This document shows, piece by piece, positions 1 to 64,000 of a DNA stretch of 64,000 nucleotides. Made by a program: the position numbers and the translations under genes. The stretch's first letter is position 1; the number at the start of each line of letters is the position of its first letter. Location of the stretch: positions 1 to 64,000 of the forward strand of contig JAAYAD010000101.1 in the NCBI GenBank assembly GCA_012719545.1, read 5' to 3'. The DNA comes from Clostridiaceae bacterium. Lineage in GTDB: Bacteria > Bacillota > Clostridia > DSM-8532. The notes beneath the pieces were generated by a model, which saw only the letters and a program-made list of their open reading frames with translations, did not search any database and was not told the DNA's origin.

Positions 1-201
1 AATTTCAGCGATATTTCGGTTATTAACAACGATAATTTCCAGAGCCCCAGCCTTAAATATACCGGAAAAACAGGGGACGGATGGCTTCTTGAAGGGTATA
101 ACCAAAATCAGGGCGGATGGCAGCTTCTAAAAGGTGATATATTGGCATATTATGTTGACAAGCGTGCTACAGATGATTACACAGGTGCCGGAACACATTA
201 A
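1..201 (+). CDS. C-terminal end of an unidentified protein (partial)
   Basis: An open frame runs in from the left edge and ends at TAA after 66 visible residues (ending ATDDYTGAGTH). It is rich in Gly, Asn, Asp and aromatic residues (repeated GGW/DGW-type dipeptides) and has no membrane segment. That composition is compatible with a secreted or surface beta-rich protein, but I do not recognise a family and the start is outside the window. It is followed 35 bases later by a strong promoter for tRNA-His. Confidence 0.55.
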   Translation, partial: NFSDISVINNDNFQSPSLKYTGKTGDGWLLEGYNQNQGGWQLLKGDILAYYVDKRATDDYTGAGTH

Positions 202-236
202 ATTAATATAAATTGTACCTTCCACAAAATTTATAC

Positions 237-265
237 TTGACAAATAGAGCTATTCTCCGTAGAAT
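237..265 (+). promoter_or_regulatory. sigma-A-type promoter of tRNA-His
   Basis: TTGACA at 237-242 and TAGAAT at 260-265 are separated by exactly 17 bases. The expected start, near 272, lies about 22 bases upstream of the tRNA-His gene. Confidence 0.8.
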
Positions 266-293
266 AATGTTTGTCTTTGTTAGACGATTTTGT

Positions 294-371
294 GGTGGGT
301 ATAGCTCAGTTGGTTAGAGCGCCAGGTTGTGGCCCTGGAGGTCATGGGTTCAAATCCCATTATTCACCCCA
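294..371 (+). tRNA. tRNA-His (GTG)
   Basis: A full cloverleaf can be drawn: acceptor GTGGGTA/TATTCAC, D arm from 304, anticodon stem CCAGG/CCTGG with anticodon GTG at 329-331, and T arm ATGGG/CCCAT with loop TTCAAAT. The histidine-specific extra G(-1) is at 294 opposite C73 (368), and the CCA end is encoded (369-371). The acceptor contains two G-T pairs. Confidence 0.95.
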
Positions 372-392
372 CTTTAAGTCAGATGATTAGAG

Positions 393-443
393 GTTGGAAG
401 CTGAGATTAAACCCGGCTTCCAGCTTCGAAAACTGGCTTTTTT
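393..443 (+). terminator. putative terminator after tRNA-His
   Basis: An 11-bp imperfect stem (393-403 with 414-424, two G-T pairs) is followed 13 bases later by a run of six T (438-443). The distance between stem and T run is longer than usual, so termination is plausible but not certain. Confidence 0.45.
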
Positions 444-545
444 AGACGAAAGACCTGTCACTTTAATAAAGTAATGGTTGGGTTACTTTTTTTATGGCTT
501 TAAATCAGGCATATTTTAAATGAAGAAAATTCATTGAAAGTTGCC

Positions 546-574
546 TTGACAAAGAGCTGGAACCTCTTTATAAT
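546..574 (+). promoter_or_regulatory. consensus sigma-A promoter of tRNA-Gln and tRNA-Lys
   Basis: Perfect TTGACA (546-551) and perfect TATAAT (569-574) have the ideal 17-base spacer. The predicted start near 581 precedes tRNA-Gln by about 14 bases. No other promoter lies between the two tRNA genes, so they are probably co-transcribed. Confidence 0.88.
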
Positions 575-594
575 GGTGGTTGTGTCTTTTATGG

Positions 595-669
595 TGGGAT
601 GTCGCCAAGTGGTAAGGCACCAGACTTTGACTCTGGTATTCGTAGGTTCGAATCCTGCCATCCCAGCCA
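595..669 (+). tRNA. tRNA-Gln (TTG)
   Basis: Acceptor TGGGATG/CATCCCA, anticodon stem CCAGA/TCTGG with loop CTTTGAC (anticodon TTG), T arm GTAGG/CCTGC with loop TTCGAAT, discriminator G and encoded CCA. Expected to read both glutamine codons CAA and CAG. Confidence 0.95.
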
Positions 670-674
670 AGCAT

Positions 675-750
675 GATCCACTAGCTCAGGCGGTAGAGCA
701 CTTGACTTTTAATCAAGGTGTCCGGGGTTCGAGTCCCCGGTGGATCACCA
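675..750 (+). tRNA. tRNA-Lys (TTT)
   Basis: Acceptor GATCCAC/GTGGATC is fully paired. Anticodon stem CTTGA/TCAAG carries loop CTTTTAA (anticodon TTT). T arm CGGGG/CCCCG, discriminator A and encoded CCA. It starts 5 bases after tRNA-Gln and shares its promoter and terminator. Confidence 0.95.
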
Positions 751-753
751 AAA

Positions 754-785
754 ACCGTTCAGAATCAGATTCTGGACGGTTTTTT
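754..785 (+). terminator. Rho-independent terminator of the Gln-Lys tRNA unit
   Basis: A 12-bp stem (754-765 with 769-780, one G-T pair) with a 3-base loop is followed directly by a T run to 785. It begins 4 bases after the tRNA-Lys CCA end. Confidence 0.9.
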
Positions 786-829
786 CAGTTTAACCCTCAA
801 AATAAATGCTGAAAACCAGTAATTTACAT

Positions 830-869
830 GAACCCATTTCATTAGTTGTTTGTCTAATGAAATGGGTTC
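830..869. repeat. perfect 16-bp inverted repeat
   Basis: Bases 830-845 and 854-869 are exact inverted copies around an 8-base centre; CTTTATTA follows on the plus strand. It may be a second, weaker terminator or a structured element. The rest of the 751-1143 gap holds the preceding terminator and the promoter at 970-998 and is otherwise featureless AT-rich DNA. Confidence 0.6.
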
Positions 870-969
870 TTTATTATATTCATACAGTCTAAATTTGTAT
901 AATTTAATGATCTTGATTAATTAAACAATATGTCCTTTTTAATATATTATTGGATTATTATGTAGACTG

Positions 970-998
970 TTGAAAAATTAACAAGCAAGATGTATAAT
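970..998 (+). promoter_or_regulatory. promoter of the chemoreceptor gene
   Basis: TTGAAA (970-975) and TATAAT (993-998) with a 17-base spacer. The start would be near 1005, giving a leader of about 140 bases. I see no sigma-D (flagellar) type promoter in front of this gene. Confidence 0.65.
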
Positions 999-1143
999 GT
1001 TGGTAAAGTTGACAGGAAGGCAGGTGGATTTCAGGCATACAAAATACATGACATTCTAAGCGCAGGCTTTTATTTAATTAAAAGTTATGCGATTTTTTCA
1101 ATATATATTTTTTGTATACTAGATAGAAAGCGGTGAAAGACAT

Positions 1144-2643
1144 ATGGAAAAAAGCATTGTTAATGTTAAAGGTTCTTATGATTCAAAAAGAGCAGACAGA
1201 GTAAACATGATAGTCATAGTTGGAATAATATTGTTATTTACAGTTCAGTCTATATTTACCAAGGGCGTTGACAGAGCAATAAGCATTGCAATTCAAGGTG
1301 TTGTAATAATATTGCTTTCTCTTGTAAATTACTTTTTACCCATCAATAAAAATGTTAAGGGTCTTTTTTTTGGCCTGATTCCCGGTGTAGTAATTATTGC
1401 CCTGTTCATTCTGGACACATTTGCAATTAACAAGCATTATATCCTTTCGGCAACAGTGGTAATGGTTGCATTATACCTTAAAAAGGAGCTTGTACTTATT
1501 CACGGAATCATAATTGACATCTTATTGATCGGGGCATTCATATATAAACCTGAAAAGGTCATGGGTATTTATGAACAGGATTTCATTTCGGTTCTTGTAA
1601 TATTTAACGGTTGCATCGTTATCCTGCTGTATTTTATTACAAAATGGGGAAATAAACTCGTAAGTGAAGCCAACCAGAAGGAAGCACACGCAAGCGAGCT
1701 TTTGGCAAAGCTTCAGGAAGCATTTTCAAATATTGAAAAAGGAACCGCCATTCTTGATGACAATATAAATCAATTGAAACTCAATATTAATGATTTAAGC
1801 CAGGGCAGCAAAGGTATAAACATAGCTGTTCATGAAATGGCAAAGGCTGTTCAGGAGGAAGCTTCAAGCGCCTATGCAGTAAATTCATCAATGACTGAAT
1901 CCATAGGAATCGTACAGGAAACCCAGGGTATATTTAAAGGAATATACGATAAATCCGAGGATATGGCAAAGAAGATAGATGAGGGCTGGGATAAGATTGA
2001 GAATGTAAAGGATCAGATTGGAATTGTAAGCAAGGCCATTGGAACAGCGAACATAACAGTTTCAGAGCTTAAGGAAAGCATGGAAAAGGTAAACAGGCTG
2101 TTGGAGGGTATAACCAATATTGCAGAACAGACCAATCTTATAGCCCTTAATGCAGCCATAGAATCAGCCCGTGCCGGCGAGCATGGAAGAGGCTTTGCAG
2201 TTGTTGCAGACGAGGTAAGAAAGCTTTCAGAACAAAGCTCCCGCATTGTAAGTGAAATAACCCAGGTTATCACAGGAATATCGGAAAAGTCCAATGAAGC
2301 CTTTGAAAAGGTAAGCCAGGGTGATGCTGCTGCAGTTGAAGGAAAGAAGCTTGTTGATGACATAGCAGAATATTTCAGCCAGATTAGAGAGACAGTCAAT
2401 GAAAACAACGCTGAAATTGACAAGGGAATTCAAAAAACAGAAGTTATGGTATCCAAGCTTGAGGCAGTTCAGGGACAGATGGAAAATGTGGCAAGCATCT
2501 CTGAAGAAAACTCTTCATCCATTGAAGAGATCTCAGCTACGGTGGAAAATTCAGATAATCAGTTAACATCTATTGGCAATGCGGTGGATGAGATTCAGAA
2601 GCTTAGCGGTAATTTGAAAAATATGATAACCAGAGCAAACTAA
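1144..2643 (+). CDS. methyl-accepting chemotaxis protein without a large extracellular sensor
   Basis: This is a 499-residue chemoreceptor-type signalling protein. The first ~185 residues form five or six hydrophobic segments joined by short loops, with no room for a periplasmic ligand-binding domain. The rest is a helical signalling domain whose hairpin tip carries the hallmark [19 protein letters not shown] near residue 334, followed by [13 protein letters not shown]. In the family this tip binds CheA and CheW. It stands alone with its own promoter and terminator, and the only other chemotaxis gene seen here is cheW at 52.7-53.2 kb. The ribosome binding site (GGTGA) is modest. The ligand is unknown; the membrane region itself may sense membrane or energy state, which is inference. 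Confidence 0.93.
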
Positions 2644-2671
2644 CTATCAAAATGTTGCTGCTATATACGAC

Positions 2672-2702
2672 AACGGCCTGTGTTTAAATCAGGCCGTTTT
2701 TT
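2672..2702 (+). terminator. Rho-independent terminator after the chemoreceptor
   Basis: Nine-base-pair stem (2672-2680 with 2690-2698, core ACGGCCTG) and a 9-base loop, then a T run to 2702. Confidence 0.88.
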
Positions 2703-2854
2703 GTATACTCCAATAATATTAAAATGTGAAAACCTGGCATAATATGCATTACTGCATAAGGAACCGGCAGACGAGAATAATAAGACTTGATTGATTTTTA
2801 TATTATTTTTCTTTCCTTATATCTCAAAATTGCAATTTAACGAGGTAGGGAGAC

Positions 2855-4417
2855 TTGAACACAGGAAAGACTTTTAAGATATTTGAAAGAATATCTGTTT
2901 ATATACTCTTGTCATTTTTAATGTTTATACTGGTATCATCCCTTTTAGCCAGGGCTGAATACTGCGGCTACAAATACTATGACAACCCTGTATGGAACAG
3001 GCAGGACTTTTTTTCCCTCATACTTGCCGTATTGGTCTTATTCTGCGCTTTTGTACTGCTTTACAAGTTGGGAAGAGCCTTTAACAGATTTGAAAGAAAA
3101 TCAGTCATATTCACCATTATTTTATTGTCTGCATCTGTTCAGGTGCTGTTTATACTGCTTTTTCCTGCAAATCAGTTTGCGGATCAGGATGCGGTCAACA
3201 CAATTGCATATATGATAATACAAGGCGATTACAGTGCCTTTCAGGAAAGAGGATACCTTTATCTTTATCCAAACAATATTGGAATATCATTGTTCTTATC
3301 TCTTTTATACAGAATCTGTCCCATACCCCTTCTTTTGCCAAAGCTATTAAATGTCCTTTTTTCTTCTATTACGACCTATCTCATATTCAGGATTTATGAG
3401 GAAACCATAGGAGCAGGAAGGGAAATCAATTATTCCATTCTGGTGCTGTCTGGCTTTTTCCTGCCGGTGATATTGTTAAATAATCTTGTGTATAACGATA
3501 TTTACAGCACAACCTTTTTTACCGGCGCAGTTTACTATGCTGAAAGGTATGTAAAAACAAGAAAAAGACAGTATTTGATGCTGGTAGGAGCAATGATAAT
3601 AGCAGGAGACTTCCTAAGGCCTTTGGGATTGATATTCATTATTGCCATATTCCTTTATTTTGCAATAAGAAGATTACCTGTCGCAAAGATGTTTGCATTT
3701 TTTGCCGTTGTGTTTATTTTATGCAAGCTTCCTTTATATGCCGTAAACATATGGCTTTTAAGTACCGGCAAAATTTCTGAACCTGTAGGCGTAAACTCAA
3801 TTCCCATCCATATGTGGCTCAACATAGGCATGAATGAGCAAAAGTTTGGATATTGGGATGACTCGTACTCTTTCAATATTTACATCAATGAGGGGCAGTG
3901 GAATAAAGAAAGGAGCATCCGCATTTACCGGGAGCTTATAAAGAAGACTATTGATGAAAAAGGAGTCCTGGGCATTGCCAATACTTATTTAAAGAAAAAT
4001 ATCTGGCTGTGGACAGAAGGGACATACCAGGCCGAGTACTACGGTATCGGATCATGGGGGTATATGTATCAGACCCTGGCCACAGATCTTTTAAGCGGCA
4101 ATACATACTTCCGGGACGGTATCAGATGGTTTTTGCATGTTGTAAACCTTCTGATACTAAGCCTGTCATTTTGCGGACTTGTAAAAGCAGCCGGCAAGAA
4201 ATATGAATATCCCTTAATACTTCAGGTCATTGTTATTTTGGGATTTATAGGATTCTATACATTATGGGAGATAAAACCCCGATATATTTACCCTGCATAT
4301 CCCTATCTCATTCTTACGTCATTCCATGGCCTTTCAATACTTGAGGAAAGTTTCTCAAGGCTTTTTGAAAGCTTGCGAAAAAGGCAGGAGCGGATTAAAC
4401 CTTATGAATATACTTAA
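2855..4417 (+). CDS. polytopic membrane protein, probable GT-C-type glycosyltransferase
   Basis: A 520-residue protein with about ten to twelve hydrophobic segments. A first extracytoplasmic loop after helix 3 contains an acidic FADQDAVNT stretch and then YLYLYPNNIG. This layout (acidic motif in the first outer loop, many helices, a globular outer loop near residues 300-400) is typical of GT-C enzymes that use polyprenyl-phosphate sugars. Acceptor and donor cannot be read from sequence. It starts at TTG 2855 behind GAGGTAGGGAG and appears monocistronic. Its stop codon lies within a 19-bp tandem duplication. Alternative: an O-antigen polymerase-like protein of unknown role. Confidence 0.65.
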   Translation: MNTGKTFKIFERISVYILLSFLMFILVSSLLARAEYCGYKYYDNPVWNRQDFFSLILAVLVLFCAFVLLYKLGRAFNRFERKSVIFTIILLSASVQVLFILLFPANQFADQDAVNTIAYMIIQGDYSAFQERGYLYLYPNNIGISLFLSLLYRICPIPLLLPKLLNVLFSSITTYLIFRIYEETIGAGREINYSILVLSGFFLPVILLNNLVYNDIYSTTFFTGAVYYAERYVKTRKRQYLMLVGAMIIAGDFLRPLGLIFIIAIFLYFAIRRLPVAKMFAFFAVVFILCKLPLYAVNIWLLSTGKISEPVGVNSIPIHMWLNIGMNEQKFGYWDDSYSFNIYINEGQWNKERSIRIYRELIKKTIDEKGVLGIANTYLKKNIWLWTEGTYQAEYYGIGSWGYMYQTLATDLLSGNTYFRDGIRWFLHVVNLLILSLSFCGLVKAAGKKYEYPLILQVIVILGFIGFYTLWEIKPRYIYPAYPYLILTSFHGLSILEESFSRLFESLRKRQERIKPYEYT

Positions 4418-4432
4418 ACCCTATGAATATAC
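4395..4432. repeat. 19-bp imperfect tandem duplication at the stop codon
   Basis: Bases 4395-4413 and 4414-4432 are consecutive copies differing at one position (T versus C). The TAA stop of the upstream gene (4415-4417) is in the first bases of the second copy. Confidence 0.85.
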
Positions 4433-4501
4433 CTGATATCGGAATGTCTCTTTAGAAATAAAGATGCTCTGCTTATTTGGTGTACTCTGCAATAAATGCT
4501 C

Positions 4502-4831
4502 TCATATAAGTTTCAGCAGAAGCATGTAAACAAGTGTTCCTCCGCCAATACTTAAAAAGGTATTCTCCTTCCATAGATGAAGAAGCACCACGCATAAAAC
4601 TGCTATGCCCTCTGGTATCCCATGGGGGCTTTGGAGAATAGAAACGTTTTTTAGGCAGTATACGATAAGAAGCCCTATTGCCGGGTATGGAAGCACCTTT
4701 CCAAGATACAAGATATATTTAGGGGTCTTGCTTTCATTGGGAAAACAAATAAATGGAAGCGCCCGTGTTATAAAAGTACCCAATGCTATAACTCCAATTA
4801 TGACAAGGGATTCAAATGAATTGAGCGTCAT
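4502..4831 (-). CDS. azlD: AzlD-type branched-chain amino acid transport subunit
   Basis: A 109-residue hydrophobic protein with about four membrane segments and the family start ITRALPFICFP. AzlD proteins pair with AzlC to export branched-chain amino acids and their analogues. It starts at ATG 4831 behind GGAGGA inside the end of azlC, overlapping by 4 bases, so the two are translationally coupled. No clear terminator follows before the convergent gene end at 4417. Confidence 0.9.
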   Translation of the reverse strand: MTLNSFESLVIIGVIALGTFITRALPFICFPNESKTPKYILYLGKVLPYPAIGLLIVYCLKNVSILQSPHGIPEGIAVLCVVLLHLWKENTFLSIGGGTLVYMLLLKLI

Positions 4832-5526
4832 CTGTATTCCTCCTTTTCAAGTCGGCCGCGAAAAACAGTAAGTATAATTACAATCAAAATCATGGAGGGT
4901 ATGATAAAGTTATCAGCGCCAAACAAAATAAGGCATATAAGAGATGAGAAAAGCCCAATAATTGCCGGAGCGTGCTGCTTTTGTGCCTTCCACTGGTTAA
5001 TAAAGATTACAATGAAAAGGGCTGTCATTACAAAATCAATGCCGTTGGTGTTAATGGTAAACATTGAACCGATAAGAGCCCCTATAGCTGACCCGCAAAC
5101 CCAGTATATCTGATTCAAGAGGGTTATAAAAAACATAAACCATCCTCTGTCCACTCCATCAGGGGTATCCAGAGAGCATAAAAGAGAATAGGTTTCATCT
5201 GTAAGACCCCATATCAGATAGGCTTTTTTGCCGCCGGTTCCTCTGAATTTTTCAAGCATGGATATTCCGTAGAACAAATGCCTTGAATTGACTATGAGAG
5301 TTATAAAGAAAGCACTTAAAGGGTTAAAGGCAGACACAAGCAAATTAACTGCCACAAACTGCATGGAGCCGGCAAAAATAAATATACTCATTAAGATGGC
5401 CCACCCAAAATGGTATCCTTTGCTCGAAAGGAGAATTCCAAAAGCGGTACCAAGAAAAAGATACCCTGCCATAACAGGGATAGTATGAGGAAAAGCAGCT
5501 TTAAGTGCTTTAATTTTTCCGTCCAC
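4828..5526 (-). CDS. azlC: AzlC family branched-chain amino acid exporter
   Basis: A 232-residue integral membrane protein with the AzlC core (AFPHTIPVMAGYLFLGTAFG, then NSRHLFYG and GLTDETYSL). I chose GTG at 5526 because GGAGGT lies 7 bases upstream. The longer frame to 5595 would put the initiation codon inside the promoter and add a non-family extension. With AzlD it forms the two-component exporter, probably for valine, leucine or isoleucine; the exact substrate is unknown. It is transcribed away from the thioesterase gene at 5821. Confidence 0.92.
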   Translation of the reverse strand: MDGKIKALKAAFPHTIPVMAGYLFLGTAFGILLSSKGYHFGWAILMSIFIFAGSMQFVAVNLLVSAFNPLSAFFITLIVNSRHLFYGISMLEKFRGTGGKKAYLIWGLTDETYSLLCSLDTPDGVDRGWFMFFITLLNQIYWVCGSAIGALIGSMFTINTNGIDFVMTALFIVIFINQWKAQKQHAPAIIGLFSSLICLILFGADNFIIPSMILIVIILTVFRGRLEKEEYR

Positions 5527-5567
5527 CTTATGTACCTCCGATAAAATCAATAAAATTATTTCAATAC

Positions 5568-5595
5568 ATTTTAGCATAAGACAAATATTTATCAA
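5568..5595 (-). promoter_or_regulatory. promoter of azlCD, with an inverted repeat over its -35 box
   Basis: On the minus strand TTGATA (5590-5595) and TAAAAT (5568-5573) are separated by 16 bases. An inverted repeat TCAATCC...GGATTGA (5592-5598 and 5610-5616) overlaps the -35 box and could be an operator, for example for an Lrp or AzlB-like regulator; that assignment is a guess. Confidence 0.65.
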
Positions 5596-5727
5596 TCCGT
5601 TTTTTGAGTGGATTGACTTAGCAACTTAAGTGTCATTGGGAAAGTTTTATCCATCACTTAAGGTAAGACCCCTCCCGGTACATCTGCAATGCTTAAGCAT
5701 GCCTTAAAACATACTCATGTCATTTTC

Positions 5728-5753
5728 TTGACAATTAGGTTAAAATATATAAT
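5728..5753 (+). promoter_or_regulatory. possible promoter of the thioesterase gene
   Basis: A perfect TTGACA (5728-5733) is followed by TATAAT (5748-5753), but the spacer is only 14 bases. An overlapping TAATAC gives 16 bases. Activity is likely but the exact -10 is unclear. Confidence 0.45.
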
Positions 5754-5820
5754 ACTAGCCCGATTATGGGTTATAATGAACTAACCATTGTTTTACAAAA
5801 TTTTTGCTTGGAGTGTATTT

Positions 5821-6309
5821 ATGGAGGCTAAGAGAGTTTCGGATTCAATGGTGGAGATGCGGGAGCTGATTCTGCCAAATGATACAAATATACTGGGAAA
5901 TCTTCTTGGAGGAAGGCTGCTTCATTGGGTTGACGTTGCCGGAGCCATGGCTGCCTCAAAGCATGCTCAGTCCATTGTTGCCACAGCTTGTATTGACAGT
6001 GTTGATTTCAATCATCCAGTGCATGTGGGTGAGATGATTGTTTTAAAGGCAAAGCTGACATGGGTGGGGAATACCTCCATGGAAGTTATGGTAGAAGTGT
6101 GCTCCGACAATTATATTACAGGAGAAACCAAATTTACCAATAAAGCATATTTAATATTTGTAGCCCTTGACGAAAAAGGCAATCCAAAGCCTGTTCCCAA
6201 ATTAATTCTGGAAACCGAGGAAGAAAAAAGGGAGTATCAGGATGCACTGAAGCGCAGGGAGGCACGGCTTAAAAGACGGGCTTCCAACACCGATAAACAG
6301 TGCCTATAA
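5821..6309 (+). CDS. acyl-CoA thioesterase, hotdog fold (YkhA/ACOT type)
   Basis: A 162-residue single-hotdog protein with the family features NILGNLLGGRLLHWVDVAG near the N-terminus, FNHPVHVGE in the middle and a charged helical tail after residue ~130. Relatives hydrolyse acyl-CoA esters in the cytoplasm and assemble as hexamers. The start at ATG 5821 has GGAGTG 5 bases upstream; the frame is open 11 codons further back but without a ribosome site. It appears to be a single-gene unit ahead of the hisS promoter. The acyl chain preference is not readable. Confidence 0.9.
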   Translation: MEAKRVSDSMVEMRELILPNDTNILGNLLGGRLLHWVDVAGAMAASKHAQSIVATACIDSVDFNHPVHVGEMIVLKAKLTWVGNTSMEVMVEVCSDNYITGETKFTNKAYLIFVALDEKGNPKPVPKLILETEEEKREYQDALKRREARLKRRASNTDKQCL

Positions 6310-6327
6310 AGCAATTAAACACTTTTG

Positions 6328-6356
6328 TTGACAATAATTAATGGTATGGATACAAT
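6328..6356 (+). promoter_or_regulatory. promoter of hisS-aspS-lepB
   Basis: TTGACA (6328-6333) and TACAAT (6351-6356) with a 17-base spacer. The leader is only about 60 bases, too short for a T-box, and no T-box core is seen. Confidence 0.8.
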
Positions 6357-6423
6357 TACTTTTATGAATAATGGGACATAGGACCTATTATTTCCTATTA
6401 ATCCGGACAGGAGTGAAGCTGTT

Positions 6424-7686
6424 ATGCTGACACAGGCGCCTAAAGGCACCAAGGATATATTGCCGGAAGACATTTATCAATGGAATTATGTTGAAAAAGA
6501 GTTTTCTGAGCTTTGTCAAAGATTTGGATATAAAGAAATTCGCATACCTGTTTTTGAACATACAGAGCTTTTTCAGCGTGGTGTAGGAGATACCACCGAT
6601 ATTGTTCAAAAGGAGATGTATACCTTTCAGGATAAGGGAGGAAGAAGCATTACACTCAGGCCCGAAGGTACTGCAGGGGTTGTAAGAAGCTTTATCGAGC
6701 ATGGAATGTCGTCGTTGCCCCAGCCTATAAAGCTCTTTTACAAGATTACAGCTTACAGGTATGAAAATGTCCAAAAAGGTAGATACAGGGAGTTTAATCA
6801 GTTTGGTGTTGAGCTTCTTGGAGCCGCCGACCCGTCCGCCGATGCGGAGGTTATTTCTATTCTGGCAATGTTTTTTGAAAAACTGGGCATTCAAAATCTC
6901 GAACTTAATATTAACAGCATTGGCTGCCCGAAATGCAGAAGCAAATACAATGAAAAGCTTAAGGAATATATAAGCCAATTTTTAGGCGACATGTGCGACA
7001 CCTGCAAGGACCGCTACAACAGAAATCCCATGCGTATCCTTGACTGCAAGGAGGAAAAGTGCAAGACCCTCATGAAGGATGCACCCGCCCTTCTTGACAA
7101 TATATGCGATGAATGCAGAACACATTTTGATTCTGTACTGGAAAAGCTTGATGCCATCAATATACCCTACAATATTGACAAAGGCATTGTCAGGGGACTT
7201 GATTACTATACAAAGACTGTCTTTGAGTTTGTATCCAAAAATATCGGCACCCAGGGCACGGTATGCGGCGGCGGCCGCTATGACGGTCTTGTTGAAGAAT
7301 GCGGCGGTGCTCCTACCCCGGGAATTGGCTTTGCCATGGGAGTTGAAAGGCTCCTTCTTGAAATGCAGAGCCAGAGTATTGAAATTCCAAAGCCCAATCC
7401 GCCCGATATCTATATAGGAGCAATAGGACATAAGGCCAGCCTTGCCTGCGAAAAACTTGCCTGGGAGCTTAGAAGGCAGAATATAACCTGTATCAAGGAC
7501 ATTATGGGCAGAAGCGTAAAGGCCCAGCTGAAATACGCAGATAAAATAGGAGCCCGTTATGTGCTTATTCTGGGCGATGATGAGATAGAAAGCAATAAAG
7601 CAAAGCTTAAGGATATGCAAACCGGGGAGACCAAGGATATAACCCTTGATACCCTCATAAACAGGCTGCTTAAGATAAAGGGATAG
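6424..7686 (+). CDS. hisS: histidine--tRNA ligase
   Basis: A 420-residue class II synthetase that charges tRNA-His. It shows LRPEGTAGVVR, motif 2 (RYENVQKGRYREFNQFGVE near 112-130), the histidine-specific RGLDYYTKTVFE near 256, motif 3 GIGFAMGVERL and a C-terminal anticodon-binding domain. A Cys-rich stretch (CPKC, CDTC, CKEEKC, CDEC) lies at about residues 162-230, in the insertion domain, and may bind zinc; I am not certain this is general in the family. GGAG of GACAGGAGTG lies upstream of ATG 6424. It is followed 25 bases later by aspS, the common Firmicute hisS-aspS order. Confidence 0.97.
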   Translation: MLTQAPKGTKDILPEDIYQWNYVEKEFSELCQRFGYKEIRIPVFEHTELFQRGVGDTTDIVQKEMYTFQDKGGRSITLRPEGTAGVVRSFIEHGMSSLPQPIKLFYKITAYRYENVQKGRYREFNQFGVELLGAADPSADAEVISILAMFFEKLGIQNLELNINSIGCPKCRSKYNEKLKEYISQFLGDMCDTCKDRYNRNPMRILDCKEEKCKTLMKDAPALLDNICDECRTHFDSVLEKLDAINIPYNIDKGIVRGLDYYTKTVFEFVSKNIGTQGTVCGGGRYDGLVEECGGAPTPGIGFAMGVERLLLEMQSQSIEIPKPNPPDIYIGAIGHKASLACEKLAWELRRQNITCIKDIMGRSVKAQLKYADKIGARYVLILGDDEIESNKAKLKDMQTGETKDITLDTLINRLLKIKG

Positions 7687-7711
7687 GTTATAGCTTTTTG
7701 GGAGGATTAAA

Positions 7712-9502
7712 ATGGAAAATATAATAGGTATGAAAAGAACCCATCGCTGTGCGGAGCTGACGGTAAAAGACGCCGGAAAAGAAGTTGTGCTCATGGGCTG
7801 GGTTCAGAAAAGAAGAGATTTGGGAGCCCTTATTTTTGTAACCTTAAGGGATAGAAGCGGAATTATGCAGGTGGTTTTCAACAGCGAGACAGATCCTGCT
7901 CTCCACGAGAAGGCTTCTCAGGTAAGAAGCGAATATGTTCTTGCTGTAAGAGGCACCCTTGCCTTAAGAAGCCCCGAGGCTGTAAACAAGAATATGCCTA
8001 CCGGTGAGCTTGAGGTTATTGCAAAGGAGCTCAGGATATTAAATAAAAGTGAAGTTCCGCCTTTCCACATTGAGGAGGATTCAGGTGCCAATGAGGCATT
8101 AAGGCTGAAATTCCGCTATCTTGATTTAAGAAGGCCCGATCTCCAGAGAAATCTTATCTTAAGGCACCGTGTGGCTAAAATCGCTCGTGACTATTATGAT
8201 GAAAATGGCTTCCTTGAAATAGAGACTCCTGTTCTGACAAAGAGCACACCTGAGGGAGCCAGGGACTATCTGGTTCCAAGCAGGGTTCATCCGGGCAAAT
8301 TCTATGCTCTCCCTCAGTCACCCCAGCTATTCAAGCAGCTTTTGATGGTATCTGGCTATGACAGATACATGCAGATAACCAAATGCTTCAGAGACGAGGA
8401 CTTAAGAGCTGACCGCCAGCCTGAATTTACCCAGATAGACCTTGAGATGAGCTTTGTGGACAGGGAAGATGTAATGGAAGTAAACGAAGGCTTTATCAGA
8501 AGGCTCTTCAAGGAAATCCACAATATTGATCTTCCCACACCAATCCCAAGGCTTACCTATAACGAGGCCATGACCCGTTTTGGTTCTGACAAGCCCGATA
8601 CCCGTTTTGGCCTTGAGCTTGTAAATGTATCGGATATAGTTGAGGAATCTGGCTTTAAGGTATTCAGCGACGCTGTTAAAAACGGCGGAAGCGTACGTGC
8701 TATTAATGCCAAGGGAGCAGGAGCCAAATTCTCAAGAAAGGAAATTGATGCCCTTGGTGAAGTAGTTAAGACATACAAGGCTAAGGGCCTTGCATGGATA
8801 GTTGTCGAGGAAAACGGCCTTAAATCATCATTTGCCAAGTTCCTGACAGAAGACGAAATTAATGCTTTGTTAAAGCGCCTTGAAGCCGAAAAAGGCGACC
8901 TGCTCTTATTTGTTGCCGATAAGGATGAAGTAGTATTTGATGCTTTGGGACATTTGCGCCTGGAGCTTGGAGAAAAGCTTAACCTTATAGATCATGACCG
9001 CTATGATGTTTTGTGGGTAACTGACTTCCCGCTTTTAGAGCGTGACGAAGAAGAAAACCGTTGGGTTGCCAAGCATCACCCCTTTACCTCACCCATGGAC
9101 GAGGATATAGAGTATCTTGATACCGATCCTGCAAGGGTGAGAGCTAAGGCCTACGACTTAATTATAAACGGATATGAGGTTGGCGGCGGCAGCATCAGAA
9201 TCCACAGCAGGGAGCTTCAGAATAAGTTGTTCAACGTAATAGGCTTTACCGATGAACAGGCCAAGGAACGCTTCGGATTCCTTCTTGAAGCCTTTAATTA
9301 CGGAACACCTCCTCATGGAGGACTGGCCTTTGGTCTGGACAGACTTGTAATGCTTCTTGCCAAAACCGATAATATCAGGGATGTTATAGCATTCCCCAAG
9401 GTTCAGAACGCATCTGACCTTATGACAAATGCTCCGGATTATGTGGAGGATAAACAGCTTGAAGAGCTGTCTATCAAGCTGGTGACAAAAAGTGAGCAAT
9501 AA
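7712..9502 (+). CDS. aspS: aspartate--tRNA ligase
   Basis: A 596-residue bacterial-type AspRS: N-terminal OB-fold anticodon domain (GWVQKRRDLGALIF), class II core with RDEDLRADRQPEFTQIDLE near 227 and GLAFGLDRL near 537, and the bacterial GAD insertion in between. The OB-fold has RDLG rather than the RDHG reported for non-discriminating enzymes, which hints at specificity for tRNA-Asp only; this is family knowledge applied by eye. Ribosome site GGGAGGA precedes ATG 7712. Its last 11 bases overlap lepB. Confidence 0.97.
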   Translation: MENIIGMKRTHRCAELTVKDAGKEVVLMGWVQKRRDLGALIFVTLRDRSGIMQVVFNSETDPALHEKASQVRSEYVLAVRGTLALRSPEAVNKNMPTGELEVIAKELRILNKSEVPPFHIEEDSGANEALRLKFRYLDLRRPDLQRNLILRHRVAKIARDYYDENGFLEIETPVLTKSTPEGARDYLVPSRVHPGKFYALPQSPQLFKQLLMVSGYDRYMQITKCFRDEDLRADRQPEFTQIDLEMSFVDREDVMEVNEGFIRRLFKEIHNIDLPTPIPRLTYNEAMTRFGSDKPDTRFGLELVNVSDIVEESGFKVFSDAVKNGGSVRAINAKGAGAKFSRKEIDALGEVVKTYKAKGLAWIVVEENGLKSSFAKFLTEDEINALLKRLEAEKGDLLLFVADKDEVVFDALGHLRLELGEKLNLIDHDRYDVLWVTDFPLLERDEEENRWVAKHHPFTSPMDEDIEYLDTDPARVRAKAYDLIINGYEVGGGSIRIHSRELQNKLFNVIGFTDEQAKERFGFLLEAFNYGTPPHGGLAFGLDRLVMLLAKTDNIRDVIAFPKVQNASDLMTNAPDYVEDKQLEELSIKLVTKSEQ

Positions 9503-10037
9503 AGCATTAAAAGAGGCCGTAAGCTGGCTTCTTCATATTGCGGTAGCTGTAGCACTGGGGCTTTCAATAATTGTGTTCGTAGGGCGTTTTGCCATAGTGG
9601 ACGGAAGCTCTATGGCTCCAACCCTCAAAAATCGCGATGTGATTATTATTGAAAGCCTTACCCAGAGATTTGGCACCATTAAGACCGGGGATATTGTGGT
9701 TCTTAAGATACCGGAGCTTCTCAGCGGCAAGAAGGAATATGCCATAAAGCGGGTCATAGCTACCGAAGGGCAGCATGTTGAGATTAAAGACGGCTCTGTC
9801 TTTGTGGATGGAAGAAAGCTTACGGAAAACTATATAAACGGCAGAGAAACCCAGGCTGCAAATTCCTTGTATGACAATATTATTGTACCTGAAGGCTGCA
9901 TATATGTCCTGGGCGATAACAGGATTCCGGGAAAAAGCCATGACAGCAGAACCTTTGGGCCTGTCAGCAGTGACCGTATTATAGGAAAATGCCTTTTAAG
10001 GATTTTCCCTTTCAGCGATGCTGGTATAGTAAAATAA
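9492..10037 (+). CDS. lepB: signal peptidase I
   Basis: A 181-residue type I signal peptidase that cleaves signal peptides outside the membrane. One N-terminal membrane helix (residues ~10-30), catalytic Ser40 in DGSSMAPTL, catalytic Lys86 in YAIKRVIA, then the box VLGDNR...SHDSRTFGPV. It starts at GTG 9492 inside the end of aspS, so translation is probably coupled; no strong separate ribosome site is visible. The length matches short Gram-positive SipS-type enzymes. Confidence 0.95.
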   Translation: MSNKALKEAVSWLLHIAVAVALGLSIIVFVGRFAIVDGSSMAPTLKNRDVIIIESLTQRFGTIKTGDIVVLKIPELLSGKKEYAIKRVIATEGQHVEIKDGSVFVDGRKLTENYINGRETQAANSLYDNIIVPEGCIYVLGDNRIPGKSHDSRTFGPVSSDRIIGKCLLRIFPFSDAGIVK

Positions 10038-10055
10038 AAGCTGATGATTTTACCG

Positions 10056-10083
10056 GGCATCTCTTAAAAAGAGATGCCTTTTT
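10056..10083 (+). terminator. Rho-independent terminator after lepB
   Basis: Ten-base-pair perfect stem GGCATCTCTT/AAGAGATGCC (10056-10065, 10069-10078) with a 3-base loop, then five T. Confidence 0.92.
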
Positions 10084-10197
10084 GATTTGTTAAAGTTTAC
10101 TATTTTTTATGTTGACCCCTGGCGACATATGGTAAAATAGAAAATGTGTTGCCTTATACAATAATGCCTTTAACTCAAGAATGAAAGGAAGTACTTC

Positions 10198-13100
10198 ATG
10201 GATAAAAACGTTCTCAAAAAGCCTTCGCTTTGTGAGGCGTTACAAGGCATAATTGAAAAAGAGAAATTACCGGAAGCTTTTTCCCGGTCTTTTATCAGGC
10301 ATCTTTGCTATAACAAATCCAAGAAAAATATAGATCTCTATATTGAATGTCTGACCGCTGTAAGGCCGGAACACATAAAACAGCTTGAAAACTGCGTTTC
10401 AAAATATTTTCAGGTAAAAGTAAATGTTCAGCCGGGTTTTAAGGTTGATAATCTTGAGGATTTCCAGGAATGGCAAAAGGAGCTTTTGTTAAACCGCATC
10501 CTTTCAGAAAAGCCTCATCTCATGCATTTTGTGGAGGACGCAGACTTTGTAGTCTCCGGGCGTTACCTTAAAATATGCCCTAAGACTCCATGCTCTGCCA
10601 TGCTGTCTGCTGCAGGTTTGGGCAACGTAATTGAAAGGGCCATGATGGATTTATTCAGCCGGGATATGAAGGTTATCTTTTCAGATGATTGTTCTGTACA
10701 TGAAAACATGGCTGAATATGAGGTAGAGCGAAAAGAAGCAGAAAAAAGGATTGTAGCCGAAGTAATGTCATCCATCCCACAGAGGGAGGCTAAAAAAGAG
10801 AAAGCTTCCGATACAGCCAATGCCAAAAACAATTATAACAATAATGAAGTTAAATATAAGTATCAGGTAAAAGCCAAAAATAAGGGTCCCAGGGATCCCA
10901 ACCTCATATATGGTACGGGTATAAAAGGCGAGGTAATAAAACTTAATCAGGTAGACATAAACTCCGGAATGGTAACCATAGAAGGTCAGATCCTGAAAAC
11001 TGAAAAAAGAGAGCTTAAAACAGGAAGAATACTCTTTTCCTTTGATATTACCGATTTTACATATTCAGTTACCTGCAAGCTCTTCCCCAGGGAGGATGAG
11101 GTTGACCTAATCTGTGAAAAGCTTGTTAAGGGTCAATATGTAAGATTAAGCGGCGAAGCTCAATATGATATGTTTGCAAAAGAGCTTGTAATAAGCGCAA
11201 GGGATATTCTCCTTATTGAAGCCAAGACAGAAGAGAGAACTGACAATGCTCCCGTTAAGAGAGTGGAGCTGCATCTTCATACCCAAATGAGCCAACTGGA
11301 CGCTGTAAGCAGTACAAAGGCTGTTATCAAGCGTGCTGCCGACTGGGGCCATACCGCAATTGCCATAACGGACCATGGTGTGGTGCAGGCATATCCTGAG
11401 GCTCAGGATATGGTAAGAGAGCTTAAGAAAAAGAAGGATAAGGACATTAAGGTTATCTATGGCATGGAGAGCTACTTCATTGCCGAAGAACGCTACAATT
11501 CCAAGGGAGAACTGGACTACAAGAATTGTGACACCTATCATGCCATAATTCTGGTTAAAAACCAAGTTGGCCTTAAGAATCTATATAAGATTGTATCAGA
11601 AAGCCATCTTAAATATTTTTACAAAAGGCCCCGTGTTCCCAAGTCGCTGTTCGAAAAATACAGGGAAGGCCTTATTATAGGCAGCGCCTGTGAGGCAGGG
11701 GAACTATTCCGGGCTGTTTTAAAGGGTGCGCCCTGGGAAGAACTGGTGCGTATTGCATCCTACTACGATTATCTTGAAATTCAGCCCATTGGCAACAACG
11801 GATTCCTTTTGCGTGAGGGACAGGTTCCCGATGAAGAGGCTTTAAGAGACTTTAACCGTAAAATAGTTGAACTTGGCGAATACCTTAATAAACCTGTGGT
11901 GGCTACATGCGACGTTCATTTCCTTGACCCGGGGGATGCTATTTACAGAACCATTCTGCAGGCAGGACAAGGGTATAAAGAGGCACAAATCCAGCCGCCA
12001 ATCTATTTACGAACCACAGAGGAAATGCTGGCCGAATTCTCCTACTTAGGCGAAGAAAAGGCCTATGAAGTGGTAGTTGAAAACACCAACAAAATTGCTG
12101 ACATGATTGAAAAGGTTGAGCCAATACCCGATGGTACATACCCGCCCCACATTGAAGGCGCCGAGGAAGAAATCAAAAAGATGAGCCATGACAAGGTTAC
12201 AGAACTTTATGGCGATCCTCTTCCCGAAATTGTAAAGGCGAGAGTTGACAGGGAGCTTAACTCCATTATAAAAAACGGCTTTTCCGTTATGTACATAATT
12301 GCCCAGAGGCTTGTTAAGAAGTCACTGGATGACGGATATCTGGTTGGTTCCCGAGGCTCTGTTGGATCAAGCTTTGTAGCCTATCTCATAGGAATAACCG
12401 AGGTTAATTCACTTCCGGCCCATTATCGCTGCGGAAAGTGCAAGTATTCCGAGTTCTTTGAGAAAAATGAGAAAATAGGCTGCGGATTTGACCTTCCCGA
12501 CAAGAATTGCCCCAATTGCGGTGAGCCCCTTATTAAGGATGGCTATGATATACCATTTGAAACCTTCCTGGGCTTTGACGGGGACAAAGAGCCCGATATA
12601 GACTTGAACTTCTCTGGAGAATACCAGCCACGAGCCCATAAATATACCGAGGAGCTTTTCGGAGAGGGCTATACTTTCAGGGCAGGAACCATTGCAACCA
12701 TTGCCGAAAAAACAGCCTATGGTTTTGTGAAAAAGTATCTGGAAGAGCAGAATATTGTGGGGACAAGGGCTGAGATAGAACGCCTGGCCAACGGCTGTAC
12801 CGGCATTAAGCGTACCACGGGCCAGCACCCGGGCGGAGTAATGGTATGCCCCCATGACAAGGAAATATATGATTTTACTCCTATTCAGAGGCCTGCTGAC
12901 GATACCGACTCTGATGTTATAACAACGCATTTTGACTACCATTCCATCAGCGGACGTATTTTGAAGCTGGATATACTTGGCCATGACGATCCTACCGTTA
13001 TACGCATGCTTGAGGATTTGACGGGAGTAAATGCAAAGGAAATACCAATAGGCGAAAAGAAAACCATGGGCATTTTCTCCAGTACCGAGCCTTTGGGAGT

Positions 13101-14016
13101 TACTCCTGAGGAGATAAACAGCCCGGTGGGTACCTTTGGCGTACCTGAGTTTGGTACAAAGTTCGTACGACAAATGCTTGTCGATACAAAACCTACTACC
13201 TTTGCAGAACTGATACGAATTTCAGGTCTTTCCCACGGTACTGACGTATGGCTGAACAATGCCCAGGATTTGGTCAGGGAAGGAGTTACCACTCTTGCAA
13301 ATGTTATATCAACCAGAGATGACATAATGATATATCTCATTCAGAAGGATCTTCCTCCTCTTACGGCATTTAAGATAATGGAAAATGTCCGTAAAGGTAA
13401 GGGCCTTACCCCCGAATATGAGGAATTGATGCGTGAGAAAAATGTCCCCGAGTGGTACATTGAATCATGTAAGAAGATTAAATACATGTTCCCAAAAGCC
13501 CACGCAGCAGCCTACGTTATGATGGCATTCAGAATTGCCTGGTTCAAGGTGTACTATCCCGAAGCCTTCTATGCAACATACTTTTCGGTTAGGGCAGATA
13601 CCTTTGACGCAAACATTATCTCAAGGGGCAAAAGTGCGGTGAAGGCTGCAATTGACGAAATAGAGAGCAAGGGTACCATGGCAACCAATAAAGAGAAGGA
13701 TTTGCTTACAATACTTGAGGTCGCCAACGAAATGTATGCCCGGGGCATTAAATGCCTTCCTGTGGATTTGTATAAATCCGACGCAACCCGTTTCCTGATT
13801 ACCAAAGATGGAATTCTTCCGCCATTTACTGCTCTGCAGGGTTTAGGCGCGGCGGCTGCAAGGAATATTGTTGCGGCAAGGGAGGAAGGCGGCGGATTTA
13901 TTTCCAAAGAAGATTTGAAAGTAAGGTCGGGCGTGTCCAAGGCGGTAATTGAAATACTGGAGAATCACGGCTGTCTTGAGGGACTTGACGAAAGCAGCCA
14001 GCTGACCCTTTTTTAA
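10198..14016 (+). CDS. polC: DNA polymerase III alpha subunit, PolC type, without the internal exonuclease domain
   Basis: A 1272-residue replicative polymerase. In order: N-terminal domain, OB fold (~residues 240-340), PHP domain beginning ELHLHT with His359/His361 and continuing ITDHG, YGMES, YHAI, SACEAG and CDVHFLDP (Asp572), a four-Cys zinc motif (CGKC ... CPNC, ~744-774), GSRGSVGSS, catalytic PDIDLNFSG (Asp800, Asp802) and KLDILGHDD. Typical PolC is about 1430-1440 residues because a DnaQ-like 3'-5' exonuclease interrupts the PHP domain. Here only about 25 residues separate YGME from YHAI, and no FDxETTG motif exists anywhere. The frame is continuous with intact flanks, so this is a clean domain loss. 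The PHP metal ligands look complete and might supply proofreading. A weak promoter (TTGACC at 10112, TAAAAT at 10133, 15-base spacer) lies upstream. Confidence 0.95.
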
Positions 14017-14195
14017 TCTAGCTATATTTTAGAAACTTTATTTTAAGAATCGTGTTGTGAAAAATGACTTATGGAGCAACTGTCAAATTGAATTGTATAC
14101 CAAACAAAACGTTAAAATATTTAAGTAGCAGTTTTTAGAAAAGCAATTCTGTTATTGAATTATAAATTATGAATTATGTGCTGGAGGCTGAAGCT

Positions 14196-15017
14196 ATGAA
14201 GGATTTAATGAAAAGACTTGAAAAGACCGCTGAATATGTAAAGGACATAATAAAAGCTACCCCTGATGTTGCAATTATCTTAGGCTCGGGACTTGGAAAT
14301 CTGGCAGATTCCATTGAGAACAAGAAGGAAATACCCTATAAGGATATTCCTCACTTTCCTCAAACCACTGTGCCAGGCCATGACGGAAAGCTGATTTTCG
14401 GAGAGCTTAACGGAAAAAAGGTTCTTGCCATGAAAGGCCGCTTCCACTACTACGAAGGAAATGATATGGATGCGGTTGTTTATCCCATTAGGGTTTTTAA
14501 AGCATTGGGAATTGACAAGCTCATTGTTACAAATGCCGCAGGTGGTGTGAACACAGGCTTTACACCGGGCGAGCTTATGATAATTACTGACCATATAAGC
14601 CTGTTCTGTGAAAACCCTTTAAGGGGAGAAAACTATGATGAACTTGGCCCGCGTTTCCCCGATATGTCATGCGCATATGACAAGGAGCTTATAAATATCG
14701 CTATGGATTCAGCAAAAGCTCTTGGCATCGATATAAAATCCGGAATCTATTCCTATTGCAAGGGGCCTTCCTTCGAAACCCCTGCAGAAATCAGAGCTTT
14801 AAGGACATTGGGAGCCGATGCTGTCGGAATGTCCACCGTACCCGAAGTTATCACCGCAAGGCATATGAAAATGAAGGTTCTTGGAATTTCCTGCATTACC
14901 AATATGGCAGCCGGAATACTTGACCAGCCTCTTAATCATGAGGAAGTCCTTGAAACCGGAAAGCAGGTTGAAAAGAAATTTGTCAGCCTTGTCAGCCATA
15001 TAGTTTCAAAACTCTGA
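14196..15017 (+). CDS. punA: purine nucleoside phosphorylase (trimeric type)
   Basis: A 273-residue PNP/MTAP-family enzyme that splits purine nucleosides with phosphate to base and ribose-1-phosphate. Visible motifs are GSGLGNLAD, PGHDGKL, KGRFHYYEG, VTNAAGGVN, GPSFETPAE and SCITNMAAG. The Glu in SFETPAE and the Asn in ITN are the residues that favour 6-oxopurines (inosine, guanosine) over adenosine in this family. ATG 14196 has GGAGG 8 bases upstream; an in-frame ATG at 14169 has none. It is followed 65 bases later by the SAH hydrolase gene, suggesting joint use of the released nucleoside. Confidence 0.94.
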   Translation: MKDLMKRLEKTAEYVKDIIKATPDVAIILGSGLGNLADSIENKKEIPYKDIPHFPQTTVPGHDGKLIFGELNGKKVLAMKGRFHYYEGNDMDAVVYPIRVFKALGIDKLIVTNAAGGVNTGFTPGELMIITDHISLFCENPLRGENYDELGPRFPDMSCAYDKELINIAMDSAKALGIDIKSGIYSYCKGPSFETPAEIRALRTLGADAVGMSTVPEVITARHMKMKVLGISCITNMAAGILDQPLNHEEVLETGKQVEKKFVSLVSHIVSKL

Positions 15018-15082
15018 TAACAAACGAAGCTAAAAAAGCTCGAATTAGATGTAATCGCTATAAAACTATGGAGGAGAAAAAA

Positions 15083-16330
15083 GTGGAATATTCAATTCGG
15101 GATATAAATCTGGCCGAGTCTGGCCGAAGGAAAATTGAATGGGTTAAGGGCAATATGCCAATATTGTCCGGCCTTGAAGAGGAATTTAAGAAAACCAAGC
15201 CCTTTGAAGGAGTTAAAATTTCTCTTTCAGTGCATCTTGAAGCAAAAACTGCTTACCTTTCAAAGGTTCTGGCAGCGGGCGGAGCCTTGATGTCTGTGAC
15301 AGGAAGCAATCCTCTCTCTACCCAGGATGACGTTGCGGCGGCACTGGCAGCCGACGGCATCAAAGTATTTGCATGGTACGGGGCTACAGCCGAGGAGTAT
15401 GAAAGGCATATTGACATGACCCTGGAACATGGTCCAAACATCATTATTGACGACGGCGGGGATCTCATTCATGCCCTCCATACCAGATTAAGCCATCTTA
15501 TTCCCCAGGTCTGGGGAGGCTGCGAAGAAACCACCACAGGTATAATCAGGCTTAAGGCTATGGAAAGGGACGGGGTATTGAAAGTGCCCATGATGGCGGT
15601 TAACGATGCCATGTGCAAACACCTTTTTGATAATCGGTATGGAACCGGCCAGTCGGTATGGGACGGAATCAATCGTACCACAAATCTCATTGCCGCAGGA
15701 AAAACCGTTGTAATTGCAGGATACGGCTGGTGCGGAAAAGGCATTTCCATGAGGGCAAAGGGGCTTGGAGCCAAGGTCATAATAACCGAGATTGATCCCG
15801 TTAAGGCGATAGAGGCTGTAATGGACGGATTCATGGTTATGACCATGGATGAAGCCGCAGCTTTAGGTGATATATTCATTACGGCAACGGGCTGCAATAA
15901 AGTGATTCACGGTGAACACTACAAGAAGATGAAAAATGGCGCAATTCTCTGCAATGCAGGCCACTTCAATGTGGAGGTATGCATCCCTGATCTTGAAAGC
16001 CTTGCGGTAAAAATCCAAAAATGCAGGGACAATATAATGGGATATACCATGAAAGATGGACGTACCTTATATCTTCTGGGTGAGGGAAGGCTTGTCAATC
16101 TTGCATGCGGTGACGGGCATCCGGCCGAAATCATGGATATGAGCTTTGCGGTGCAGGCATTAAGTGCACTTTATATACTTGAAAACTGGGAAAAGCTAAA
16201 ACCCGGAGTATTCAATATTCCTGAGAGCATCGACAAACGAATTGCCCTGAAAAAGCTTGAAAGTATGGGCATAAAAATAGATACATTAACCGAAGAACAG
16301 GAAAAATATCTGACAAGCTGGGAAGTTTAG
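15083..16330 (+). CDS. ahcY: adenosylhomocysteinase
   Basis: A 415-residue NAD-dependent enzyme that splits S-adenosylhomocysteine into adenosine and homocysteine, removing the by-product of methylation. Substrate motifs SVHLEAKTAYL and TGSNPLSTQDDVAAAL are followed by the NAD-binding GYGWCGKG and the C-terminal AHCY segment. It is the shorter archaeal/Thermotoga-like form without the ~40-residue insertion of many other enzymes. I start it at GTG 15083, since the ATG at 15068 lies within the GGAGGAG ribosome site and family members begin at xEYxIxDINLAE. Clostridia more often use Pfs/LuxS for this step, so the pairing with PNP is notable. Confidence 0.95.
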   Translation: MEYSIRDINLAESGRRKIEWVKGNMPILSGLEEEFKKTKPFEGVKISLSVHLEAKTAYLSKVLAAGGALMSVTGSNPLSTQDDVAAALAADGIKVFAWYGATAEEYERHIDMTLEHGPNIIIDDGGDLIHALHTRLSHLIPQVWGGCEETTTGIIRLKAMERDGVLKVPMMAVNDAMCKHLFDNRYGTGQSVWDGINRTTNLIAAGKTVVIAGYGWCGKGISMRAKGLGAKVIITEIDPVKAIEAVMDGFMVMTMDEAAALGDIFITATGCNKVIHGEHYKKMKNGAILCNAGHFNVEVCIPDLESLAVKIQKCRDNIMGYTMKDGRTLYLLGEGRLVNLACGDGHPAEIMDMSFAVQALSALYILENWEKLKPGVFNIPESIDKRIALKKLESMGIKIDTLTEEQEKYLTSWEV

Positions 16331-16337
16331 TATTTAT

Positions 16338-16380
16338 ATGGCCTTGCCGCAGAAGCAATGCTTTTACGGCTGGCCATTTT
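16338..16380. terminator. hairpin between convergent genes
   Basis: ATGGCC...GGCCAT plus inner GCCG/CGGC (16338-16376) forms an imperfect stem around a 15-base loop, with TTTT after it on the plus strand. It separates ahcY from the minus-strand gene and may serve both. Confidence 0.55.
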
Positions 16381-16394
16381 AATACTTCAAATGG

Positions 16395-16994
16395 TTAAAA
16401 ACGTGGCTGTTTAATATTGCGATAGTAGTACAGGGTACAAAGCCCGTAACCCATCCCGGCAATAATTACGACTTCAATGGTTAAAGCATCTGAAAGAAGC
16501 CAAATTCCCAGGGATGCGGCCATCATAAACAGGCCTATATGGGCAGGTATCACCTGTTTTTTCTTCTGGAACATGGAGTTAAACACTAAGACCAGATTAA
16601 CCAGTATAAGCGCAATATCAACAAAATAAAAGCTCCAGTAGCAGGAAGAATAAAGGTCAGAGCTTGAAAATATACATGCGGCCCATACAAGAATAAAGGG
16701 CAGCACATAAAAAAGCTTCAGGATAGAAGAGTCTTCTTTTACCAATACTATTATGGTGCAGGCCAAAATTAAAAGAAGCTGACCAAATAAAAATATTTTT
16801 GCTGATGAAGATTTCTGATATGGGGATGTTAAAAAAGCAGTTGTATTTAGTATAAAGGAGATTGCAAAAGCAAGTCCAAAAGCTCTTGATTTTACAGGCT
16901 GGCTTTTTAATGCAATGGAATTAAGAAAAAGGCACGCTGAGAAAAAAAGAGATATTATTAAGAACAATTGGTTTTCTAAAACAAGAAAAAGCAT
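16395..16994 (-). CDS. membrane protein of unknown function
   Basis: A 199-residue, very hydrophobic protein with about six or seven membrane segments and short loops, ending in a basic tail (YYYRNIKQPRF). No catalytic or transport motif is evident. Its overall shape resembles small 7-TM proteins such as the YhhN or histidine-kinase 7TM groups, but I cannot assign it. ATG 16994 is preceded by AGAGGGG. It is transcribed alone, convergent with ahcY and divergent from the M16 pair. Confidence 0.6.
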   Translation of the reverse strand: MLFLVLENQLFLIISLFFSACLFLNSIALKSQPVKSRAFGLAFAISFILNTTAFLTSPYQKSSSAKIFLFGQLLLILACTIIVLVKEDSSILKLFYVLPFILVWAACIFSSSDLYSSCYWSFYFVDIALILVNLVLVFNSMFQKKKQVIPAHIGLFMMAASLGIWLLSDALTIEVVIIAGMGYGLCTLYYYRNIKQPRF

Positions 16995-17190
16995 ATATAC
17001 CCCTCTTTATACAAATACCATTTTTAATATTCTACTATTTTATCGAAATCTTATGAAGCATAATTTAGGTAGGATAATTGTATTTTTATGGTTATAATCA
17101 GTTAATGAATATATAATTATTGGTAGCGGTACATAAAGAAATGATTTGCAGCAATTAATAAGAATAAATATGTCGTCGGGAGGGATTTTA

Positions 17191-18504
17191 ATGGGATTTC
17201 CTGCCGGAAAAACTACGGCGGAGAAAATTGCGGAGAAAAACGGTATTAAGTTTTACCGCATTAACTCTGATAAATTCAAGACAACACGTGTAGACCTGTA
17301 TTTTGTTGATAATCTGGAGAGGGAAAGGGCAAGCGGAAACGCCCTTATTCCGGCTCTCCTTAAAAGAGGATGCGCAAAGTATCCTAAGGTTACCGATCTT
17401 GAAAGGAAGCTTGAAGAGCTCTACGGGGCAGATATTGACGGCGGTGTGCTTAAGAAAGGTGAAAATCAGTTAATAGGATTTCATATGTCCCATATTTCCG
17501 ATAATTTCACAAGCGGAAATGAAAAACTTTTTGACGAATGCAGCGAGCTTCTGATGTGTATCCTTAAAAATCCCATGCTTGAAGGTGACGGCTTTAAAAA
17601 ATCACTTTTCAAGAAAGAATGGGACAACCTTATTGACTATATCAGAAGCAGAATTAACAATAAAATGCGCTTTTCGCTTCTGCGCTGCATAGAGGAAATG
17701 TGCGCCAATGAGCCTTTTGCAATAGCTGATGAAGGCTCGGAAAAAGACGCCATGCTTTTAAATCCCCAGAATACCCTTGCTCTTTATAATGAGATGCTTC
17801 ATTCCTATCCTTTGTATGTTTATATTACAGGGCCGGTGGATGATTCCAGCATTCAAAAGCTTATTGATGATTTCTCTGCCATTGAAAGGGGAAATATTAA
17901 ACCTCTTAAACCTACAGGGGTGGAAAAGACCGTTAAAGATGTCAAACGTGTGGATGAGAGCATGGATATAAATCAGGGAAAGCTCTGCTTAGGCTTTAGA
18001 ACCAATGTTCAGCCTTCGTCACCTGATTATTATCCATTGGTGGTATATAACTCAATATTGGGCGGCGATACCCATTCCAAGCTCTTTCAGAATGTGCGCG
18101 AAAAAGCAAGCCTTGCATATTACGCCCAGTCAATACTTGAAAAATACAAGGGCCTGATGGTTATAATGAGCGGAATTGAGGCCGAAAACCGTAGCAAAGC
18201 CGAGGAAATCATACTAAAACAGGTTGAGGATATGAGAAAGGGCAATATAACTCAGGAAGAAATCAAAGCCTCCATAAATGCTCTGGAAACGGGTATCAAG
18301 TCCATGCAGGACAGCCAGGGAGCCATTGTGGACTTCTACATGAGCCAGCATCTTACCAATTTAACTGATGATTTTGAATCCACAATTGAAAACTTCAAGA
18401 AGGTCACCATGGATGATGTGGTAAGAGTGGCACAGAACGTTCAGCTTGACACTATTTACTTCCTTAAACCCGACGGAAGGAAAGCCGAGGAGGGAAATGT
18501 ATGA
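17191..18504 (+). CDS. M16 peptidase-family protein without zinc motif (YmfF/YfmF type)
   Basis: A 437-residue protein of the insulinase fold with two repeats, lacking the zinc motif HxxEH near its N-terminus, so probably a non-catalytic partner. The C-terminal half has LGGDTHSKLFQNVREKASLAYYA, the R/Y region that binds substrate in M16 enzymes. The gene overlaps the catalytic partner downstream by 4 bases. In Bacillus such a pair is linked by genetics to modification of elongation factor P; that role here is inference. GTG/TTG starts upstream are less likely than ATG 17191, which has GGAGGG. Confidence 0.85.
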   Translation: MGFPAGKTTAEKIAEKNGIKFYRINSDKFKTTRVDLYFVDNLERERASGNALIPALLKRGCAKYPKVTDLERKLEELYGADIDGGVLKKGENQLIGFHMSHISDNFTSGNEKLFDECSELLMCILKNPMLEGDGFKKSLFKKEWDNLIDYIRSRINNKMRFSLLRCIEEMCANEPFAIADEGSEKDAMLLNPQNTLALYNEMLHSYPLYVYITGPVDDSSIQKLIDDFSAIERGNIKPLKPTGVEKTVKDVKRVDESMDINQGKLCLGFRTNVQPSSPDYYPLVVYNSILGGDTHSKLFQNVREKASLAYYAQSILEKYKGLMVIMSGIEAENRSKAEEIILKQVEDMRKGNITQEEIKASINALETGIKSMQDSQGAIVDFYMSQHLTNLTDDFESTIENFKKVTMDDVVRVAQNVQLDTIYFLKPDGRKAEEGNV

Positions 18505-19775
18505 GCTATCGCACCATTAAATATGAAGATCTTGGTGAAACCCTTTATGAGTATGATCATAAATCCGGGCTCAAGGTGTTCTTTGTACGCAAACCCGGTT
18601 ATTTCAAAAAAACCGCAATGTTTGGCACCAACTACGGCTCCATTGACAATATCTTCAAGGTCCCCGGAAGTGACAAGGTAATAGAGGTGCCGGACGGAAT
18701 TGCTCATTTCCTTGAACACAAACTATTTGAGCAGGAAGACGGCAATATGTTGGATAAGTTCTCTCGTCTGGGAGCCTCGCCCAATGCCTTTACTTCCTTT
18801 AATCAAACTGTATATTATTTTTCCTGCACCGATCTTTTTGAAGAAAACTTCAAAATGCTGCTGGATTATGTCCAAAAGCCCTGGCTTACTGATGAAAACG
18901 TGGAAAAGGAGAAGGGAATTATTGGCCAGGAAATAATGATGTACCAGGACAATGCTGACTGGAGGGTATTTTTTAACCTTTTGGACTGCCTCTATGTCAA
19001 CCATCCTATAAAACTTGAAATTGCAGGCTCCATAGAGAGCATATCCAAAATTACAAAGGAACTTCTCTATGATTGCTACAATACTTTTTATTCGCCTACA
19101 AATATGGCTGTTACTGTGGCAGGGGACTTAGAGCCTGATGAGGTTTTTGCAATCGTCGATAATATGATACAATTTAAGGACAGAGGAACCGTTGAGAAAA
19201 AATATCCCCAGGAGCCTGAAGAATTGAACCAGGAGTATAAAGAGCAGAAGCTTGCTGTATCCATGCCTCTGTTTTTCATGGGAATAAAGGATAATGTGAG
19301 AGTGTCAGGTCCGGAGCTCTTAAAACGCCGCATAGCTCTGAGCATTATAATGAATGATATTATGGGAAGAAGTTCAGGCCTTTACGACAAGCTTTACTCC
19401 GATGGGCTTATTAACGATACCTTCCGGTTCGAGGTATCCCTTGACCAGGCATATGGTTATGTGGCATGGGGAGGACAGTCCTCAGATCCTAAGAAAACTT
19501 CTGAAATCATTTCTGCGGCATTGAAGGAGGCAGTAGAAAAAGGAATTAATTCTGATTCAATGACCAGTATTAAAAAATCACACAGGGGAATGTTTATCAG
19601 GGGCCTTAATTCTGTTGACAATATAACCCACGAACTTATGGAATCCTTCTTCAATGGCGCATGCTACTTTGATACAGGAAGGATTTATGAAGAGCTGGAT
19701 ATAGACTATGTAAACAAAGTACTCAACGAGGTCTTTAAAAACAAAGCCGCTTTGTCGGTAGTAAAACCACAATAA
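18501..19775 (+). CDS. M16 zinc metallopeptidase-family protein (YmfH/YfmH type)
   Basis: A 424-residue insulinase-fold protein with a full zinc-binding motif HFLEH (in IAHFLEHKLFEQED) and the downstream Glu region KGIIGQEIMMYQD. With the preceding inactive homologue it likely forms a heterodimer with an enclosed cleavage chamber. It starts at ATG 18501 behind GAGGAGG, overlapping the upstream stop (ATGA). lgt follows after 19 bases, so the three genes are probably one operon. The substrate is unknown; the EF-P link is known only for relatives. Confidence 0.88.
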   Translation: MSYRTIKYEDLGETLYEYDHKSGLKVFFVRKPGYFKKTAMFGTNYGSIDNIFKVPGSDKVIEVPDGIAHFLEHKLFEQEDGNMLDKFSRLGASPNAFTSFNQTVYYFSCTDLFEENFKMLLDYVQKPWLTDENVEKEKGIIGQEIMMYQDNADWRVFFNLLDCLYVNHPIKLEIAGSIESISKITKELLYDCYNTFYSPTNMAVTVAGDLEPDEVFAIVDNMIQFKDRGTVEKKYPQEPEELNQEYKEQKLAVSMPLFFMGIKDNVRVSGPELLKRRIALSIIMNDIMGRSSGLYDKLYSDGLINDTFRFEVSLDQAYGYVAWGGQSSDPKKTSEIISAALKEAVEKGINSDSMTSIKKSHRGMFIRGLNSVDNITHELMESFFNGACYFDTGRIYEELDIDYVNKVLNEVFKNKAALSVVKPQ

Positions 19776-19794
19776 GAAAAAGGAGGTCAAATTA

Positions 19795-20811
19795 ATGGGG
19801 GTCTACTTTATTGAATTTCCCAAATTGGGAATACGGCTGAATATCGGTCCGGTGGCCTTTCAAATTGGTCAAATTAAGGTTCATTGGTATGGAATAATTA
19901 TTGCGTGCGCTATTATGGTGGCATTAACCCTGGCCATGAGGCAGAGCAAAAAGTTCAATATAAATGAGGAACAGCTCCTTGACATGTTCCTTTATGCTCT
20001 CCCTGTTTCCATTATTTTTGCCAGACTGTTCTTTGTTGTATTTTCATGGAATTCCTATAAAAACGACCTTTTAGGCATTTTCAGGATATGGGAGGGAGGA
20101 CTTGCCATATATGGCGCAATAATAGGCGCAGTCCTTACCGTTTTCTTTTTCTGCCGGGCCAGAAAGATTGATGTTTTGGAAATGTGCGACTTTGCCTGTG
20201 TATACCTTCCCCTTGCTCAGGCAATCGGTCGCTGGGGAAACTTTACCAACCAGGAACTGTACGGCTCCAATACCGACCTTCCATGGGGAATGACAGGCAA
20301 TATTATACAGGCATCCCCTGATCCGGGAGTTGATGGTTCAAGGCCGGTTCACCCCACATTCCTGTACGAGTCAATCCTGAACCTTATAGTTTTTGCAATC
20401 TTACTAAGGCTCAGAGAAAAGAAAAAGGTTAAGGGAACTGTTTTTGCTTCATATCTTATGGCTTACAGCGCTGTGCGCACCTTTATGGAGTTCTTCCGGG
20501 TAGATGATTTTGGTACGGGTAATATACGTTATAACCAGGTGTTTTCAGTGCTTGTATTCATTGGGGCATTAACCTGGTTTATATACCTTAATAAGCGCCA
20601 TAAGAAAGCCATTGAAGAGGCTGAAGAGGCACTTGAGCCAAGTCCGTACGCCGATATAGTAAATATGATTAGGGAGGAAGAGGAATCAGCCTCCGGTGAA
20701 ACCAATGAAATAACAGAGGATTCTGGTAATGAGGCCGGCGGGAATGACGAGGACGATGCTTTTAAGGATGAGAGTCCGGAAGAAAAACCGGAAGCCGGTG
20801 ACCAAGACTAA
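19795..20811 (+). CDS. lgt: prolipoprotein diacylglyceryl transferase with an acidic tail
   Basis: A 338-residue membrane enzyme that adds diacylglycerol to the lipobox cysteine of prelipoproteins. It shows HWYGIIIACAI, EGGLAIYGAIIGA, the Lgt signature IGRWGNFTNQELYG and HPTFLYES, spread over about seven membrane helices. The last ~65 residues (from about 273) are an extra, highly acidic, low-complexity cytoplasmic tail rich in Glu, Asp and Gly, beyond the usual family end. The ribosome site AAGGAGG is excellent. It is the third gene of the M16-M16-lgt unit. Confidence 0.95.
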   Translation: MGVYFIEFPKLGIRLNIGPVAFQIGQIKVHWYGIIIACAIMVALTLAMRQSKKFNINEEQLLDMFLYALPVSIIFARLFFVVFSWNSYKNDLLGIFRIWEGGLAIYGAIIGAVLTVFFFCRARKIDVLEMCDFACVYLPLAQAIGRWGNFTNQELYGSNTDLPWGMTGNIIQASPDPGVDGSRPVHPTFLYESILNLIVFAILLRLREKKKVKGTVFASYLMAYSAVRTFMEFFRVDDFGTGNIRYNQVFSVLVFIGALTWFIYLNKRHKKAIEEAEEALEPSPYADIVNMIREEEESASGETNEITEDSGNEAGGNDEDDAFKDESPEEKPEAGDQD

Positions 20812-20945
20812 AAGACTTCTGGATAACCTTGAAAATATTATTCTTTAATAAATATATAAAAGATTAAAGATTAAGATATAAAAACATTAATAGATATAGA
20901 AGATATTAAGCCGGAGGAATGCTCCCTTCGACAATTGGAGGACAA

Positions 20946-22082
20946 ATGCTGACTATAGAAAAGAATAAGGGGCCTTCGCTTTATAAGAATATTGACTGGT
21001 TTTTAATCGGGGTGGTATTGATCCTTAACGTTTTTGGCCTTCTTGCGGTCAGAACCGTTTCGGTTCATATTAATCAGCCTTCGCTTTTTACCAAGCAGCT
21101 GATTGCTTCAATAATGGGCATAGGTGTTATGATTATAATGATGCTTATTGACTACAAGGATTTAAGGGTTTTAACCCTGCCCATTTACATAGGAACAGTA
21201 CTGCTTTTGGTATATGTTCTTTTTGCAGGAATCGGCCGTGAAGAGGTTGGAACCAACGGGTGGATTGATTTGGGGCCCGTTTCCTTCCAACCTTCCGAGC
21301 TTGGTAAAATAACCCTGGCAATAGTGGCAGCCTTTTTCCTGGAACGAATCAAACAGGGAAATAACAGCATAAAGAATTATCTTATGCTTGCGGGCTCAAG
21401 CGCAAGCCTTATTGGACTTATTCTTCTGCAGCCCGACTTTGGTACATCGGTAGTATATATGTTTATTCTTGCCTGCATGATATTTGTGTTCGGAATACGC
21501 TACCGTACCATTCTCATTCTTCTTGGAGTCATGCTTCTTTCCCTGCCGGTACTGATTTTCGGGGTCTTTGATAAAATCTTTAAGGATTTCCAGATAAACA
21601 GAATCCTTTCTTTCTTAAACCCCGAGGCCCATTCCCGGGGCGCAGGCTACCAGGTATATATGGCAATCCGCTATATTGGCTCCGGAAGGCTTTTTGGAGT
21701 TGAGCCGGGCACCGAAAAGGCTCCAAGAAATGTCCCCGAAGTATCTACCGACTCAATTTTCGCGGTTGTAGGCGAGAAATGGGGCTTTGTAGGCGCAGTC
21801 ATTATCGTTCTGCTTTTTGTGCTGCTGCTCTTAAGGTGCCTGTATATATCCCGATATGCAAGGGATTTGTTCGGATCATACATAGTTATCGGTATAATGG
21901 CCATGTTCCTGTTCCATTATGTAGAAAATATAGGCATGAATATCGGAATGCTGCCGGTTACAGGAATACCTCTGCCCTTCATAAGCGCCGGTGGATCATC
22001 GGTGCTGGTAAATTACATGGCTGTAGGTATTGTGGTGAGTATTTCCATGCGAAGGCAGCGACCTATGTTTGAGGTTCAATAG
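20946..22082 (+). CDS. rodA: RodA-type SEDS peptidoglycan polymerase
   Basis: A 378-residue, ten-helix SEDS protein that polymerises glycan strands from lipid II, normally with a class B PBP in elongation. Visible are QPSELGKI, the QPDFGTS motif, and VSTDSIFAVVGEKWGFVG, whose Asp matches the essential residue of RodA. ATG 20946 has GGAGG 4 bases upstream; an ATG at 20919 directly abuts another GGAGG and is less likely. It is closed by a terminator before mraZ, so it is probably not transcribed with the division cluster. It retains PDFGTS, unlike the ftsW copy at 31092. Confidence 0.92.
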   Translation: MLTIEKNKGPSLYKNIDWFLIGVVLILNVFGLLAVRTVSVHINQPSLFTKQLIASIMGIGVMIIMMLIDYKDLRVLTLPIYIGTVLLLVYVLFAGIGREEVGTNGWIDLGPVSFQPSELGKITLAIVAAFFLERIKQGNNSIKNYLMLAGSSASLIGLILLQPDFGTSVVYMFILACMIFVFGIRYRTILILLGVMLLSLPVLIFGVFDKIFKDFQINRILSFLNPEAHSRGAGYQVYMAIRYIGSGRLFGVEPGTEKAPRNVPEVSTDSIFAVVGEKWGFVGAVIIVLLFVLLLLRCLYISRYARDLFGSYIVIGIMAMFLFHYVENIGMNIGMLPVTGIPLPFISAGGSSVLVNYMAVGIVVSISMRRQRPMFEVQ

Positions 22083-22210
22083 AAATATTACATTTTTGTT
22101 ACAAAAATATTAAAAAAATTATCTTGAAATAAGTGGAAATTATATATTTTGTAGGCAATTTAACTTGATGCACAACATATTGTATCTGGGAGGATAAATT
22201 TAACATAGTC

Positions 22211-22246
22211 AAGAAGGTGTCCCACCTGTGGAGCCTTCTTTTTTTA
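22211..22246 (+). terminator. terminator between rodA and mraZ
   Basis: AAGAAGG/CCTTCTT (22211-22217, 22234-22240) with an inner CCAC/GTGG pairing, followed by a T run through about 22246. Confidence 0.72.
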
Positions 22247-22270
22247 TGCCTTCCGCGACTAATGGAGGGG

Positions 22271-22299
22271 TTGACGGGTGCCGATAGTAGGAGTAGAAT
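22271..22299 (+). promoter_or_regulatory. promoter of mraZ and the division cluster
   Basis: TTGACG (22271-22276) and TAGAAT (22294-22299) with a 17-base spacer. The predicted transcript start (about 22306) coincides with the first MraZ box. Confidence 0.82.
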
Positions 22300-22305
22300 A
22301 CAAGT

Positions 22306-22332
22306 AAAGTGGATGAAAGTGGAGCAAAGTGG
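22306..22332 (+). promoter_or_regulatory. MraZ operator: three AAAGTGG boxes
   Basis: AAAGTGG occurs at 22306-22312, 22316-22322 and 22326-22332, exactly 10 bp apart, one helical turn. MraZ is known to bind such GTGG/TGGG direct repeats in front of its own gene. Their place at the transcript start suggests autorepression of the whole cluster. Confidence 0.85.
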
Positions 22333-22346
22333 TGGAGGTGAAACGG

Positions 22347-22769
22347 ATGCTGATAGGCAAATACACAAATGCGCTTGATGCAAAAGGGCGTGTGTTTGTG
22401 CCGGCAGCATTCCGTGGAGATCTTGGAGACCGATTCGTTCTTACCCGCGGTTCTGAAGAAAAAAGCCTCTACATCTACCCCATGAAGGAATGGGAAAAAT
22501 TCGTTGAAAAACTTCAGCAGCTCCCCACATCCAAGAAAAACAGCCGTGCTATCATCCGTCATTTTTGTGCCAATGCTACCAACTGTGATATGGACAGCCA
22601 GGGCCGCATCAATATCCCTCAGGAATTAAGAGAAAAAGCAGAGCTTCAGAAGGAAGTCGTATTTATTGGAACAGTCAACCGTATTGAGCTCTGGAGTGCT
22701 GAAAACTACAAGCAGACTGAAGTGGATGACATCGACGAATTGCTGGAAGACCTGGACATTGATTTTTAA
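22347..22769 (+). CDS. mraZ: transcriptional regulator MraZ
   Basis: A 140-residue protein with two AbrB-like half-domains, each with the DxxGR pattern (LDAKGRVFVPAAFR near residue 11-24, MDSQGRINIPQELR near 83-96). Relatives form rings that bind repeat operators and control the division/wall cluster. ATG 22347 has GGAGGTG at the right distance; the frame also opens at GTG 22329, but that lies within the third operator box. rsmH follows after 18 bases, the standard order. Confidence 0.96.
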   Translation: MLIGKYTNALDAKGRVFVPAAFRGDLGDRFVLTRGSEEKSLYIYPMKEWEKFVEKLQQLPTSKKNSRAIIRHFCANATNCDMDSQGRINIPQELREKAELQKEVVFIGTVNRIELWSAENYKQTEVDDIDELLEDLDIDF

Positions 22770-22787
22770 GGAAAGAGGAAGAGCGCC

Positions 22788-23729
22788 ATGGAGTTCGAAC
22801 ACAAACCCATTATGCTGGATGAGTGCGTTGAATTCCTGAACATCCGCCCGGATGGAACCTATGTGGACGGAACATTAGGCGGAGGAGGGCATTCTTCGGA
22901 AATCCTTAAGCGCCTTGGAAAAGACGGACTGTTAATTGGCATAGATCAGGATGAAAACGCAATTAAGGCGGCTGAACGGAAACTATCAAGTGTTGAAACC
23001 CAGGGAAAATTTGTAATTGAACATACGAACTTTGAAAACATAAGAGAAGTTGTAAAGAAACATAAGAAGGATTCCGTTGACGGAATAATTCTGGACTTGG
23101 GAGTGTCCTCGCATCAGCTTGATGAAGGGGAACGGGGTTTTTCCTACCGGCATGATGCTCCCCTGGACATGAGGATGGACCGGAATAATCCTCTGGATGC
23201 CTCAACAATAGTCAATACCTGGAGCCAGGAAGAGCTTGCATCAATTATCCGTGAATACGGTGAGGAAAAATGGGCTTCAAGAATAGCAGAATTCATCGTC
23301 AGGAATCGTAAGACACAAAAGATAAGCACCACGGGTCAGCTGGCAGACATCATAAAAACGGCCATTCCGGCAGCAGCAAGAAGGGAAGGCCCCCATCCGG
23401 CAAAAAGAACTTTCCAGGCCATAAGAATTGCGGTCAACAGAGAACTTGAGGTACTGGAAAAAGTTCTGGAGGATGTCACAGACATCTTAAGACCCGGCGG
23501 AAGAATTGTAATTATAACCTTCCACTCTCTGGAGGACAGAATAGTAAAAAAAGCCTTCCAAAAACTAGCTCAAAGCTGTATCTGTCCTAAGGATCTTCCA
23601 CAATGTGTATGCGGAATCAAACCCAAGCTGAAAATTATAACCCGAAAACCCGTAACACCGTCGGAAGAAGAACTTGAAGAGAATCCAAGGGCTCGGAGCG
23701 CAAAGCTAAGAGTAGCTGAAAAATTGTAA
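22788..23729 (+). CDS. rsmH: 16S rRNA (cytosine-1402-N4)-methyltransferase
   Basis: A 313-residue SAM-dependent methyltransferase that modifies C1402 in the ribosomal decoding centre. Family motifs are [23 protein letters not shown] (SAM loop), [26 protein letters not shown] and [15 protein letters not shown], with the C-terminal [22 protein letters not shown]. Length and context (mraZ-rsmH) are standard. What follows is not: the usual short gap to ftsL is replaced by a ~490-base noncoding stretch full of ACAAAAGA repeats. Confidence 0.97.
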
Positions 23730-23753
23730 ACCATTAAATACTGATATATTTTC

Positions 23754-24098
23754 ACAAAAGACAAAAACACACCACACAAAAGATAAGCTTAAATCTATAC
23801 AAAAGATGAAAAGTAAAAAGTACAAAAGAAAAGCAATTGAAAAGTACAAAAGAGATTAAAAAAACACTAAAGAATGTAAAAAAACAAAAGAATTATTAAA
23901 CCACAAATCTTCTAAAGCATCTGAAGCTTTAGTACAGGTGCCAATCCACAAAAGAAATCAAATGAAATTTTACATTTACAAAAGAATTAAACACAAAAAT
24001 GTGCAAAAGAAAAATAATTTAATATAACCTTACAAAAGATAAATGGCTCAAAAGCACAAAAGATTAAAGTAAATAGGTACATAAGAATTTACAAAGAG
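23754..24098 (+). repeat. array of ACAAAAGA repeats between rsmH and ftsL
   Basis: Ten exact ACAAAAGA copies start at 23754, 23776, 23799, 23822, 23846, 23884, 23948, 23978, 24032 and 24056; the first five are 22-24 bases apart. Several one-base variants (for example at 23866, 24003 and 24079) fill the gaps. The 490-base region is A-rich on this strand, has stops in every frame and shows no gene. It also holds a 7-bp hairpin CTAAAGC/GCTTTAG (23912-23932). Function unknown. Confidence 0.85.
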
Positions 24099-24136
24099 TT
24101 AAGCACTAAGGAAAATAATAAAGAAGAGTGATTATA

Positions 24137-24154
24137 AGGGCCTTTTGGGGCCCT
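24137..24154 (+). repeat. GC-rich hairpin upstream of ftsL
   Basis: AGGGCC/GGCCCT stem with loop TTTTGG. It stands out in an A-rich leader but has no T tract, so it is a structured leader element rather than a clear terminator. It lies 70 bases before the ftsL start. Confidence 0.5.
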
Positions 24155-24223
24155 AAATTTCCCTTAAGGCATGGCTTTGACTGATTGGTACCTATAAATC
24201 AATTAAGCAGGAAGGGATTAAAC

Positions 24224-24715
24224 GTGGAAAATTATAATCGATATGTTTATGGCAGTGTTGCCCCAAAGCTTCCCCCGGAATCTGAAAGGCATGATGCAAG
24301 GAAACAGGCTCCTAAAGCAGCGCCCCGTTTGTCCCAGCCTTCATTGCCTAAGGTTCAAATGATATTCTGTGTTATTTTCATGGTTGCTGTAAGCTTTATA
24401 ATCCTGTATCGGTATTCCGTCATATCGGAGTTAAGCAACCGAATGGGAGTTCTTACCAAGGAATACAATACACTCAGAGACGAAAACAGAATGCTCAAGG
24501 TTGAGATAGAAAAAAGCATTAATTTGAATTATGTTAAGGAGATAGCTGAGACAAAGCTTAATATGCATAAGCCTTACAGCTATCAGTTAGTTCTGGTGGA
24601 TGTTCCGAAAAGCGACTACAACGTGGTTGTCAACCAGTCGTACATAGAAGAAGCTACTAAAAATGCTTCATTATTAGGAAAAATAATGGACACCGTAAAG
24701 GCGATATTGCCTTAA
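24224..24715 (+). CDS. ftsL: FtsL/DivIC-like septum protein
   Basis: A 163-residue bitopic protein: cytoplasmic N-terminus (~50 residues, basic, proline-rich), one membrane helix (residues ~45-66, IFCVIFMVAVSFIILY), then a coiled coil (ELSNRMGVLTKEYNTLRDEN...) and a short extracellular tail. This is the FtsL/DivIC form and the position between rsmH and the class B PBP is that of ftsL. FtsL links FtsQ/DivIC with the FtsW-PBP septal synthase. GTG 24224 has AGGAAGGGA upstream. The family diverges quickly, so the name rests mainly on topology and context. Confidence 0.82.
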   Translation: MENYNRYVYGSVAPKLPPESERHDARKQAPKAAPRLSQPSLPKVQMIFCVIFMVAVSFIILYRYSVISELSNRMGVLTKEYNTLRDENRMLKVEIEKSINLNYVKEIAETKLNMHKPYSYQLVLVDVPKSDYNVVVNQSYIEEATKNASLLGKIMDTVKAILP

Positions 24716-24847
24716 GCACAAAGAACGATGTCAAGACTGCCATTTGTGGATAATATATATAGTTTAGAAATTGATGGGACCATAGATTGATATTTGGTAT
24801 ACACCTATAAATCAGTCTGTTGTCCTTTTTTTGCAGGAGACTATTTT

Positions 24848-27169
24848 ATGAGAGGCAATAGATATACAGGCAGAACAGGCAGCAATGAGAAGAAAGGTGA
24901 AACAATGGCGGGAAATGTACGCAGGATGTCCGGCAGAAGAAAGGCCGAACTTCCGGATAAGCCCAATACAACAAAGCTGAAGAAACGTGAATTTGTACTG
25001 CTGCTTTTATTTTCCATAAGCCTCATTTTCATGCTTTATCGTGTTGCTTTCATTCAGTTTGTTAAAGGCGAGGAATACAGAGAAAAGGCATATCTTAACC
25101 AAACCCATAAAAGACAGATTAACCCCAAGCGCGGCACAATCTATGACAGAAATGGCAAGGGACTTGCCATAAGTGCGTCCGTTGATACCATCGGGGTAAA
25201 TCCCAAGGCTTTAAGGGACGAAGTGAAAAGCGATGAAAACAAGCTCCGAACCATTGCCAGCGATTTGGCGGCCATTCTTGATATGGACTCTGAGACAATA
25301 ATGTCTAAATTTATGGCCAATTCCCGCTATGAGTTTATCAAAAGAAAAATTGACCGTGAGTTGGGAAACAAGGTAAGAGAATATGTAGCCGATGCAAAAC
25401 TTAAAAACATTTACATAGATGAGGACTCCAAGCGCTTCTATCCCAACGGCAAGCTTGCTTCCCATATCCTTGGCTTTACAGGAGTGGACGATCAGGGCTT
25501 AAGCGGAATTGAGCTTGTCCTTGACAACACCTTAAAGGGAGTTCCCGGAAAAATAATGAACGAAGTCGACGTCCATGGAAGACAGGTAAGCTTCTCCCAG
25601 GAAAGATACATAGATGCTATTGACGGTTATGACGTATATCTTACCATAGACGAGACAATCCAGCATCTAACCGAGAAGGCCCTGGATCAGGCCATACTGG
25701 ATTACAATCTTAAAAGAGGCGCCATGGCAATTGTTATGAACCCCAATACGGGTGAGGTTCTGGCTATGGCATCAAAACCCGACTTTGATCCCAATGATCC
25801 TGATGCGCTTCCCGATTTTGTGGATGATCCCGAATGGGGAGGCTTTTCAGATCCTGAGGACAGCAAGCTCCTCTGGCAGACAGTTTTCAGAAACAAGGCT
25901 GTAATGGATACATATGAGCCCGGTTCGGTTTTCAAAGCTATAACTGCGGCAGCAGCCCTTGAAGAGAATGTTGTAACTCCCACTACCCCTGAATACTGTA
26001 AGCCCATATCCCTTGCGGGGCATACCATAAATTGCTGGAAAAAGGGAGGCCACGGCTCAGAGGACTTTACCCATGCCGTATACAATTCCTGCAACCCAGT
26101 TTTTGTTGAAACGGCTCTCGATCTTGGCATATCAAAATTCTACAAGTATGTAAGAATGTTCGGCTTCATGGAAAGAACCGGCATTGAGCTTCAGGGAGAG
26201 CCATCCAACGAAGAATACAGAAAGCTCTGGCACTCGGATCCCAAAGAGATAGACCTGGCTGTATCCTCTTTCGGACAGAGATTCCAGATAAGCCCCATAC
26301 AGCTTATTACCGCATATTCAGCAATAGCCAACGGCGGAACTTTGCTTAAGCCTACAATAATAAAGCAGATTTGTGACAATGACGGCAATATAATAAAGAA
26401 GTTTGAACCCCAGGTTGTCAGAAAGGTAATTTCTGAGGAAACAGCAGCCACCTTAAGAACCATACTTGAAGGGGTTGTGTCAGAAGGTACAGGAAAAAAT
26501 GCCTATGTGAGCGGTTACCGGATAGCAGGAAAAACCGGTACATCAGAAACCCTGACGACCGAAATTGACGGAAGATATGTTGTTTCCTTCATGGCCTTTG
26601 CGCCTGCGGACAATCCTCAGATTTGCGTTCTTGTAGCCCTGGACCATCCTCAGGTTGCCATGAACTTAAGAAGCGGCGGTATTCTGGCAGCGCCTGTTGC
26701 CGGTAAGCTTACCGAAGAAATTCTTGAATACCTGCAGGTAGAAAGGAAGTATACAGAAAAAGACAAGGTTGAGGCAACTCCGGAAGTATATGTTCCAAAT
26801 GTAACAGGCCTCACCCTTAAGGAAGCCGAAGAAAAACTTAAGGCTTTCGGACTCAAGTTCGTTGTCGAGGGTGCCAATACAGGCGAAAATGCAATTGTAT
26901 ACAGCCAGACACCCAAGGCTGATTTCGCGGTGCCCCAGAATGCAACCATAATACTCTATACTGACCTTGAACAGAACGACAAGACTGTGGTAATGCCGGA
27001 CCTTCTTAATAAGTCCATGGACGAGGCAGTGAGCATTCTGAATAACCTTGGCCTCAACGTCCGTACCGTAGGAAGCGGAATAGTTCATAAACAGCAATAT
27101 CCGGCGGGAACAGTATTAAATAAAGGCGATGTGGTAGAAATAACTCTTGTGGAAATGGAAGTTGATTAA
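24848..27169 (+). CDS. spoVD: class B penicillin-binding protein with two PASTA domains (SpoVD/FtsI type)
   Basis: A 773-residue transpeptidase anchored by one N-terminal helix (FVLLLLFSISLIFMLYRVAF). Then come the dimerisation domain (RGTIYDRNGKGLAIS), the transpeptidase domain with Ser360 in GSVFK, SCN in YNSCNP and KTGTS (Lys562), and two C-terminal PASTA repeats (VPNVTGLTLKEAEEKL..., MPDLLNKSMDEAVSIL...). It cross-links septal peptidoglycan. No second class B PBP lies in the cluster, so it may do the vegetative FtsI/PBP2B job; SpoVD versus PBP2B cannot be separated here. ATG 24848 has GGAGA 7 bases upstream; ATG 24905 is the alternative. Confidence 0.93.
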   Translation: MRGNRYTGRTGSNEKKGETMAGNVRRMSGRRKAELPDKPNTTKLKKREFVLLLLFSISLIFMLYRVAFIQFVKGEEYREKAYLNQTHKRQINPKRGTIYDRNGKGLAISASVDTIGVNPKALRDEVKSDENKLRTIASDLAAILDMDSETIMSKFMANSRYEFIKRKIDRELGNKVREYVADAKLKNIYIDEDSKRFYPNGKLASHILGFTGVDDQGLSGIELVLDNTLKGVPGKIMNEVDVHGRQVSFSQERYIDAIDGYDVYLTIDETIQHLTEKALDQAILDYNLKRGAMAIVMNPNTGEVLAMASKPDFDPNDPDALPDFVDDPEWGGFSDPEDSKLLWQTVFRNKAVMDTYEPGSVFKAITAAAALEENVVTPTTPEYCKPISLAGHTINCWKKGGHGSEDFTHAVYNSCNPVFVETALDLGISKFYKYVRMFGFMERTGIELQGEPSNEEYRKLWHSDPKEIDLAVSSFGQRFQISPIQLITAYSAIANGGTLLKPTIIKQICDNDGNIIKKFEPQVVRKVISEETAATLRTILEGVVSEGTGKNAYVSGYRIAGKTGTSETLTTEIDGRYVVSFMAFAPADNPQICVLVALDHPQVAMNLRSGGILAAPVAGKLTEEILEYLQVERKYTEKDKVEATPEVYVPNVTGLTLKEAEEKLKAFGLKFVVEGANTGENAIVYSQTPKADFAVPQNATIILYTDLEQNDKTVVMPDLLNKSMDEAVSILNNLGLNVRTVGSGIVHKQQYPAGTVLNKGDVVEITLVEMEVD

Positions 27170-27206
27170 TAAAGTTTTGGTCACTTATGGGAAAATAATG
27201 CTTTTG

Positions 27207-27235
27207 TTGTTAACTGCAGAGTATAAGGATATAAT
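27207..27235 (+). promoter_or_regulatory. internal promoter upstream of murE
   Basis: TTGTTA (27207-27212) and a perfect TATAAT (27230-27235) with a 17-base spacer lie in the short gap after the PBP gene. It should drive murE through murG in addition to readthrough from upstream. Confidence 0.8.
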
Positions 27236-27267
27236 CTAAAGGATGGATAAATCAGGGAGGCTAAAGA

Positions 27268-28716
27268 ATGTTATTGAGAGATTTGATAAAAAATATTGAA
27301 CCTGTTGATACAAAGGGAAGCCTTGATATTGAAATAAGAGGAGTGACCTATGATTCCAGAAAGGCACTTCCAAAATACCTGTTCGTATGTATAGACGGCT
27401 TTTCAACCGACGGGCATTTGTATGCCCAGCAGGCTGTAGACAACGGAGCAACAGCTTTGATTGTAGAAAAGAATATATCGGTTATTGGCGAAGTTACTTT
27501 AATTAAGGTTAAGGATTCACGTGAGGCTTTGGCGGCAGTTTCTGCCGAATGGTTCGGAAATCCGTCAAAGGATTTGAATCTTATTGGAATTACGGGCACC
27601 AAAGGCAAGACCACCACTACTTATATGATCCGTTCAATTTTGGAAAAGGCAGGGCATACCGTGGGTCTTATAGGCACCGTTGCCAATTGCATTGGTAATG
27701 AAAAGATCCCTGCAAGGCGCACTACCCCTGAGTCCTATGACCTTCAGGAAATGTTTGAAAAGATGAAGGACAAAGGTGCGGATACTGTGGTTATGGAAGT
27801 GTCATCTCAGGGCCTAAAGCTTAACCGTGTTGCTTTCTGCCAGTTTGATATTGGTGTGTTTTCCAACTTCTCAAAGGATCATATCGGAGGATTTGAACAC
27901 CCCGATATGGAGGACTATTTTAAGTCAAAGATGAAATTATTCGGCCTTTGCAAAAGGGGAATTGTAAATATCGACTCAAATTATGCTGACCGGGTGATAG
28001 CCGAGGCAAACATGAAGCTTCTGACCTACGGCATCAATAGAGAAGCAGATGTAATGGCAAAGAATATAACAACCAATTCGGATTCGGTAGAATTTGATGT
28101 GGTTACCCCGTGGTTTGAAGAAAGGATTAAGGTATCGGTACCCGGATATTTCAGTGTATATAACGCCCTTGCGGCTATCAGCGTGTGCGGCCTTAAAGGC
28201 ATTAGCCCTGAATTTATAAAAGAGGGCCTTAAAAATGTGCATGTACCTGGAAGGGCGGAGGTTGTACCCACTCCAGGCAAACCCTATACTGTCATGATTG
28301 ATTACGCCCACACTCCGGACAGCCTTGAAAATATCCTTTCAACAGTAAAAGGATTTGCCAAAGGCAGACTCATAAGCGTATTCGGATGCGGCGGTGACAG
28401 GGATCGCTCAAAGCGCCCGCTGATGGGTGAAATATCAGGAAGAATTGCCGACTTTACCATAATTACATCCGACAACCCCAGAACTGAAGACCCGAAAAGG
28501 ATTCTTGCCGACATTGAAGAGGGCATAAAAAAGACCAATGGTGCCTACATTGTTATTGAGGACCGAACAGAGGCAATCAGATATGCCATGGAGCACGCCC
28601 AAAAGGATGATGTCATCGTACTGTCAGGCAAGGGTCATGAAACATACCAGATTTTTAAAGACAAAACAATCCATTATGATGAACGGGAGATTGTGGAGAA
28701 AATACTGGAGGGATAG
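27268..28716 (+). CDS. murE: UDP-MurNAc-tripeptide synthetase (meso-diaminopimelate adding)
   Basis: A 482-residue Mur ligase that adds the third amino acid to the wall precursor with ATP. It has the N-terminal UDP-binding domain (GVTYDSRKA), P-loop GITGTKGKTTTTY, and the C-terminal DNPRTEDP near residue 402. DNPR is the meso-diaminopimelate signature, so the peptidoglycan is probably of the A1-gamma type. ATG 27268 follows GGGAGG. murF follows after two bases. Confidence 0.96.
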   Translation: MLLRDLIKNIEPVDTKGSLDIEIRGVTYDSRKALPKYLFVCIDGFSTDGHLYAQQAVDNGATALIVEKNISVIGEVTLIKVKDSREALAAVSAEWFGNPSKDLNLIGITGTKGKTTTTYMIRSILEKAGHTVGLIGTVANCIGNEKIPARRTTPESYDLQEMFEKMKDKGADTVVMEVSSQGLKLNRVAFCQFDIGVFSNFSKDHIGGFEHPDMEDYFKSKMKLFGLCKRGIVNIDSNYADRVIAEANMKLLTYGINREADVMAKNITTNSDSVEFDVVTPWFEERIKVSVPGYFSVYNALAAISVCGLKGISPEFIKEGLKNVHVPGRAEVVPTPGKPYTVMIDYAHTPDSLENILSTVKGFAKGRLISVFGCGGDRDRSKRPLMGEISGRIADFTIITSDNPRTEDPKRILADIEEGIKKTNGAYIVIEDRTEAIRYAMEHAQKDDVIVLSGKGHETYQIFKDKTIHYDEREIVEKILEG

Positions 28717-28718
28717 TT

Positions 28719-30104
28719 TTGATTACTTTGACTGCAAAAACTATCGCGAAAATGACCCAGGGACGGCTTAGGGCTGCGGAAGGTATTGGAGTATCAAAAA
28801 TCTCCATAGACAGTAGACAAGATAATACAGGAAGCCTTTTCGTGGCAATTCCGGGTGAAAGATTTGACGGCCATGACTATGTCCAGCAGGCGGTAAATAA
28901 TGGTGCCACCCTTGTATTGGCCCAGGAAGGTAAAAACATACCTGACAATATTCCGGCTGTTTTTGTTCCCGATACTGTTAAGGCTTTGGGGCTTCTTGCC
29001 TCTGCTTACAGGGATTTATTTAAGATACCTGTTGTGGCCGTAACCGGAAGCGTGGGAAAGACCAGCACAAAGGAAATGATTGCATCCATCCTTTCGGCTA
29101 AGTTCAGGGTTCATAAAACAAAAGGCAATTTCAATAATGAAATTGGCCTTCCCCTTTCGGTTCTTGAACTTGAGGATCACCATGAAGCAGCCGTTTTTGA
29201 ACTGGGTATGAGAGGGTTTGGAGAAATAAGCGAACTATCCCGAATAGTAAAGCCTGATATAGCAGTTATAACAAATATAGGAATAACACACATAGAGAGG
29301 CTTGGAACACGCCAGAACATCCTTAAGGCCAAGCTTGAAATCCTTGACGGCATGGACAAGGACGGCACGGTTGTCTTAAACGGGGATGATGAGCTTTTGT
29401 CTGGCTTAAAGGGTTTGTTACCCCATAAAACGGTTTTCTACGGTATTAATGAAGGCAATGATATACTGGCATATGATTTGTGCCGCAAAGGGGAAGCAGG
29501 AGTCAGCTTCAAAGTTCAGTCACCCCAGGAAGACACAGAGTATTTTGTTCCTGCCCCAGGAATTCATAACGTACACAATGCCCTTGCGGGCCTTGCCGTT
29601 GCAAGGATCCTTGGCATGACTGAAAGTGAAATTAAGGAAGGTATGGCGGCGTATACAGGAGAAAGACTAAGACTCAGCATAGAAGAAAAGGACGGAATAA
29701 AGTTCATCAACGATTCCTATAACGCTGCCCCAAGCTCCATGAAGGCTGCCCTTGATGTGCTGAACGATATCGGTAAGGGTAAGAGAAAATGGGCTGTATT
29801 GGGGGATATGCTTGAGCTGGGCGATTATTCCGAGGATGCCCACAGAGAAATAGGCCGGCTTGTCTCAACTCTTGGCATTGACTATCTTGTGGGTATTGGA
29901 AAAGATGCCCGGTATTATGTTAAAGGAACTGAGGAGAACCAGGACAACAGAACTACTGCAATACTGTTTGATTCAATCAGTGACGCCAGGAACTACATAC
30001 AGACATTGATGCAGAAGGATGATGTCCTTCTCTTTAAGGGATCACGCATGATGAAACTTGATGTGCTGGTTCAAGAGTTGATTGGGAAGGAATGGAATAA
30101 ATGA
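28719..30104 (+). CDS. murF: UDP-MurNAc-tripeptide--D-Ala-D-Ala ligase
   Basis: A 461-residue Mur ligase that adds D-Ala-D-Ala to complete the pentapeptide. Visible are SIDSRQ near the start, P-loop VTGSVGKTSTKEM, KGNFNNEIGLP, ELGMRGFGEI and INDSYNAAPSSM. It starts at TTG 28719 with GGAGGGA in the last codons of murE, and overlaps mraY by 4 bases. The tight murE-murF-mraY packing implies translational coupling. Confidence 0.96.
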   Translation: MITLTAKTIAKMTQGRLRAAEGIGVSKISIDSRQDNTGSLFVAIPGERFDGHDYVQQAVNNGATLVLAQEGKNIPDNIPAVFVPDTVKALGLLASAYRDLFKIPVVAVTGSVGKTSTKEMIASILSAKFRVHKTKGNFNNEIGLPLSVLELEDHHEAAVFELGMRGFGEISELSRIVKPDIAVITNIGITHIERLGTRQNILKAKLEILDGMDKDGTVVLNGDDELLSGLKGLLPHKTVFYGINEGNDILAYDLCRKGEAGVSFKVQSPQEDTEYFVPAPGIHNVHNALAGLAVARILGMTESEIKEGMAAYTGERLRLSIEEKDGIKFINDSYNAAPSSMKAALDVLNDIGKGKRKWAVLGDMLELGDYSEDAHREIGRLVSTLGIDYLVGIGKDARYYVKGTEENQDNRTTAILFDSISDARNYIQTLMQKDDVLLFKGSRMMKLDVLVQELIGKEWNK

Positions 30105-31087
30105 AAAATATACTCAACGCCATACCGTCGCAGGTTGTGCTTTATACTGTAAGCCTGCTTATTTCCCTTGTGGCGGGCAAAATTTTAATACCTGTTCTTC
30201 ATAAGCTTAAATTCGGCCAAACCGTGCGTGAGGAAGGCCCTCAGAGCCATAAGGTCAAGACGGGCACACCCACTATCGGGGGCTTGATTTTTCTTTTGCC
30301 GGTACTTATTTTCGGCATAATCTTCGGTATTGCGGATGCAAGGATTCTTGCTCCCGTTCTTACTACCTTTGGATTTGCATTAATAGGCTTTCTGGATGAT
30401 TACTTGAAAATAATAAGAAAGCATAATGAGGGATTGACACCAAGGCAAAAGATGATTGGCCTTTTATTGGTGTCGGGAGCCTTCACATGGTATGCCGTAA
30501 CATATGTTCCCGAGGCAAGTACACTGGTATTGCCATTTTTAGGCCTTGATAAACCTGTTTCCCTGCCTTTGATAATAGCAATACCCTTCAGCATATTTAT
30601 GCTGATTGCTTCTACCAATGCCGTTAACCTTACCGACGGCCTGGACGGCCTTGCAGGTTCGGTTACAACCATTGTGCTTCTTTTCTTTACAATAGTGTCA
30701 ATGTTCAATTCCCAATGGGACTATATCCGCATATTCTGCGCAGTTCTGGCAGGCGGCATCCTTGGATTTCTTGCTTATAACCTATACCCTGCAAAAGTAT
30801 TTATGGGAGATACGGGTGCTCTGGCCCTCGGAGGCGCTCTTGCATCCATTGCCATACTTACAGGAACATCGATTTTTTTAGGCATTGCAGGAATAATTTA
30901 TGTTGTGGAAACATTATCTGTAATAATCCAGGTTGCGTATTTCAAGAGGACAGCCAGGCGAGTATTTCTCATGGCACCGCTGCATCACCATTTTGAACAT
31001 AAGGGATGGAGCGAGATAAAGGTGGTAACAATATTCACACTTGTTACCATTGCGGCATCGGTTTTGGCTTTAATACTTTTGAGGTGA
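30101..31087 (+). CDS. mraY: phospho-MurNAc-pentapeptide transferase
   Basis: A 328-residue, ten-helix membrane enzyme that joins the nucleotide precursor to undecaprenyl phosphate to make lipid I. Family motifs are PTIGGLIFLL, DDYLKIIRKHNEGLTPRQK, NAVNLTDGLDGLAG, the catalytic FMGDTGALALGG and APLHHHFEHKGWSE. It starts within the murF stop (ATGA). The next gene is ftsW after four bases; the usual murD slot is empty. Confidence 0.97.
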   Translation: MKNILNAIPSQVVLYTVSLLISLVAGKILIPVLHKLKFGQTVREEGPQSHKVKTGTPTIGGLIFLLPVLIFGIIFGIADARILAPVLTTFGFALIGFLDDYLKIIRKHNEGLTPRQKMIGLLLVSGAFTWYAVTYVPEASTLVLPFLGLDKPVSLPLIIAIPFSIFMLIASTNAVNLTDGLDGLAGSVTTIVLLFFTIVSMFNSQWDYIRIFCAVLAGGILGFLAYNLYPAKVFMGDTGALALGGALASIAILTGTSIFLGIAGIIYVVETLSVIIQVAYFKRTARRVFLMAPLHHHFEHKGWSEIKVVTIFTLVTIAASVLALILLR

Positions 31088-31091
31088 TTGA

Positions 31092-32270
31092 ATGAGAAAG
31101 AGGGAGTACGACTTCTGGCTTCTTTTCACAGTTTTGGTGCTTCTGGCGCTGGGAACCATAATGGTATTCAGCGCAAGCTCATATACTGCACTTAGCACTC
31201 AGGGCAACAAATACCACTACCTTATAAGGCAGGTAATTTGGGTAACTGTTGGCCTTATTGCCATGTTTGTTGTATCCAACATAGATTACAGGCGTATTGC
31301 ATTAAGTTCGCCAATTTTGCTGGTCATATGCGTAGTACTTCTCGTACTTGTGCGTATACCCGGAATAGGAAGCAACGTAAACGGCTCATGGAGATGGTTC
31401 AATTTCGGACCTGCTTCCTTTCAGCCTTCCGAGTTTGCAAAAATAGCTCTTATACTATTTCTGTCCTTTAGCCTTTCCAAGAACAGCCACAGGCTTCAAT
31501 ACTTTTTTACAGGACTTCTGCCATATCTTATGGTTGTAGGATTTATTGACCTATTACTGCTTCTTGAACCTCATAAAAGCGCAACTCTTCTTATAACAAT
31601 GGTTTCGGCCATAATACTTTTCTGCGCCGGCGCAAGAATATGGCATTTCATAGTTCTTGGAGTTCCTGCCGTTGCAGGCGGTATATATATCATAATGAAA
31701 GATGCGTACAGCATGCAGCGAATACTGGCATTCTGGGATCCATTCAAATATCCCCAGGATATCGGTTATCAGATAATAAATTCCCTTTATGCCATTGCTT
31801 CCGGCTCGGTTTTCGGAAGAGGACTGGGAAAGAGCCTTCAAAAATACCTGTACCTTCCTGAGCCCCACAATGACTTTATCTTCTCCATTCTTGCCGAGGA
31901 GCTTGGCTTTGTGGGCGCCCTTACGGTTGTTATACTTTTCATGCTTTTTATCTGGAGAGGCTTAAAAATTGCAATGAATGCTCCCGATATGATGGGAAGC
32001 CTTATTGCTGCCGGAATTACATCTTTGGTTGCTCTGGAGGCTGTTATAAACATTGCGGTTGTAACCTCCACAATTCCTGCCACAGGTATGCCTCTGCCAT
32101 TCTTCAGCTATGGCGGTACCTCACTGGTCTTCTTGTTAATTGCAATAGGAATCCTTCTGAATATTTCAAAGGGAGCCTCTCAAATGCCGGTCCGGTCCAA
32201 GGGAATAGTGAGTGAAAGCTATGCTGGCCGGGATGTTACTTCACGGAAAGCAGGTGAATTCGATATATGA
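31092..32270 (+). CDS. ftsW: FtsW/SpoVE-type SEDS glycosyltransferase
   Basis: A 392-residue, ten-helix SEDS protein that polymerises septal peptidoglycan together with the class B PBP. QPSEFAKIAL, LPEPHNDFIFSILAEELG (with the essential Asp) and TGMPLPFFSYGGTS fit FtsW/SpoVE. The common PDxGT motif is replaced by PHKSAT, a variant I recall in clostridial FtsW proteins; rodA at 20946 keeps PDFGTS. The C-terminus is basic and cytoplasmic. It overlaps murG by 4 bases. Confidence 0.93.
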   Translation: MRKREYDFWLLFTVLVLLALGTIMVFSASSYTALSTQGNKYHYLIRQVIWVTVGLIAMFVVSNIDYRRIALSSPILLVICVVLLVLVRIPGIGSNVNGSWRWFNFGPASFQPSEFAKIALILFLSFSLSKNSHRLQYFFTGLLPYLMVVGFIDLLLLLEPHKSATLLITMVSAIILFCAGARIWHFIVLGVPAVAGGIYIIMKDAYSMQRILAFWDPFKYPQDIGYQIINSLYAIASGSVFGRGLGKSLQKYLYLPEPHNDFIFSILAEELGFVGALTVVILFMLFIWRGLKIAMNAPDMMGSLIAAGITSLVALEAVINIAVVTSTIPATGMPLPFFSYGGTSLVFLLIAIGILLNISKGASQMPVRSKGIVSESYAGRDVTSRKAGEFDI

Positions 32271-33370
32271 AATATATTATATCGGGTGGCGGCACCGGCG
32301 GTCACATATATCCGGGGCTTGCCATAGCAAAAGAAATTATGGCAAATGAGCCCGATGCGCAGATACTTTTTGTGGGGACTAAAAACGGCCTTGAGAGTAA
32401 GCTTGTTCCCCGTGAAGGCTTTAATATAGAATTTGTGGAAGTAAGCGGCTTTAAAAGAAAGCTTTCTGTTGATACTTTCAGAACGATTGCGAAACTATTA
32501 AAAAGCTTTGGAAGAATAAACAGGATTATTAAAGAATTTAAGCCCGACGCCGTTATTGGAACAGGCGGATACGTATGCGGGCCGGTTGTTTTTATGGCGG
32601 CTCTTAAAAAACTACCCACCATTATACATGAACAGAATGCATTCCCGGGAGTAACCAATAAAATACTTTCCCATTTTGTGGACGGGGTTGCCATAAGCTT
32701 TGAGGAATCCCGTGTTAGATTTAAGGGAAAAGCAAGCATCACCCTTACCGGAAATCCCGTGAGAAGTGAAATTTTGTCCCTGGACAGACAAAAAGCAAGG
32801 AAACTTCTTGGTATATCCAATGATGTTCCGCTGGTGGTTGTGTTCGGAGGAAGCCTTGGCGCAGAGCCCATTAACGAATGTGTCAAGGATATGATTAACA
32901 GCCACTCTGGCCAACCCTGGAACCTCATCTGGGCAACGGGCATGAAGCATTATGAAAATATAATGAGTAAAATAAAAGTGAAGCTGTCCCCGGAAATTAA
33001 AGTAGAACCATATATTTACAATATGGCAGAGGTTTTGGCAGCCGCCGACCTTGTGGTTTGCAGGGGCGGAGCCATTACAATAAGCGAATTATGTGCCCTT
33101 GGTGTACCTTCTGTTATAATTCCTTCTCCATATGTTGCCGAGAACCACCAGGAGCATAATGCCAGAGCTCTTGAGCGTAACGGAGCTTCTGTGGTTATAC
33201 TGGAAAGCCAGCTTAATTCAGAGCTTCTTTATGGTCAGATATTGAAACTCATTTCCAATAAAGACCTGCGTGACAAAATGGCGCAGAGCGCAAGAAAAAT
33301 GGGGAAGCGCAACGCGTCTTCCGATATTTACCACCTCCTTAAGAAGATAATGAGGGCAAGAACCGTGTAA
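32267..33370 (+). CDS. murG: lipid II synthase (UDP-GlcNAc transferase MurG)
   Basis: A 367-residue GT28 enzyme that adds GlcNAc to lipid I on the inner membrane face. It has the N-terminal GGGTGGHIYPGLAIA, IIHEQNAFPG, the second glycine loop GGSLGAEPIN, CRGGAITISEL and the UDP-GlcNAc site PYVAENHQEHNA. The start overlaps the ftsW stop. An 86-base gap follows before murA. Confidence 0.96.
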   Translation: MKYIISGGGTGGHIYPGLAIAKEIMANEPDAQILFVGTKNGLESKLVPREGFNIEFVEVSGFKRKLSVDTFRTIAKLLKSFGRINRIIKEFKPDAVIGTGGYVCGPVVFMAALKKLPTIIHEQNAFPGVTNKILSHFVDGVAISFEESRVRFKGKASITLTGNPVRSEILSLDRQKARKLLGISNDVPLVVVFGGSLGAEPINECVKDMINSHSGQPWNLIWATGMKHYENIMSKIKVKLSPEIKVEPYIYNMAEVLAAADLVVCRGGAITISELCALGVPSVIIPSPYVAENHQEHNARALERNGASVVILESQLNSELLYGQILKLISNKDLRDKMAQSARKMGKRNASSDIYHLLKKIMRARTV

Positions 33371-33456
33371 TACAGTGAACAAGCCCCTTGTAACACCATT
33401 TTGCCGGAAGCATATTATGAACTGTGTTCAATTTATGTCTTCCGGGGGTGTCATGC

Positions 33457-34722
33457 GTGAGCATTCTCACAATTACCGGCGGTTCAAAACTGAGCGGCAT
33501 TATAGAAATACCCGGTGCTAAAAACGCTGTTTTGCCGGTTCTTGCCGCTACTCTTTTGAACAAAGGTATCAGCATACTTGAGAATTGCCCGGAGTTGGAC
33601 GACGTCTTTACCATGCTTGAAATACTGTCTGCTTTGGGATGTAAAATCGAAAGAGAAGGTTCCCGGATAATAGTAGATGCTACCACACTATCAAGTTCAG
33701 TCATACCAGAAAACCTTGCCAAACGGATGAGATCATCAATAATAATGCTCGGAGCGGTACTGGGCCGCTGCGGTGATGTCCTTGTAAGCTACCCGGGCGG
33801 CTGCGAAATTGGCATGCGCCCAATTGACATGCATTTAAGGGCATTGGAGCAGATGGGGGCTGAAGTTGACGGCTTAAGTCACGGAATGCTGAAAGTTTCT
33901 GCTTCAAAGCTTCAGGGATGCGAAATTCTGCTGGATTATCCCAGTGTAGGAGCAACAGAAAACATCATGCTTGCCGCAACTTACGCAGAGGGTGAAACAA
34001 TAATCAGGAATGCGGCTAAAGAACCCGAGATTGAGGATCTTCAGGAGTTCCTGAAAAAAATGGGCGTGGACGTTTCAGGAGCAGGCAGCGGTGTAATCCG
34101 TATCCAGGGAAAAAAGGAAATTAAAAGCGAGCCTGTGCATAAAATCATTCCCGACAGAATTGTTGCGGGAACATATCTTGCAGCAGCTGCCGCAACAGGT
34201 GGAAGCCTTGTTGTGACAGGTGTTGAATACGATCATATTGGTTCAATTCTATATTGCCTCAAAAGAATCGGATGCAAGATAAAGCACTACCAGGGTGGTG
34301 TTGTAACCCTTGAATCCCAGGGAAGGCTCAAGGCAATTGATCTTATAAGAACATCTCCATACCCGGGATTTCCAACTGATATGCAGCCCCAGATTGTTTC
34401 GCTTTTGAGCATTTGCTCGGGGACCAGCATAGTGGTGGAAACTGTTTTTGAAAGCAGGTTCCGATACACGGAGCAGCTTTTAAAGCTTGGTGCCGATATT
34501 AATGTTCAGGGGCGTGCCGCAATTATCCGCGGTGTTGAAAAATTAAAGGGTGCAGAAGTGGAAGCCAGGGATTTAAGAGGTGGGGCCGCCCTAATTATTG
34601 CCGGGCTTGCCGCCGAAGGAGAAACGAGAATTTCCGGAGTGGGATATATTGACCGCGGCTATGAAAAGGTGGAAAAGGTGCTATCCAAGGTAGGTGCTCA
34701 AATCAGGAGAGTTGAAGACTGA
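33457..34722 (+). CDS. murA: UDP-N-acetylglucosamine 1-carboxyvinyltransferase
   Basis: A 421-residue EPSP-synthase-fold enzyme that performs the first committed step of peptidoglycan synthesis and is the fosfomycin target. It has GIIEIPGAKNAVLPVLAA at the N-terminus, catalytic Cys116 in PGGCEIG, and LDYPSVGATENIMLAA. I start it at GTG 33457, with GGGGGTG a few bases upstream; the frame also opens at GTG 33424. In many clostridia murA sits in this cluster next to murG or murB; here it precedes ftsQ. Confidence 0.95.
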   Translation: MSILTITGGSKLSGIIEIPGAKNAVLPVLAATLLNKGISILENCPELDDVFTMLEILSALGCKIEREGSRIIVDATTLSSSVIPENLAKRMRSSIIMLGAVLGRCGDVLVSYPGGCEIGMRPIDMHLRALEQMGAEVDGLSHGMLKVSASKLQGCEILLDYPSVGATENIMLAATYAEGETIIRNAAKEPEIEDLQEFLKKMGVDVSGAGSGVIRIQGKKEIKSEPVHKIIPDRIVAGTYLAAAAATGGSLVVTGVEYDHIGSILYCLKRIGCKIKHYQGGVVTLESQGRLKAIDLIRTSPYPGFPTDMQPQIVSLLSICSGTSIVVETVFESRFRYTEQLLKLGADINVQGRAAIIRGVEKLKGAEVEARDLRGGAALIIAGLAAEGETRISGVGYIDRGYEKVEKVLSKVGAQIRRVED

Positions 34723-34740
34723 ATTCACTCTTGCTATAAT
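34712..34740 (+). promoter_or_regulatory. promoter of ftsQ, partly inside murA
   Basis: TTGAAG (34712-34717) and perfect TATAAT (34735-34740), spacer 17. The -35 box lies in the last codons of murA. It should drive ftsQ and sbp. Confidence 0.72.
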
Positions 34741-34791
34741 GGGATTGATTGACGGCAAGGGAAATTTTTATACTACGAAGCGGAGCATGGG

Positions 34792-35574
34792 ATGAAAAAA
34801 GCCAAAAGACGCGTCAGAAGGCTGATATTTCTTTTTATTGTAGCAGGGCTTGCGTTAGGGCTGTTTATGCTGCTTTATGCCCCTATTTTCAGTATATCCT
34901 ATATTGAAGTATCGGGAAGTACAAGATATTCAGAAGAGGTTATAAAGGAAATGTCCGGCCTTAAAATAGGCCAGAACGGCTACAGAGGTCTTAAGCTTTC
35001 TGCCAGCTCCTTATTTGAGCTTAGACTTTTGGACAGCGAGAAAAGCATAAACAGGCTTCCTTACGTTAAGGACTCAAGGGTGAGTCTTGTATTTCCTAAC
35101 GGTGTAAGCATTAAAATTACTGAAAGACAGCCTGCTGCATATATACGCTATCTTGATAACTATTTGACTGTTGATGGGGAAGGCTATGTGCTGGAATCAG
35201 GTAATAGCGTGCCGGGCCAGGACCTTAAGGAAATCCGTGGTATTGATTTTTCAAAGTATACCATTGGCGGACCCCTTGAAGCTTCCAACACAGAGCTGAT
35301 AAGAGTTGCTGTTTCTATAATAAATGCAGTAAAGAGTTCGGATGTAAATTCGGAATTGAAGCTGTACAGTGTTTTGGACTGGATTGATATAACCGACAGA
35401 AATAATGCGCTTTTGTCTCTTGACAACAGGATTATAGTTCGGTTCGATCCCGATGACAAGCTTCAGTATAAAATAGATTTTACTAAAGAAATATTTTTTA
35501 AAAAGTTAAACTCAAAGGAAGAAGGAAGGCTTGAATTCACGGAGAACCAGAATCCAAGCTTCATTCCCCGATAG
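34792..35574 (+). CDS. ftsQ: FtsQ/DivIB cell division protein
   Basis: A 260-residue bitopic protein: basic N-terminus, one membrane helix (residues ~10-30), a POTRA domain (SISYIEVSGSTRYSEEVI ... IGQNG) and the FtsQ domain (LPYVKDSRVSLVFPNGVSIKITERQPAAYI). It acts in the divisome scaffold with FtsL and DivIC. GGAG precedes ATG 34792 by 6 bases. Placement between murA and sbp/ftsZ is typical of clostridia. Confidence 0.93.
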   Translation: MKKAKRRVRRLIFLFIVAGLALGLFMLLYAPIFSISYIEVSGSTRYSEEVIKEMSGLKIGQNGYRGLKLSASSLFELRLLDSEKSINRLPYVKDSRVSLVFPNGVSIKITERQPAAYIRYLDNYLTVDGEGYVLESGNSVPGQDLKEIRGIDFSKYTIGGPLEASNTELIRVAVSIINAVKSSDVNSELKLYSVLDWIDITDRNNALLSLDNRIIVRFDPDDKLQYKIDFTKEIFFKKLNSKEEGRLEFTENQNPSFIPR

Positions 35575-35594
35575 AATCAAGGAGGAGTAAATAT

Positions 35595-35930
35595 ATGATT
35601 CCTTTGCTAGGGCTTATAGTGGGACTGATAATCGGTATTTTCATACCCTACCATATACCTCAGGAATACTCAAACTATGCGGCTGTTGCTATTCTGGCGG
35701 CTCTGGATTCGGTTCTGGGAGGGCTTTCTGCATCCCTTGACGGAAAATTTGATATCAAGATTTTCATCACAGGATTCTTTGGAAATTCACTTCTAGCAGC
35801 GCTTCTGGCCTATATAGGGGACAAGCTTGGAATACAGATACATCTGGCTGCCATATTTGCCTTCGGTAACCGTATTTTCATTAATTTTGGCAATATAAGG
35901 CGCAAAATAATAAATTCTATTGAACGCTGA
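35595..35930 (+). CDS. sbp: small basic protein (DUF1290) of the division cluster
   Basis: A 111-residue membrane protein with three helices (LLGLIVGLIIGIFIPY at the N-terminus), and the conserved AAVAILAALDSVLGG and FGNRIFINFGNIRR. The family commonly lies between ftsQ and ftsZ in Firmicutes; its function is not established. The ribosome site AAGGAGGAG is excellent. Confidence 0.9.
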   Translation: MIPLLGLIVGLIIGIFIPYHIPQEYSNYAAVAILAALDSVLGGLSASLDGKFDIKIFITGFFGNSLLAALLAYIGDKLGIQIHLAAIFAFGNRIFINFGNIRRKIINSIER

Positions 35931-35975
35931 AACACAATATATTTGGCTTGTTGTAAAATTTTCCATGCAAAAGCT

Positions 35976-35994
35976 CAATATATTGGGTTAACCC
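35976..35994. promoter_or_regulatory. two abutting palindromes upstream of ftsZ
   Basis: CAATATATTG (35976-35985) and GGGTTAACCC (35985-35994) share one base. They lie about 25 bases upstream of the ftsZ -35 box and may be operators; no regulator can be named. Confidence 0.45.
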
Positions 35995-36017
35995 TGGTAT
36001 TTTCCCCAAATAAATTA

Positions 36018-36045
36018 TTGCTTTTATATGGGTTTGTAATATAAT
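36018..36045 (+). promoter_or_regulatory. promoter of ftsZ
   Basis: TTGCTT (36018-36023) and TATAAT (36040-36045), spacer 16 bases. It gives ftsZ its own transcript with a leader of about 65 bases. Confidence 0.65.
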
Positions 36046-36117
36046 TATAGATAATAGTATTTTTTTCTAACGGGTTAATTTGCTTACTTAAGATGACGCA
36101 AGAAGGAGGATACGAAA

Positions 36118-37215
36118 GTGTTGGAGTTCGATATTGATATGGATAGCTTTGCCCGGATAAAAGTTATCGGTGTCGGCGGCGGCGGTAATAATGCTGTAAA
36201 CCGAATGATAGCAGCAGGACTTCGCGGCGTAGAATTTATTGCTGTTAATACTGATAAACAGGCATTATTCCTTTCACAGGCTAATACAAAAATTCAAATT
36301 GGGGACAAGCTCACCAAAGGTTTGGGAGCAGGCGCCAATCCTGAAATAGGGGAAAAGGCGGCCAACGAAAGCCGCGATGAAATCGCCATGGCAATTAAGG
36401 ATGCCGATATGGTATTTGTTACCGCAGGCATGGGCGGAGGCACCGGAACCGGAGCAGCACCTGTTATCGCTCAAATAGCCAAAGAAATGGGTATCCTCAC
36501 AGTTGGTGTTGTAACAAAGCCTTTCCTCTTTGAGGGTAAAAAACGCATGCAGCATGCGGAAAAAGGCGTTGCCAACCTGAAAAACGTAGTTGATACTCTG
36601 GTGACAATTCCTAATGACAGGCTTCTTCAGCTTGGAGATAAAAAAATGCCCCTGCTCAAAGCATTCTCATTGGCAGACGATGTGTTAAGACAGGGCGTTC
36701 AGGGCATTTCAGACCTAATTGCCGTTCCCGGTCTTATTAACCTGGACTTTGCGGATGTTAAGACAATCATGCTGGATACAGGTCTTGCCCATATGGGTAT
36801 TGGACGCGGAACAGGCGAAAACAAGGCAGAAGAAGCAGCTCGTCAGGCAATATCCAGCCCATTGCTTGAAACTTCAATTGAAGGTGCTAAGGGCGTTCTT
36901 CTCAATATTACAGGTGGTGTTGACCTGGGATTGCAGGAAGTCAATATGGCTGCTGAACTTATTCAGGCTTCTGCAGATCCTGAGGCAAATATTATATTCG
37001 GTGCCGTTATTGATGAAAGCCTTAACGATGAGATAATTATCACCGTTATTGCTACAGGCTTTGAGAAGGGTTCACCCGAGATTAAGCGTCCCGGACAGTT
37101 GTTCTCCATTGATGAGAAAAAGCCCAGCGAGCCTGTTAAGAAACCCCTGATTGTGGATGATGATTCAGAAGGTCCCGAAATCCCTACATTCCTCAAGAGA
37201 AAAGGCTTCAGATAA
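36118..37215 (+). CDS. ftsZ: cell division protein FtsZ
   Basis: A 365-residue tubulin-like GTPase that forms the Z ring. [13 protein letters not shown] at the N-terminus, the GTP loop [12 protein letters not shown], the T7 region [13 protein letters not shown] and the C-terminal partner-binding peptide [13 protein letters not shown] are all intact. GTG 36118 has GGAGGA 7 bases upstream. No ftsA precedes it; the neighbours are sbp upstream and a tRNA downstream. The transcript ends at a strong hairpin. Confidence 0.97.
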
Positions 37216-37236
37216 ACCTTTTGACTTTATTGGCAA

Positions 37237-37265
37237 TTGACATATAAGTTGTGGGATTGTAAAAT
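37237..37265 (+). promoter_or_regulatory. promoter of tRNA-Thr
   Basis: TTGACA (37237-37242) and TAAAAT (37260-37265), spacer 17. The expected start (near 37272) falls inside the left arm of the ftsZ terminator hairpin. Confidence 0.78.
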
Positions 37266-37295
37266 ATTAAGGCATCCATATGCCTTAATATTTTT
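37263..37295 (+). terminator. terminator of ftsZ overlapping the tRNA-Thr promoter
   Basis: A 12-bp perfect stem (37263-37274 with 37281-37292), 6-base loop, then T. It ends 2 bases before tRNA-Thr. Transcripts begun at the tRNA promoter would lack most of the left arm. Confidence 0.82.
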
Positions 37296-37297
37296 AT

Positions 37298-37373
37298 GCC
37301 ACCATGGCTCAGTCGGTAGAGCAGCGCATTCGTAATGCGCGGGTCAAGGGTTCGAGTCCCTTTGGTGGCTCCA
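37298..37373 (+). tRNA. tRNA-Thr (CGT)
   Basis: Acceptor GCCACCA/TGGTGGC is fully paired. Anticodon stem GCGCA/TGCGC carries loop TTCGTAA (anticodon CGT). T arm AAGGG/CCCTT, discriminator T and encoded CCA. It reads ACG codons. Confidence 0.95.
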
Positions 37374-37402
37374 GCCTGCAAAAATAATTTCCAGCGTATT
37401 CC

Positions 37403-37431
37403 AAAAAGCCCGTTATGCAGGGCTTTTTGCT
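37403..37431 (+). terminator. terminator after tRNA-Thr
   Basis: AAAAAGCCC/GGGCTTTTT (37403-37411, 37420-37428) around an 8-base loop, then more T after one G. Confidence 0.88.
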
Positions 37432-37456
37432 TTTTCCATCATATTTATCCCTTGTT

Positions 37457-37486
37457 TTGTTTATGAAATATAAAATGTGATATAAT
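37457..37486 (+). promoter_or_regulatory. promoter of the chrA pair
   Basis: Perfect TATAAT (37481-37486) with a TTGTTT-like -35 (37457-37462) at 18 bases. The remaining DNA between ftsZ and chrA is taken up by the tRNA and its signals. Confidence 0.55.
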
Positions 37487-37525
37487 ACTTCTTGTTTTGT
37501 GATTTATAGTTACGAGGACTTATTG

Positions 37526-38101
37526 ATGGACAAGGACAGGAAAAAATTCAGGGTTCTTCTGGATCTTTTTGTTACCTTTTTCAAAATCGGAGCATTTACA
37601 ATTGGCGGCGGCCTTGCTATGATTCCGGTTATTGAAAAAGAGATAGTTGATAAGAAGGGTTATATTGGCAAGGAGGAAATAATAGATGCCTTTGCCGTAT
37701 CCCAGTCCCTGCCGGGGGTTATAGCCATTAATTCGGCAATTTATGTGGGATACAGGATTGCAGGCTTCTTGGGAGCCGTTGTTACGACTCTGGGAGTTGT
37801 TTTGCCCTCCTTCATAATAATATTGGCTATTGCCGTTTTGTTTAAGACGGTCAGTGGAATTGCCTGGGTGGATAAACTGTTGACCGGCGCAAAAGCTGGC
37901 ATCGCGGGAGTAATATTTGTTTCTGTGGTCAACCTTTCAAAAAAGGCTATAAAGGACGTATTCGGCATTGTGATAGCCGCGGCAGCCTTTGTTTTGGCAG
38001 CAATATTTGATGTAAGCGTAATAATAATTATTCCGGCAGGTGCCATTTTGGGTTACCTTTACCATAAGGTAAGGGAGATGAAAAAGCATGATACTGATTA
38101 G
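37526..38101 (+). CDS. ChrA-family transporter, first half-size subunit
   Basis: A 191-residue protein that is one chromate-transporter (ChrA) domain: FFKIGAFTIGGGLAMIPVIEKE, then FAVSQSLPGVIAINSAIYVGYRIAG. Single-domain ChrA proteins are usually encoded in pairs and work together; the pair here overlaps by 14 bases. Substrate chromate is a family name; sulfate or another anion is possible. I take ATG 37526 with GAGG upstream; the frame opens at 37499 without a ribosome site. Confidence 0.9.
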   Translation: MDKDRKKFRVLLDLFVTFFKIGAFTIGGGLAMIPVIEKEIVDKKGYIGKEEIIDAFAVSQSLPGVIAINSAIYVGYRIAGFLGAVVTTLGVVLPSFIIILAIAVLFKTVSGIAWVDKLLTGAKAGIAGVIFVSVVNLSKKAIKDVFGIVIAAAAFVLAAIFDVSVIIIIPAGAILGYLYHKVREMKKHDTD

Positions 38102-38627
38102 CCTTTTTCTTGAGTTTTTTAAAATAGGACTGGTTGGCTTTGGCGGAGGCTATGCCATTATTACTCTTCTTCAGAAGGAACTTATTTCTCTGGGATGGAT
38201 TACAGCCGAAGAATTTGCAAATATTGCAGCCATTTCTCAGATGACTCCCGGCCCCATTGCGGTAAATGCAGCCACATATATCGGCTATAGGATTGGAGGC
38301 TTCTGGGGGTCGGCAATGGCAACCCTTGGAGTATCAATGCCTTCCTTTATTCTGGTTATCCTTGTGGCACATTTTATCTTTAAATTCAAGGAAAGCCGCT
38401 TTGTTGACTACTCCATGAAGGGAATCAGGCCTGTTACGGTAGCGCTCATTGCATCGGCGGCAATATTTTTTGCCTATGAATCCTTTGTGGATTTGGCATT
38501 GCCAATGTATATCAATCCGGGTGCCTTTGCCATATTTGTCCTTTCAGTTCTTGCCTCTGCTTTATTTAAGGTGGACACCATACTTATTATTTTGCTCTCG
38601 GGAGTTTTGGGCCTTATAATTTTATAA
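38088..38627 (+). CDS. ChrA-family transporter, second half-size subunit
   Basis: A 179-residue single ChrA domain with FFKIGLVGFGGGYAIITLLQKE and ISQMTPGPIAVNAATYIGYRIGG, homologous to the upstream gene. Its ATG lies inside the upstream coding end behind GGGAGATG, so translation is coupled. The two domains together equal one full-length two-domain ChrA. Confidence 0.9.
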   Translation: MILISLFLEFFKIGLVGFGGGYAIITLLQKELISLGWITAEEFANIAAISQMTPGPIAVNAATYIGYRIGGFWGSAMATLGVSMPSFILVILVAHFIFKFKESRFVDYSMKGIRPVTVALIASAAIFFAYESFVDLALPMYINPGAFAIFVLSVLASALFKVDTILIILLSGVLGLIIL

Positions 38628-38678
38628 TAGGTCAAAAAGGCAGAATACTATTTTAGAAGAACCATAAAGAAAGGCAAC

Positions 38679-38706
38679 AAAAAAGCTCACGCGATGCGCG
38701 GTGAGC
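38679..38706 (-). terminator. terminator of the HPr-like gene
   Basis: On the minus strand GCTCAC/GTGAGC plus inner GCG/GCG with one bulge (38685-38706), followed by six T (38679-38684). Confidence 0.82.
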
Positions 38707-38721
38707 CGAAGAAGGAAAGTC

Positions 38722-38952
38722 TTAATCTACGATAAATGACTTGATTTCATTAATGAAATCATCGGCATTGTCATTGTGAACCTCGACTTTTATAGGCTTT
38801 GAAAGGTCAAGGCTGAAAATGCCCATTATTGATTTGGCATCCACTATATATCTGCCTGATGTGAGGTCCACATCAAAGTCATACTTGTTGACAATGTTTA
38901 CAAAATCCTTGACATCATTAATGGATTTCAACTGGATGTTGAAAGTTTTCAT
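38722..38952 (-). CDS. HPr-like protein lacking the active-site histidine
   Basis: A 76-residue HPr-fold protein. The regulatory region matches HPr well: KYDFDVDL and then DAKSIMGIFSLDLSKPIKVEV, with Ser41 at the place of HPr Ser46. The active-site segment (normally GLHARP with His15) reads SINDVKDF, so it cannot pass phosphate in the PTS. Bacillus Crh is the known analogue (Gln15, Ser46) that works only in catabolite control with CcpA and HPr kinase. GGCGGTGA precedes ATG 38952. It is a single-gene unit, divergent from mtaB. Confidence 0.85.
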   Translation of the reverse strand: MKTFNIQLKSINDVKDFVNIVNKYDFDVDLTSGRYIVDAKSIMGIFSLDLSKPIKVEVHNDNADDFINEIKSFIVD

Positions 38953-39005
38953 CGGCTAATTCACCGCCTTTCAGGATATTAAATACTACTAACATTATTT
39001 ATAGT

Positions 39006-39021
39006 TTATTACCAGTAATAA
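39006..39021. promoter_or_regulatory. palindrome between the HPr-like gene and mtaB
   Basis: TTATTAC-CA-GTAATAA is a perfect 7-bp inverted repeat in the divergent intergenic region, a reasonable operator form. It does not match the catabolite cre consensus. Confidence 0.45.
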
Positions 39022-39087
39022 CCTAAGTCAATTAACATTTATATTAAAAGTTTAAAAATATAACAGTATTTTTTGGGAAGTGACGTA

Positions 39088-40395
39088 ATGGAACAGAAAA
39101 AGAAAGTGGCCTTCATTACCCTGGGCTGCAAGGTTAATACCGCAGAAACAGAAGGAATGAAGAAGCTTTTTATGGAAGCGGGCTATGAGATAGCCAAAGA
39201 AAATGAATACGCTGACGTTTATATAGTAAATACCTGCACCGTTACCGGAATGGGGGACAGAAAGTCAAGGCAGATGTTAAGGCGCGCCCATCATATAAAC
39301 CCCAATGCAATAGTTGCGGCGGTTGGCTGCTTTGCACAGGTTTCCCCGGAAGAAGCCTCAAAGGTTGAGGGAGTAAACCTTGTTGTAGGCAATAACATGA
39401 AACACCGCATTGTGGAGCTGGTTGAAAATGCCGGTAAGGGAAGTACAGAAAAATACGTCTTTGAAAGAAAGCTTTTAACCGAGTTTGAAGAGCTTCCTGC
39501 CGACACCTACGAAGAATATACAAGGGCATTTATGAAAGTCCAGGACGGATGCGATCAATTCTGCTCATATTGCATTATTCCCCATGCCAGGGGGCCTGTA
39601 AGAAGCAGGGGTGTTGCGGAAATACTCCGGGAAGCACAAAACTTTGCCCAAAGAGGCTTTAAGGAGATTGTGCTTACAGGAATTCATCTTGCATCTTATG
39701 GAATTAAGGAAGGTATCGGGCTTGCCGGGCTTATAGAAGAGCTTCATAAGATTGATGGAATTGAAAGAATACGTTTGGGATCCCTGGATCCCAAGTTTAT
39801 GACCCCTGAATTTATTGATAAAATAAAGGACTTTAATAAACTGTGCTCCCACTTTCATATTTCACTTCAGAGCGGCTGTGAGAAGACCTTAAAGAGAATG
39901 AACCGCAAATATACTCCTGACGATTACAGGCAGATTGTTCTGGCTCTCAGGGAGGGAATAAAGGATGCCACCTTTACAACCGATGTAATGGTGGGCTTCC
40001 CGGGTGAAACAGATGAGGAATTTAAGGAATCCTATGATTTTTGCGAGGAAATAGGATTTTTGTGGATGCATGTTTTCAAATACTCTCCCAGAAAAGGTAC
40101 TCCTGCCGCTAATTTTAAGGACCAGGTTGATCCTGCCGCAAAAGAAGAGCGCAGTAAGCTCATGACAAGACTTGCCGTAAAATCAAGGGAAAAGGAATTT
40201 GAAAAATACATAGGAAGAACCATGAAGGTTCTTCTTGAAAAGCCCATTGAGGGTACAAATGATATGGAAGGGCTGACCTCAAATTATATACCTGTGGCAG
40301 TAGCGATTGAAAACGAAAAATCTGGGGAAATAATTAATGTAATACTTACTGCCCAGGAGGGAGAAAGAATGAGGGGGAAAATTATAAAGCAGTAA
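39088..40395 (+). CDS. mtaB: tRNA t6A37 methylthiotransferase MtaB
   Basis: A 435-residue radical-SAM enzyme that converts t6A37 to ms2t6A37 in tRNAs reading ANN codons. Order: N-terminal UPF0004 domain (TLGCKVNTAETEG, VNTCTVTGMGDRKSRQ, AVGCFAQ) holding three Cys for one cluster, radical-SAM CDQFCSYCIIPHARGPVRSR, and a C-terminal TRAM domain. TLGCKVN and the overall form point to MtaB rather than MiaB or RimO. ATG 39088 has GGGAAGTG upstream. Confidence 0.93.
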   Translation: MEQKKKVAFITLGCKVNTAETEGMKKLFMEAGYEIAKENEYADVYIVNTCTVTGMGDRKSRQMLRRAHHINPNAIVAAVGCFAQVSPEEASKVEGVNLVVGNNMKHRIVELVENAGKGSTEKYVFERKLLTEFEELPADTYEEYTRAFMKVQDGCDQFCSYCIIPHARGPVRSRGVAEILREAQNFAQRGFKEIVLTGIHLASYGIKEGIGLAGLIEELHKIDGIERIRLGSLDPKFMTPEFIDKIKDFNKLCSHFHISLQSGCEKTLKRMNRKYTPDDYRQIVLALREGIKDATFTTDVMVGFPGETDEEFKESYDFCEEIGFLWMHVFKYSPRKGTPAANFKDQVDPAAKEERSKLMTRLAVKSREKEFEKYIGRTMKVLLEKPIEGTNDMEGLTSNYIPVAVAIENEKSGEIINVILTAQEGERMRGKIIKQ

Positions 40396-40559
40396 AGCTT
40401 TTTACAGGGTATTGAGCCAGAGCAATATAAAAGCAATATGGCTGAAAGTTGACCTTGTAACACTTCCTTAATGGTCATAACTTGATTTATAGCAGTGTAT
40501 GTATTAATATAATTATAAACTTTAGTTCCGACTATGTCTTGGAAAGCGGGTGAAGGCAG

Positions 40560-40814
40560 ATGCATTCAGGAACCATGAAGTTTGACTTTAATAATGACAA
40601 AACGAATCAAACCCGTGAAGTCATTCTATGTGTTTATGAGGCTCTCAAGGAGAAAGGGTACAATCCCATAAGCCAGTTTGTGGGCTATATTATGTCGGGT
40701 GATCCTACCTATATTACCAGCCATAATAATGCAAGAAGCCTTATAAGAAGGCTGGAACGTGATGAAATCCTTGAGGAGCTTTTAAGATACTATCTTACAA
40801 CCAACGAAAAATAA
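40560..40814 (+). CDS. ireB: IreB family regulatory phosphoprotein (UPF0297)
   Basis: An 84-residue protein with the family pattern [51 protein letters not shown]. In enterococci IreB is phosphorylated by the PASTA kinase IreK and limits cephalosporin resistance. Usual neighbours (alaS, ruvX/yrrK) are absent; here it stands alone before a terminator. The start ATG 40560 is preceded by GGGTGAAGG. Confidence 0.92.
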
Positions 40815-40839
40815 TTAAAGTCAGGCATATTGCTTATAA

Positions 40840-40864
40840 GGCCCGCGCTTTTTGCGGGCTTTAT
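40840..40864 (+). terminator. terminator after ireB
   Basis: GCCCGC/GCGGGC (40841-40846, 40854-40859) around a T-rich loop, then TTTATTG. Confidence 0.78.
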
Positions 40865-40893
40865 TGTTGTTAAAATAATGTGGGAGATTGTTT

Positions 40894-41844
40894 ATGGAAT
40901 ACAGAGAGCTGGGACGCACAGGCTTAAAGGTTTCAAGACTTTGCTTCGGCGGCCTTGTAATTGGCCCTCTTCAGAAAAATTTAAGCATTGATGAAGGGGG
41001 AGAGGTAATAGCCGAGGCCTTAAGGCTTGGTGTGAATTTTATAGATACTGCTGATTTGTATAATACTTACGGCCATATAAGGCGTGCCATGGAAATTACG
41101 GGAATAAGGCCGGTTATAGCATCAAAATCCTATGCCTATGATCGAGAAGGAGCAAAAAAAAGCGTTGACAGGGCCCTTACATCCCTTGGCATTGACAGTA
41201 TAGATATTTTTCTAATGCATGAGCAGGAGAGCATACATACAATAAGAGGCCATTGGGAGGCTCTGGAATATTATCTTGAACTTAAAGAACAGGGAGTAAT
41301 TAAAACCGTGGGCCTTTCCACCCACCATGTTGCGGCAGTTACGGCATCCCTTGATATTCCTGAGATTGAAGTGATACATCCCATCACAAATATAGCAGGG
41401 CTGGGTATTTGTGACGGAACAATGGATGAAATGCTTGAGGCAATCAAAAAGGCCCATGAAAAAGGAAAGGCCATTTATGGAATGAAGCCTTTCGGAGGCG
41501 GAAATCTTCTTCACTCCTTCAAAGATTGCCTGAAGTTTGTTACCTCCATCCCATATCTTCATTCAATTGCCCTTGGAATGCAGAGCATTGATGAAGTGCG
41601 CATGAATGTGGCTATTTTTGACGACCTGGAAAAGGGAATAAATGAGGCTGCAAATTATAAGCCCCAGAACATGAAATCCCTTAATGTGGACTTTTGGTGC
41701 GAGGCTTGCGGAAAATGCACCGAGCGCTGTAAGCAGGGAGCCCTCTCAATAAATGAAGGAAAACTTAACATTGACAGGGATAAATGCGTTCTATGCGGTT
41801 ACTGCGCATCGGCGTGCCCTTTTTTTGCCCTTAAAGTATACTAG
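40894..41844 (+). CDS. aldo/keto reductase with C-terminal 2[4Fe-4S] ferredoxin domain
   Basis: A 316-residue protein. Residues 1-260 are an aldo/keto reductase barrel (YRELGRTGLKVSRLCFGG, FIDTADLYNTYG with catalytic Asp and Tyr, ASKSY with Lys, FLMHE with His). The last ~50 carry two Cys clusters, CEACGKCTERC and CVLCGYCASACP, each fit for a [4Fe-4S] centre. This architecture is common in anaerobes; electrons may come from ferredoxin as well as or instead of NAD(P)H. Substrate unknown. GGGAGA precedes ATG 40894 by 6 bases. Confidence 0.9.
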   Translation: MEYRELGRTGLKVSRLCFGGLVIGPLQKNLSIDEGGEVIAEALRLGVNFIDTADLYNTYGHIRRAMEITGIRPVIASKSYAYDREGAKKSVDRALTSLGIDSIDIFLMHEQESIHTIRGHWEALEYYLELKEQGVIKTVGLSTHHVAAVTASLDIPEIEVIHPITNIAGLGICDGTMDEMLEAIKKAHEKGKAIYGMKPFGGGNLLHSFKDCLKFVTSIPYLHSIALGMQSIDEVRMNVAIFDDLEKGINEAANYKPQNMKSLNVDFWCEACGKCTERCKQGALSINEGKLNIDRDKCVLCGYCASACPFFALKVY

Positions 41845-41966
41845 GATTTTGCCGTACCTGCATTGATAGGGCATTGAATCCTGTTTTATTGCTAAATATA
41901 GTAAGGTTCTTTTTCTTGACATGGCATATTAATTACTCATATAATAAAATCAGTTGAATATGGAAT

Positions 41967-42085
41967 ATCTTCAGGGCAGGGTGAAATTCCCGACCGGCGG
42001 TAATATGATTTAATCATTAGCCCGCGAGCTAACGCTGACCCGGTGAGATTCCGGGGCCGACAGTACAGTCTGGATGGGAGAAGAT
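41967..42085 (+). promoter_or_regulatory. FMN riboswitch (RFN element)
   Basis: The conserved RFN core is present: TCAGGGCAGGGTGAAATTCC, CCGACCGGCGGTAAT, GCCCGCGAGC, GACCCGGTGAGATTC and GGCCGACAGTACAGTC, then GGATGGGAGAAGAT. Closing helix P1 is ATCTTC (41967-41972) with GAAGAT (42080-42085). It controls ribU through the following terminator. It fills most of the gap between 41845 and 42196. Confidence 0.97.
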
Positions 42086-42113
42086 GTGCTTTTTTTATGC
42101 TTTTTTGCAATTT

Positions 42114-42146
42114 AACCCTGAAGAATTTTCTTCAGGGTTTTTTATT
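42114..42146 (+). terminator. riboswitch-controlled terminator before ribU
   Basis: AACCCTGAAGA/TCTTCAGGGTT stem (about 42114-42139), then a T-rich tail. Its left arm CCCTGAAG (42116-42123) is complementary to CTTCAGGG at 41969-41976 in the riboswitch, giving the alternative antiterminator pairing. Confidence 0.92.
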
Positions 42147-42196
42147 TTGACATAGAAACCAAACAGTAGAACGTGATTTTCAGGAGGATTAAAACC

Positions 42197-42802
42197 ATGA
42201 CAACCAAAACAAAGTATATTGTAAAAATAGCCATTCTTGCGGCACTGGCAACAATCATCATGTATATTGAAGCCCCCATTCCTTTTATGCCGGCGTTTTT
42301 AAAGCTTGATTTTAGCGAAATAATAGTGCTTTTGGGTGCTTTCTCCTTAGGGCCAGTTGCAGGTATTCTCATTGAACTTATTAAAAATCTGGTTCATGTA
42401 ACATCCACCATAACAGGCGGTGTTGGAGAACTTGCAAACTTTATTGTGGGATGTGCATTTGTGGTTCCTGCAGCACTAATATACAAGAAGAACAAATGCA
42501 TAAAAACAGCTCTTACCGGACTTTTGGTTGGTTCAGTATCAATGGTTGCAGTTGCAACTCTCATGAACTATTTTGTGCTAATACCTTTGTACATCGAAAT
42601 ATTTGCAAAGGAGTACAACATTACAGCCGAACAATCCTTACAGAGTATTGTTGATCTTGGAACAAAGAACAACAAAGGTATTGTAGATTTAAGAACTCTC
42701 ATTCTTTACGGCATAATTCCATTTAACGCAATAAAGACCATTGTTATATCAATTCTGACCTTTTTCTCCTATAAAAAGGTTTCACCGTTGCTTCACAAAT
42801 AA
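42197..42802 (+). CDS. ribU: riboflavin ECF transporter substrate-binding subunit RibU
   Basis: A 201-residue, six-helix S component that captures riboflavin and works with the shared EcfAA'T energy module, which is not encoded here. IEAPIPFMPAFLKLDFSEI and ELIKNLVHVTSTITGGVGELANF are RibU hallmarks. The FMN riboswitch in front supports the substrate. ATG 42197 has GGAGG upstream; the frame's earlier start lacks a ribosome site. Confidence 0.95.
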   Translation: MTTKTKYIVKIAILAALATIIMYIEAPIPFMPAFLKLDFSEIIVLLGAFSLGPVAGILIELIKNLVHVTSTITGGVGELANFIVGCAFVVPAALIYKKNKCIKTALTGLLVGSVSMVAVATLMNYFVLIPLYIEIFAKEYNITAEQSLQSIVDLGTKNNKGIVDLRTLILYGIIPFNAIKTIVISILTFFSYKKVSPLLHK

Positions 42803-42849
42803 ATGCGCAAGAAGCTGAAGAATAAAACTTAATAGCTGATGCAGAATAA

Positions 42850-42933
42850 ACTGTAAAGGTAATTTTGCTATTATATAGATTATAAAAAATTATTTCTGGT
42901 TATAATAACACACGATAAACATACCTTTACAGT
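42850..42933. repeat. 12-bp inverted repeat flanking the rpsO promoter region
   Basis: ACTGTAAAGGTA (42850-42861) and TACCTTTACAGT (42922-42933) are exact inverted copies, extended imperfectly by AATAA/TTATT, around a 60-base AT-rich centre. The right arm covers the rpsO -35 box and is followed by a T run, so it could be a long-loop terminator of ribU or an operator. Confidence 0.75.
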
Positions 42934-42954
42934 TATTTTTTTCTATGCTACAAT
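42926..42954 (+). promoter_or_regulatory. promoter of rpsO
   Basis: TTTACA (42926-42931) and TACAAT (42949-42954), spacer 17. The leader of about 85 bases may carry S15 autoregulation, but I cannot draw a convincing S15-binding structure. Confidence 0.7.
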
Positions 42955-43047
42955 ATTTAAGACCTTATGGAACCAAATGCGCGGTTAATGGTTACTCCGG
43001 CCATTTACTGGGCTTTTGGCAATTTAGAAAGAAAGGAGTGTTTTTTT

Positions 43048-43311
43048 ATGGCAAGAATGGATAAGCAGACTATCATAAAGACTTATGGGCTGCATGAGGG
43101 TGACACCGGTTCACCGGAAGTACAGATTGCTCTTCTGACTGACAGAATCAATCACCTTACCGAACACCTCAAAACCCATAAGAAGGATCACCATTCAAGG
43201 CGCGGCCTCTTTAAGATGGTCGGTGCCAGAAGGGGCTTGCTTAACTATCTCATGAGAAAAGATATCAACAGATATCGTGAGATCGTGGCAAAGCTTGATT
43301 TAAGAAAGTAA
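43048..43311 (+). CDS. rpsO: 30S ribosomal protein S15
   Basis: An 87-residue S15 with the conserved [27 protein letters not shown] and KDHHSRRGL. It binds the central domain of 16S rRNA early in assembly. ATG 43048 has AAAGGAGTG upstream. The rpsO-pnp order is widely conserved in bacteria. Confidence 0.97.
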
Positions 43312-43316
43312 TTTTC

Positions 43317-43337
43317 AGGGCGGATTTTCCGCCCTTT
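43317..43337 (+). terminator. weak terminator after rpsO
   Basis: AGGGCGGA/TCCGCCCT (43317-43324, 43328-43335) with a 3-base loop and only a short T tail, so readthrough to pnp is likely. Confidence 0.6.
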
Positions 43338-43399
43338 CAACTGCCTAAAACAGTTAATACGGCTTATGCCTAAAATATAAAAAATAAAATTCGATTTCC

Positions 43400-43479
43400 T
43401 TAGGTCAAGGTCAACAGAAGTTCAGAGAAGAGATGCCATATTCTGGCTTCTGCTCCCTGACCTTTTGTCCTTGACCTAG
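43400..43479 (+). repeat. long imperfect hairpin in the pnp leader
   Basis: The outer stem pairs 43400-43410 with 43469-43479 (11 bp, core TAGGTCAAGG/CCTTGACCTA). Inside it CAGAAG (43415-43420) pairs with CTTCTG (43447-43452) and CAGAG with TTCTG closer to the tip. It lies 74 bases upstream of the pnp start, the position of the RNase III/PNPase control hairpin in enterobacteria. Confidence 0.75.
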
Positions 43480-43552
43480 TAGTTATTGCCTTCGTTTTTT
43501 AGATGAACGAGGGAAAAATAACGACAGGAATCGGAGAAAAGGAGTAAAAAAT

Positions 43553-45679
43553 ATGAAGAAAGTGTTTGAATTAGAAGTTGCAGGCCGGCCAGTTAAGGTA
43601 GAAATAGGCCAGATGGCACAGCTTGCTAATGGTTCAGCTCTTGTAAGATACGGAGATACTGTTGTTTTATCAACTGTTACAGCGGCAAAAGAACCAAGAG
43701 AGGGAATTGATTTCTTCCCATTAAGTGTTGATTATGAGGAAAAGCTTTATGCTGTCGGAAAAATACCCGGCGGATTTATTAAGCGTGAAGGAAAGCCTAC
43801 CGAAAAGGCTATTCTGACATCACGCGTTATTGACAGGCAGATACGCCCCAGATTTCCCAAGGATCTTCGCAATGACGTAACCGTTGTAAATACCGTTCTT
43901 TCTGTTGAACAGGACAATTCACCCGAATTTGCGGCAATCCTTGGTACTGCGGTAGCTCTTTGCATATCCGATGTTCCTTTTAATGGACCAATTGCCGGTG
44001 TTATACTGGGCCTTGTTGACGGCGAGGTTGTAATTAACCCCACCACAGAGCAGAGGGCAAAGAGCGATATGTACGTAACCTTGTCTGCTGACAAGGAGAA
44101 AATCATCATGATTGAAGCGGGAGCCAACCAGGTTACCGAAGAAGTGATGATGGAAGCAATAAAGAAGGGCCATGAGGAAATCAGGCGTATAATTGATTTT
44201 ATCGAAGGAATTGTAAAAGAAGTAGGAAAGCCCAAATTTACTTATGAGCCAAACGTAATTCCTGAAGAAATCTGGAATGCAGTATATGAAATGGCCAAGG
44301 ATGAAATGAAGGAGGCCATACAGAACGCCGACAAGGCTGTCCGGGATGAAAGGGTAGAGGCTGTATGCGCCAAGGTGCATGAGGCTCTTGCCGAAACATT
44401 CCCTGAACAGAAGCTTAAGATAGACGAAGCTCTCTATAAGCTTCAGAAGAAGATTGTAAGATCCATGCTTTTGGATGAGCATAAGCGTGTGGATGGAAGA
44501 TCCTTAATGGAGATCCGCCCCTTATGGGCAGAGGTTGGACTGCTTCCCAGAACCCACGGCTCAGCACTCTTCCAGAGAGGCCAGACTCAGGTATTGACCA
44601 ATGTTACATTGGGTCCAATGAGCGATGTGCAGATGCTGGATGGTGTGGATCTTGAAGAAGAGAAGCGCTATATCCACCACTATAACTTCCCGCCCTTCTC
44701 TGTGGGTGAGGCAAGAAGCTCAAGAGGCCCTGGCCGCCGTGAAATAGGTCATGGTGCCCTTGCAGAAAGAGCACTGGAGCCTGTTATTCCCAGTGAAGAA
44801 GAATTCCCGTATGCTATAAGGCTTGTTTCCGAAGTTCTTATGTCCAACGGCTCAACATCTCAGGGAAGCGTCTGCGCAAGCACCCTTGCCCTTATGGATG
44901 CTGGTGTGCCCATTAAAGCTCCCGTTGCCGGAATATCTTCAGGTCTTGTAGTGGATGAGGAGAATCCCGACAGGTTTATTACATTTATGGACATCCAGGG
45001 CATTGAGGACTTCTTCGGCGATATGGACTTTAAGGTTGCCGGTACAAAGAAGGGTATAACCGCAATTCAGGTTGACATCAAGGTGGATGGTCTTTCTTAT
45101 GAGATAATCCGCCAGGCCTTTGAAATAACCAAGAAAGGCAGAATCCAGATTCTTGACGAATGCATGTTGCCTGTTATTTCAGAGCCCAGAAAGTCCCTGT
45201 CACCCTATGCGCCCAAGATATTCCAGACCAAGATTGACGTTGACAAGATACGTGAAGTTATTGGTCCCGGCGGAAAGGTCATCAATAAAATTATTGCCGA
45301 AACAGGCGTTAAGATTGATATTAAGGATGACGGTTCCGTTTATGTTGCTACAACCGATGAGCGCATGGGTAAACGTGCCATCCAGATTATTGAAGGCATC
45401 GCAGGCGAAGTGGTTCCCGGAACTGTCTATACCGGCAAGGTTACACGTATCATGAACTTCGGTGCATTCGTTGAATTCCTGCCCGGAAAGGAAGGCCTTG
45501 TACACATTTCAAAGCTTGATAACAAGCGTGTCAACAAGGTTGAGGATGTTGTCAACATTGGCGACGAAATTGACGTAAAAGTTCTTGAAATAGACAAGCA
45601 GGGCAGAATCAACCTTTCAAGAAAGGATGCACTTAATAATAACGACAGTGAGGATAACGATTCCACAACTGTTCACTAA
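43553..45679 (+). CDS. pnp: polyribonucleotide nucleotidyltransferase (PNPase)
   Basis: A 708-residue phosphorolytic 3'-5' exoribonuclease: first RNase PH-like domain, helical linker, second RNase PH domain ([36 protein letters not shown]), KH domain ([20 protein letters not shown]) and C-terminal S1 domain ([21 protein letters not shown]). It works as a trimer in RNA decay. AAAGGAGTAAAAAAT precedes ATG 43553. The conserved neighbour is rpsO. Confidence 0.97.
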
Positions 45680-45712
45680 ATCAAAGTAAATATTACTATG
45701 AGCAATAATTAG

Positions 45713-45742
45713 AAGGCCTGATCAAAAAAGATCAGGCCTTTA
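45713..45742 (+). terminator. terminator after pnp
   Basis: Perfect 11-bp stem AAGGCCTGATC/GATCAGGCCTT (45713-45723, 45730-45740) with an A6 loop; the T tail is short. Confidence 0.75.
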
Positions 45743-45863
45743 GTGAACTTTAGCGACTTATTAATTTTGATCGGATTTTATTTTATATCTATATGCCGGC
45801 AAAATGGCAAGGGAGGTTTATAGGGGCTGATTTATTGGTATAATTTTAATGCAGAGGTGCATT

Positions 45864-47348
45864 ATGGAGAACAAAGTCAAGGTTTTATTTGCGGCGGCCG
45901 AATGCGCGCCCATCATTAAGGTCGGCGGTCTTGGGGACGTGGCGGGAGAACTTCCCCGAAAGCTTATGGAACTGAGAGCCGATGTTCGGGTTGTCATACC
46001 GGGCAACAGGGATATCAATGTTCCTTCTGTTTACAAAGGCGATTTCCCCGTAAAAATAGGGTTCAGGACAGAAACCTGCATTGTCCGTGAGGTATTAAAA
46101 TCTCCTGTTCCCACATGGATTATCGATAATTACCATTATTTTGGCCGTCCCGGAGTTTACGGACACTGGGACGATGGGGAAAGGTTTGCTTTTTTCTGCC
46201 TTTCAATTTTTGAAATGCTTCTTAAGTTTGATTTTAAACCCGACGTTGTTCACCTTAATGACTGGCATACCGCACCCCTTTCCATGCTTATAAGGGAGAA
46301 CGAAAGGGAACAGCCTTTTTTAAGGGATACGGCCATTGTCTATACCATTCACAACCTTGAATACCAGGGAATCAGCGGAAGAAACGTATTTGATCTTTTT
46401 AATGTCAAGGATGTTGTTTTCAAGACTGACAAAGTGGAATATTATGGCTGCTTTAATGCCATGAAGGCCGGCATTAACTATGCCGACATTATTAATGGTG
46501 TGAGCAAAACCGGTACAACCCAGATGCTGACCAGTAAGTACGGATTTGGTCTTGAAGGTGTACTCAAGAACAGAAAATCGGCTTTGCGCGGTGTTGTAAA
46601 CGGAATTGACATTGATTTTTGGAACCCTGAAAATGATAAATTGATATATACACCATTCAATAAAGATAATCTTTCAGGTAAAAAGGAAAATAAAAAAAGG
46701 CTTCAAAAAGAGCTTGGCCTTGATTCTTCTGACGGCCCGCTCTTCGGGGTGGTATCAAGACTTGTCCCCAATAAGGGCATGGATATACTGGAGGGGGCTG
46801 CCCACAACATAGCAAGAAGCAATGGTCAGTTTGTGCTGCTGGGAAGCGGAGAAAAGTATTACGAAAATGCCTTTATGAGGCTTATGGAACGCTATCCGGG
46901 CAAGGTTTCGGTAAACCTTGAATTCAATAATGAGCTTGCCCATAAAATCTATGCCGCCAGCGATATTTTCCTTATGCCCTCAAGGCATGAGCCTTGCGGA
47001 ATAAGCCAGCTCATTGCCATGAGATACGGATCAGTACCCATCGTGCATAAAACGGGTGGCCTTGCCGATACGGTCATAGATACGGGAAGAAACAAGGAAA
47101 AAGGAACGGGATTTACCTTTGCCGGTTATTCTCTTGAATCATTCCTGAAGGCCATTAAAAGGGCTCTTAGCCTATATGAAAACAGCAAAGAGTGGGTAAG
47201 TTTGGTAAAAAGAGCTATGAGCAGGGACTCTTCATGGGAAAGCTCTGCCGCAGAATATATGAAGCTTTATGAAGAAGCACGCACATTAAACAGAAAAAGA
47301 AAGACCAAAGGAAGGAAGAAGGCCATTGAGGAAAAAGGAGAGGGCTGA
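45864..47348 (+). CDS. glgA: glycogen synthase (ADP-glucose type)
   Basis: A 494-residue GT5 enzyme that extends alpha-1,4-glucan from ADP-glucose. The substrate loop IKVGGLGDVAGELP is at the N-terminus, with DWHTAPL, the second lobe VSRLVPNKGMDIL and the C-terminal PSRHEPCGISQLIAMRYG. No other glycogen genes are adjacent. I start at ATG 45864 (GAGGTG upstream); ATG 45849 is in frame but has no site. A TATAAT at 45839-45844 may be its -10. The basic C-terminal tail overlaps nth by 23 bases. Confidence 0.93.
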   Translation: MENKVKVLFAAAECAPIIKVGGLGDVAGELPRKLMELRADVRVVIPGNRDINVPSVYKGDFPVKIGFRTETCIVREVLKSPVPTWIIDNYHYFGRPGVYGHWDDGERFAFFCLSIFEMLLKFDFKPDVVHLNDWHTAPLSMLIRENEREQPFLRDTAIVYTIHNLEYQGISGRNVFDLFNVKDVVFKTDKVEYYGCFNAMKAGINYADIINGVSKTGTTQMLTSKYGFGLEGVLKNRKSALRGVVNGIDIDFWNPENDKLIYTPFNKDNLSGKKENKKRLQKELGLDSSDGPLFGVVSRLVPNKGMDILEGAAHNIARSNGQFVLLGSGEKYYENAFMRLMERYPGKVSVNLEFNNELAHKIYAASDIFLMPSRHEPCGISQLIAMRYGSVPIVHKTGGLADTVIDTGRNKEKGTGFTFAGYSLESFLKAIKRALSLYENSKEWVSLVKRAMSRDSSWESSAAEYMKLYEEARTLNRKRKTKGRKKAIEEKGEG

Positions 47349-47964
47349 AATTGTATTAAATGAGCTTAAAAAGCTGTACCCCGATGCCGAATGCTCACTG
47401 GATCATAAAAATGCCCTGGAGCTTTTGGTGGCGACACAGCTTGCGGCTCAGTGCACTGATGCCAGGGTCAATATTGTAACAAAAGATCTTTTCAAAAAAT
47501 ACAGAACTGTTGAGGACTATGCGGGAGCGGATCTTAAGGAACTTGAAGAGGATATTAAGCCTACCGGCTTTTTCAGAAATAAAGCCAAAAATATTAAGGA
47601 ATGCTGTATAAAGCTTATCAGGGATTATGGCGGAGAAGTGCCCGATACTATGGAGGAGCTTTTGACTCTGCCCGGTGTGGGACGAAAAACAGCCAATGTT
47701 ATCCTGTCGGTTATATTCAATAAGCCCGGAGTGATTGTGGACACACACTGTTCCAGGCTGACACGGCGATTGGGCTTTACTGATTCTGACAACCCCGTAG
47801 AAATAGAAAAAGATATAATGAAACTTCTTCCAAGGAAGGAATGGGCTAATTTTTCCCACTGCATGGTTTTTCACGGCAGGGCGGTGTGCCACGCAAGAAA
47901 ACCAAAATGCGAAATTTGCACGATTCTGCCATATTGCGATTATGGGAAGAAAACGGTAAAATAA
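47326..47964 (+). CDS. nth: endonuclease III
   Basis: A 212-residue helix-hairpin-helix DNA glycosylase/lyase that removes oxidised pyrimidines. LPGVGRKTANVIL (HhH with catalytic Lys), VDTHCSRLTRRLG (catalytic Asp) and the [4Fe-4S] loop C-x6-C-x2-C-x5-C (CHARKPKCEICTILPYC) are complete. It starts at TTG 47326 inside the end of glgA behind AGGAAGAAGG. Confidence 0.95.
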   Translation: MRKKERAEIVLNELKKLYPDAECSLDHKNALELLVATQLAAQCTDARVNIVTKDLFKKYRTVEDYAGADLKELEEDIKPTGFFRNKAKNIKECCIKLIRDYGGEVPDTMEELLTLPGVGRKTANVILSVIFNKPGVIVDTHCSRLTRRLGFTDSDNPVEIEKDIMKLLPRKEWANFSHCMVFHGRAVCHARKPKCEICTILPYCDYGKKTVK

Positions 47965-47989
47965 TATCAACAAATGTCGGGGGTTTAGA

Positions 47990-50215
47990 ATGCTTTTGAA
48001 TGAGGGTTTGACATCTTTGCCGGAAGATGCTGTCTTTGCGCTTGATATTGGTACCCGTACCATTATTGGAGTCGTTGGTGTTCAAAAAGATGAACAATTT
48101 ATTGTTCATGCTGTCGAAATTTATGTCCATAACGGACGGGCAATGATGGACGGGCAGATTCACGATATAAATAAGGTAGTGCAGGGAATAAAAAAGGTTA
48201 AGGAAGCTCTTGAAAAGAAGCTTGGCGTTAAGCTTACAAGAGCTGCAATTGCTGCTGCCGGACGTGTCTTAAGAACCTGCCGCGTTATGGTTGAGAGAAA
48301 GCTTGAAGAAGGCAGGGAAATTGACTCTCAGTTTATTGGCGCCCTCGAAATGGAAGGCATACATAAGGCGCAGCTTCAAATTGACAGCAGCCTTTCAGAG
48401 AATGAAAAGGATCAGTTTTACTGTGTAGGATATAGTGTTATCAATTATTATCTGAATGATTATGTAATATCCAGTCTTTCAGGTCATAAAGGCAATACTG
48501 CAGCCGTTGATATGATGGCAACATTCCTTCCCCAGACTGTTGTGGACAGCCTGTATACCGTTATGGAAAGGTCCGGCCTTGAGGTTGCGTACCTTACCCT
48601 TGAGCCTATTGCGGCCCTTAATATCGCAATTCCAAAGGAGCTTAGGCTTTTAAACCTTGCTTTGGTGGATATAGGTGCGGGTACCTCGGACATAGCCATT
48701 ACAAAATCAGGCACGGTTGTTGCCTATGCCATGGTGCCTGTAGCCGGGGATGAGGTTACAGAGGCAATTGCCCAGCATTATCTTGTTGATTTTAACACTG
48801 CCGAAAAAATTAAGCTTTCCATAAACGATTCAGGTAAACCCATCACCTTTACCGATATTCTTGATAATCAGGTAAGTGTTTCGTCGGATGAGGTAAATAC
48901 GGTAATACATCCTGTAGTTGAGCAGCTTGCCTCCACCATTGCCGAAAAGGTGCTGGAGTATAACGGCGGAAAGGCACCCAATGCCATATTCCTGGTAGGA
49001 GGAGGAAGCCAGGTTCAAGGCTTGTGCGAAGCGGTTTCACGCTTTGTAGGGCTTCCCAAGGAAAGGGTTGCGGTAAGAAACAGGAGCATTGCAAAAAATG
49101 TAATTGCTGACGAAGGAGTGTTAAACGGGCCTGACAGCATAACCCCCCTTGGCATCCTGGTTACGGCAGCAATGGCAAAGGAACAGGACTTTTTCTATGT
49201 AACAGTAAACGGTAGTAAAGTAAGAATGTACAACTCCCGCAAAATGACTGTTGCAGATGCCCTGATTCTTGCAGGCATATCCTCTGAACAGCTCATTGGA
49301 AGAAGCGGAAAAACACTCAGGTTCTCTTTAAACAACAGGGAAACAACTATAAGAGGAGAGCTTGGAGAACCTGCAGAAATATATGTTAACAATGAAAGAT
49401 CACGTTTGAACGAAAATATCCAACCGGGAGATGAAATAAAGGTAATACCCGCCAAAAAGGGACAGGACGGCTCCATCACTGCATCGGCTATACAAAAGGA
49501 GTATCAACCTGTATACTTTACCTACAATGACCATACCGAAACCATATATCCCCAAGTAATAATAAACGGCGTTCAGGCTCTGCCCGACACTTCCATCCAG
49601 GAAGGGGACAGGGTGGAGGTTATTATGGAATATACCCTGGATGAAATTTCCCGGCTTTATGAAATGGACCTGTCAGCATGGGAGTTTACTATAAATGGCA
49701 TGCCCTGTGAAAAAAATACCAGGGTTATGCCCGGCGACCATGTCAGGGCAATGTCCAAAGCATTGTCGGGTAATGGTGGCAAAAACGAACCCGCTTTAGA
49801 TGAAAACACGAAAGAACTAATTAAAGATGAAAAAAGCAAGGATGAAAGCGTTAAGGAAGAAAACGTTCAGACACAGGAAGAGAAAATTAATGAGCCGGAT
49901 AATTCCTCATTAAATGATACACCTGTCAGGGAAAATGCCCAAAGGCCAGGAAATGATACTGACATCAAGGCTCTTTTGACTGATATTCATCAAAAATTGG
50001 CCGAACGTGACGGCATCACCGTCACCATCAACGGAAAAGCCGTAAATATGCCTCCAAAAAGCAACGGCTATATGTTCGTAGATGTATTTAATTATATTGA
50101 TTTTGACCTTTCTTCACCTAAGGGAAGCATAGTTCTCATGCTTAACGGGAAAAGCGGCAATTTCACAGATAAAATAAAAACGGGTGACATTATCGAAATC
50201 TTTTGGAAAGAATAA
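47990..50215 (+). CDS. large FtsA-like actin-family protein with a C-terminal extension
   Basis: A 741-residue protein. Residues ~15-400 form an actin-like ATPase of the FtsA/PilM group: FALDIGTRTI (phosphate 1), VDIGAGTSDIAI near 225 (phosphate 2) and FLVGGGSQVQG near 335 (adenosine), with an SHS2-like insertion near residues 95-180. Residues ~400-741 are an extension of beta-rich repeats (VTVNGSKVRM, IYVNNERSRLNENIQPGDEIKVI, FTINGMPCEKNTRVMPGDHVRAM, ITVNGKAVNMP), separated by an acidic linker at ~605-660. FtsA normally has ~420 residues and ends in an amphipathic membrane helix; this one ends in NGKSGNFTDKIKTGDIIEIF. It may replace FtsA, which is absent near ftsZ, or serve another polar or pilus-like complex. 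Confidence 0.85.
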   Translation: MLLNEGLTSLPEDAVFALDIGTRTIIGVVGVQKDEQFIVHAVEIYVHNGRAMMDGQIHDINKVVQGIKKVKEALEKKLGVKLTRAAIAAAGRVLRTCRVMVERKLEEGREIDSQFIGALEMEGIHKAQLQIDSSLSENEKDQFYCVGYSVINYYLNDYVISSLSGHKGNTAAVDMMATFLPQTVVDSLYTVMERSGLEVAYLTLEPIAALNIAIPKELRLLNLALVDIGAGTSDIAITKSGTVVAYAMVPVAGDEVTEAIAQHYLVDFNTAEKIKLSINDSGKPITFTDILDNQVSVSSDEVNTVIHPVVEQLASTIAEKVLEYNGGKAPNAIFLVGGGSQVQGLCEAVSRFVGLPKERVAVRNRSIAKNVIADEGVLNGPDSITPLGILVTAAMAKEQDFFYVTVNGSKVRMYNSRKMTVADALILAGISSEQLIGRSGKTLRFSLNNRETTIRGELGEPAEIYVNNERSRLNENIQPGDEIKVIPAKKGQDGSITASAIQKEYQPVYFTYNDHTETIYPQVIINGVQALPDTSIQEGDRVEVIMEYTLDEISRLYEMDLSAWEFTINGMPCEKNTRVMPGDHVRAMSKALSGNGGKNEPALDENTKELIKDEKSKDESVKEENVQTQEEKINEPDNSSLNDTPVRENAQRPGNDTDIKALLTDIHQKLAERDGITVTINGKAVNMPPKSNGYMFVDVFNYIDFDLSSPKGSIVLMLNGKSGNFTDKIKTGDIIEIFWKE

Positions 50216-50242
50216 TGCTCGCTTTATTATGTGGAGGATCCT

Positions 50243-51958
50243 TTGAAGCTAATTAAAGAAAAACTACACATATTTGGCAAATTACAAAAGTATGAGGAAA
50301 ATATTTTAAATTATGAGATAATAATACTAATTGGCTTAATTATTGAGGATCTTTTTGCTAAAGTCTTTTTTGCACCTGCTGCCTGGAGAGAAGCCATTTT
50401 TCTTCTGGTGCAAGCCTTTTTGATGGCCATAATTGTCAGTGTCAATATATATGAACGATATATGGCAAAAAAGCAAAATGGGCCGTCAATACTTATGACT
50501 TTGGCAAAATTATTGAAATATGTAGCTTTGACAAGCTATATAAGCACTTTGTGGCACGGTGTCTTTTTCTACATCGTACCTCTGTTGCCAATTGCCTTCC
50601 ACTGCATTTCCAATGGATGCAAAAAAACGGCACCTTTGCTGATTACCAGTTGGATATTCCAGCTCGGTTCCCAAATATTTTTGTGCTATATTATTCAGTC
50701 CAGTGTTGACAGAAGAGCCGCCATGGAGTATTTTATCGGCCTTACCGTAAAGTATGTATTGTTTGGACTGTTCTCCCATATTTGCGGCAGAATATACAGG
50801 ATCTATATGAGGGGCCAGGAAGAAAACAGCATCCTCATTGACAGGTTAAGCGACAAATATGTTCAGCTGGAACAGGCCAAAAAGGAAATACAGGCTCATA
50901 ACGACAGGCTCAGGGAGACCAACAGAAAGCTCGAAGAAACAAACCAGAAGCTTACATCCAGCATAGCCGAATTCTTTACGCTCCAGCAAATATCCCAGGC
51001 TATTACGTCCATTTTTGATGTAAATGAGCTTTTAAAATACGTGAACGATGTGATAATGGGTGTAATGGGGGCGTATCATTCGACCATAGCTCTATGCGGA
51101 GGTTCCCAAAACAAGCTGAAGGTTAAGGTTTCAAGTATTTTTGACAAAAAGGATTATGCCATTGTCTCAGATTACATCAACAGTGATGTATTGCAGCCTT
51201 GTATTTATGAAGGAAAATCCATGATAGACAACGATGTTGATCCAGAAAATTACCCCTTCACAAAAGGCAGAGACATTCATTCTCTCATATGCGTTCCTTT
51301 CCTGGCAAAAGGTGTTCCTCTGGGACTTGTACTTGTTGAACACAGCATTAAGGATGCCTTTACCGATGAAAATGTAAGGCTCCTTGAAATCATATGCCAG
51401 CAGGTAAGTATAGCTATAGAAAATGCCCGCCTGTATCAGCAGATGCAAAAGCTTGCCACCCTTGACGGCCTCACAGGCGCATATAACCGCCAGTATTTCC
51501 AGGATAAGCTGGAGACTGAGTTCAATAAAGCTCAGCAGGGAAATTATAATCTATCATTGATTATTTTTGATATTGACTACTTTAAAAAGTTCAATGATAC
51601 ATACGGACATCTCTTTGGAGATCAGATACTGAAGGCTTTATCTTCCTATGTTATGAAAACCTTAAGAAAAGAAGATATCTTTGCTCGTTATGGCGGCGAG
51701 GAATTTGTAATATTAATGCCCCATACAAGCCTTGAGCTGGCTGCTGAAAAGGCAGAGGAGTTAAGAAAGGGAATTTCGGAGCTTGCCATTACAAACAATC
51801 TGGTAGCGGCTTCGGTAAATATAAGCGCAGGAGTGGCATCATATCCCAAAACCGCAAGAAGGCCCATAGATCTTTTGAATTCCGCTGACGATGCCCTCTA
51901 TATGGCAAAGCGCGGCGGAAGGAATCTTGTAAAAGTCGCAAAGCCTCTGGAAGACTAG
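50243..51958 (+). CDS. membrane-bound diguanylate cyclase (GAF-GGDEF)
   Basis: About 571 residues. Five or six membrane segments (residues ~25-190), a coiled coil (LEQAKKEIQAHNDRLRETN...), a GAF domain (~240-395, CVPFLAKGVPLGLVLVEHS) and a GGDEF domain with intact active site RYGGEEFV near 483. The product-inhibition site RxxD (RKED) is present nine residues earlier. It should make cyclic di-GMP. GGAGG at 50233 favours TTG 50243; GTG 50231 is in frame but is part of that site. It follows the FtsA-like gene by 27 bases, so may share its transcript. Confidence 0.92.
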   Translation: MKLIKEKLHIFGKLQKYEENILNYEIIILIGLIIEDLFAKVFFAPAAWREAIFLLVQAFLMAIIVSVNIYERYMAKKQNGPSILMTLAKLLKYVALTSYISTLWHGVFFYIVPLLPIAFHCISNGCKKTAPLLITSWIFQLGSQIFLCYIIQSSVDRRAAMEYFIGLTVKYVLFGLFSHICGRIYRIYMRGQEENSILIDRLSDKYVQLEQAKKEIQAHNDRLRETNRKLEETNQKLTSSIAEFFTLQQISQAITSIFDVNELLKYVNDVIMGVMGAYHSTIALCGGSQNKLKVKVSSIFDKKDYAIVSDYINSDVLQPCIYEGKSMIDNDVDPENYPFTKGRDIHSLICVPFLAKGVPLGLVLVEHSIKDAFTDENVRLLEIICQQVSIAIENARLYQQMQKLATLDGLTGAYNRQYFQDKLETEFNKAQQGNYNLSLIIFDIDYFKKFNDTYGHLFGDQILKALSSYVMKTLRKEDIFARYGGEEFVILMPHTSLELAAEKAEELRKGISELAITNNLVAASVNISAGVASYPKTARRPIDLLNSADDALYMAKRGGRNLVKVAKPLED

Positions 51959-51981
51959 TCCTGTGCTGTGTTTATATGATT

Positions 51982-52662
51982 TTATTTTACCGTTACTGAA
52001 TTTAGCATATCTTCAAAGATTTTTCTTAAGTCTTCGTTGAAGGCGCTGTCTTCGGCATAGATACTTATGCGGAACATGTAGGGGTTGTCGTCAAAGAATG
52101 CCTCCATGGCTCTTATAATCTTCCCCTGACCATTAAATGTGTATTCCCATACAGTGTAAGGTATATGGTCTTTTTCATTCTTTTTGCTGTCAAAGCTTAA
52201 ATAATCTATTGAAGAACTGTCTTTTGACAATTCCAGAAATTTATCCAGGGAAGTATTAAGACTCCAGATTTGAACCAGACCGTGGGATGGAGGATCTTTA
52301 ACTGTAAAATCCACGCTTTGCAGAATCTCGCCCCCAAGGTTCAGTGGATTTCCGAATGCCACTACCTGGGGATACTTGAATATTATCCTGCGGCTGTCGG
52401 GAAGGGGCAGGATAAATTCTTTAAGCTCGGAACTGGCATCAATGGAGCTGAAATCATATAATTGGCCAAGAGTAAACCCACTGGGGGTCAGAAATGTGAA
52501 TTTGTCTCCGAGGGTAAAGTAATACCTGGGTGAAACAGATGGCATGTGTGATAATGTAAAGATAAAAATAATCAGGGCAAATAAAAATGCCGCCATAAGC
52601 CTTATGCGCCGGGGCGGCCTTTTTATTCTTCTTTTGAGCATTATGCGATAAAGAAATTGCAT
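51982..52662 (-). CDS. membrane-anchored protein of unknown function
   Basis: A 226-residue protein: very basic N-terminus (LKRRIKRPPRRIR), one membrane helix (residues ~22-42), then a soluble extracellular domain of mixed alpha/beta character ending in an amphipathic helix (FNEDLRKIFEDMLNSV). The outer part loosely resembles PsbP/Mog1-like folds (a ... FSLxxP ... WxYTFNG ... pattern), too weak to name. It is convergent with the diguanylate cyclase and lies downstream of cheW on the same strand. Confidence 0.65.
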   Translation of the reverse strand: MQFLYRIMLKRRIKRPPRRIRLMAAFLFALIIFIFTLSHMPSVSPRYYFTLGDKFTFLTPSGFTLGQLYDFSSIDASSELKEFILPLPDSRRIIFKYPQVVAFGNPLNLGGEILQSVDFTVKDPPSHGLVQIWSLNTSLDKFLELSKDSSSIDYLSFDSKKNEKDHIPYTVWEYTFNGQGKIIRAMEAFFDDNPYMFRISIYAEDSAFNEDLRKIFEDMLNSVTVK

Positions 52663-52735
52663 AGAAATTCCCCGGACAAATTAGTTTAAAAAATGTCCTA
52701 AGGAATTATATATTTTTATTTTTTAAAGTATGAAC

Positions 52736-53215
52736 TTATTTTACAACCTCACTGCCGTGCTTTTCCACAATATCTTTTACCTGCTGCTCTTCATCGGGTG
52801 TCAGCACCTTTTCAAGGTTAAGAAGAAGAATCAGCTTTTCGTCAAGCTTTGCAACCCCTGAGATAAATCTCTTGTCAAAGGTTGAAAGGGTAGGGGGTGT
52901 GGGTACAATGTCTTCCTCAGGAACACGTACAATCTCGGTTACGCTGTCTACTATAAAGCCCAGAAGCAAATCGTTCTGTGAGATAATAATTATCTTGGTG
53001 CTGTCGTCATTTTCCTTGTCAGGCATATTGAAGCGCTTGCGAAGGTTAAAAACAGTCAGCACCTTGCCGCGAAGATTAAGAAGCCCTTCGATAAATGGGG
53101 GCGTATTTGGAACCTTAAAAATTTCCTGAGGCTTGATTATCTGAAAAATATCGGTGATGCCTATTCCAAAAGTCTCATCGCCAACAAGGAATTTTACTAG
53201 TTGTTGTACAGCCAT
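52736..53215 (-). CDS. cheW: chemotaxis coupling protein CheW
   Basis: A 159-residue CheW: two SH3-like subdomains, with FGIGITDIFQIIKPQEI, NLRGKVLTVFNLRKRF and LLLGFIVDSVTEIVRV. It bridges chemoreceptors and CheA. ATG 53215 follows GGAGGT by 7 bases; an upstream in-frame start at 53230 lacks a site. There is no cheA beside it; the chemoreceptor at 1144 is a possible partner. Confidence 0.93.
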   Translation of the reverse strand: MAVQQLVKFLVGDETFGIGITDIFQIIKPQEIFKVPNTPPFIEGLLNLRGKVLTVFNLRKRFNMPDKENDDSTKIIIISQNDLLLGFIVDSVTEIVRVPEEDIVPTPPTLSTFDKRFISGVAKLDEKLILLLNLEKVLTPDEEQQVKDIVEKHGSEVVK

Positions 53216-53253
53216 AGGTATAACCTCCATATAATTTCCATTATTTATTACCC

Positions 53254-53278
53254 CAAAAATAAGAGCTATAACATAGCT
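53254..53278 (-). terminator. putative terminator of argJ
   Basis: On the minus strand AGCTAT-GTT-ATAGCT (53264-53278) is followed by CTTATTTTT. The stem is short (6 bp) and AT-rich. Confidence 0.45.
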
Positions 53279-53292
53279 TGGGCTAAAATATA

Positions 53293-54489
53293 TCAGCTTC
53301 TGTAGGAGCCGTTTATTTTAACATAGTCATAGGATAAGTCGCATGTCCATATCCTGTCGAAAACCTTGCCGTCCTTAAAATCCAGGGTAATTATGACTTC
53401 TTTTTCTTTCAGTATCTTTAAAGCTTCTTCCTCGTCAAAAGGAACAGCTACTCCGTTTTTGCATACCAAAAGGTCTCCAATATATATGTCGGTTTTATCG
53501 GGATCAAAATTAGCACCTGAATAGCCTGCTGCCGTAAATATTCTTCCCCAGTTGGCATCATTGCCGAATATGGCGGTCTTAACAAGCGGGGACTTGGCAA
53601 CAGCGTTAAGAATGAGATGGGCATCCTTACTGGTTGCACAGTTATTGGCACGGATTTCAATAAGCTTTGTGGCTCCTTCTCCGTCCCTGGCAAGCATCTT
53701 TGCCAAGGTTTGTGAAACCTCAGTGAGGGTGCTTAAAAATATATCATAATCAGGTCCTTCGCTTATTATAGGAGGATTTTCCGCCATTCCGCCTGCAAGG
53801 ATTATTACCTTGTCGCATACACTGGTGTCTCCGTCAACCGAAATTCTGTTGAAGGATTTACTACATGCGCTTCTTAAAGCCTTATCCAGCATTTCAGCCG
53901 TAATATCCGCATCTGTGGTGATAACAGATATCATGGTGGCCATGTTGGGATGTATCATGCCGGAACCCTTTGCCATACCGCCAATGGTGACTGTTTTGCC
54001 GCCGATTGATATGGTTTTGGACGTTTCCTTGGAGAAGGTGTCGGTAGTCATTATCGCCTGAGCCGCAAGGCTTCCGCCGTCTTCTGAGAGGGAAGAGTAT
54101 GCATTGTCAATTCCTGCTTTTATCTTGTCCATATCAAGGCGGTACCCTATTACTCCGGTGGAACCAAGCATTACTTCACAAGGCTCGCATCCAATAAGGG
54201 AGGCGGCATAGGATGCCATATGGGCCGCATCGGCATCACCGGCAGGTCCCACACAGGCATTGGCACAGCCGCTGTTTATAACAACAGCCCTTGCCTTTCC
54301 GCTTTTTATTTTCTCCATTGACCATTTTAGAGAATGCCCCTTTACGGCATTTGTGGTAAACACCCCTGCGGCAGCTGCAGGAGTATCGGATACTATAAGA
54401 GCCAGATCTTTTTGTCCGTTCTTTTTAATGCCGCAGGCAACACCTGCAGCCCTAAACCCTATGGGCGAAGTAACTCCCGATTTTGACAT
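53293..54489 (-). CDS. argJ: bifunctional ornithine acetyltransferase/N-acetylglutamate synthase
   Basis: A 398-residue ArgJ that recycles acetyl groups in arginine synthesis. The self-cleavage site KGSGMIHPNMATM (Thr nucleophile of the beta chain), INSGCANAC, GSTGVIG and NDANWGRI are present. Whether it is bifunctional or only an acetyltransferase cannot be decided from motifs. GGAGG precedes ATG 54489. It stands alone, away from other arg genes; two direct repeats lie upstream. Confidence 0.95.
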   Translation of the reverse strand: MSKSGVTSPIGFRAAGVACGIKKNGQKDLALIVSDTPAAAAGVFTTNAVKGHSLKWSMEKIKSGKARAVVINSGCANACVGPAGDADAAHMASYAASLIGCEPCEVMLGSTGVIGYRLDMDKIKAGIDNAYSSLSEDGGSLAAQAIMTTDTFSKETSKTISIGGKTVTIGGMAKGSGMIHPNMATMISVITTDADITAEMLDKALRSACSKSFNRISVDGDTSVCDKVIILAGGMAENPPIISEGPDYDIFLSTLTEVSQTLAKMLARDGEGATKLIEIRANNCATSKDAHLILNAVAKSPLVKTAIFGNDANWGRIFTAAGYSGANFDPDKTDIYIGDLLVCKNGVAVPFDEEEALKILKEKEVIITLDFKDGKVFDRIWTCDLSYDYVKINGSYRS

Positions 54490-54523
54490 AGTTTCCTCCA
54501 GAACTCAACATCTAAAAAAAGCA

Positions 54524-54559
54524 TTATTGTTATATTTCAACAAAGTGTTATTGTTATAT
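54524..54559. repeat. direct repeats upstream of argJ
   Basis: TTATTGTTATAT occurs at 54524-54535 and 54548-54559, 24 bases apart, between the divergent argJ and the TrpR-like gene. Possible operator, for example for an arginine repressor; the match to ARG boxes is weak. Confidence 0.5.
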
Positions 54560-54608
54560 CATAGTGCAGGAATTATAAACATGTAACAAAAATAACATAC
54601 CTAAGCCC

Positions 54609-54636
54609 TTACAGTATAGCAGAAATCAGGTATAAT
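54609..54636 (+). promoter_or_regulatory. promoter of the TrpR-like gene and secA
   Basis: TTACAG (54609-54614) and TATAAT (54631-54636), spacer 16. Confidence 0.62.
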
Positions 54637-54729
54637 AGTAAAAGAGAAATTTGCAATTCTATGTAATAAATGAGATAATTCTATGAAGGTAAATATATAA
54701 AAATTATATAAATTTGCGGAGTGATAAAA

Positions 54730-55032
54730 GTGAACAGTAAGCTTAAGGATGAATATACTGATAAATTGTTTGAAGCTATATTGGAACTTAGGAATCTCGA
54801 GGAATGCTATAACTTTTTTGAGGATCTGGGTACAATATCAGAAATCAAGGCCTTTGCCCAGAGATTTGCTGTAGCCCGCATGCTGACAGAAAAGAAAACA
54901 TATAAGGAAATCCATGAAAAAACAGGTGCAAGCGAGGCTACCATCAGCAGGGTCAACAGATCTTTGAATTACGGTGCCGACGGCTACCGTCTTATTCTTG
55001 ATCGTTTAATGAAAAAGGAGCAGAGTAAATGA
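54730..55032 (+). CDS. TrpR-like DNA-binding protein (YerC/YecD family)
   Basis: A 100-residue helical protein with a helix-turn-helix ([36 protein letters not shown]). The family is widespread in Firmicutes; it is not a tryptophan repressor by evidence and its targets are unclear. GTG 54730 is behind GGAGTG; GTG 54721 is in frame but part of the site. The last 4 bases overlap secA, suggesting coupled translation and perhaps a regulatory link to secretion. Confidence 0.88.
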
Positions 55033-57755
55033 AACTATTAGAGAAAATATTTGGAAGCTATGCTGAAAAGGAGCTAAAAAGAATAAATCCCATTGTTGAC
55101 AGGATTGAGGCTTTAGAGCCCGAAATGAAAAAACTCACCGATGCTCAGCTTAGGGAAAAGACAGATGAGTTCAAAAAGCGACTTGCACAAGGGGAGACCC
55201 TTGACGATATACTTCCTGAAGCATATGCCGTAGTCCGTGAAGCATCCACAAGAGTAATAGGGGAGCGGCATTTCAGAGTTCAGTTAATTGGCGGTATCAT
55301 ACTTCATCAGGGTCGTATTGCCGAAATGAAGACCGGTGAAGGTAAAACCCTTACCGCAACACTTCCTCTTTACTTAAATGCCCTGACAGGAAAGGGCGTT
55401 CACCTTGTAACCGTAAACGACTATCTTGCCAAATACCAGGCAGAGCTGATGGGAAAGATTTATAACTTCCTGGGCCTTACTGTTGGTGTTATTGTCCATG
55501 ACATGGACAATGAACAGAGAAGAGCCGCCTATGCCTGCGATATTACCTACGGAACCAACAATGAGTTCGGATTTGACTATCTTCGCGACAATATGGTGGT
55601 CTACAAGGAGCACATGGTCCAAAGAGGTCTTAACTATGCCATTGTGGACGAAGTGGACTCCATTTTGATAGATGAAGCCAGAACACCTCTTATTATATCG
55701 GGCCAGGGTGATAAATCCACCGACCTTTATGAAAAGGCCGATGCATTTGTAAGAAGGCTTACCAAGGCCGTATTTACCGAAACCGATGACAAAGAACTTG
55801 CAGACGACACCGATGCAGATTATATAGTTGATGAAAAGGCCCATACCGCCACACTTACCGCAAAAGGCGTCGAGAAGGCGGAGAGGTATTTTGGTGTTGA
55901 GAATCTTTCCGATGTTGAAAATATGACTCTTACCCACCACATAAATCAGGCTCTGAAGGCTCACGGACTTATGAAAAAAGACGTGGATTATGTGGTGAAG
56001 GACGGGCAGGTCATAATTGTTGACGAATTTACAGGCCGCTTAATGTATGGACGCCGTTATTCAGATGGCCTCCATCAGGCTATTGAAGCCAAGGAAGGCG
56101 TAAAAGTCGAGCATGAGACAAAAACCCTTGCAACAATAACATTCCAGAACTATTTCAGAATGTATAAAAAGCTTGCGGGTATGACTGGTACTGCCCAGAC
56201 AGAGGAGCAGGAGTTCAGAGCCATCTACAAGCTTGACGTTATTCCCATACCTACTAACCTTCCCGTAATCCGCGTTGACCATGAGGACGTTGTGTACCGT
56301 ACCAAGAAGGGTAAGTTCAACGCCGTAATACAGGATATAATTGAAAGTCATAAGAAAGGCCAGCCCGTGCTTGTGGGTACTGTTTCAATTGAAACTTCGG
56401 AAATGCTGAGCGGGCTTTTAAAGAAGCATGGCATAAAGCATAATGTCCTAAATGCCAAATACCATGAAAAAGAAGCCGAAATAGTTGCTCAGGCAGGAAA
56501 ATACGGTGCTGTTACCATTTCAACCAACATGGCAGGCCGTGGTACCGACATAAAGCTTGGAGGTAACCCTGAGTTTCTGGCAAGACAGGAAATGCGGAAA
56601 ATGGGCATGGATGAATCCCTCATTATGGCCTCCATAAGCTTTAATGAGACCACCGATGAGGAAGTTTTAAAGGGCAGAAAAATATTTAAAGAGCTTTATG
56701 AGAAATTCAAAGTAGAAACCGACAGGGAAAAAGAGCTTGTAATTAAGGCAGGAGGCCTTAAGATAATAGGTACCGAGCGACATGAGGCAAGACGTATTGA
56801 TAACCAGCTCAGAGGTCGTGCCGGCCGTCAGGGAGATCCGGGTGAATCCCGCTTCTATATTTCACTGGAAGACGACCTTATGCGCCTGTTTGGTTCTGAG
56901 CGCATGGAGAGAATGGTAGACGCCCTTGGCCTTGACGAAAACCAGCCCATTGAAGCAAGAATTCTTTCCAATGCCATAGAAAGCGCCCAGAAGAAAATAG
57001 AGGGCATTAACTTCCAGAGACGTAAGAATGTCCTTCAGTATGACGACGTTATGAACACACAGCGCGAAATAATTTACAAGCAGCGCGCAATGGTTCTGGA
57101 CGGCGAAAATATTAAGGACTATATAATGAAGATGATTGATACCGTTGCCGACGGTATTGTGGATATGTACTGCAATGAAAGCGATATTCCGGAAGACTGG
57201 GATCTTAGCGGAATGATAAAATATGCTGAAACCGTTATGCTTCCGCCCGGTACTTTGGATATTGCATCCATTGATCTTGAAACCATTACTGCAAAAGAAC
57301 TTAAAAAGATGATAAAAGAAAAGGCTCATGCACTCTATGAAGCCAAGGAAAAAGAGTTTGGCGAAGAAGTCATGCGTGAGCTTGAGAGGCGTATATTATT
57401 AAAGACTGTTGATGAAAAGTGGATGGATCATATTGACAACATGGATCAGCTAAAGTACGGAATTGGTCTTAGAGCGTATGGTCAGCACGATCCTGTTATT
57501 GAGTACAAGCGTGAAGGCTTTGAAATGTTTGACGAGATGATCCGCAACATCCAGCAGGATACCGTAAGAATGCTTCTCTTAATTAAGAATGAGAATGTGG
57601 TTGTAACCAGGAAGCAGGTTGCAAAACCCACCATGGCTTCCCACAGCGAGGAGCGGGTAAGTAAGCCCCAGAAGAGGGAAGAAGCCAAGGTTGGGCGCAA
57701 TGACCCATGCCCCTGCGGAAGCGGAAAGAAATACAAAAAATGCTGTGGCGCATAA
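55029..57755 (+). CDS. secA: preprotein translocase ATPase SecA
   Basis: A 908-residue SecA that drives proteins through SecYEG. Walker A is in [24 protein letters not shown]-box form is [16 protein letters not shown], followed by [11 protein letters not shown], the NBD2 motifs [18 protein letters not shown] and [16 protein letters not shown], the two-helix finger region, and a C-terminal zinc tail [13 protein letters not shown] that binds SecB or ribosomes. It starts within the stop of the upstream gene (ATGA). No prfB follows, unlike in Bacillus. Confidence 0.97.
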
Positions 57756-57778
57756 ATGACGAAATTTGTCTGAAAGGC

Positions 57779-57807
57779 TTGTGATTTAATAAAGCGTAGG
57801 CTACAAT
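57779..57807 (+). promoter_or_regulatory. promoter of the TPR-coiled-coil gene
   Basis: TTGTGA (57779-57784) and TACAAT (57802-57807), spacer 17; the start codon is about 55 bases beyond the expected transcript start. Confidence 0.65.
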
Positions 57808-57868
57808 AAAATAGAGATATACAGATTTTAGCATTTAAGCAACCCTGTGAGATTTCCGGAGGGGTATT

Positions 57869-59059
57869 ATGATTAATATAAGTGAAGAGCTTTCTAATTT
57901 TCAGCCCATTGATATTGAGAGCGTTGAGCAGAAAATAGGCTCCATACCCGAGGACATGAAAAATGCCATAGAATTATACAACAAGGCATTGGATGAAATC
58001 AGCAACAATAATGAGGATATTGCTATAATCGCTCTTAAAAAGGCAATATCAATCTATCCGGCTTTTTATGAAGCAATGAATCTTATGGGGATCTGCTATG
58101 TCTCTATTGGAGATGAAGACAGTGCCCGGGCAATGTTTAAGAAGGTCATTGATATGGATGACAACAGTGTCAGGGCATCACGTTACCTTGCCAGTCTTGA
58201 CGGAAATGTAAGTCCGGAGGGTGTAACAAAATCCTCCAGAAGAAAGAATCAGCCTTCCGGATTTTCAACACTTGCGTCCTGGCTTGCAAGCGGCCTTTCA
58301 CCTGAACGAAGCAAACCCTATTTTATAAAGTACATAATTGGATTTGTGGCAGGTATTCTGGCAATGTGCCTGTTATGGATTTTTATACCCGACCATAGTC
58401 CGATTATTATTGATGTTAAATCAGCTCTCGGAAAATCTTCCAAAGAGCAGCAGGTAATTGACCAGCTGACCAAAGAAAACAGGGATCTCAACAATCGCCT
58501 TACAGAGGCCCTGCAGGCTCTTGAAACAGCAAAACAGACAGAGAAGAACCTCCAGGACCAGATGGAACAGTATATTGTATGGGCTGACACTTTGAGAAAT
58601 CTTCAGGACTTGGCTGCTGCTGGAAAGTATAAGGATGTTGTAACTGCAGTGGAGAGCTTTGAAGGCGAGCCGCCCAAGAAAATTAAGGATGAGATAAATA
58701 ACCTTTATAATCAGGTTAAATCAAAGGCTATAAAGCAGTTCTATGACTCGGCCAGAAACATATACAACTCCAACGCAAAGGCACAGGATGTTGAAGTGTA
58801 CAAAAAGGCGGCGGATGAATACCGGATGGCAATAAAGCTCATTGAGGAGCTCAATGAAAATCCTGCTTACATAACCGAAGTATATTATTACGGAGGAAAG
58901 GCTATTGCCCTGTCCCAGTATCCAAGCAAGCAGGAAGCAGAGGCTGAGGCAGTACGCTGCTTTGATGAGGTTATAAGAATTGCTCCCGGCTCAAAGCTTG
59001 CTTCCTATGCCAGAGCCAGAATAAATCAGATAGAAGCAGGAGAAACCATTAAGCACTAA
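57869..59059 (+). CDS. TPR - membrane helix - coiled-coil protein of unknown function
   Basis: A 396-residue protein with a clear layout: cytoplasmic TPR repeats (residues ~28-110, e.g. AIELYNKALDEISNNNEDIA, YPAFYEAMNLMGICY, DEDSARAMFKKVIDMD), a linker, one membrane helix (~150-173, YIIGFVAGILAMCLLWIFI), a coiled coil (~190-235) and an outer helical domain with a second TPR-like unit (KAIALSQYPSKQEAEAEAVRCFDEVIRIAPGSKLASYARARI). It resembles YbgF/CpoB-like and BamD-like scaffold folds but is no clear member. GGAGG precedes ATG 57869. It ends 4 bases before the convergent ATP-grasp gene. Confidence 0.75.
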   Translation: MINISEELSNFQPIDIESVEQKIGSIPEDMKNAIELYNKALDEISNNNEDIAIIALKKAISIYPAFYEAMNLMGICYVSIGDEDSARAMFKKVIDMDDNSVRASRYLASLDGNVSPEGVTKSSRRKNQPSGFSTLASWLASGLSPERSKPYFIKYIIGFVAGILAMCLLWIFIPDHSPIIIDVKSALGKSSKEQQVIDQLTKENRDLNNRLTEALQALETAKQTEKNLQDQMEQYIVWADTLRNLQDLAAAGKYKDVVTAVESFEGEPPKKIKDEINNLYNQVKSKAIKQFYDSARNIYNSNAKAQDVEVYKKAADEYRMAIKLIEELNENPAYITEVYYYGGKAIALSQYPSKQEAEAEAVRCFDEVIRIAPGSKLASYARARINQIEAGETIKH

Positions 59060-59063
59060 TAGC

Positions 59064-61643
59064 CTAAAGGCTTTCTCCTTCTATGCAGACCGTCTTTTCC
59101 GAGGCGGTATCGGATAGAAGCAGCAAATTCATGGAACTTGTATCATATACCTTTACGATATCAAAAATGCTCTTTTCATCAGGGAGCATTTTTTTTATAA
59201 GTTCATGGCATTTACTAAGTAGCTCCGGCCTGTATATTACATCTTCCTGGTTTTCAAAAATTGCGGCATAGAAGATGCCTGTTTCAACTAAGTCCTGGAA
59301 AAAGTGGCTTCCGTAGGACAATTCAGGCATATATCCCGCACCTTCGTAAGAGACCTCGCAAATGGCTTTTATATTGCTTATTTCCGCAAATTTAACCGGA
59401 ACTCCCAATTCGGGGGATGAAGTTCCCCAGCGCCCCGGGCCAATCAGAAGGATATTTTTATCCTGTTTTTTTAACAGGCTTGTAATTTTGCCTATGGCTC
59501 GGGCTGTCTGATACTTAATATTCATGGGACATAAGTAATAGGCTTTTGGTTCAACCAATATAACAGTATCAATGGGCTGGTATATGGAACCACCCATGGT
59601 GGAGCCTGAAACAGAGAATAAGAGCTTCTCTTTAGGACATTGGGGAATCTTGACTTTAAAGCCAAGTCCCCTTACCTGAAGGGGTCTGCACTGAAGAAGG
59701 TTAAATGCAAATTGCCCGCTTTCGTCAAGGTTAATGGTAAATTCTATATCCACAGGATAGCTGTAATTTTCCTGTATGGTATTAAGCAAATCCTTAATGT
59801 AGCTTATTATTTCTTTATTATTTATTATGCCCTCGCATCTGGAATAAAGGACTTCCCCTTTAATGCCAAGCTCTTTCATGCGTTTTTCCGCTTCCAGGTC
59901 ATGCTCAATCATAATGTTTTTATACCAGTCAGGAAGCATGGCTGACAGCTTATCAAGGGGAAGGGTCATGAATGCGTTTTCCGAAAGGTTTAAAACGTCC
60001 GCAAAACGCTGGGAAAATCTTATTTTATCATTACCTGATAATGGCGTTAAGTGGGGCTTATCCAATGATATCGAACGGGGATAATCGGAATCGGAGCGGT
60101 CAACGGCACGGGTTCCAAGACCCATTACCATGCGTATAAAGCCCGCTTTAGGGTCAATTTCCTTATTCCACACATAGGAGTTATATGAATAGCCAACACC
60201 TGCGGCGCAGGGCATAAAAATCCTGTCAAAGCGCGAACCTGAAACCCTCTGGACAAGAATGGCCATTTGCTCGTCATTGTTGTCGAGGCCTCTCTCTTTT
60301 CGGTATATAAGGGCTGATTCGTCCATTGAACTTGCATAGACCCGGCGAATGGCATTCTCAAAAGCCTCGAGCCTTTCGTCAGGGTTTCCTGCGTTAACGC
60401 AGAAAATAGACTCATATTTTCCGGCGAAGGCATTGCCAAAGCTGTCCTCTAAAAGACTACTGGATCTTACAATGATGGGATTCTGCCCGAAATACTCAAG
60501 CATGCGCCTGAACTGCTCTCTTATGCTATCCGGGAAGGAGCCTTTAAGAATTCTTGCCTTAAGCTCCCTTGCCGCGCTGAAATAGCCCTCGGCAGTCCTT
60601 TGCTTTATGCGTATCTTCCACCATCCGTTTTGAACAAGATAGGTATAAAATACGTCGGAACCGATATAGAAGGAGTCGTGGGGTTCTAAGTGCCTGTACA
60701 GGTCAGGTCTTGAATTCTCCAGAATTTTTCTTGCAAGGAGCATTCCGGTGGCTTTTCCGCCAATGCTTCCTGAGCCTATCATTCTTTGTTTTATATGAAG
60801 AAAATCCTGCAATGTAAAATTCTTTTGCACAAGGTCGGTAAGCCTTTGCTCTTTACCCATGAGCATTTTGCAAAGCTTTTTTAAAGTATCGCTTTTTAAA
60901 ACCCCGGATTCCTGATCCTGTTTTGCTTTTATGAAAAACCTGTCCCAATTGTCAAGAGCCTGGTCGCTGTGGACAACGCCCTGGCTTGCCACAAGGGCAT
61001 AAAACCTGCTTGCGCTTATTCCGTCAGTCAGAGGCAGGAAAAGCCCCTGCATGCTGTCAAACTTGTGGGGGAGAAACATTGTCTGGGAATAGCGCTGCCA
61101 AGCCTTGATAGGATGAACATATAATTCGTCGCCGCTTCTGTAAACATCTATAAGAAGCTGGGTTGTCTCACGAATTCTGGCGATGGTTTCATAGGAATGG
61201 CGGTTTCGCAAAATGCCGAAATAGGCAACGGTATTCATTTCAAAAAGGTAGGGGCATGTGACCCTGAAGAAATTGCCCATCATAAGGTCAGACGCCCATG
61301 CGGACTGAAGCTCTGACAGAAAGTCAAATACATAATAAGCGCCGCGGCCTTCCCGGGTTATGATTTCATGAACCTTAACTGTGAAGTTTTCAAAGCCCGA
61401 ATCGGCGTCAAGATGGTATATTTTTAAGCCGTCCTGCTCATAAAGCAGGGGCTGGTGTTCCGCAAAGCGCATATATATGATATTTCTTTTTTCCTCGATG
61501 GCCTGTTTTACAAAGGCCTCAACAAAAAATGCATAGTCTGATATGTCAGAAAGCTGGAATACAACATTGTCTCCCAGACGTATGGAATCAAGAATCTTAT
61601 CCAATCCTGATATGCCTGAAGAAATCCTGTCGAAAGAGGCCAT
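59064..61643 (-). CDS. degenerate KaiC-like domain fused to a PPDK-type ATP-grasp domain
   Basis: An 859-residue protein in three parts. Residues ~1-260 look like a RecA/KaiC-type domain (DRISSGISGLDKILDSI at the start) but the P-loop place reads GDNVVFQLSDISD, so ATP binding there is doubtful. Residues ~285-700 match the N-terminal domain of PEP synthase/pyruvate phosphate dikinase: IGGKATGMLLA, PIIVRSSSLLEDSFGNAFAGKYES, and NLLQCRPLQV. The remaining ~160 residues (LLIGPGRWGTSSPELGVPV, YGSHFFQDLVETGIFY) are of unknown type. There is no phosphohistidine swivel domain and no PEP-binding barrel, so it cannot run the normal dikinase cycle alone. GGAG precedes ATG 61643. It follows the PPi-phosphofructokinase gene but a terminator lies between. 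Confidence 0.8.
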   Translation of the reverse strand: MASFDRISSGISGLDKILDSIRLGDNVVFQLSDISDYAFFVEAFVKQAIEEKRNIIYMRFAEHQPLLYEQDGLKIYHLDADSGFENFTVKVHEIITREGRGAYYVFDFLSELQSAWASDLMMGNFFRVTCPYLFEMNTVAYFGILRNRHSYETIARIRETTQLLIDVYRSGDELYVHPIKAWQRYSQTMFLPHKFDSMQGLFLPLTDGISASRFYALVASQGVVHSDQALDNWDRFFIKAKQDQESGVLKSDTLKKLCKMLMGKEQRLTDLVQKNFTLQDFLHIKQRMIGSGSIGGKATGMLLARKILENSRPDLYRHLEPHDSFYIGSDVFYTYLVQNGWWKIRIKQRTAEGYFSAARELKARILKGSFPDSIREQFRRMLEYFGQNPIIVRSSSLLEDSFGNAFAGKYESIFCVNAGNPDERLEAFENAIRRVYASSMDESALIYRKERGLDNNDEQMAILVQRVSGSRFDRIFMPCAAGVGYSYNSYVWNKEIDPKAGFIRMVMGLGTRAVDRSDSDYPRSISLDKPHLTPLSGNDKIRFSQRFADVLNLSENAFMTLPLDKLSAMLPDWYKNIMIEHDLEAEKRMKELGIKGEVLYSRCEGIINNKEIISYIKDLLNTIQENYSYPVDIEFTINLDESGQFAFNLLQCRPLQVRGLGFKVKIPQCPKEKLLFSVSGSTMGGSIYQPIDTVILVEPKAYYLCPMNIKYQTARAIGKITSLLKKQDKNILLIGPGRWGTSSPELGVPVKFAEISNIKAICEVSYEGAGYMPELSYGSHFFQDLVETGIFYAAIFENQEDVIYRPELLSKCHELIKKMLPDEKSIFDIVKVYDTSSMNLLLLSDTASEKTVCIEGESL

Positions 61644-61737
61644 AGTTCCAGCTCCTTAAAATAAGTGATAATTTATTCTAGCATACTTAAGGGTTATTTA
61701 TCCATTCAGATGAAAAAGCCGTTTTATCCTGTTTATT

Positions 61738-61772
61738 AAAAAATACCTCCCTGAAAATAAATCAGGGAGGTA
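61738..61772 (-). terminator. terminator of PPi-phosphofructokinase
   Basis: Perfect 11-bp stem TACCTCCCTGA/TCAGGGAGGTA (61744-61754, 61762-61772), followed on the minus strand by six T (61738-61743). Confidence 0.9.
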
Positions 61773-61830
61773 AGGCAAAGTTTATTTATTGGGCCATTAG
61801 CCTGGATCTCATTATAATTTAAAGAGAGTA

Positions 61831-63084
61831 TTACTTTGTAGCAAGAACCTTCTTAAGCTTAGCAAAGCGAGGCAGTCCATCCTCAATGGGAGGTCTGGAT
61901 TCGCCTTCAATAAGAGGCAGAGCGTAATCAATGAAGCTCTGAGTCAGGCCGGTACCGTCCTCGGTAATCCATTCGCGAGGAATCTTCTTTTCTGTGTTTG
62001 CAACCTCAGAAAGGTTAACAAGCACATATTCGCAATGGTATTTGCCGTCTTTTTCAGTTCTCTTGTATGCAACCATGTGGTCGGTAACACCTTCAACAGC
62101 AAACTGAACAGCCTTCTGACCAGCTGTGAAAGCTTCCTCAACGTCGGTAGCGGAAGCGCAGTGAGCTGCACATCTCTGAAGGAGTGAGAACTCAATGGCG
62201 CGAGCCTTGCACTTAAGTTCTTTCTTAAGAACATTTGCAAGAACCTGTGCGGTTCCGCCCAGCTGAGCATGTCCGAAGGAATCCTTTTCTTTTGCAAGGT
62301 CGGAGCCGTACTCGGAAATATATTTGCCGTCCTTGTCCTTAACGCCTTCGGATACGGCAACGATTAATTTACCGTTGTTCTTCTCGTATACTCTCTTGCA
62401 GTCTGCAATGAACTTGTCCATATCAAATACGATTTCAGGCAGGTAGATAAGGTCAGGACCTGCACCCTTGTATGAAGCAAGAGCGGTAGCTGCTGTGAGC
62501 CATCCTGCATTTCTTCCCATTACTTCAAGAACGCAAACCATAGGAGTATCATAAACGCGTGCGTCATGATAAACTTCCATGGTAGCTGTTGCTACGTACT
62601 TAGCAGCGCTTCCGTAGCCAGGGCAGTGGTCGGTAGCGTAAAGATCGTTGTCAATGGTCTTGGGAACGCCGATAACGCGGCATTCATAACCAGCCTTCTG
62701 CATAAACTTGCTTACCTTGTTGCAGGTATCCATGGAGTCGTTACCGCCGTTGTAGAAGAAATATCTGATGTCATATTTCTTGAATACTTCCAGGAGTCTG
62801 TTGTAGTCTGTAGGATCCTTGTCGGGATCTGCCAGCTTGTAGCGAACAGAACCCAGAGCGGATGAAGGAGTGGTTTTTAAGAGTTCAAGCTCTTTTGGGT
62901 CTTCCTGAGACATATCGTAGAATTTTTCTTCGAGAATACCGCGAATACCGTTTGCTGCGCCGAAAACCTTCGGAATACAGTCGGTCTTGAGAGCTTCGGT
63001 GATAACACCGGCTGCACTTGCGTTAATAACAGAAGTGGGGCCGCCGGACTGACCGAAAATAGCGTTGCCAACTAATTTTGCCAT
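61831..63084 (-). CDS. pfp: pyrophosphate-dependent 6-phosphofructokinase
   Basis: A 417-residue phosphofructokinase. GGNDS (113-117) and PKTIDND (141-147) are the key sites; Asp/Asn after GG and Lys in PKTIDND are the features that distinguish PPi-using enzymes from ATP-using ones (GGDGS, PGTIDND). It should convert fructose-6-phosphate and PPi to fructose-1,6-bisphosphate and Pi, reversibly, as in several cellulolytic clostridia. ATG 63084 follows GGAGG by 8 bases; the frame begins 5 codons earlier. Transcribed alone. Confidence 0.94.
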   Translation of the reverse strand: MAKLVGNAIFGQSGGPTSVINASAAGVITEALKTDCIPKVFGAANGIRGILEEKFYDMSQEDPKELELLKTTPSSALGSVRYKLADPDKDPTDYNRLLEVFKKYDIRYFFYNGGNDSMDTCNKVSKFMQKAGYECRVIGVPKTIDNDLYATDHCPGYGSAAKYVATATMEVYHDARVYDTPMVCVLEVMGRNAGWLTAATALASYKGAGPDLIYLPEIVFDMDKFIADCKRVYEKNNGKLIVAVSEGVKDKDGKYISEYGSDLAKEKDSFGHAQLGGTAQVLANVLKKELKCKARAIEFSLLQRCAAHCASATDVEEAFTAGQKAVQFAVEGVTDHMVAYKRTEKDGKYHCEYVLVNLSEVANTEKKIPREWITEDGTGLTQSFIDYALPLIEGESRPPIEDGLPRFAKLKKVLATK

Positions 63085-63262
63085 GTTGTTTGCCTCCAAT
63101 CAAAATATATTATAGTTTTACTGTTAACGCATTGCTGAAATAATTAGCAGTAGGAGTTTGTGTATTATTTAACAGCAAATAATATATCATAAAGCTCTAT
63201 GTCGTGCAATGAAGAAAATAGATACATATTGAAAACCTTAATATTTATATTTTATAGATTAT

Positions 63263-63272
63263 CCCATATGGG
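63263..63272. promoter_or_regulatory. palindrome in the pfp upstream region
   Basis: CCCATATGGG is a perfect 10-bp palindrome. On the minus strand it falls between a TTAAAA-like -35 and TATAAA, so it could sit in a pfp promoter spacer. Otherwise the 297-base region 63085-63381 holds only AT-rich DNA and the promoter at 63313-63341. Confidence 0.4.
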
Positions 63273-63312
63273 TATTTTAATTGATGGATGGAGTTTCCTG
63301 ATATGCTTATTA

Positions 63313-63341
63313 TTGATAATACATAAACAATCTATTATAAT
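63313..63341 (+). promoter_or_regulatory. promoter of the last gene
   Basis: TTGATA (63313-63318) and TATAAT (63336-63341), spacer 17; the start codon is about 33 bases beyond the expected transcript start. Confidence 0.72.
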
Positions 63342-63381
63342 ATAATATAGTAGCAGAAATATTTGGCAGTGAGGTGAAAGT

Positions 63382-63939
63382 ATGAATAAAAAGTTTTATG
63401 CATTTATCCCAGTTATTTTACTCGTTCTTGTATTTATAGGCTGCGTCATTTTCAATAATTCAGCATCACAGCATCAAAAGGCTGCTTCTGATTTCTTAAA
63501 GGAGTATTACAGTGCGGATGATTACAAGATTCTTGATGAAATAAAAACAGTAACAGACATTGAAAGGTTAAATGCCATATCTGAATCACTTTATCAGGAG
63601 AAATACAGGGAAACTCTGACCAAAGAAGCTTATGAACGTTTGGCTGCCAACAGGGATATTTTTGAGCCCGAAGAGATAGTAAAGGATTTTGGATGTACAT
63701 TGGAATTTGAAAATGCTGAAATTAAAAAACATGCAGAGACTGTGAAGGGAAATCCGGTTTACTCTTACAATGCCCGCATAAAGGCGACTCTTCCCAATAA
63801 TGAAATCAAGGAATTCATAGAAACAGGCACAATAGAACTTGTCAGGGATGAGGACAATAAATGGAAGGTAAGCCGTCTTAATATTGCTAACAGAAGAAAT
63901 CTATATAAAAGCATTGAAAAAATCATATCAGATTCATGA
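63382..63939 (+). CDS. small exported or membrane-anchored protein of unknown function
   Basis: A 185-residue protein with an N-terminal hydrophobic segment (FIPVILLVLVFIGCVIF, residues ~8-25). VFIGC is an imperfect lipobox, so it could be a lipoprotein or have an uncleaved anchor. The outer part has the alpha+beta pattern of NTF2/DUF4878-like domains: a helix DFLKEYYSADDYK, then strands ending NNEIKEFIETGTIELVRDEDNKWKVSRL. Function unknown. GAGGTGAAAGT precedes ATG 63382. It is divergent from pfp. Confidence 0.7.
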   Translation: MNKKFYAFIPVILLVLVFIGCVIFNNSASQHQKAASDFLKEYYSADDYKILDEIKTVTDIERLNAISESLYQEKYRETLTKEAYERLAANRDIFEPEEIVKDFGCTLEFENAEIKKHAETVKGNPVYSYNARIKATLPNNEIKEFIETGTIELVRDEDNKWKVSRLNIANRRNLYKSIEKIISDS

Positions 63940-64000
63940 ACATAATTATTAAGTCGTTGTTTAATAATAAAAGTAGATAAAAAAGTAATCCAATTATGAT

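Follow-up and report, generated by a model that had tools for sequence, protein, structure and literature searches.

The closest described counterparts of the element reported here are RNAs and DNA regions in which a short motif is repeated. The noncoding RNAs CsrB, CsrC and RsmZ carry many copies of a short motif, GGA (ANGGA), in hairpin loops and are able to load many proteins. In the TRAP-binding leaders of the Bacillus trp operon, regular short single-stranded motifs are placed ahead of a hairpin; these sites are 11 GAG/UAG triplets, 2–3 nt apart, which bind one ring. Type III toxin-antitoxin repeat RNAs consist of near-identical repeats of 34–48 nt and are accompanied by a ToxN-like endoribonuclease. 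On the DNA level, MraZ boxes are TGGG/AAAGTG-type repeats that precede mraZ at intervals of about 10 bp.

The array described here resembles CsrB, CsrC and RsmZ in its many short-motif copies on transcribed noncoding RNA, but its motif, ACNAAAGA, lies in unstructured A-rich RNA. Two features of the CsrB/RsmZ type of sponge are lacking: GGA sites in hairpin loops were not found, and a cognate CsrA does not go with the array consistently, being absent from 18 of 38 array-bearing genomes. With the TRAP leaders it shares a regular series of short single-stranded motifs, in a leader or between genes, that precedes a hairpin; in contrast to them, 3–22 8-mers are present, mostly 12–90 nt apart and at different genes. 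With the MraZ boxes it shares direct repeats in the dcw cluster, but the motif is another one, a 10-bp period is lacking and the arrays lie mostly downstream of mraZ. A type III toxin-antitoxin RNA was rejected, given the 8-nt motif, the diverged spacers and adjacent genes that are not ToxN-like. In some Lachnospiraceae, arrays were found directly 3' of 6S RNA (RF00013) or Clostridiales-1 RNA (RF01699), outside the Rfam models. Literature searches on the motif, on dcw leaders and on the KhpB motif returned nothing on the array element. The reading favoured below, with a probability of roughly 0.7, takes the array for a conserved RNA platform, mostly unstructured, which offers many single-stranded sites to a factor that binds RNA sequence-specifically.

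The array between rsmH and ftsL

In the window (the whole stretch of 64,000 nucleotides that was analysed), the array occupies positions 23754–24063 of the plus strand. Its upstream neighbour is the ORF of rsmH (22788–23729, +), coding for a 16S rRNA methyltransferase, and its downstream neighbour is ftsL (24224–24715, +), for which a GTG start was inferred from relatives, the mechanical ORF beginning at 24185. The order mraZ, rsmH, ftsL is the same in relatives. Exact copies of ACAAAAGA start at 23754, 23776, 23799, 23822, 23846, 23884, 23948, 23978, 24032 and 24056, all on the plus strand, and near copies were found at 23866 (ACTAAAGA), 24079–24086 (ACATAAGA) and 24105–24112 (ACTAAGGA). The last two, covering 24079–24112 (+), belong to the single-base variants that are over-represented in arrays. 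The sequence-only reading had reported ten exact copies of an 8-mer with several near copies in one orientation, the first five at intervals of 22–24 bases, and no open frame. All of this was confirmed: the first intervals are 22, 23, 23 and 24, and the longest stop-free run over 23730–24180 is 55 codons. The region is very A-rich; 10 copies of ACAAAAGA were observed where 0.25 were expected, and the maximum in 5000 dinucleotide shuffles of the region itself was 3. No promoter was seen directly before the array.

The same reading had tied its case to the frequency of the motif in the genome and to its conservation in relatives. On the first point no excess was found, with 268 occurrences of ACAAAAGA in the 2.95-Mb genome versus 253 of the reversed string, so no regulon of single motifs is visible. 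On the second point, conservation in relatives turned out to be strong (see below). Pairs of ACAAAAGA 5–25 bases apart occur genome-wide at the array locus of the window only, and a looser pair search added one unrelated place, versus three control matches.

An eleventh exact ACAAAAGA, missed by the earlier observation, is located inside the rsmH coding sequence at 23315–23322 (+), in the codons ACA CAA AAG ATA (TQKI); relatives conserve it there or at one alternative position. Across the family, rsmH coding sequences (27.9 kb) contain 28 sense copies, no antisense copy and no reversed control. Most of the sense copies occupy one of two positions, at a distance of 412 or 667 bases from the match end; in the same family no copy was found in 53.7 kb of ftsL and PASTA PBP coding sequence. 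At the first position, all 14 genomes encoding QKI read xxA CAA AAG ATA. The residue before QKI varies (Thr, Ile, Ala, Val, Glu) although its codon always ends in A, and both CAA and AAG are used less often than their synonyms; this points to selection on the nucleotides within the message. In other families, rsmH carries 14 sense copies, no antisense copy and 2 control copies.

Conservation and distribution in Clostridia

The homologous place in relatives was located via FtsL. At least three sense copies of ACNAAAGA were detected in the rsmH–ftsL gap of 31 out of 31 ftsL loci of the same family (seven genera, the window's own included), while no reverse-strand copy was present in the 30 same-family loci checked. 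Alignment of close relatives, as the sequence-only reading had proposed, gave the picture of kept motifs and diverged spacers: identity was 83–89% for motif bases versus 54–70% for spacer bases of the same letter. This difference indicates that the motifs are under selection and the spacers free. Pure degenerate repeat expansion, one of the options first raised, fails on the same comparison. The earlier observation was right but understated, as the array is no local curiosity.

From 600 sites the consensus YACNAAAGAWAA was derived, with strict C2, A5 and G7, a free position 3 and a position 6 that also accepts G or T. It is kept while the spacers diverge. The motif sites are predicted to be unpaired, with an opening of 0.859 in the native sequence versus 0.849 with shuffled spacers; accessibility thus follows from base composition, and a spacer structure exposing the motif was rejected for this reason.

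Arrays in the dcw cluster were also found in about 12 other clostridial families. Over all families, they are located according to lineage between rsmH and ftsL (f1, f2, f16, f26, f29, f176, f187, f197, f209), between mraZ and rsmH (f175, f181, f189) or upstream of mraZ (f15). One f26 species displays 22 copies at a spacing of 21–26 bases, with one gap of 51 bases. In genus g356, 69 of 78 genomes carry arrays, mostly between mraZ and rsmH. A scan of the class with a triple-motif pattern was positive for 65 of 391 genomes, versus about 17 for the reversed pattern, a figure counted by hand from the result table. In an even sample of the phylum, the matches besides the window's own genome were coding or simple tandem repeats only, and among the raw matches outside Clostridia many were likewise simple tandem repeats or parts of coding sequence. 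Scanned without bias, about 85,000 species genomes gave at least 118 triple-motif stretches; among the matches listed, 33 fell in the dcw cluster, a target region of about 1 kb. Many Clostridia are without array and get by in its absence, a point against the reading favoured here. Since the patterns miss arrays with fewer or more variant copies, the distribution given here is a lower bound wherever an absence is stated.

Arrays on other transcripts and the proposed RNA reading

Arrays linked to 6S RNA were detected in Eubacterium plexicaudatum (strain ASF492) and two other Lachnospiraceae, where they start 0–35 bases after the 6S RNA: L119 (6S RNA and array, 3183–3666), L129 (6S RNA and array, 2810–3118) and L219 (minus strand, 6S RNA 1513–1328, array 1329–1251). 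A clear intrinsic terminator follows the array directly in two of the three, and the Rfam model may cover less than the full primary 6S transcript. 6S-linked arrays are found in genomes that have none in the dcw cluster. The proposition that an array always follows 6S RNA was rejected on the basis of 30 strong 6S loci without array. In L129 and L219 the 6S RNA, the array and the terminator are followed by a spoIID-like gene, with pckA upstream. One other Lachnospiraceae carries an array 3' of Clostridiales-1 RNA. No Rfam match at gathering threshold covers an array, be it that of the window or those of 40 scanned loci; only neighbours match.

Just upstream of spoIVA in locus L085, a promoter (TTGACA-17-TAACAT), an array and a strong terminator follow each other, an order which by its anatomy makes it a stand-alone RNA gene. 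Two g356 genomes, G652 and G718, have an empty mraZ–rsmH gap of 30 bp and an array of 11–12 copies elsewhere. There it forms part of the 3' UTR of another, unrelated gene, and a terminator and a convergent gene come after it; the sister species keep the mraZ–rsmH array. Usually one array is present per genome, sometimes two. A strict rule of one array per genome is weakened by G486, G826 and G869, which carry a second array besides that of the dcw cluster. The second array of G486 (four copies, L232:2932–3050 in reverse-complement coordinates) has an SLH-domain gene on one side and a convergent YhbY-like gene on the other, and ends in a terminator. Wherever the upstream transcript is clear (rsmH, mraZ, 6S, Clostridiales-1, a DUF gene, the SLH gene), the array is in sense orientation to it, and the contexts otherwise carry their own sense promoter. 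Genes next to arrays include rsmH, ftsL, spoIVA, a spoIID-like gene and a convergent oxidoreductase.

The sense orientation everywhere, the linkage to 6S RNA and terminators, the copies in coding sequence and the free spacing favour RNA over DNA as the level of action. The motif, its clustering and conservation, the absence of a helical phase and the recurrence on other RNAs can be read directly from the sequences. From these we infer a reader that would be a protein, act on RNA and have a regulatory outcome. Among the options of the sequence-only reading, the best fit is the A-rich unstructured RNA on which an RNA-binding protein would find its sites, with the correction that the element is more than a dcw leader and occurs beyond the genome of the window. 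Each YACNAAAGAWAA copy in a transcript would be the docking site for one putative single-strand RNA-binding factor. In the window's family, such sites would be distributed on the rsmH–ftsL transcript, first in the rsmH coding region and then in the gap, ahead of the hairpin before ftsL. Several bound molecules would most likely control how the dcw mRNA is processed, how stable it is or whether it is read through; a dense array could, in addition, retain or titrate the factor.

Given the RNA reading, the odds that the dcw transcript is controlled in cis are slightly better than even, and those of a sponge or scaffold in trans slightly worse; both may hold. The position bias and the copies in the rsmH coding sequence favour cis, the relocation within a genus and the 6S linkage favour trans. 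Taken as a full alternative, a trans sponge supposes that an RNA-binding protein is titrated by the array RNA in the way CsrA is by CsrB/RsmZ, whether this RNA stands by itself or is attached to 6S RNA, Clostridiales-1 RNA or a 3' UTR; the dcw cluster would be no more than a transcribed perch. The low number of arrays per genome, the 6S-linked arrays in genomes without a dcw array and the stand-alone unit before spoIVA would agree with it, and the apparent move of the array in G652 and G718 to the 3' side of another gene is suggestive. However, the strong dcw bias in about 13 families and the conserved sites inside rsmH argue for a role in cis, no target set is visible and some genomes carry both arrays; as the whole explanation, the sponge is less likely than not.

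Hairpins, spacing and candidate readers

A GC-rich hairpin, AGGGCCT-TTTG-GGGCCCT, is located 3' of the array in the window (24137–24154, +). It was not called as an intrinsic terminator and shows no convincing U-tract. In the window's genus, a GC-rich hairpin is found 3' of most arrays with a stem that varies in sequence (GGGGGTC/GACCCCC, GGGGGCC/GGCCCCC, GGGAGCC/GGCTCCC), so most relatives have a differing hairpin sequence at this place. The mraZ–rsmH group displays a CAGYTGGTR...YRCCARCTG hairpin 3' of the array, with loops of 3–15 and compensatory changes at two stem positions among 16 distinct sequences, which counts in favour of an RNA-level element. Intrinsic terminators between the array and the next gene are strong in L085 and L129, and terminator-like in several relatives.

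Transcription attenuation, in which the hairpin before ftsL would terminate or be read through depending on binding to the array, could account for the hairpins in most of the genus and for the T-rich, terminator-like tails in several lineages. It is considered improbable, as the hairpin of the window is not called a terminator, the hairpins of the mraZ–rsmH group are mostly devoid of a U-tract, and 6S-linked and 3'-UTR arrays precede ordinary terminators.

In L220, L125, L176 and other mraZ–rsmH loci, the mraZ stop is closely followed by an inverted repeat (TATATAACTTGCAAAAGTTTATATA) which is conserved, has a GCAA loop and borders on the array at its 5' side; it occurs in addition to the 3' hairpin. 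In L172 (5750–5830), a short ORF (MFGLLSFSTWYEWFKYWFGKK) with a Shine-Dalgarno sequence is located just upstream of the array; it resembles a small membrane peptide.

The preferred spacing of the motifs is 22–25 in the window's relatives and 15 or 17–18 in the mraZ–rsmH group, and spacings below 12 are almost absent. The first five copies of the window, two helical turns apart, and the common mode at 22–25 bp would suit clustered direct-repeat sites for a DNA-binding protein (a regulator, a nucleoid or a segregation protein). This explanation is a little less probable still than attenuation: the pooled spacings show no 10.5-bp coherence, a spacing of 15 bp dominates another lineage, and the arrays are linked to noncoding RNAs and terminators and, in about eight contexts unrelated to each other, always share the orientation of the transcript. 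The idea of two helical turns therefore fails, and a DNA operator array of the MraZ-box or iteron-like type was rejected for its missing helical phasing. Neutral repeat expansion of A-rich DNA, for which the region's composition and a recent 39-bp duplication in relative L032 (probably the way copies arise) could be quoted, is refuted as a full explanation by motifs kept over spacers, family-wide conservation and coding copies with fixed wobble bases, and is very improbable.

Candidate proteins for reading the RNA platform were searched in 38 array-bearing genomes. Hfq was present in 19 and CsrA in 20 of them; each being missing from about half (19/38 and 18/38, respectively), neither can be the general partner, and both were excluded as universal partners. 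The KH domains of KhpA/KhpB were found in all 38, but these proteins are near-universal, so their presence is no evidence of a link. According to PMC6403258, KhpA/KhpB (EloR/Jag) of Bacillota are a pair of RNA-binding proteins with KH domains that have a part in the elongation and division of cells, which fits the place of the arrays; PMC6403258 and PMC10117718 report them on UTRs, sRNAs and tRNAs. No binding motif is given in the available text of PMC10117718 and PMC12456014. KhpA/KhpB is a possible reader of ACNAAAGA, as a lead and not as a result.

The chances are about even that the arrays belong to an undescribed clostridial RNA regulatory system, whose factor would read YACNAAAGAWAA in dense arrays on a movable platform: the dcw operon with its rsmH sites in most lineages, 6S and Clostridiales-1 RNA in others, and a stand-alone unit near spoIVA. 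If so, the dcw cluster in much of Clostridia, also in gut bacteria, would possess an apparently undescribed layer of post-transcriptional control, and an RNA-binding factor whose single-strand motif is unusually long and strict would be waiting to be found, for which the array would be a ready-made bait. The links to 6S RNA, spoIVA and the spoIID-like gene would then join division, a growth-phase RNA and sporulation under one reader. Elsewhere in the window, an ordinary FMN riboswitch (Rfam RF00050, 126 bits) was identified at 41963–42089.

Follow-up and report, generated by a model that had tools for sequence, protein, structure and literature searches.

We found that an 859-residue protein encoded in the window (the whole stretch of 64,000 nucleotides analysed here) joins an N-terminal KaiC-like domain without a P-loop, a dikinase-type ATP-grasp domain and a C-terminal domain that is probably a strongly diverged phosphohistidine swivel. 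Our main reading, to which we give a probability of about one half, is that it is an autophosphorylating regulator of ammonium assimilation, derived from dikinases of the PPDK/PEP synthase type and analogous to VadK. The protein is widespread in bacteria and apparently unstudied; in the open-access literature we found no report on the family, nor on a link between a PPDK-like protein and glutamate dehydrogenase (GDH).

The gene is an intact ORF whose start codon is preceded by a ribosome-binding site (AAGGAGCTGGAACT-ATG), and its features are listed in Table 1. Beyond the PPDK_N match, Pfam gave no credible match on the 859-aa protein, and NCBIfam returned PEP-synthase matches only, all of them below threshold. 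A Pfam match to Topo-VIb_trans (E 0.015) was found in one of 55 members and was rejected as chance. A gene for a TPR membrane protein (57869-59059, forward strand) converges on the 859-aa gene with a gap of 4 bases, and the same arrangement is present in L141, the nearest relative (70% identical, same genus).

Table 1. Features of the 859-aa gene and its surroundings, in positions of the window.
Feature	Position	Strand	Basis
Intact CDS, 859 aa: pseudo-KaiC / PPDK_N ATP-grasp / probable divergent swivel domain	59064..61643	-	ORF
KaiC-like RecA-fold domain without P-loop, residues 1-220	60984..61643	-	VIA Z 21.3 and motif scan
Helical linker, residues 221-292	60768..60983	-	Secondary structure of the model
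PPDK_N ATP-grasp domain, residues 293-665	59649..60767	-	Pfam PF01326, E 3.9e-50; Foldseek
K297 codon, counterpart of Lys22 in RPH and PPDK	60753..60755	-	Conservation; PMC4844700
R393 codon, counterpart of Arg117 in RPH	60465..60467	-	Conservation, alignment
E634 codon, Mg-binding Glu position (Glu297 in RPH)	59742..59744	-	Conservation, alignment to PEP synthase
Q651 codon, inside LLQCRPL motif	59691..59693	-	Conservation
C-terminal domain, probable divergent phosphohistidine swivel, residues 666-859	59067..59648	-	Model, VIA, profile alignments
H780 codon in SYGSHFFQDL, proposed phosphohistidine	59304..59306	-	Conservation, helix start, PPDK alignment
Terminator-like hairpin, 11 pairs then T-run, after PFP gene	61744..61772	-	Sequence
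Promoter-like site TGGATA-18-TAGAAT, TG before second hexamer	61675..61704	-	Weak: such sites are no commoner than chance
Neighbouring gene, diphosphate--fructose-6-phosphate phosphotransferase (PFP), outside the system	61831..63099	-	NCBIfam NF010675, E 1e-174

The source genome carries one copy of the gene. Full-length relatives with 43-71% identity were present in further genomes at each level from genus and family to class and phylum, and full-length relatives about 50% identical occur in many genera. A scan of GTDB species genomes gave at least 575 encoding stretches, and the 80 of these that we examined came mainly from Lachnospiraceae and other Clostridia, and also from Planctomycetota, Omnitrophota, Deltaproteobacteria, Actinobacteria and one Methanobrevibacter bin. 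In this last bin the gene (L106) is full-length and lies on a 123-kb contig among archaeal-looking neighbours, possibly as a transfer from bacteria. One orthologue (L004 in genome G009, 71% identical) has one TGA and one TAA within the match, reflecting either a broken gene or an assembly error. No relatives were found in a plasmid search.

Four architectures share the ATP-grasp/C-terminal core. Architecture A, that of the window protein, has the KaiC-like N-terminus and about 860 aa. Architecture B (about 1060 aa) starts with about 330 aa without assignment and ends with a nucleotidyltransferase domain (PF01909, E 7.8e-10), and architecture C (about 575 aa) consists of the core alone. A receiver domain (PF00072, E 8.7e-8) was found in architecture D (about 1000 aa; for example, L209) and in no other. 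A variable N-terminus on a constant core suggests exchangeable sensors and thus signalling. Besides, a separate nucleotidyltransferase gene (PF01909) adjoins a core-only C protein at L037:3419-3781 and in L212 (start 10314), mirroring the fusion seen in B.

In the AlphaFold2 model of the full protein (55 sequences, mean pLDDT 87.6, pTM 0.86), residues 1-220 matched the CII domain of KaiC by VIA with a Z of 21.3 (rmsd 3.1 over 204 residues), which identifies a RecA/KaiC fold. Foldseek concurred for the same residues, and a profile alignment to true KaiC domains gave a weak signal (P 0.0018) in the expected register. PF06745 (KaiC) matched none of the 55 members at E 1, and a P-loop (Walker A, GxxxxGK[ST]) was found in none of 95 orthologues. 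The domain is strongly conserved, including a TCP motif and D107, which is invariant in all 94 of 94 orthologues and sits at the end of a strand, as a Walker B Asp would. On this evidence, the KaiC-like domain is a pseudo-ATPase. Thus, the fold and the degenerate nucleotide site proposed for the N-terminus in a preliminary description of this DNA were both borne out. With its ATP site lost, the domain would probably sense a ligand or partner or drive oligomerisation, and gate the swivel.

The ATP-grasp part (PPDK_N, E 3.9e-50) had its best Foldseek matches to rifampin phosphotransferase (RPH; E 1.2e-13). Residues K297, R393, E399, D400, E634, Q651 and R653 were invariant in the 94 orthologues and in the three related architectures, one gap excepted: K297 is present throughout A, B and D and in 17 of 18 C proteins, the remaining one having a gap at this position. 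D632 is also conserved, but is Glu in architecture D, and position 412 is Ser or Thr. In the alignment, K297 (matched by motif), R393, S412 and E634 correspond to Lys22, Arg117, Thr136 and Glu297 of RPH, of which Lys22, Arg117 and Thr136 are required for resistance (PMC4844700). The invariant residues and their RPH counterparts lead us to expect, from sequence, that this domain binds ATP and transfers a phosphoryl group. This agrees with the preliminary description, which considered the dikinase-type ATP-grasp module well conserved and suggested ATP-dependent phosphorylation.

The C-terminal domain directly follows the ATP-grasp domain, in the order seen in PEP synthase and PPDK, and its core is conserved across relatives, as had been noticed before. 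When it was modelled alone (residues 658-859, 57 sequences, pLDDT 94.7), ranks 2-10 of VIA-align were nine PPDK entries (5jvn, 5jvj, 5lu4, 5jvl, 1vbg, 1vbh, 2r82, 2x0s and 1kbl), all matched at the central, swivel phosphohistidine domain. These matches covered the whole model (1-202) against PPDK residues about 371-516, with rmsd 3.2-3.7 over 110-124 residues and Z values of 5.3-6.2, which can reflect merely a common arrangement, a Z below 8 being unconvincing on its own. Further VIA-align rows (chaperonin apical domains, RraA and the isopropylmalate isomerase small subunit) represent the same swivelling beta/beta/alpha fold. The family profile aligned with PEP synthase without a break from the end of the ATP-grasp domain into the first swivel strand (ILFELKGSSMGGS with VILKGLGASPGIG), and a local profile alignment with PPDK, extended at low posterior, placed SYGSHFFQDLVETGIFYAAI on the TSHAAVVARGMG segment and H780 on the catalytic His. 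A global profile alignment of the family with PPDK was unsuccessful. Several other searches were negative: Foldseek gave no match for the C-terminal domain below E 0.001, the profile of this domain alone compared with canonical swivel domains at P 0.41, and its matches among PDB sequences were chance matches only. The Pfam swivel family (PF00391) did not match the 859-aa protein, and the four PF00391 places in its own genome all lie outside the gene. Based on the PPDK matches, the position after the ATP-grasp domain and both collinear profile alignments, we assign the domain as probably a swivel that has strongly diverged.

H780 begins helix 780-787 in both models, which corresponds to the helix bearing the catalytic His in PPDK, and is conserved in 94 of 94 proteins of architecture A, 22 of 22 of B, 14 of 18 of C and 3 of 3 of D. 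We consider it rather likely that this residue is phosphorylated. The four exceptions, core-only relatives L038, L043, L044 and L047, carry Arg at this position instead (GTRFFHDL); here phosphotransfer may have been lost or the chemistry altered. The PEP/pyruvate barrel (PF02896) gave no match in the protein and has no room, as the chain stops at the end of the C-terminal domain. The preliminary description regarded both the phosphate-receiving and the phosphate-passing domain as missing and the acceptor as something unknown, and named a hidden C-terminal swivel as evidence against this view. The absence of the barrel stands, but a swivel is probably present, so that phosphate would most likely go first to His780 of the protein itself.

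The process that such a module might control is suggested by gene neighbourhoods. A survey of these, which the preliminary description had proposed, pointed to GDH and ammonium assimilation. At least one nitrogen-assimilation gene was present in 24 of 98 architecture A loci, directly adjacent in 20 of them, and in none of the control loci (18 C loci and 20 arbitrary 20-kb stretches from A-bearing genomes). The neighbours were GDH (12 loci), Amt (9), the large part of glutamate synthase (6), GlnN (5), NifA-like (5), GltD-like (4) and PII (3). These counts were obtained with simple longest-ORF gene calling, flanks of varied length and few controls; representative genes for GDH, Amt and the sigma-54 activator were verified with Pfam, and the other labels reflect phmmer similarity to neighbours identified by eye. 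Approximately three quarters of the orthologue loci had no nitrogen gene within the flanking DNA examined, and on a FastTree tree the nitrogen-neighbour label changed at least 13 times, in both halves of the tree. Architecture B, apparently undescribed, lay directly downstream of gdh on the same strand, at a distance of 19-257 bp, in 15 of 15 loci (L217, L218, L219, L220 and L225-L235), which come from several families, and may tell more than the window protein does. In L132 and L133, the pair of GDH and A genes is accompanied by a protein of about 620 aa that by eye resembles a PrkA-type kinase. Nitrogen-assimilation genes were found neither among the scanned genes of the window, which are ordinary genes of cell division and translation, nor in the adjoining stretch, nor near the gene in L141; GDH and Amt of the source genome are located on other contigs. 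The role of the window copy is thus inferred from its relatives, and gene proximity does not establish regulation.

Taken together, these data are consistent with a plausible regulatory role, in which the ATP-grasp domain would move phosphate from ATP onto His780 of the diverged swivel. Because the PEP/pyruvate domain is absent, the phosphohistidine, or the conformational state that goes with it, would serve control rather than PEP synthesis. The regulated process would most likely be ammonium assimilation, with GDH as the leading target or partner. More tentatively, the whole family may consist of phosphohistidine regulators of GDH and ammonium assimilation in several bacterial phyla, with exchangeable N-terminal sensors on a common core; the gdh-linked form adds a nucleotidyltransferase, and two covalent modifications could then meet at one branch point.

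Other explanations were also considered. In one of them, the protein would act in nitrogen metabolism as a small-molecule dikinase or ligase, comparable to rifampin phosphotransferase, HpeHI or prodigiosin ligase, and would pass phosphate from ATP through His780 to a metabolite that binds to its KaiC-like domain or to a different one. Barrel-less dikinases with the same two domains do exist (RPH, PMC4844700; HpeHI, PMC12167813), and the KaiC-like domain is conserved at D107 and the TCP motif as a binding site would be. However, the core stays constant while the N-terminus is exchanged among KaiC-like, unassigned, receiver and none, which fits a signalling module better, and what surrounds the gene is a set of enzymes, transporters and regulators serving one process, not a pathway without its kinase step; we therefore consider this explanation unlikely. 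Still less probable is a catalytically silent adenine-nucleotide sensor, in which ATP would close the ATP-grasp domain and alter partner binding and phosphohistidine would never form. The modest structural scores behind the swivel assignment and the few short relatives without the His would suit such a sensor, but invariance of the tested catalytic residues and of H780 in 94 orthologues would be unexpected without catalysis.

The preliminary description favored a swivel-less ATP-dependent kinase of an unknown acceptor, or a PPi sensor, and tied it to PPi-phosphofructokinase, directly downstream of which it placed the gene. The PFP gene does adjoin the 859-aa gene on the same strand, and the canonical swivel family is not detected by sequence, both in keeping with this proposal; yet the strong terminator-like hairpin and the promoter-like site separate the two genes, L141 has no PFP neighbour, PFP was near the gene in 1 of 98 orthologue loci (2 under looser clustering), and the C-terminal domain resembles a swivel. 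With the survey pointing to GDH, the link to PPi and phosphofructokinase is unsupported, and we regard this version as very improbable. A PFP operon was rejected on account of the hairpin, L141 and the survey.

For Clostridia of the gut and rumen, Planctomycetota and their relatives, little is known to us about how GDH and ammonium assimilation are controlled post-translationally. If a regulator derived from a dikinase is indeed at work, it would be a concrete and testable candidate for such control, present in hundreds of genome contigs. It would also be a further example of dikinases that became regulators, a theme recognised recently, and of a KaiC fold put to use as a sensor that is not an ATPase.

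Among known systems, VadK (Rv1127c) of mycobacteria is an autophosphorylating histidine kinase, a truncated PPDK whose Mg-ATP-dependent autophosphorylation is lost in His422Ala and which binds, and is proposed to regulate, enzymes of the methylcitrate cycle (PMC13400623). If the swivel assignment holds, the window protein shares with it an ATP-grasp and a phosphohistidine domain without a PEP/pyruvate domain, as well as the proposed regulation of metabolic enzymes by interaction. In contrast to this truncated canonical PPDK, the window protein has a swivel unrecognisable by sequence and a pseudo-KaiC domain, and the process linked to its family is ammonium assimilation. Response regulators that combine a receiver domain with PPDK have been mentioned for Bacteroides and Heimdallarchaeota (PMC5847659), and we infer that the D relatives of about 1000 aa are these proteins; they have the same ATP-grasp and C-terminal domains behind a sensory N-terminus, which in the window protein is KaiC-like instead of a receiver. 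Rifampin phosphotransferase and HpeHI, the latter an example of rearranged ATP-grasp and swivel parts (PMC12167813), are similar in their ATP-grasp domain and probably in the His swivel mechanism, but have a substrate-binding domain and a canonical swivel, neither of which was recognised in the window protein. KaiC and KaiC-like RecA ATPases share the N-terminal fold (Z 21), whereas the window protein lacks Walker A and a Pfam KaiC match and is fused to a dikinase module. With PPDK and PEP synthase it has in common the ATP-grasp catalytic residues and probably the order of ATP-grasp and swivel, and it differs in the missing PEP/pyruvate barrel and the strong divergence of the probable swivel. 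Finally, PTS-Ntr (EI-Ntr/PtsP) would be similar in signalling nitrogen status through phosphohistidine, but it is driven by PEP and has a barrel and an HPr-type carrier.
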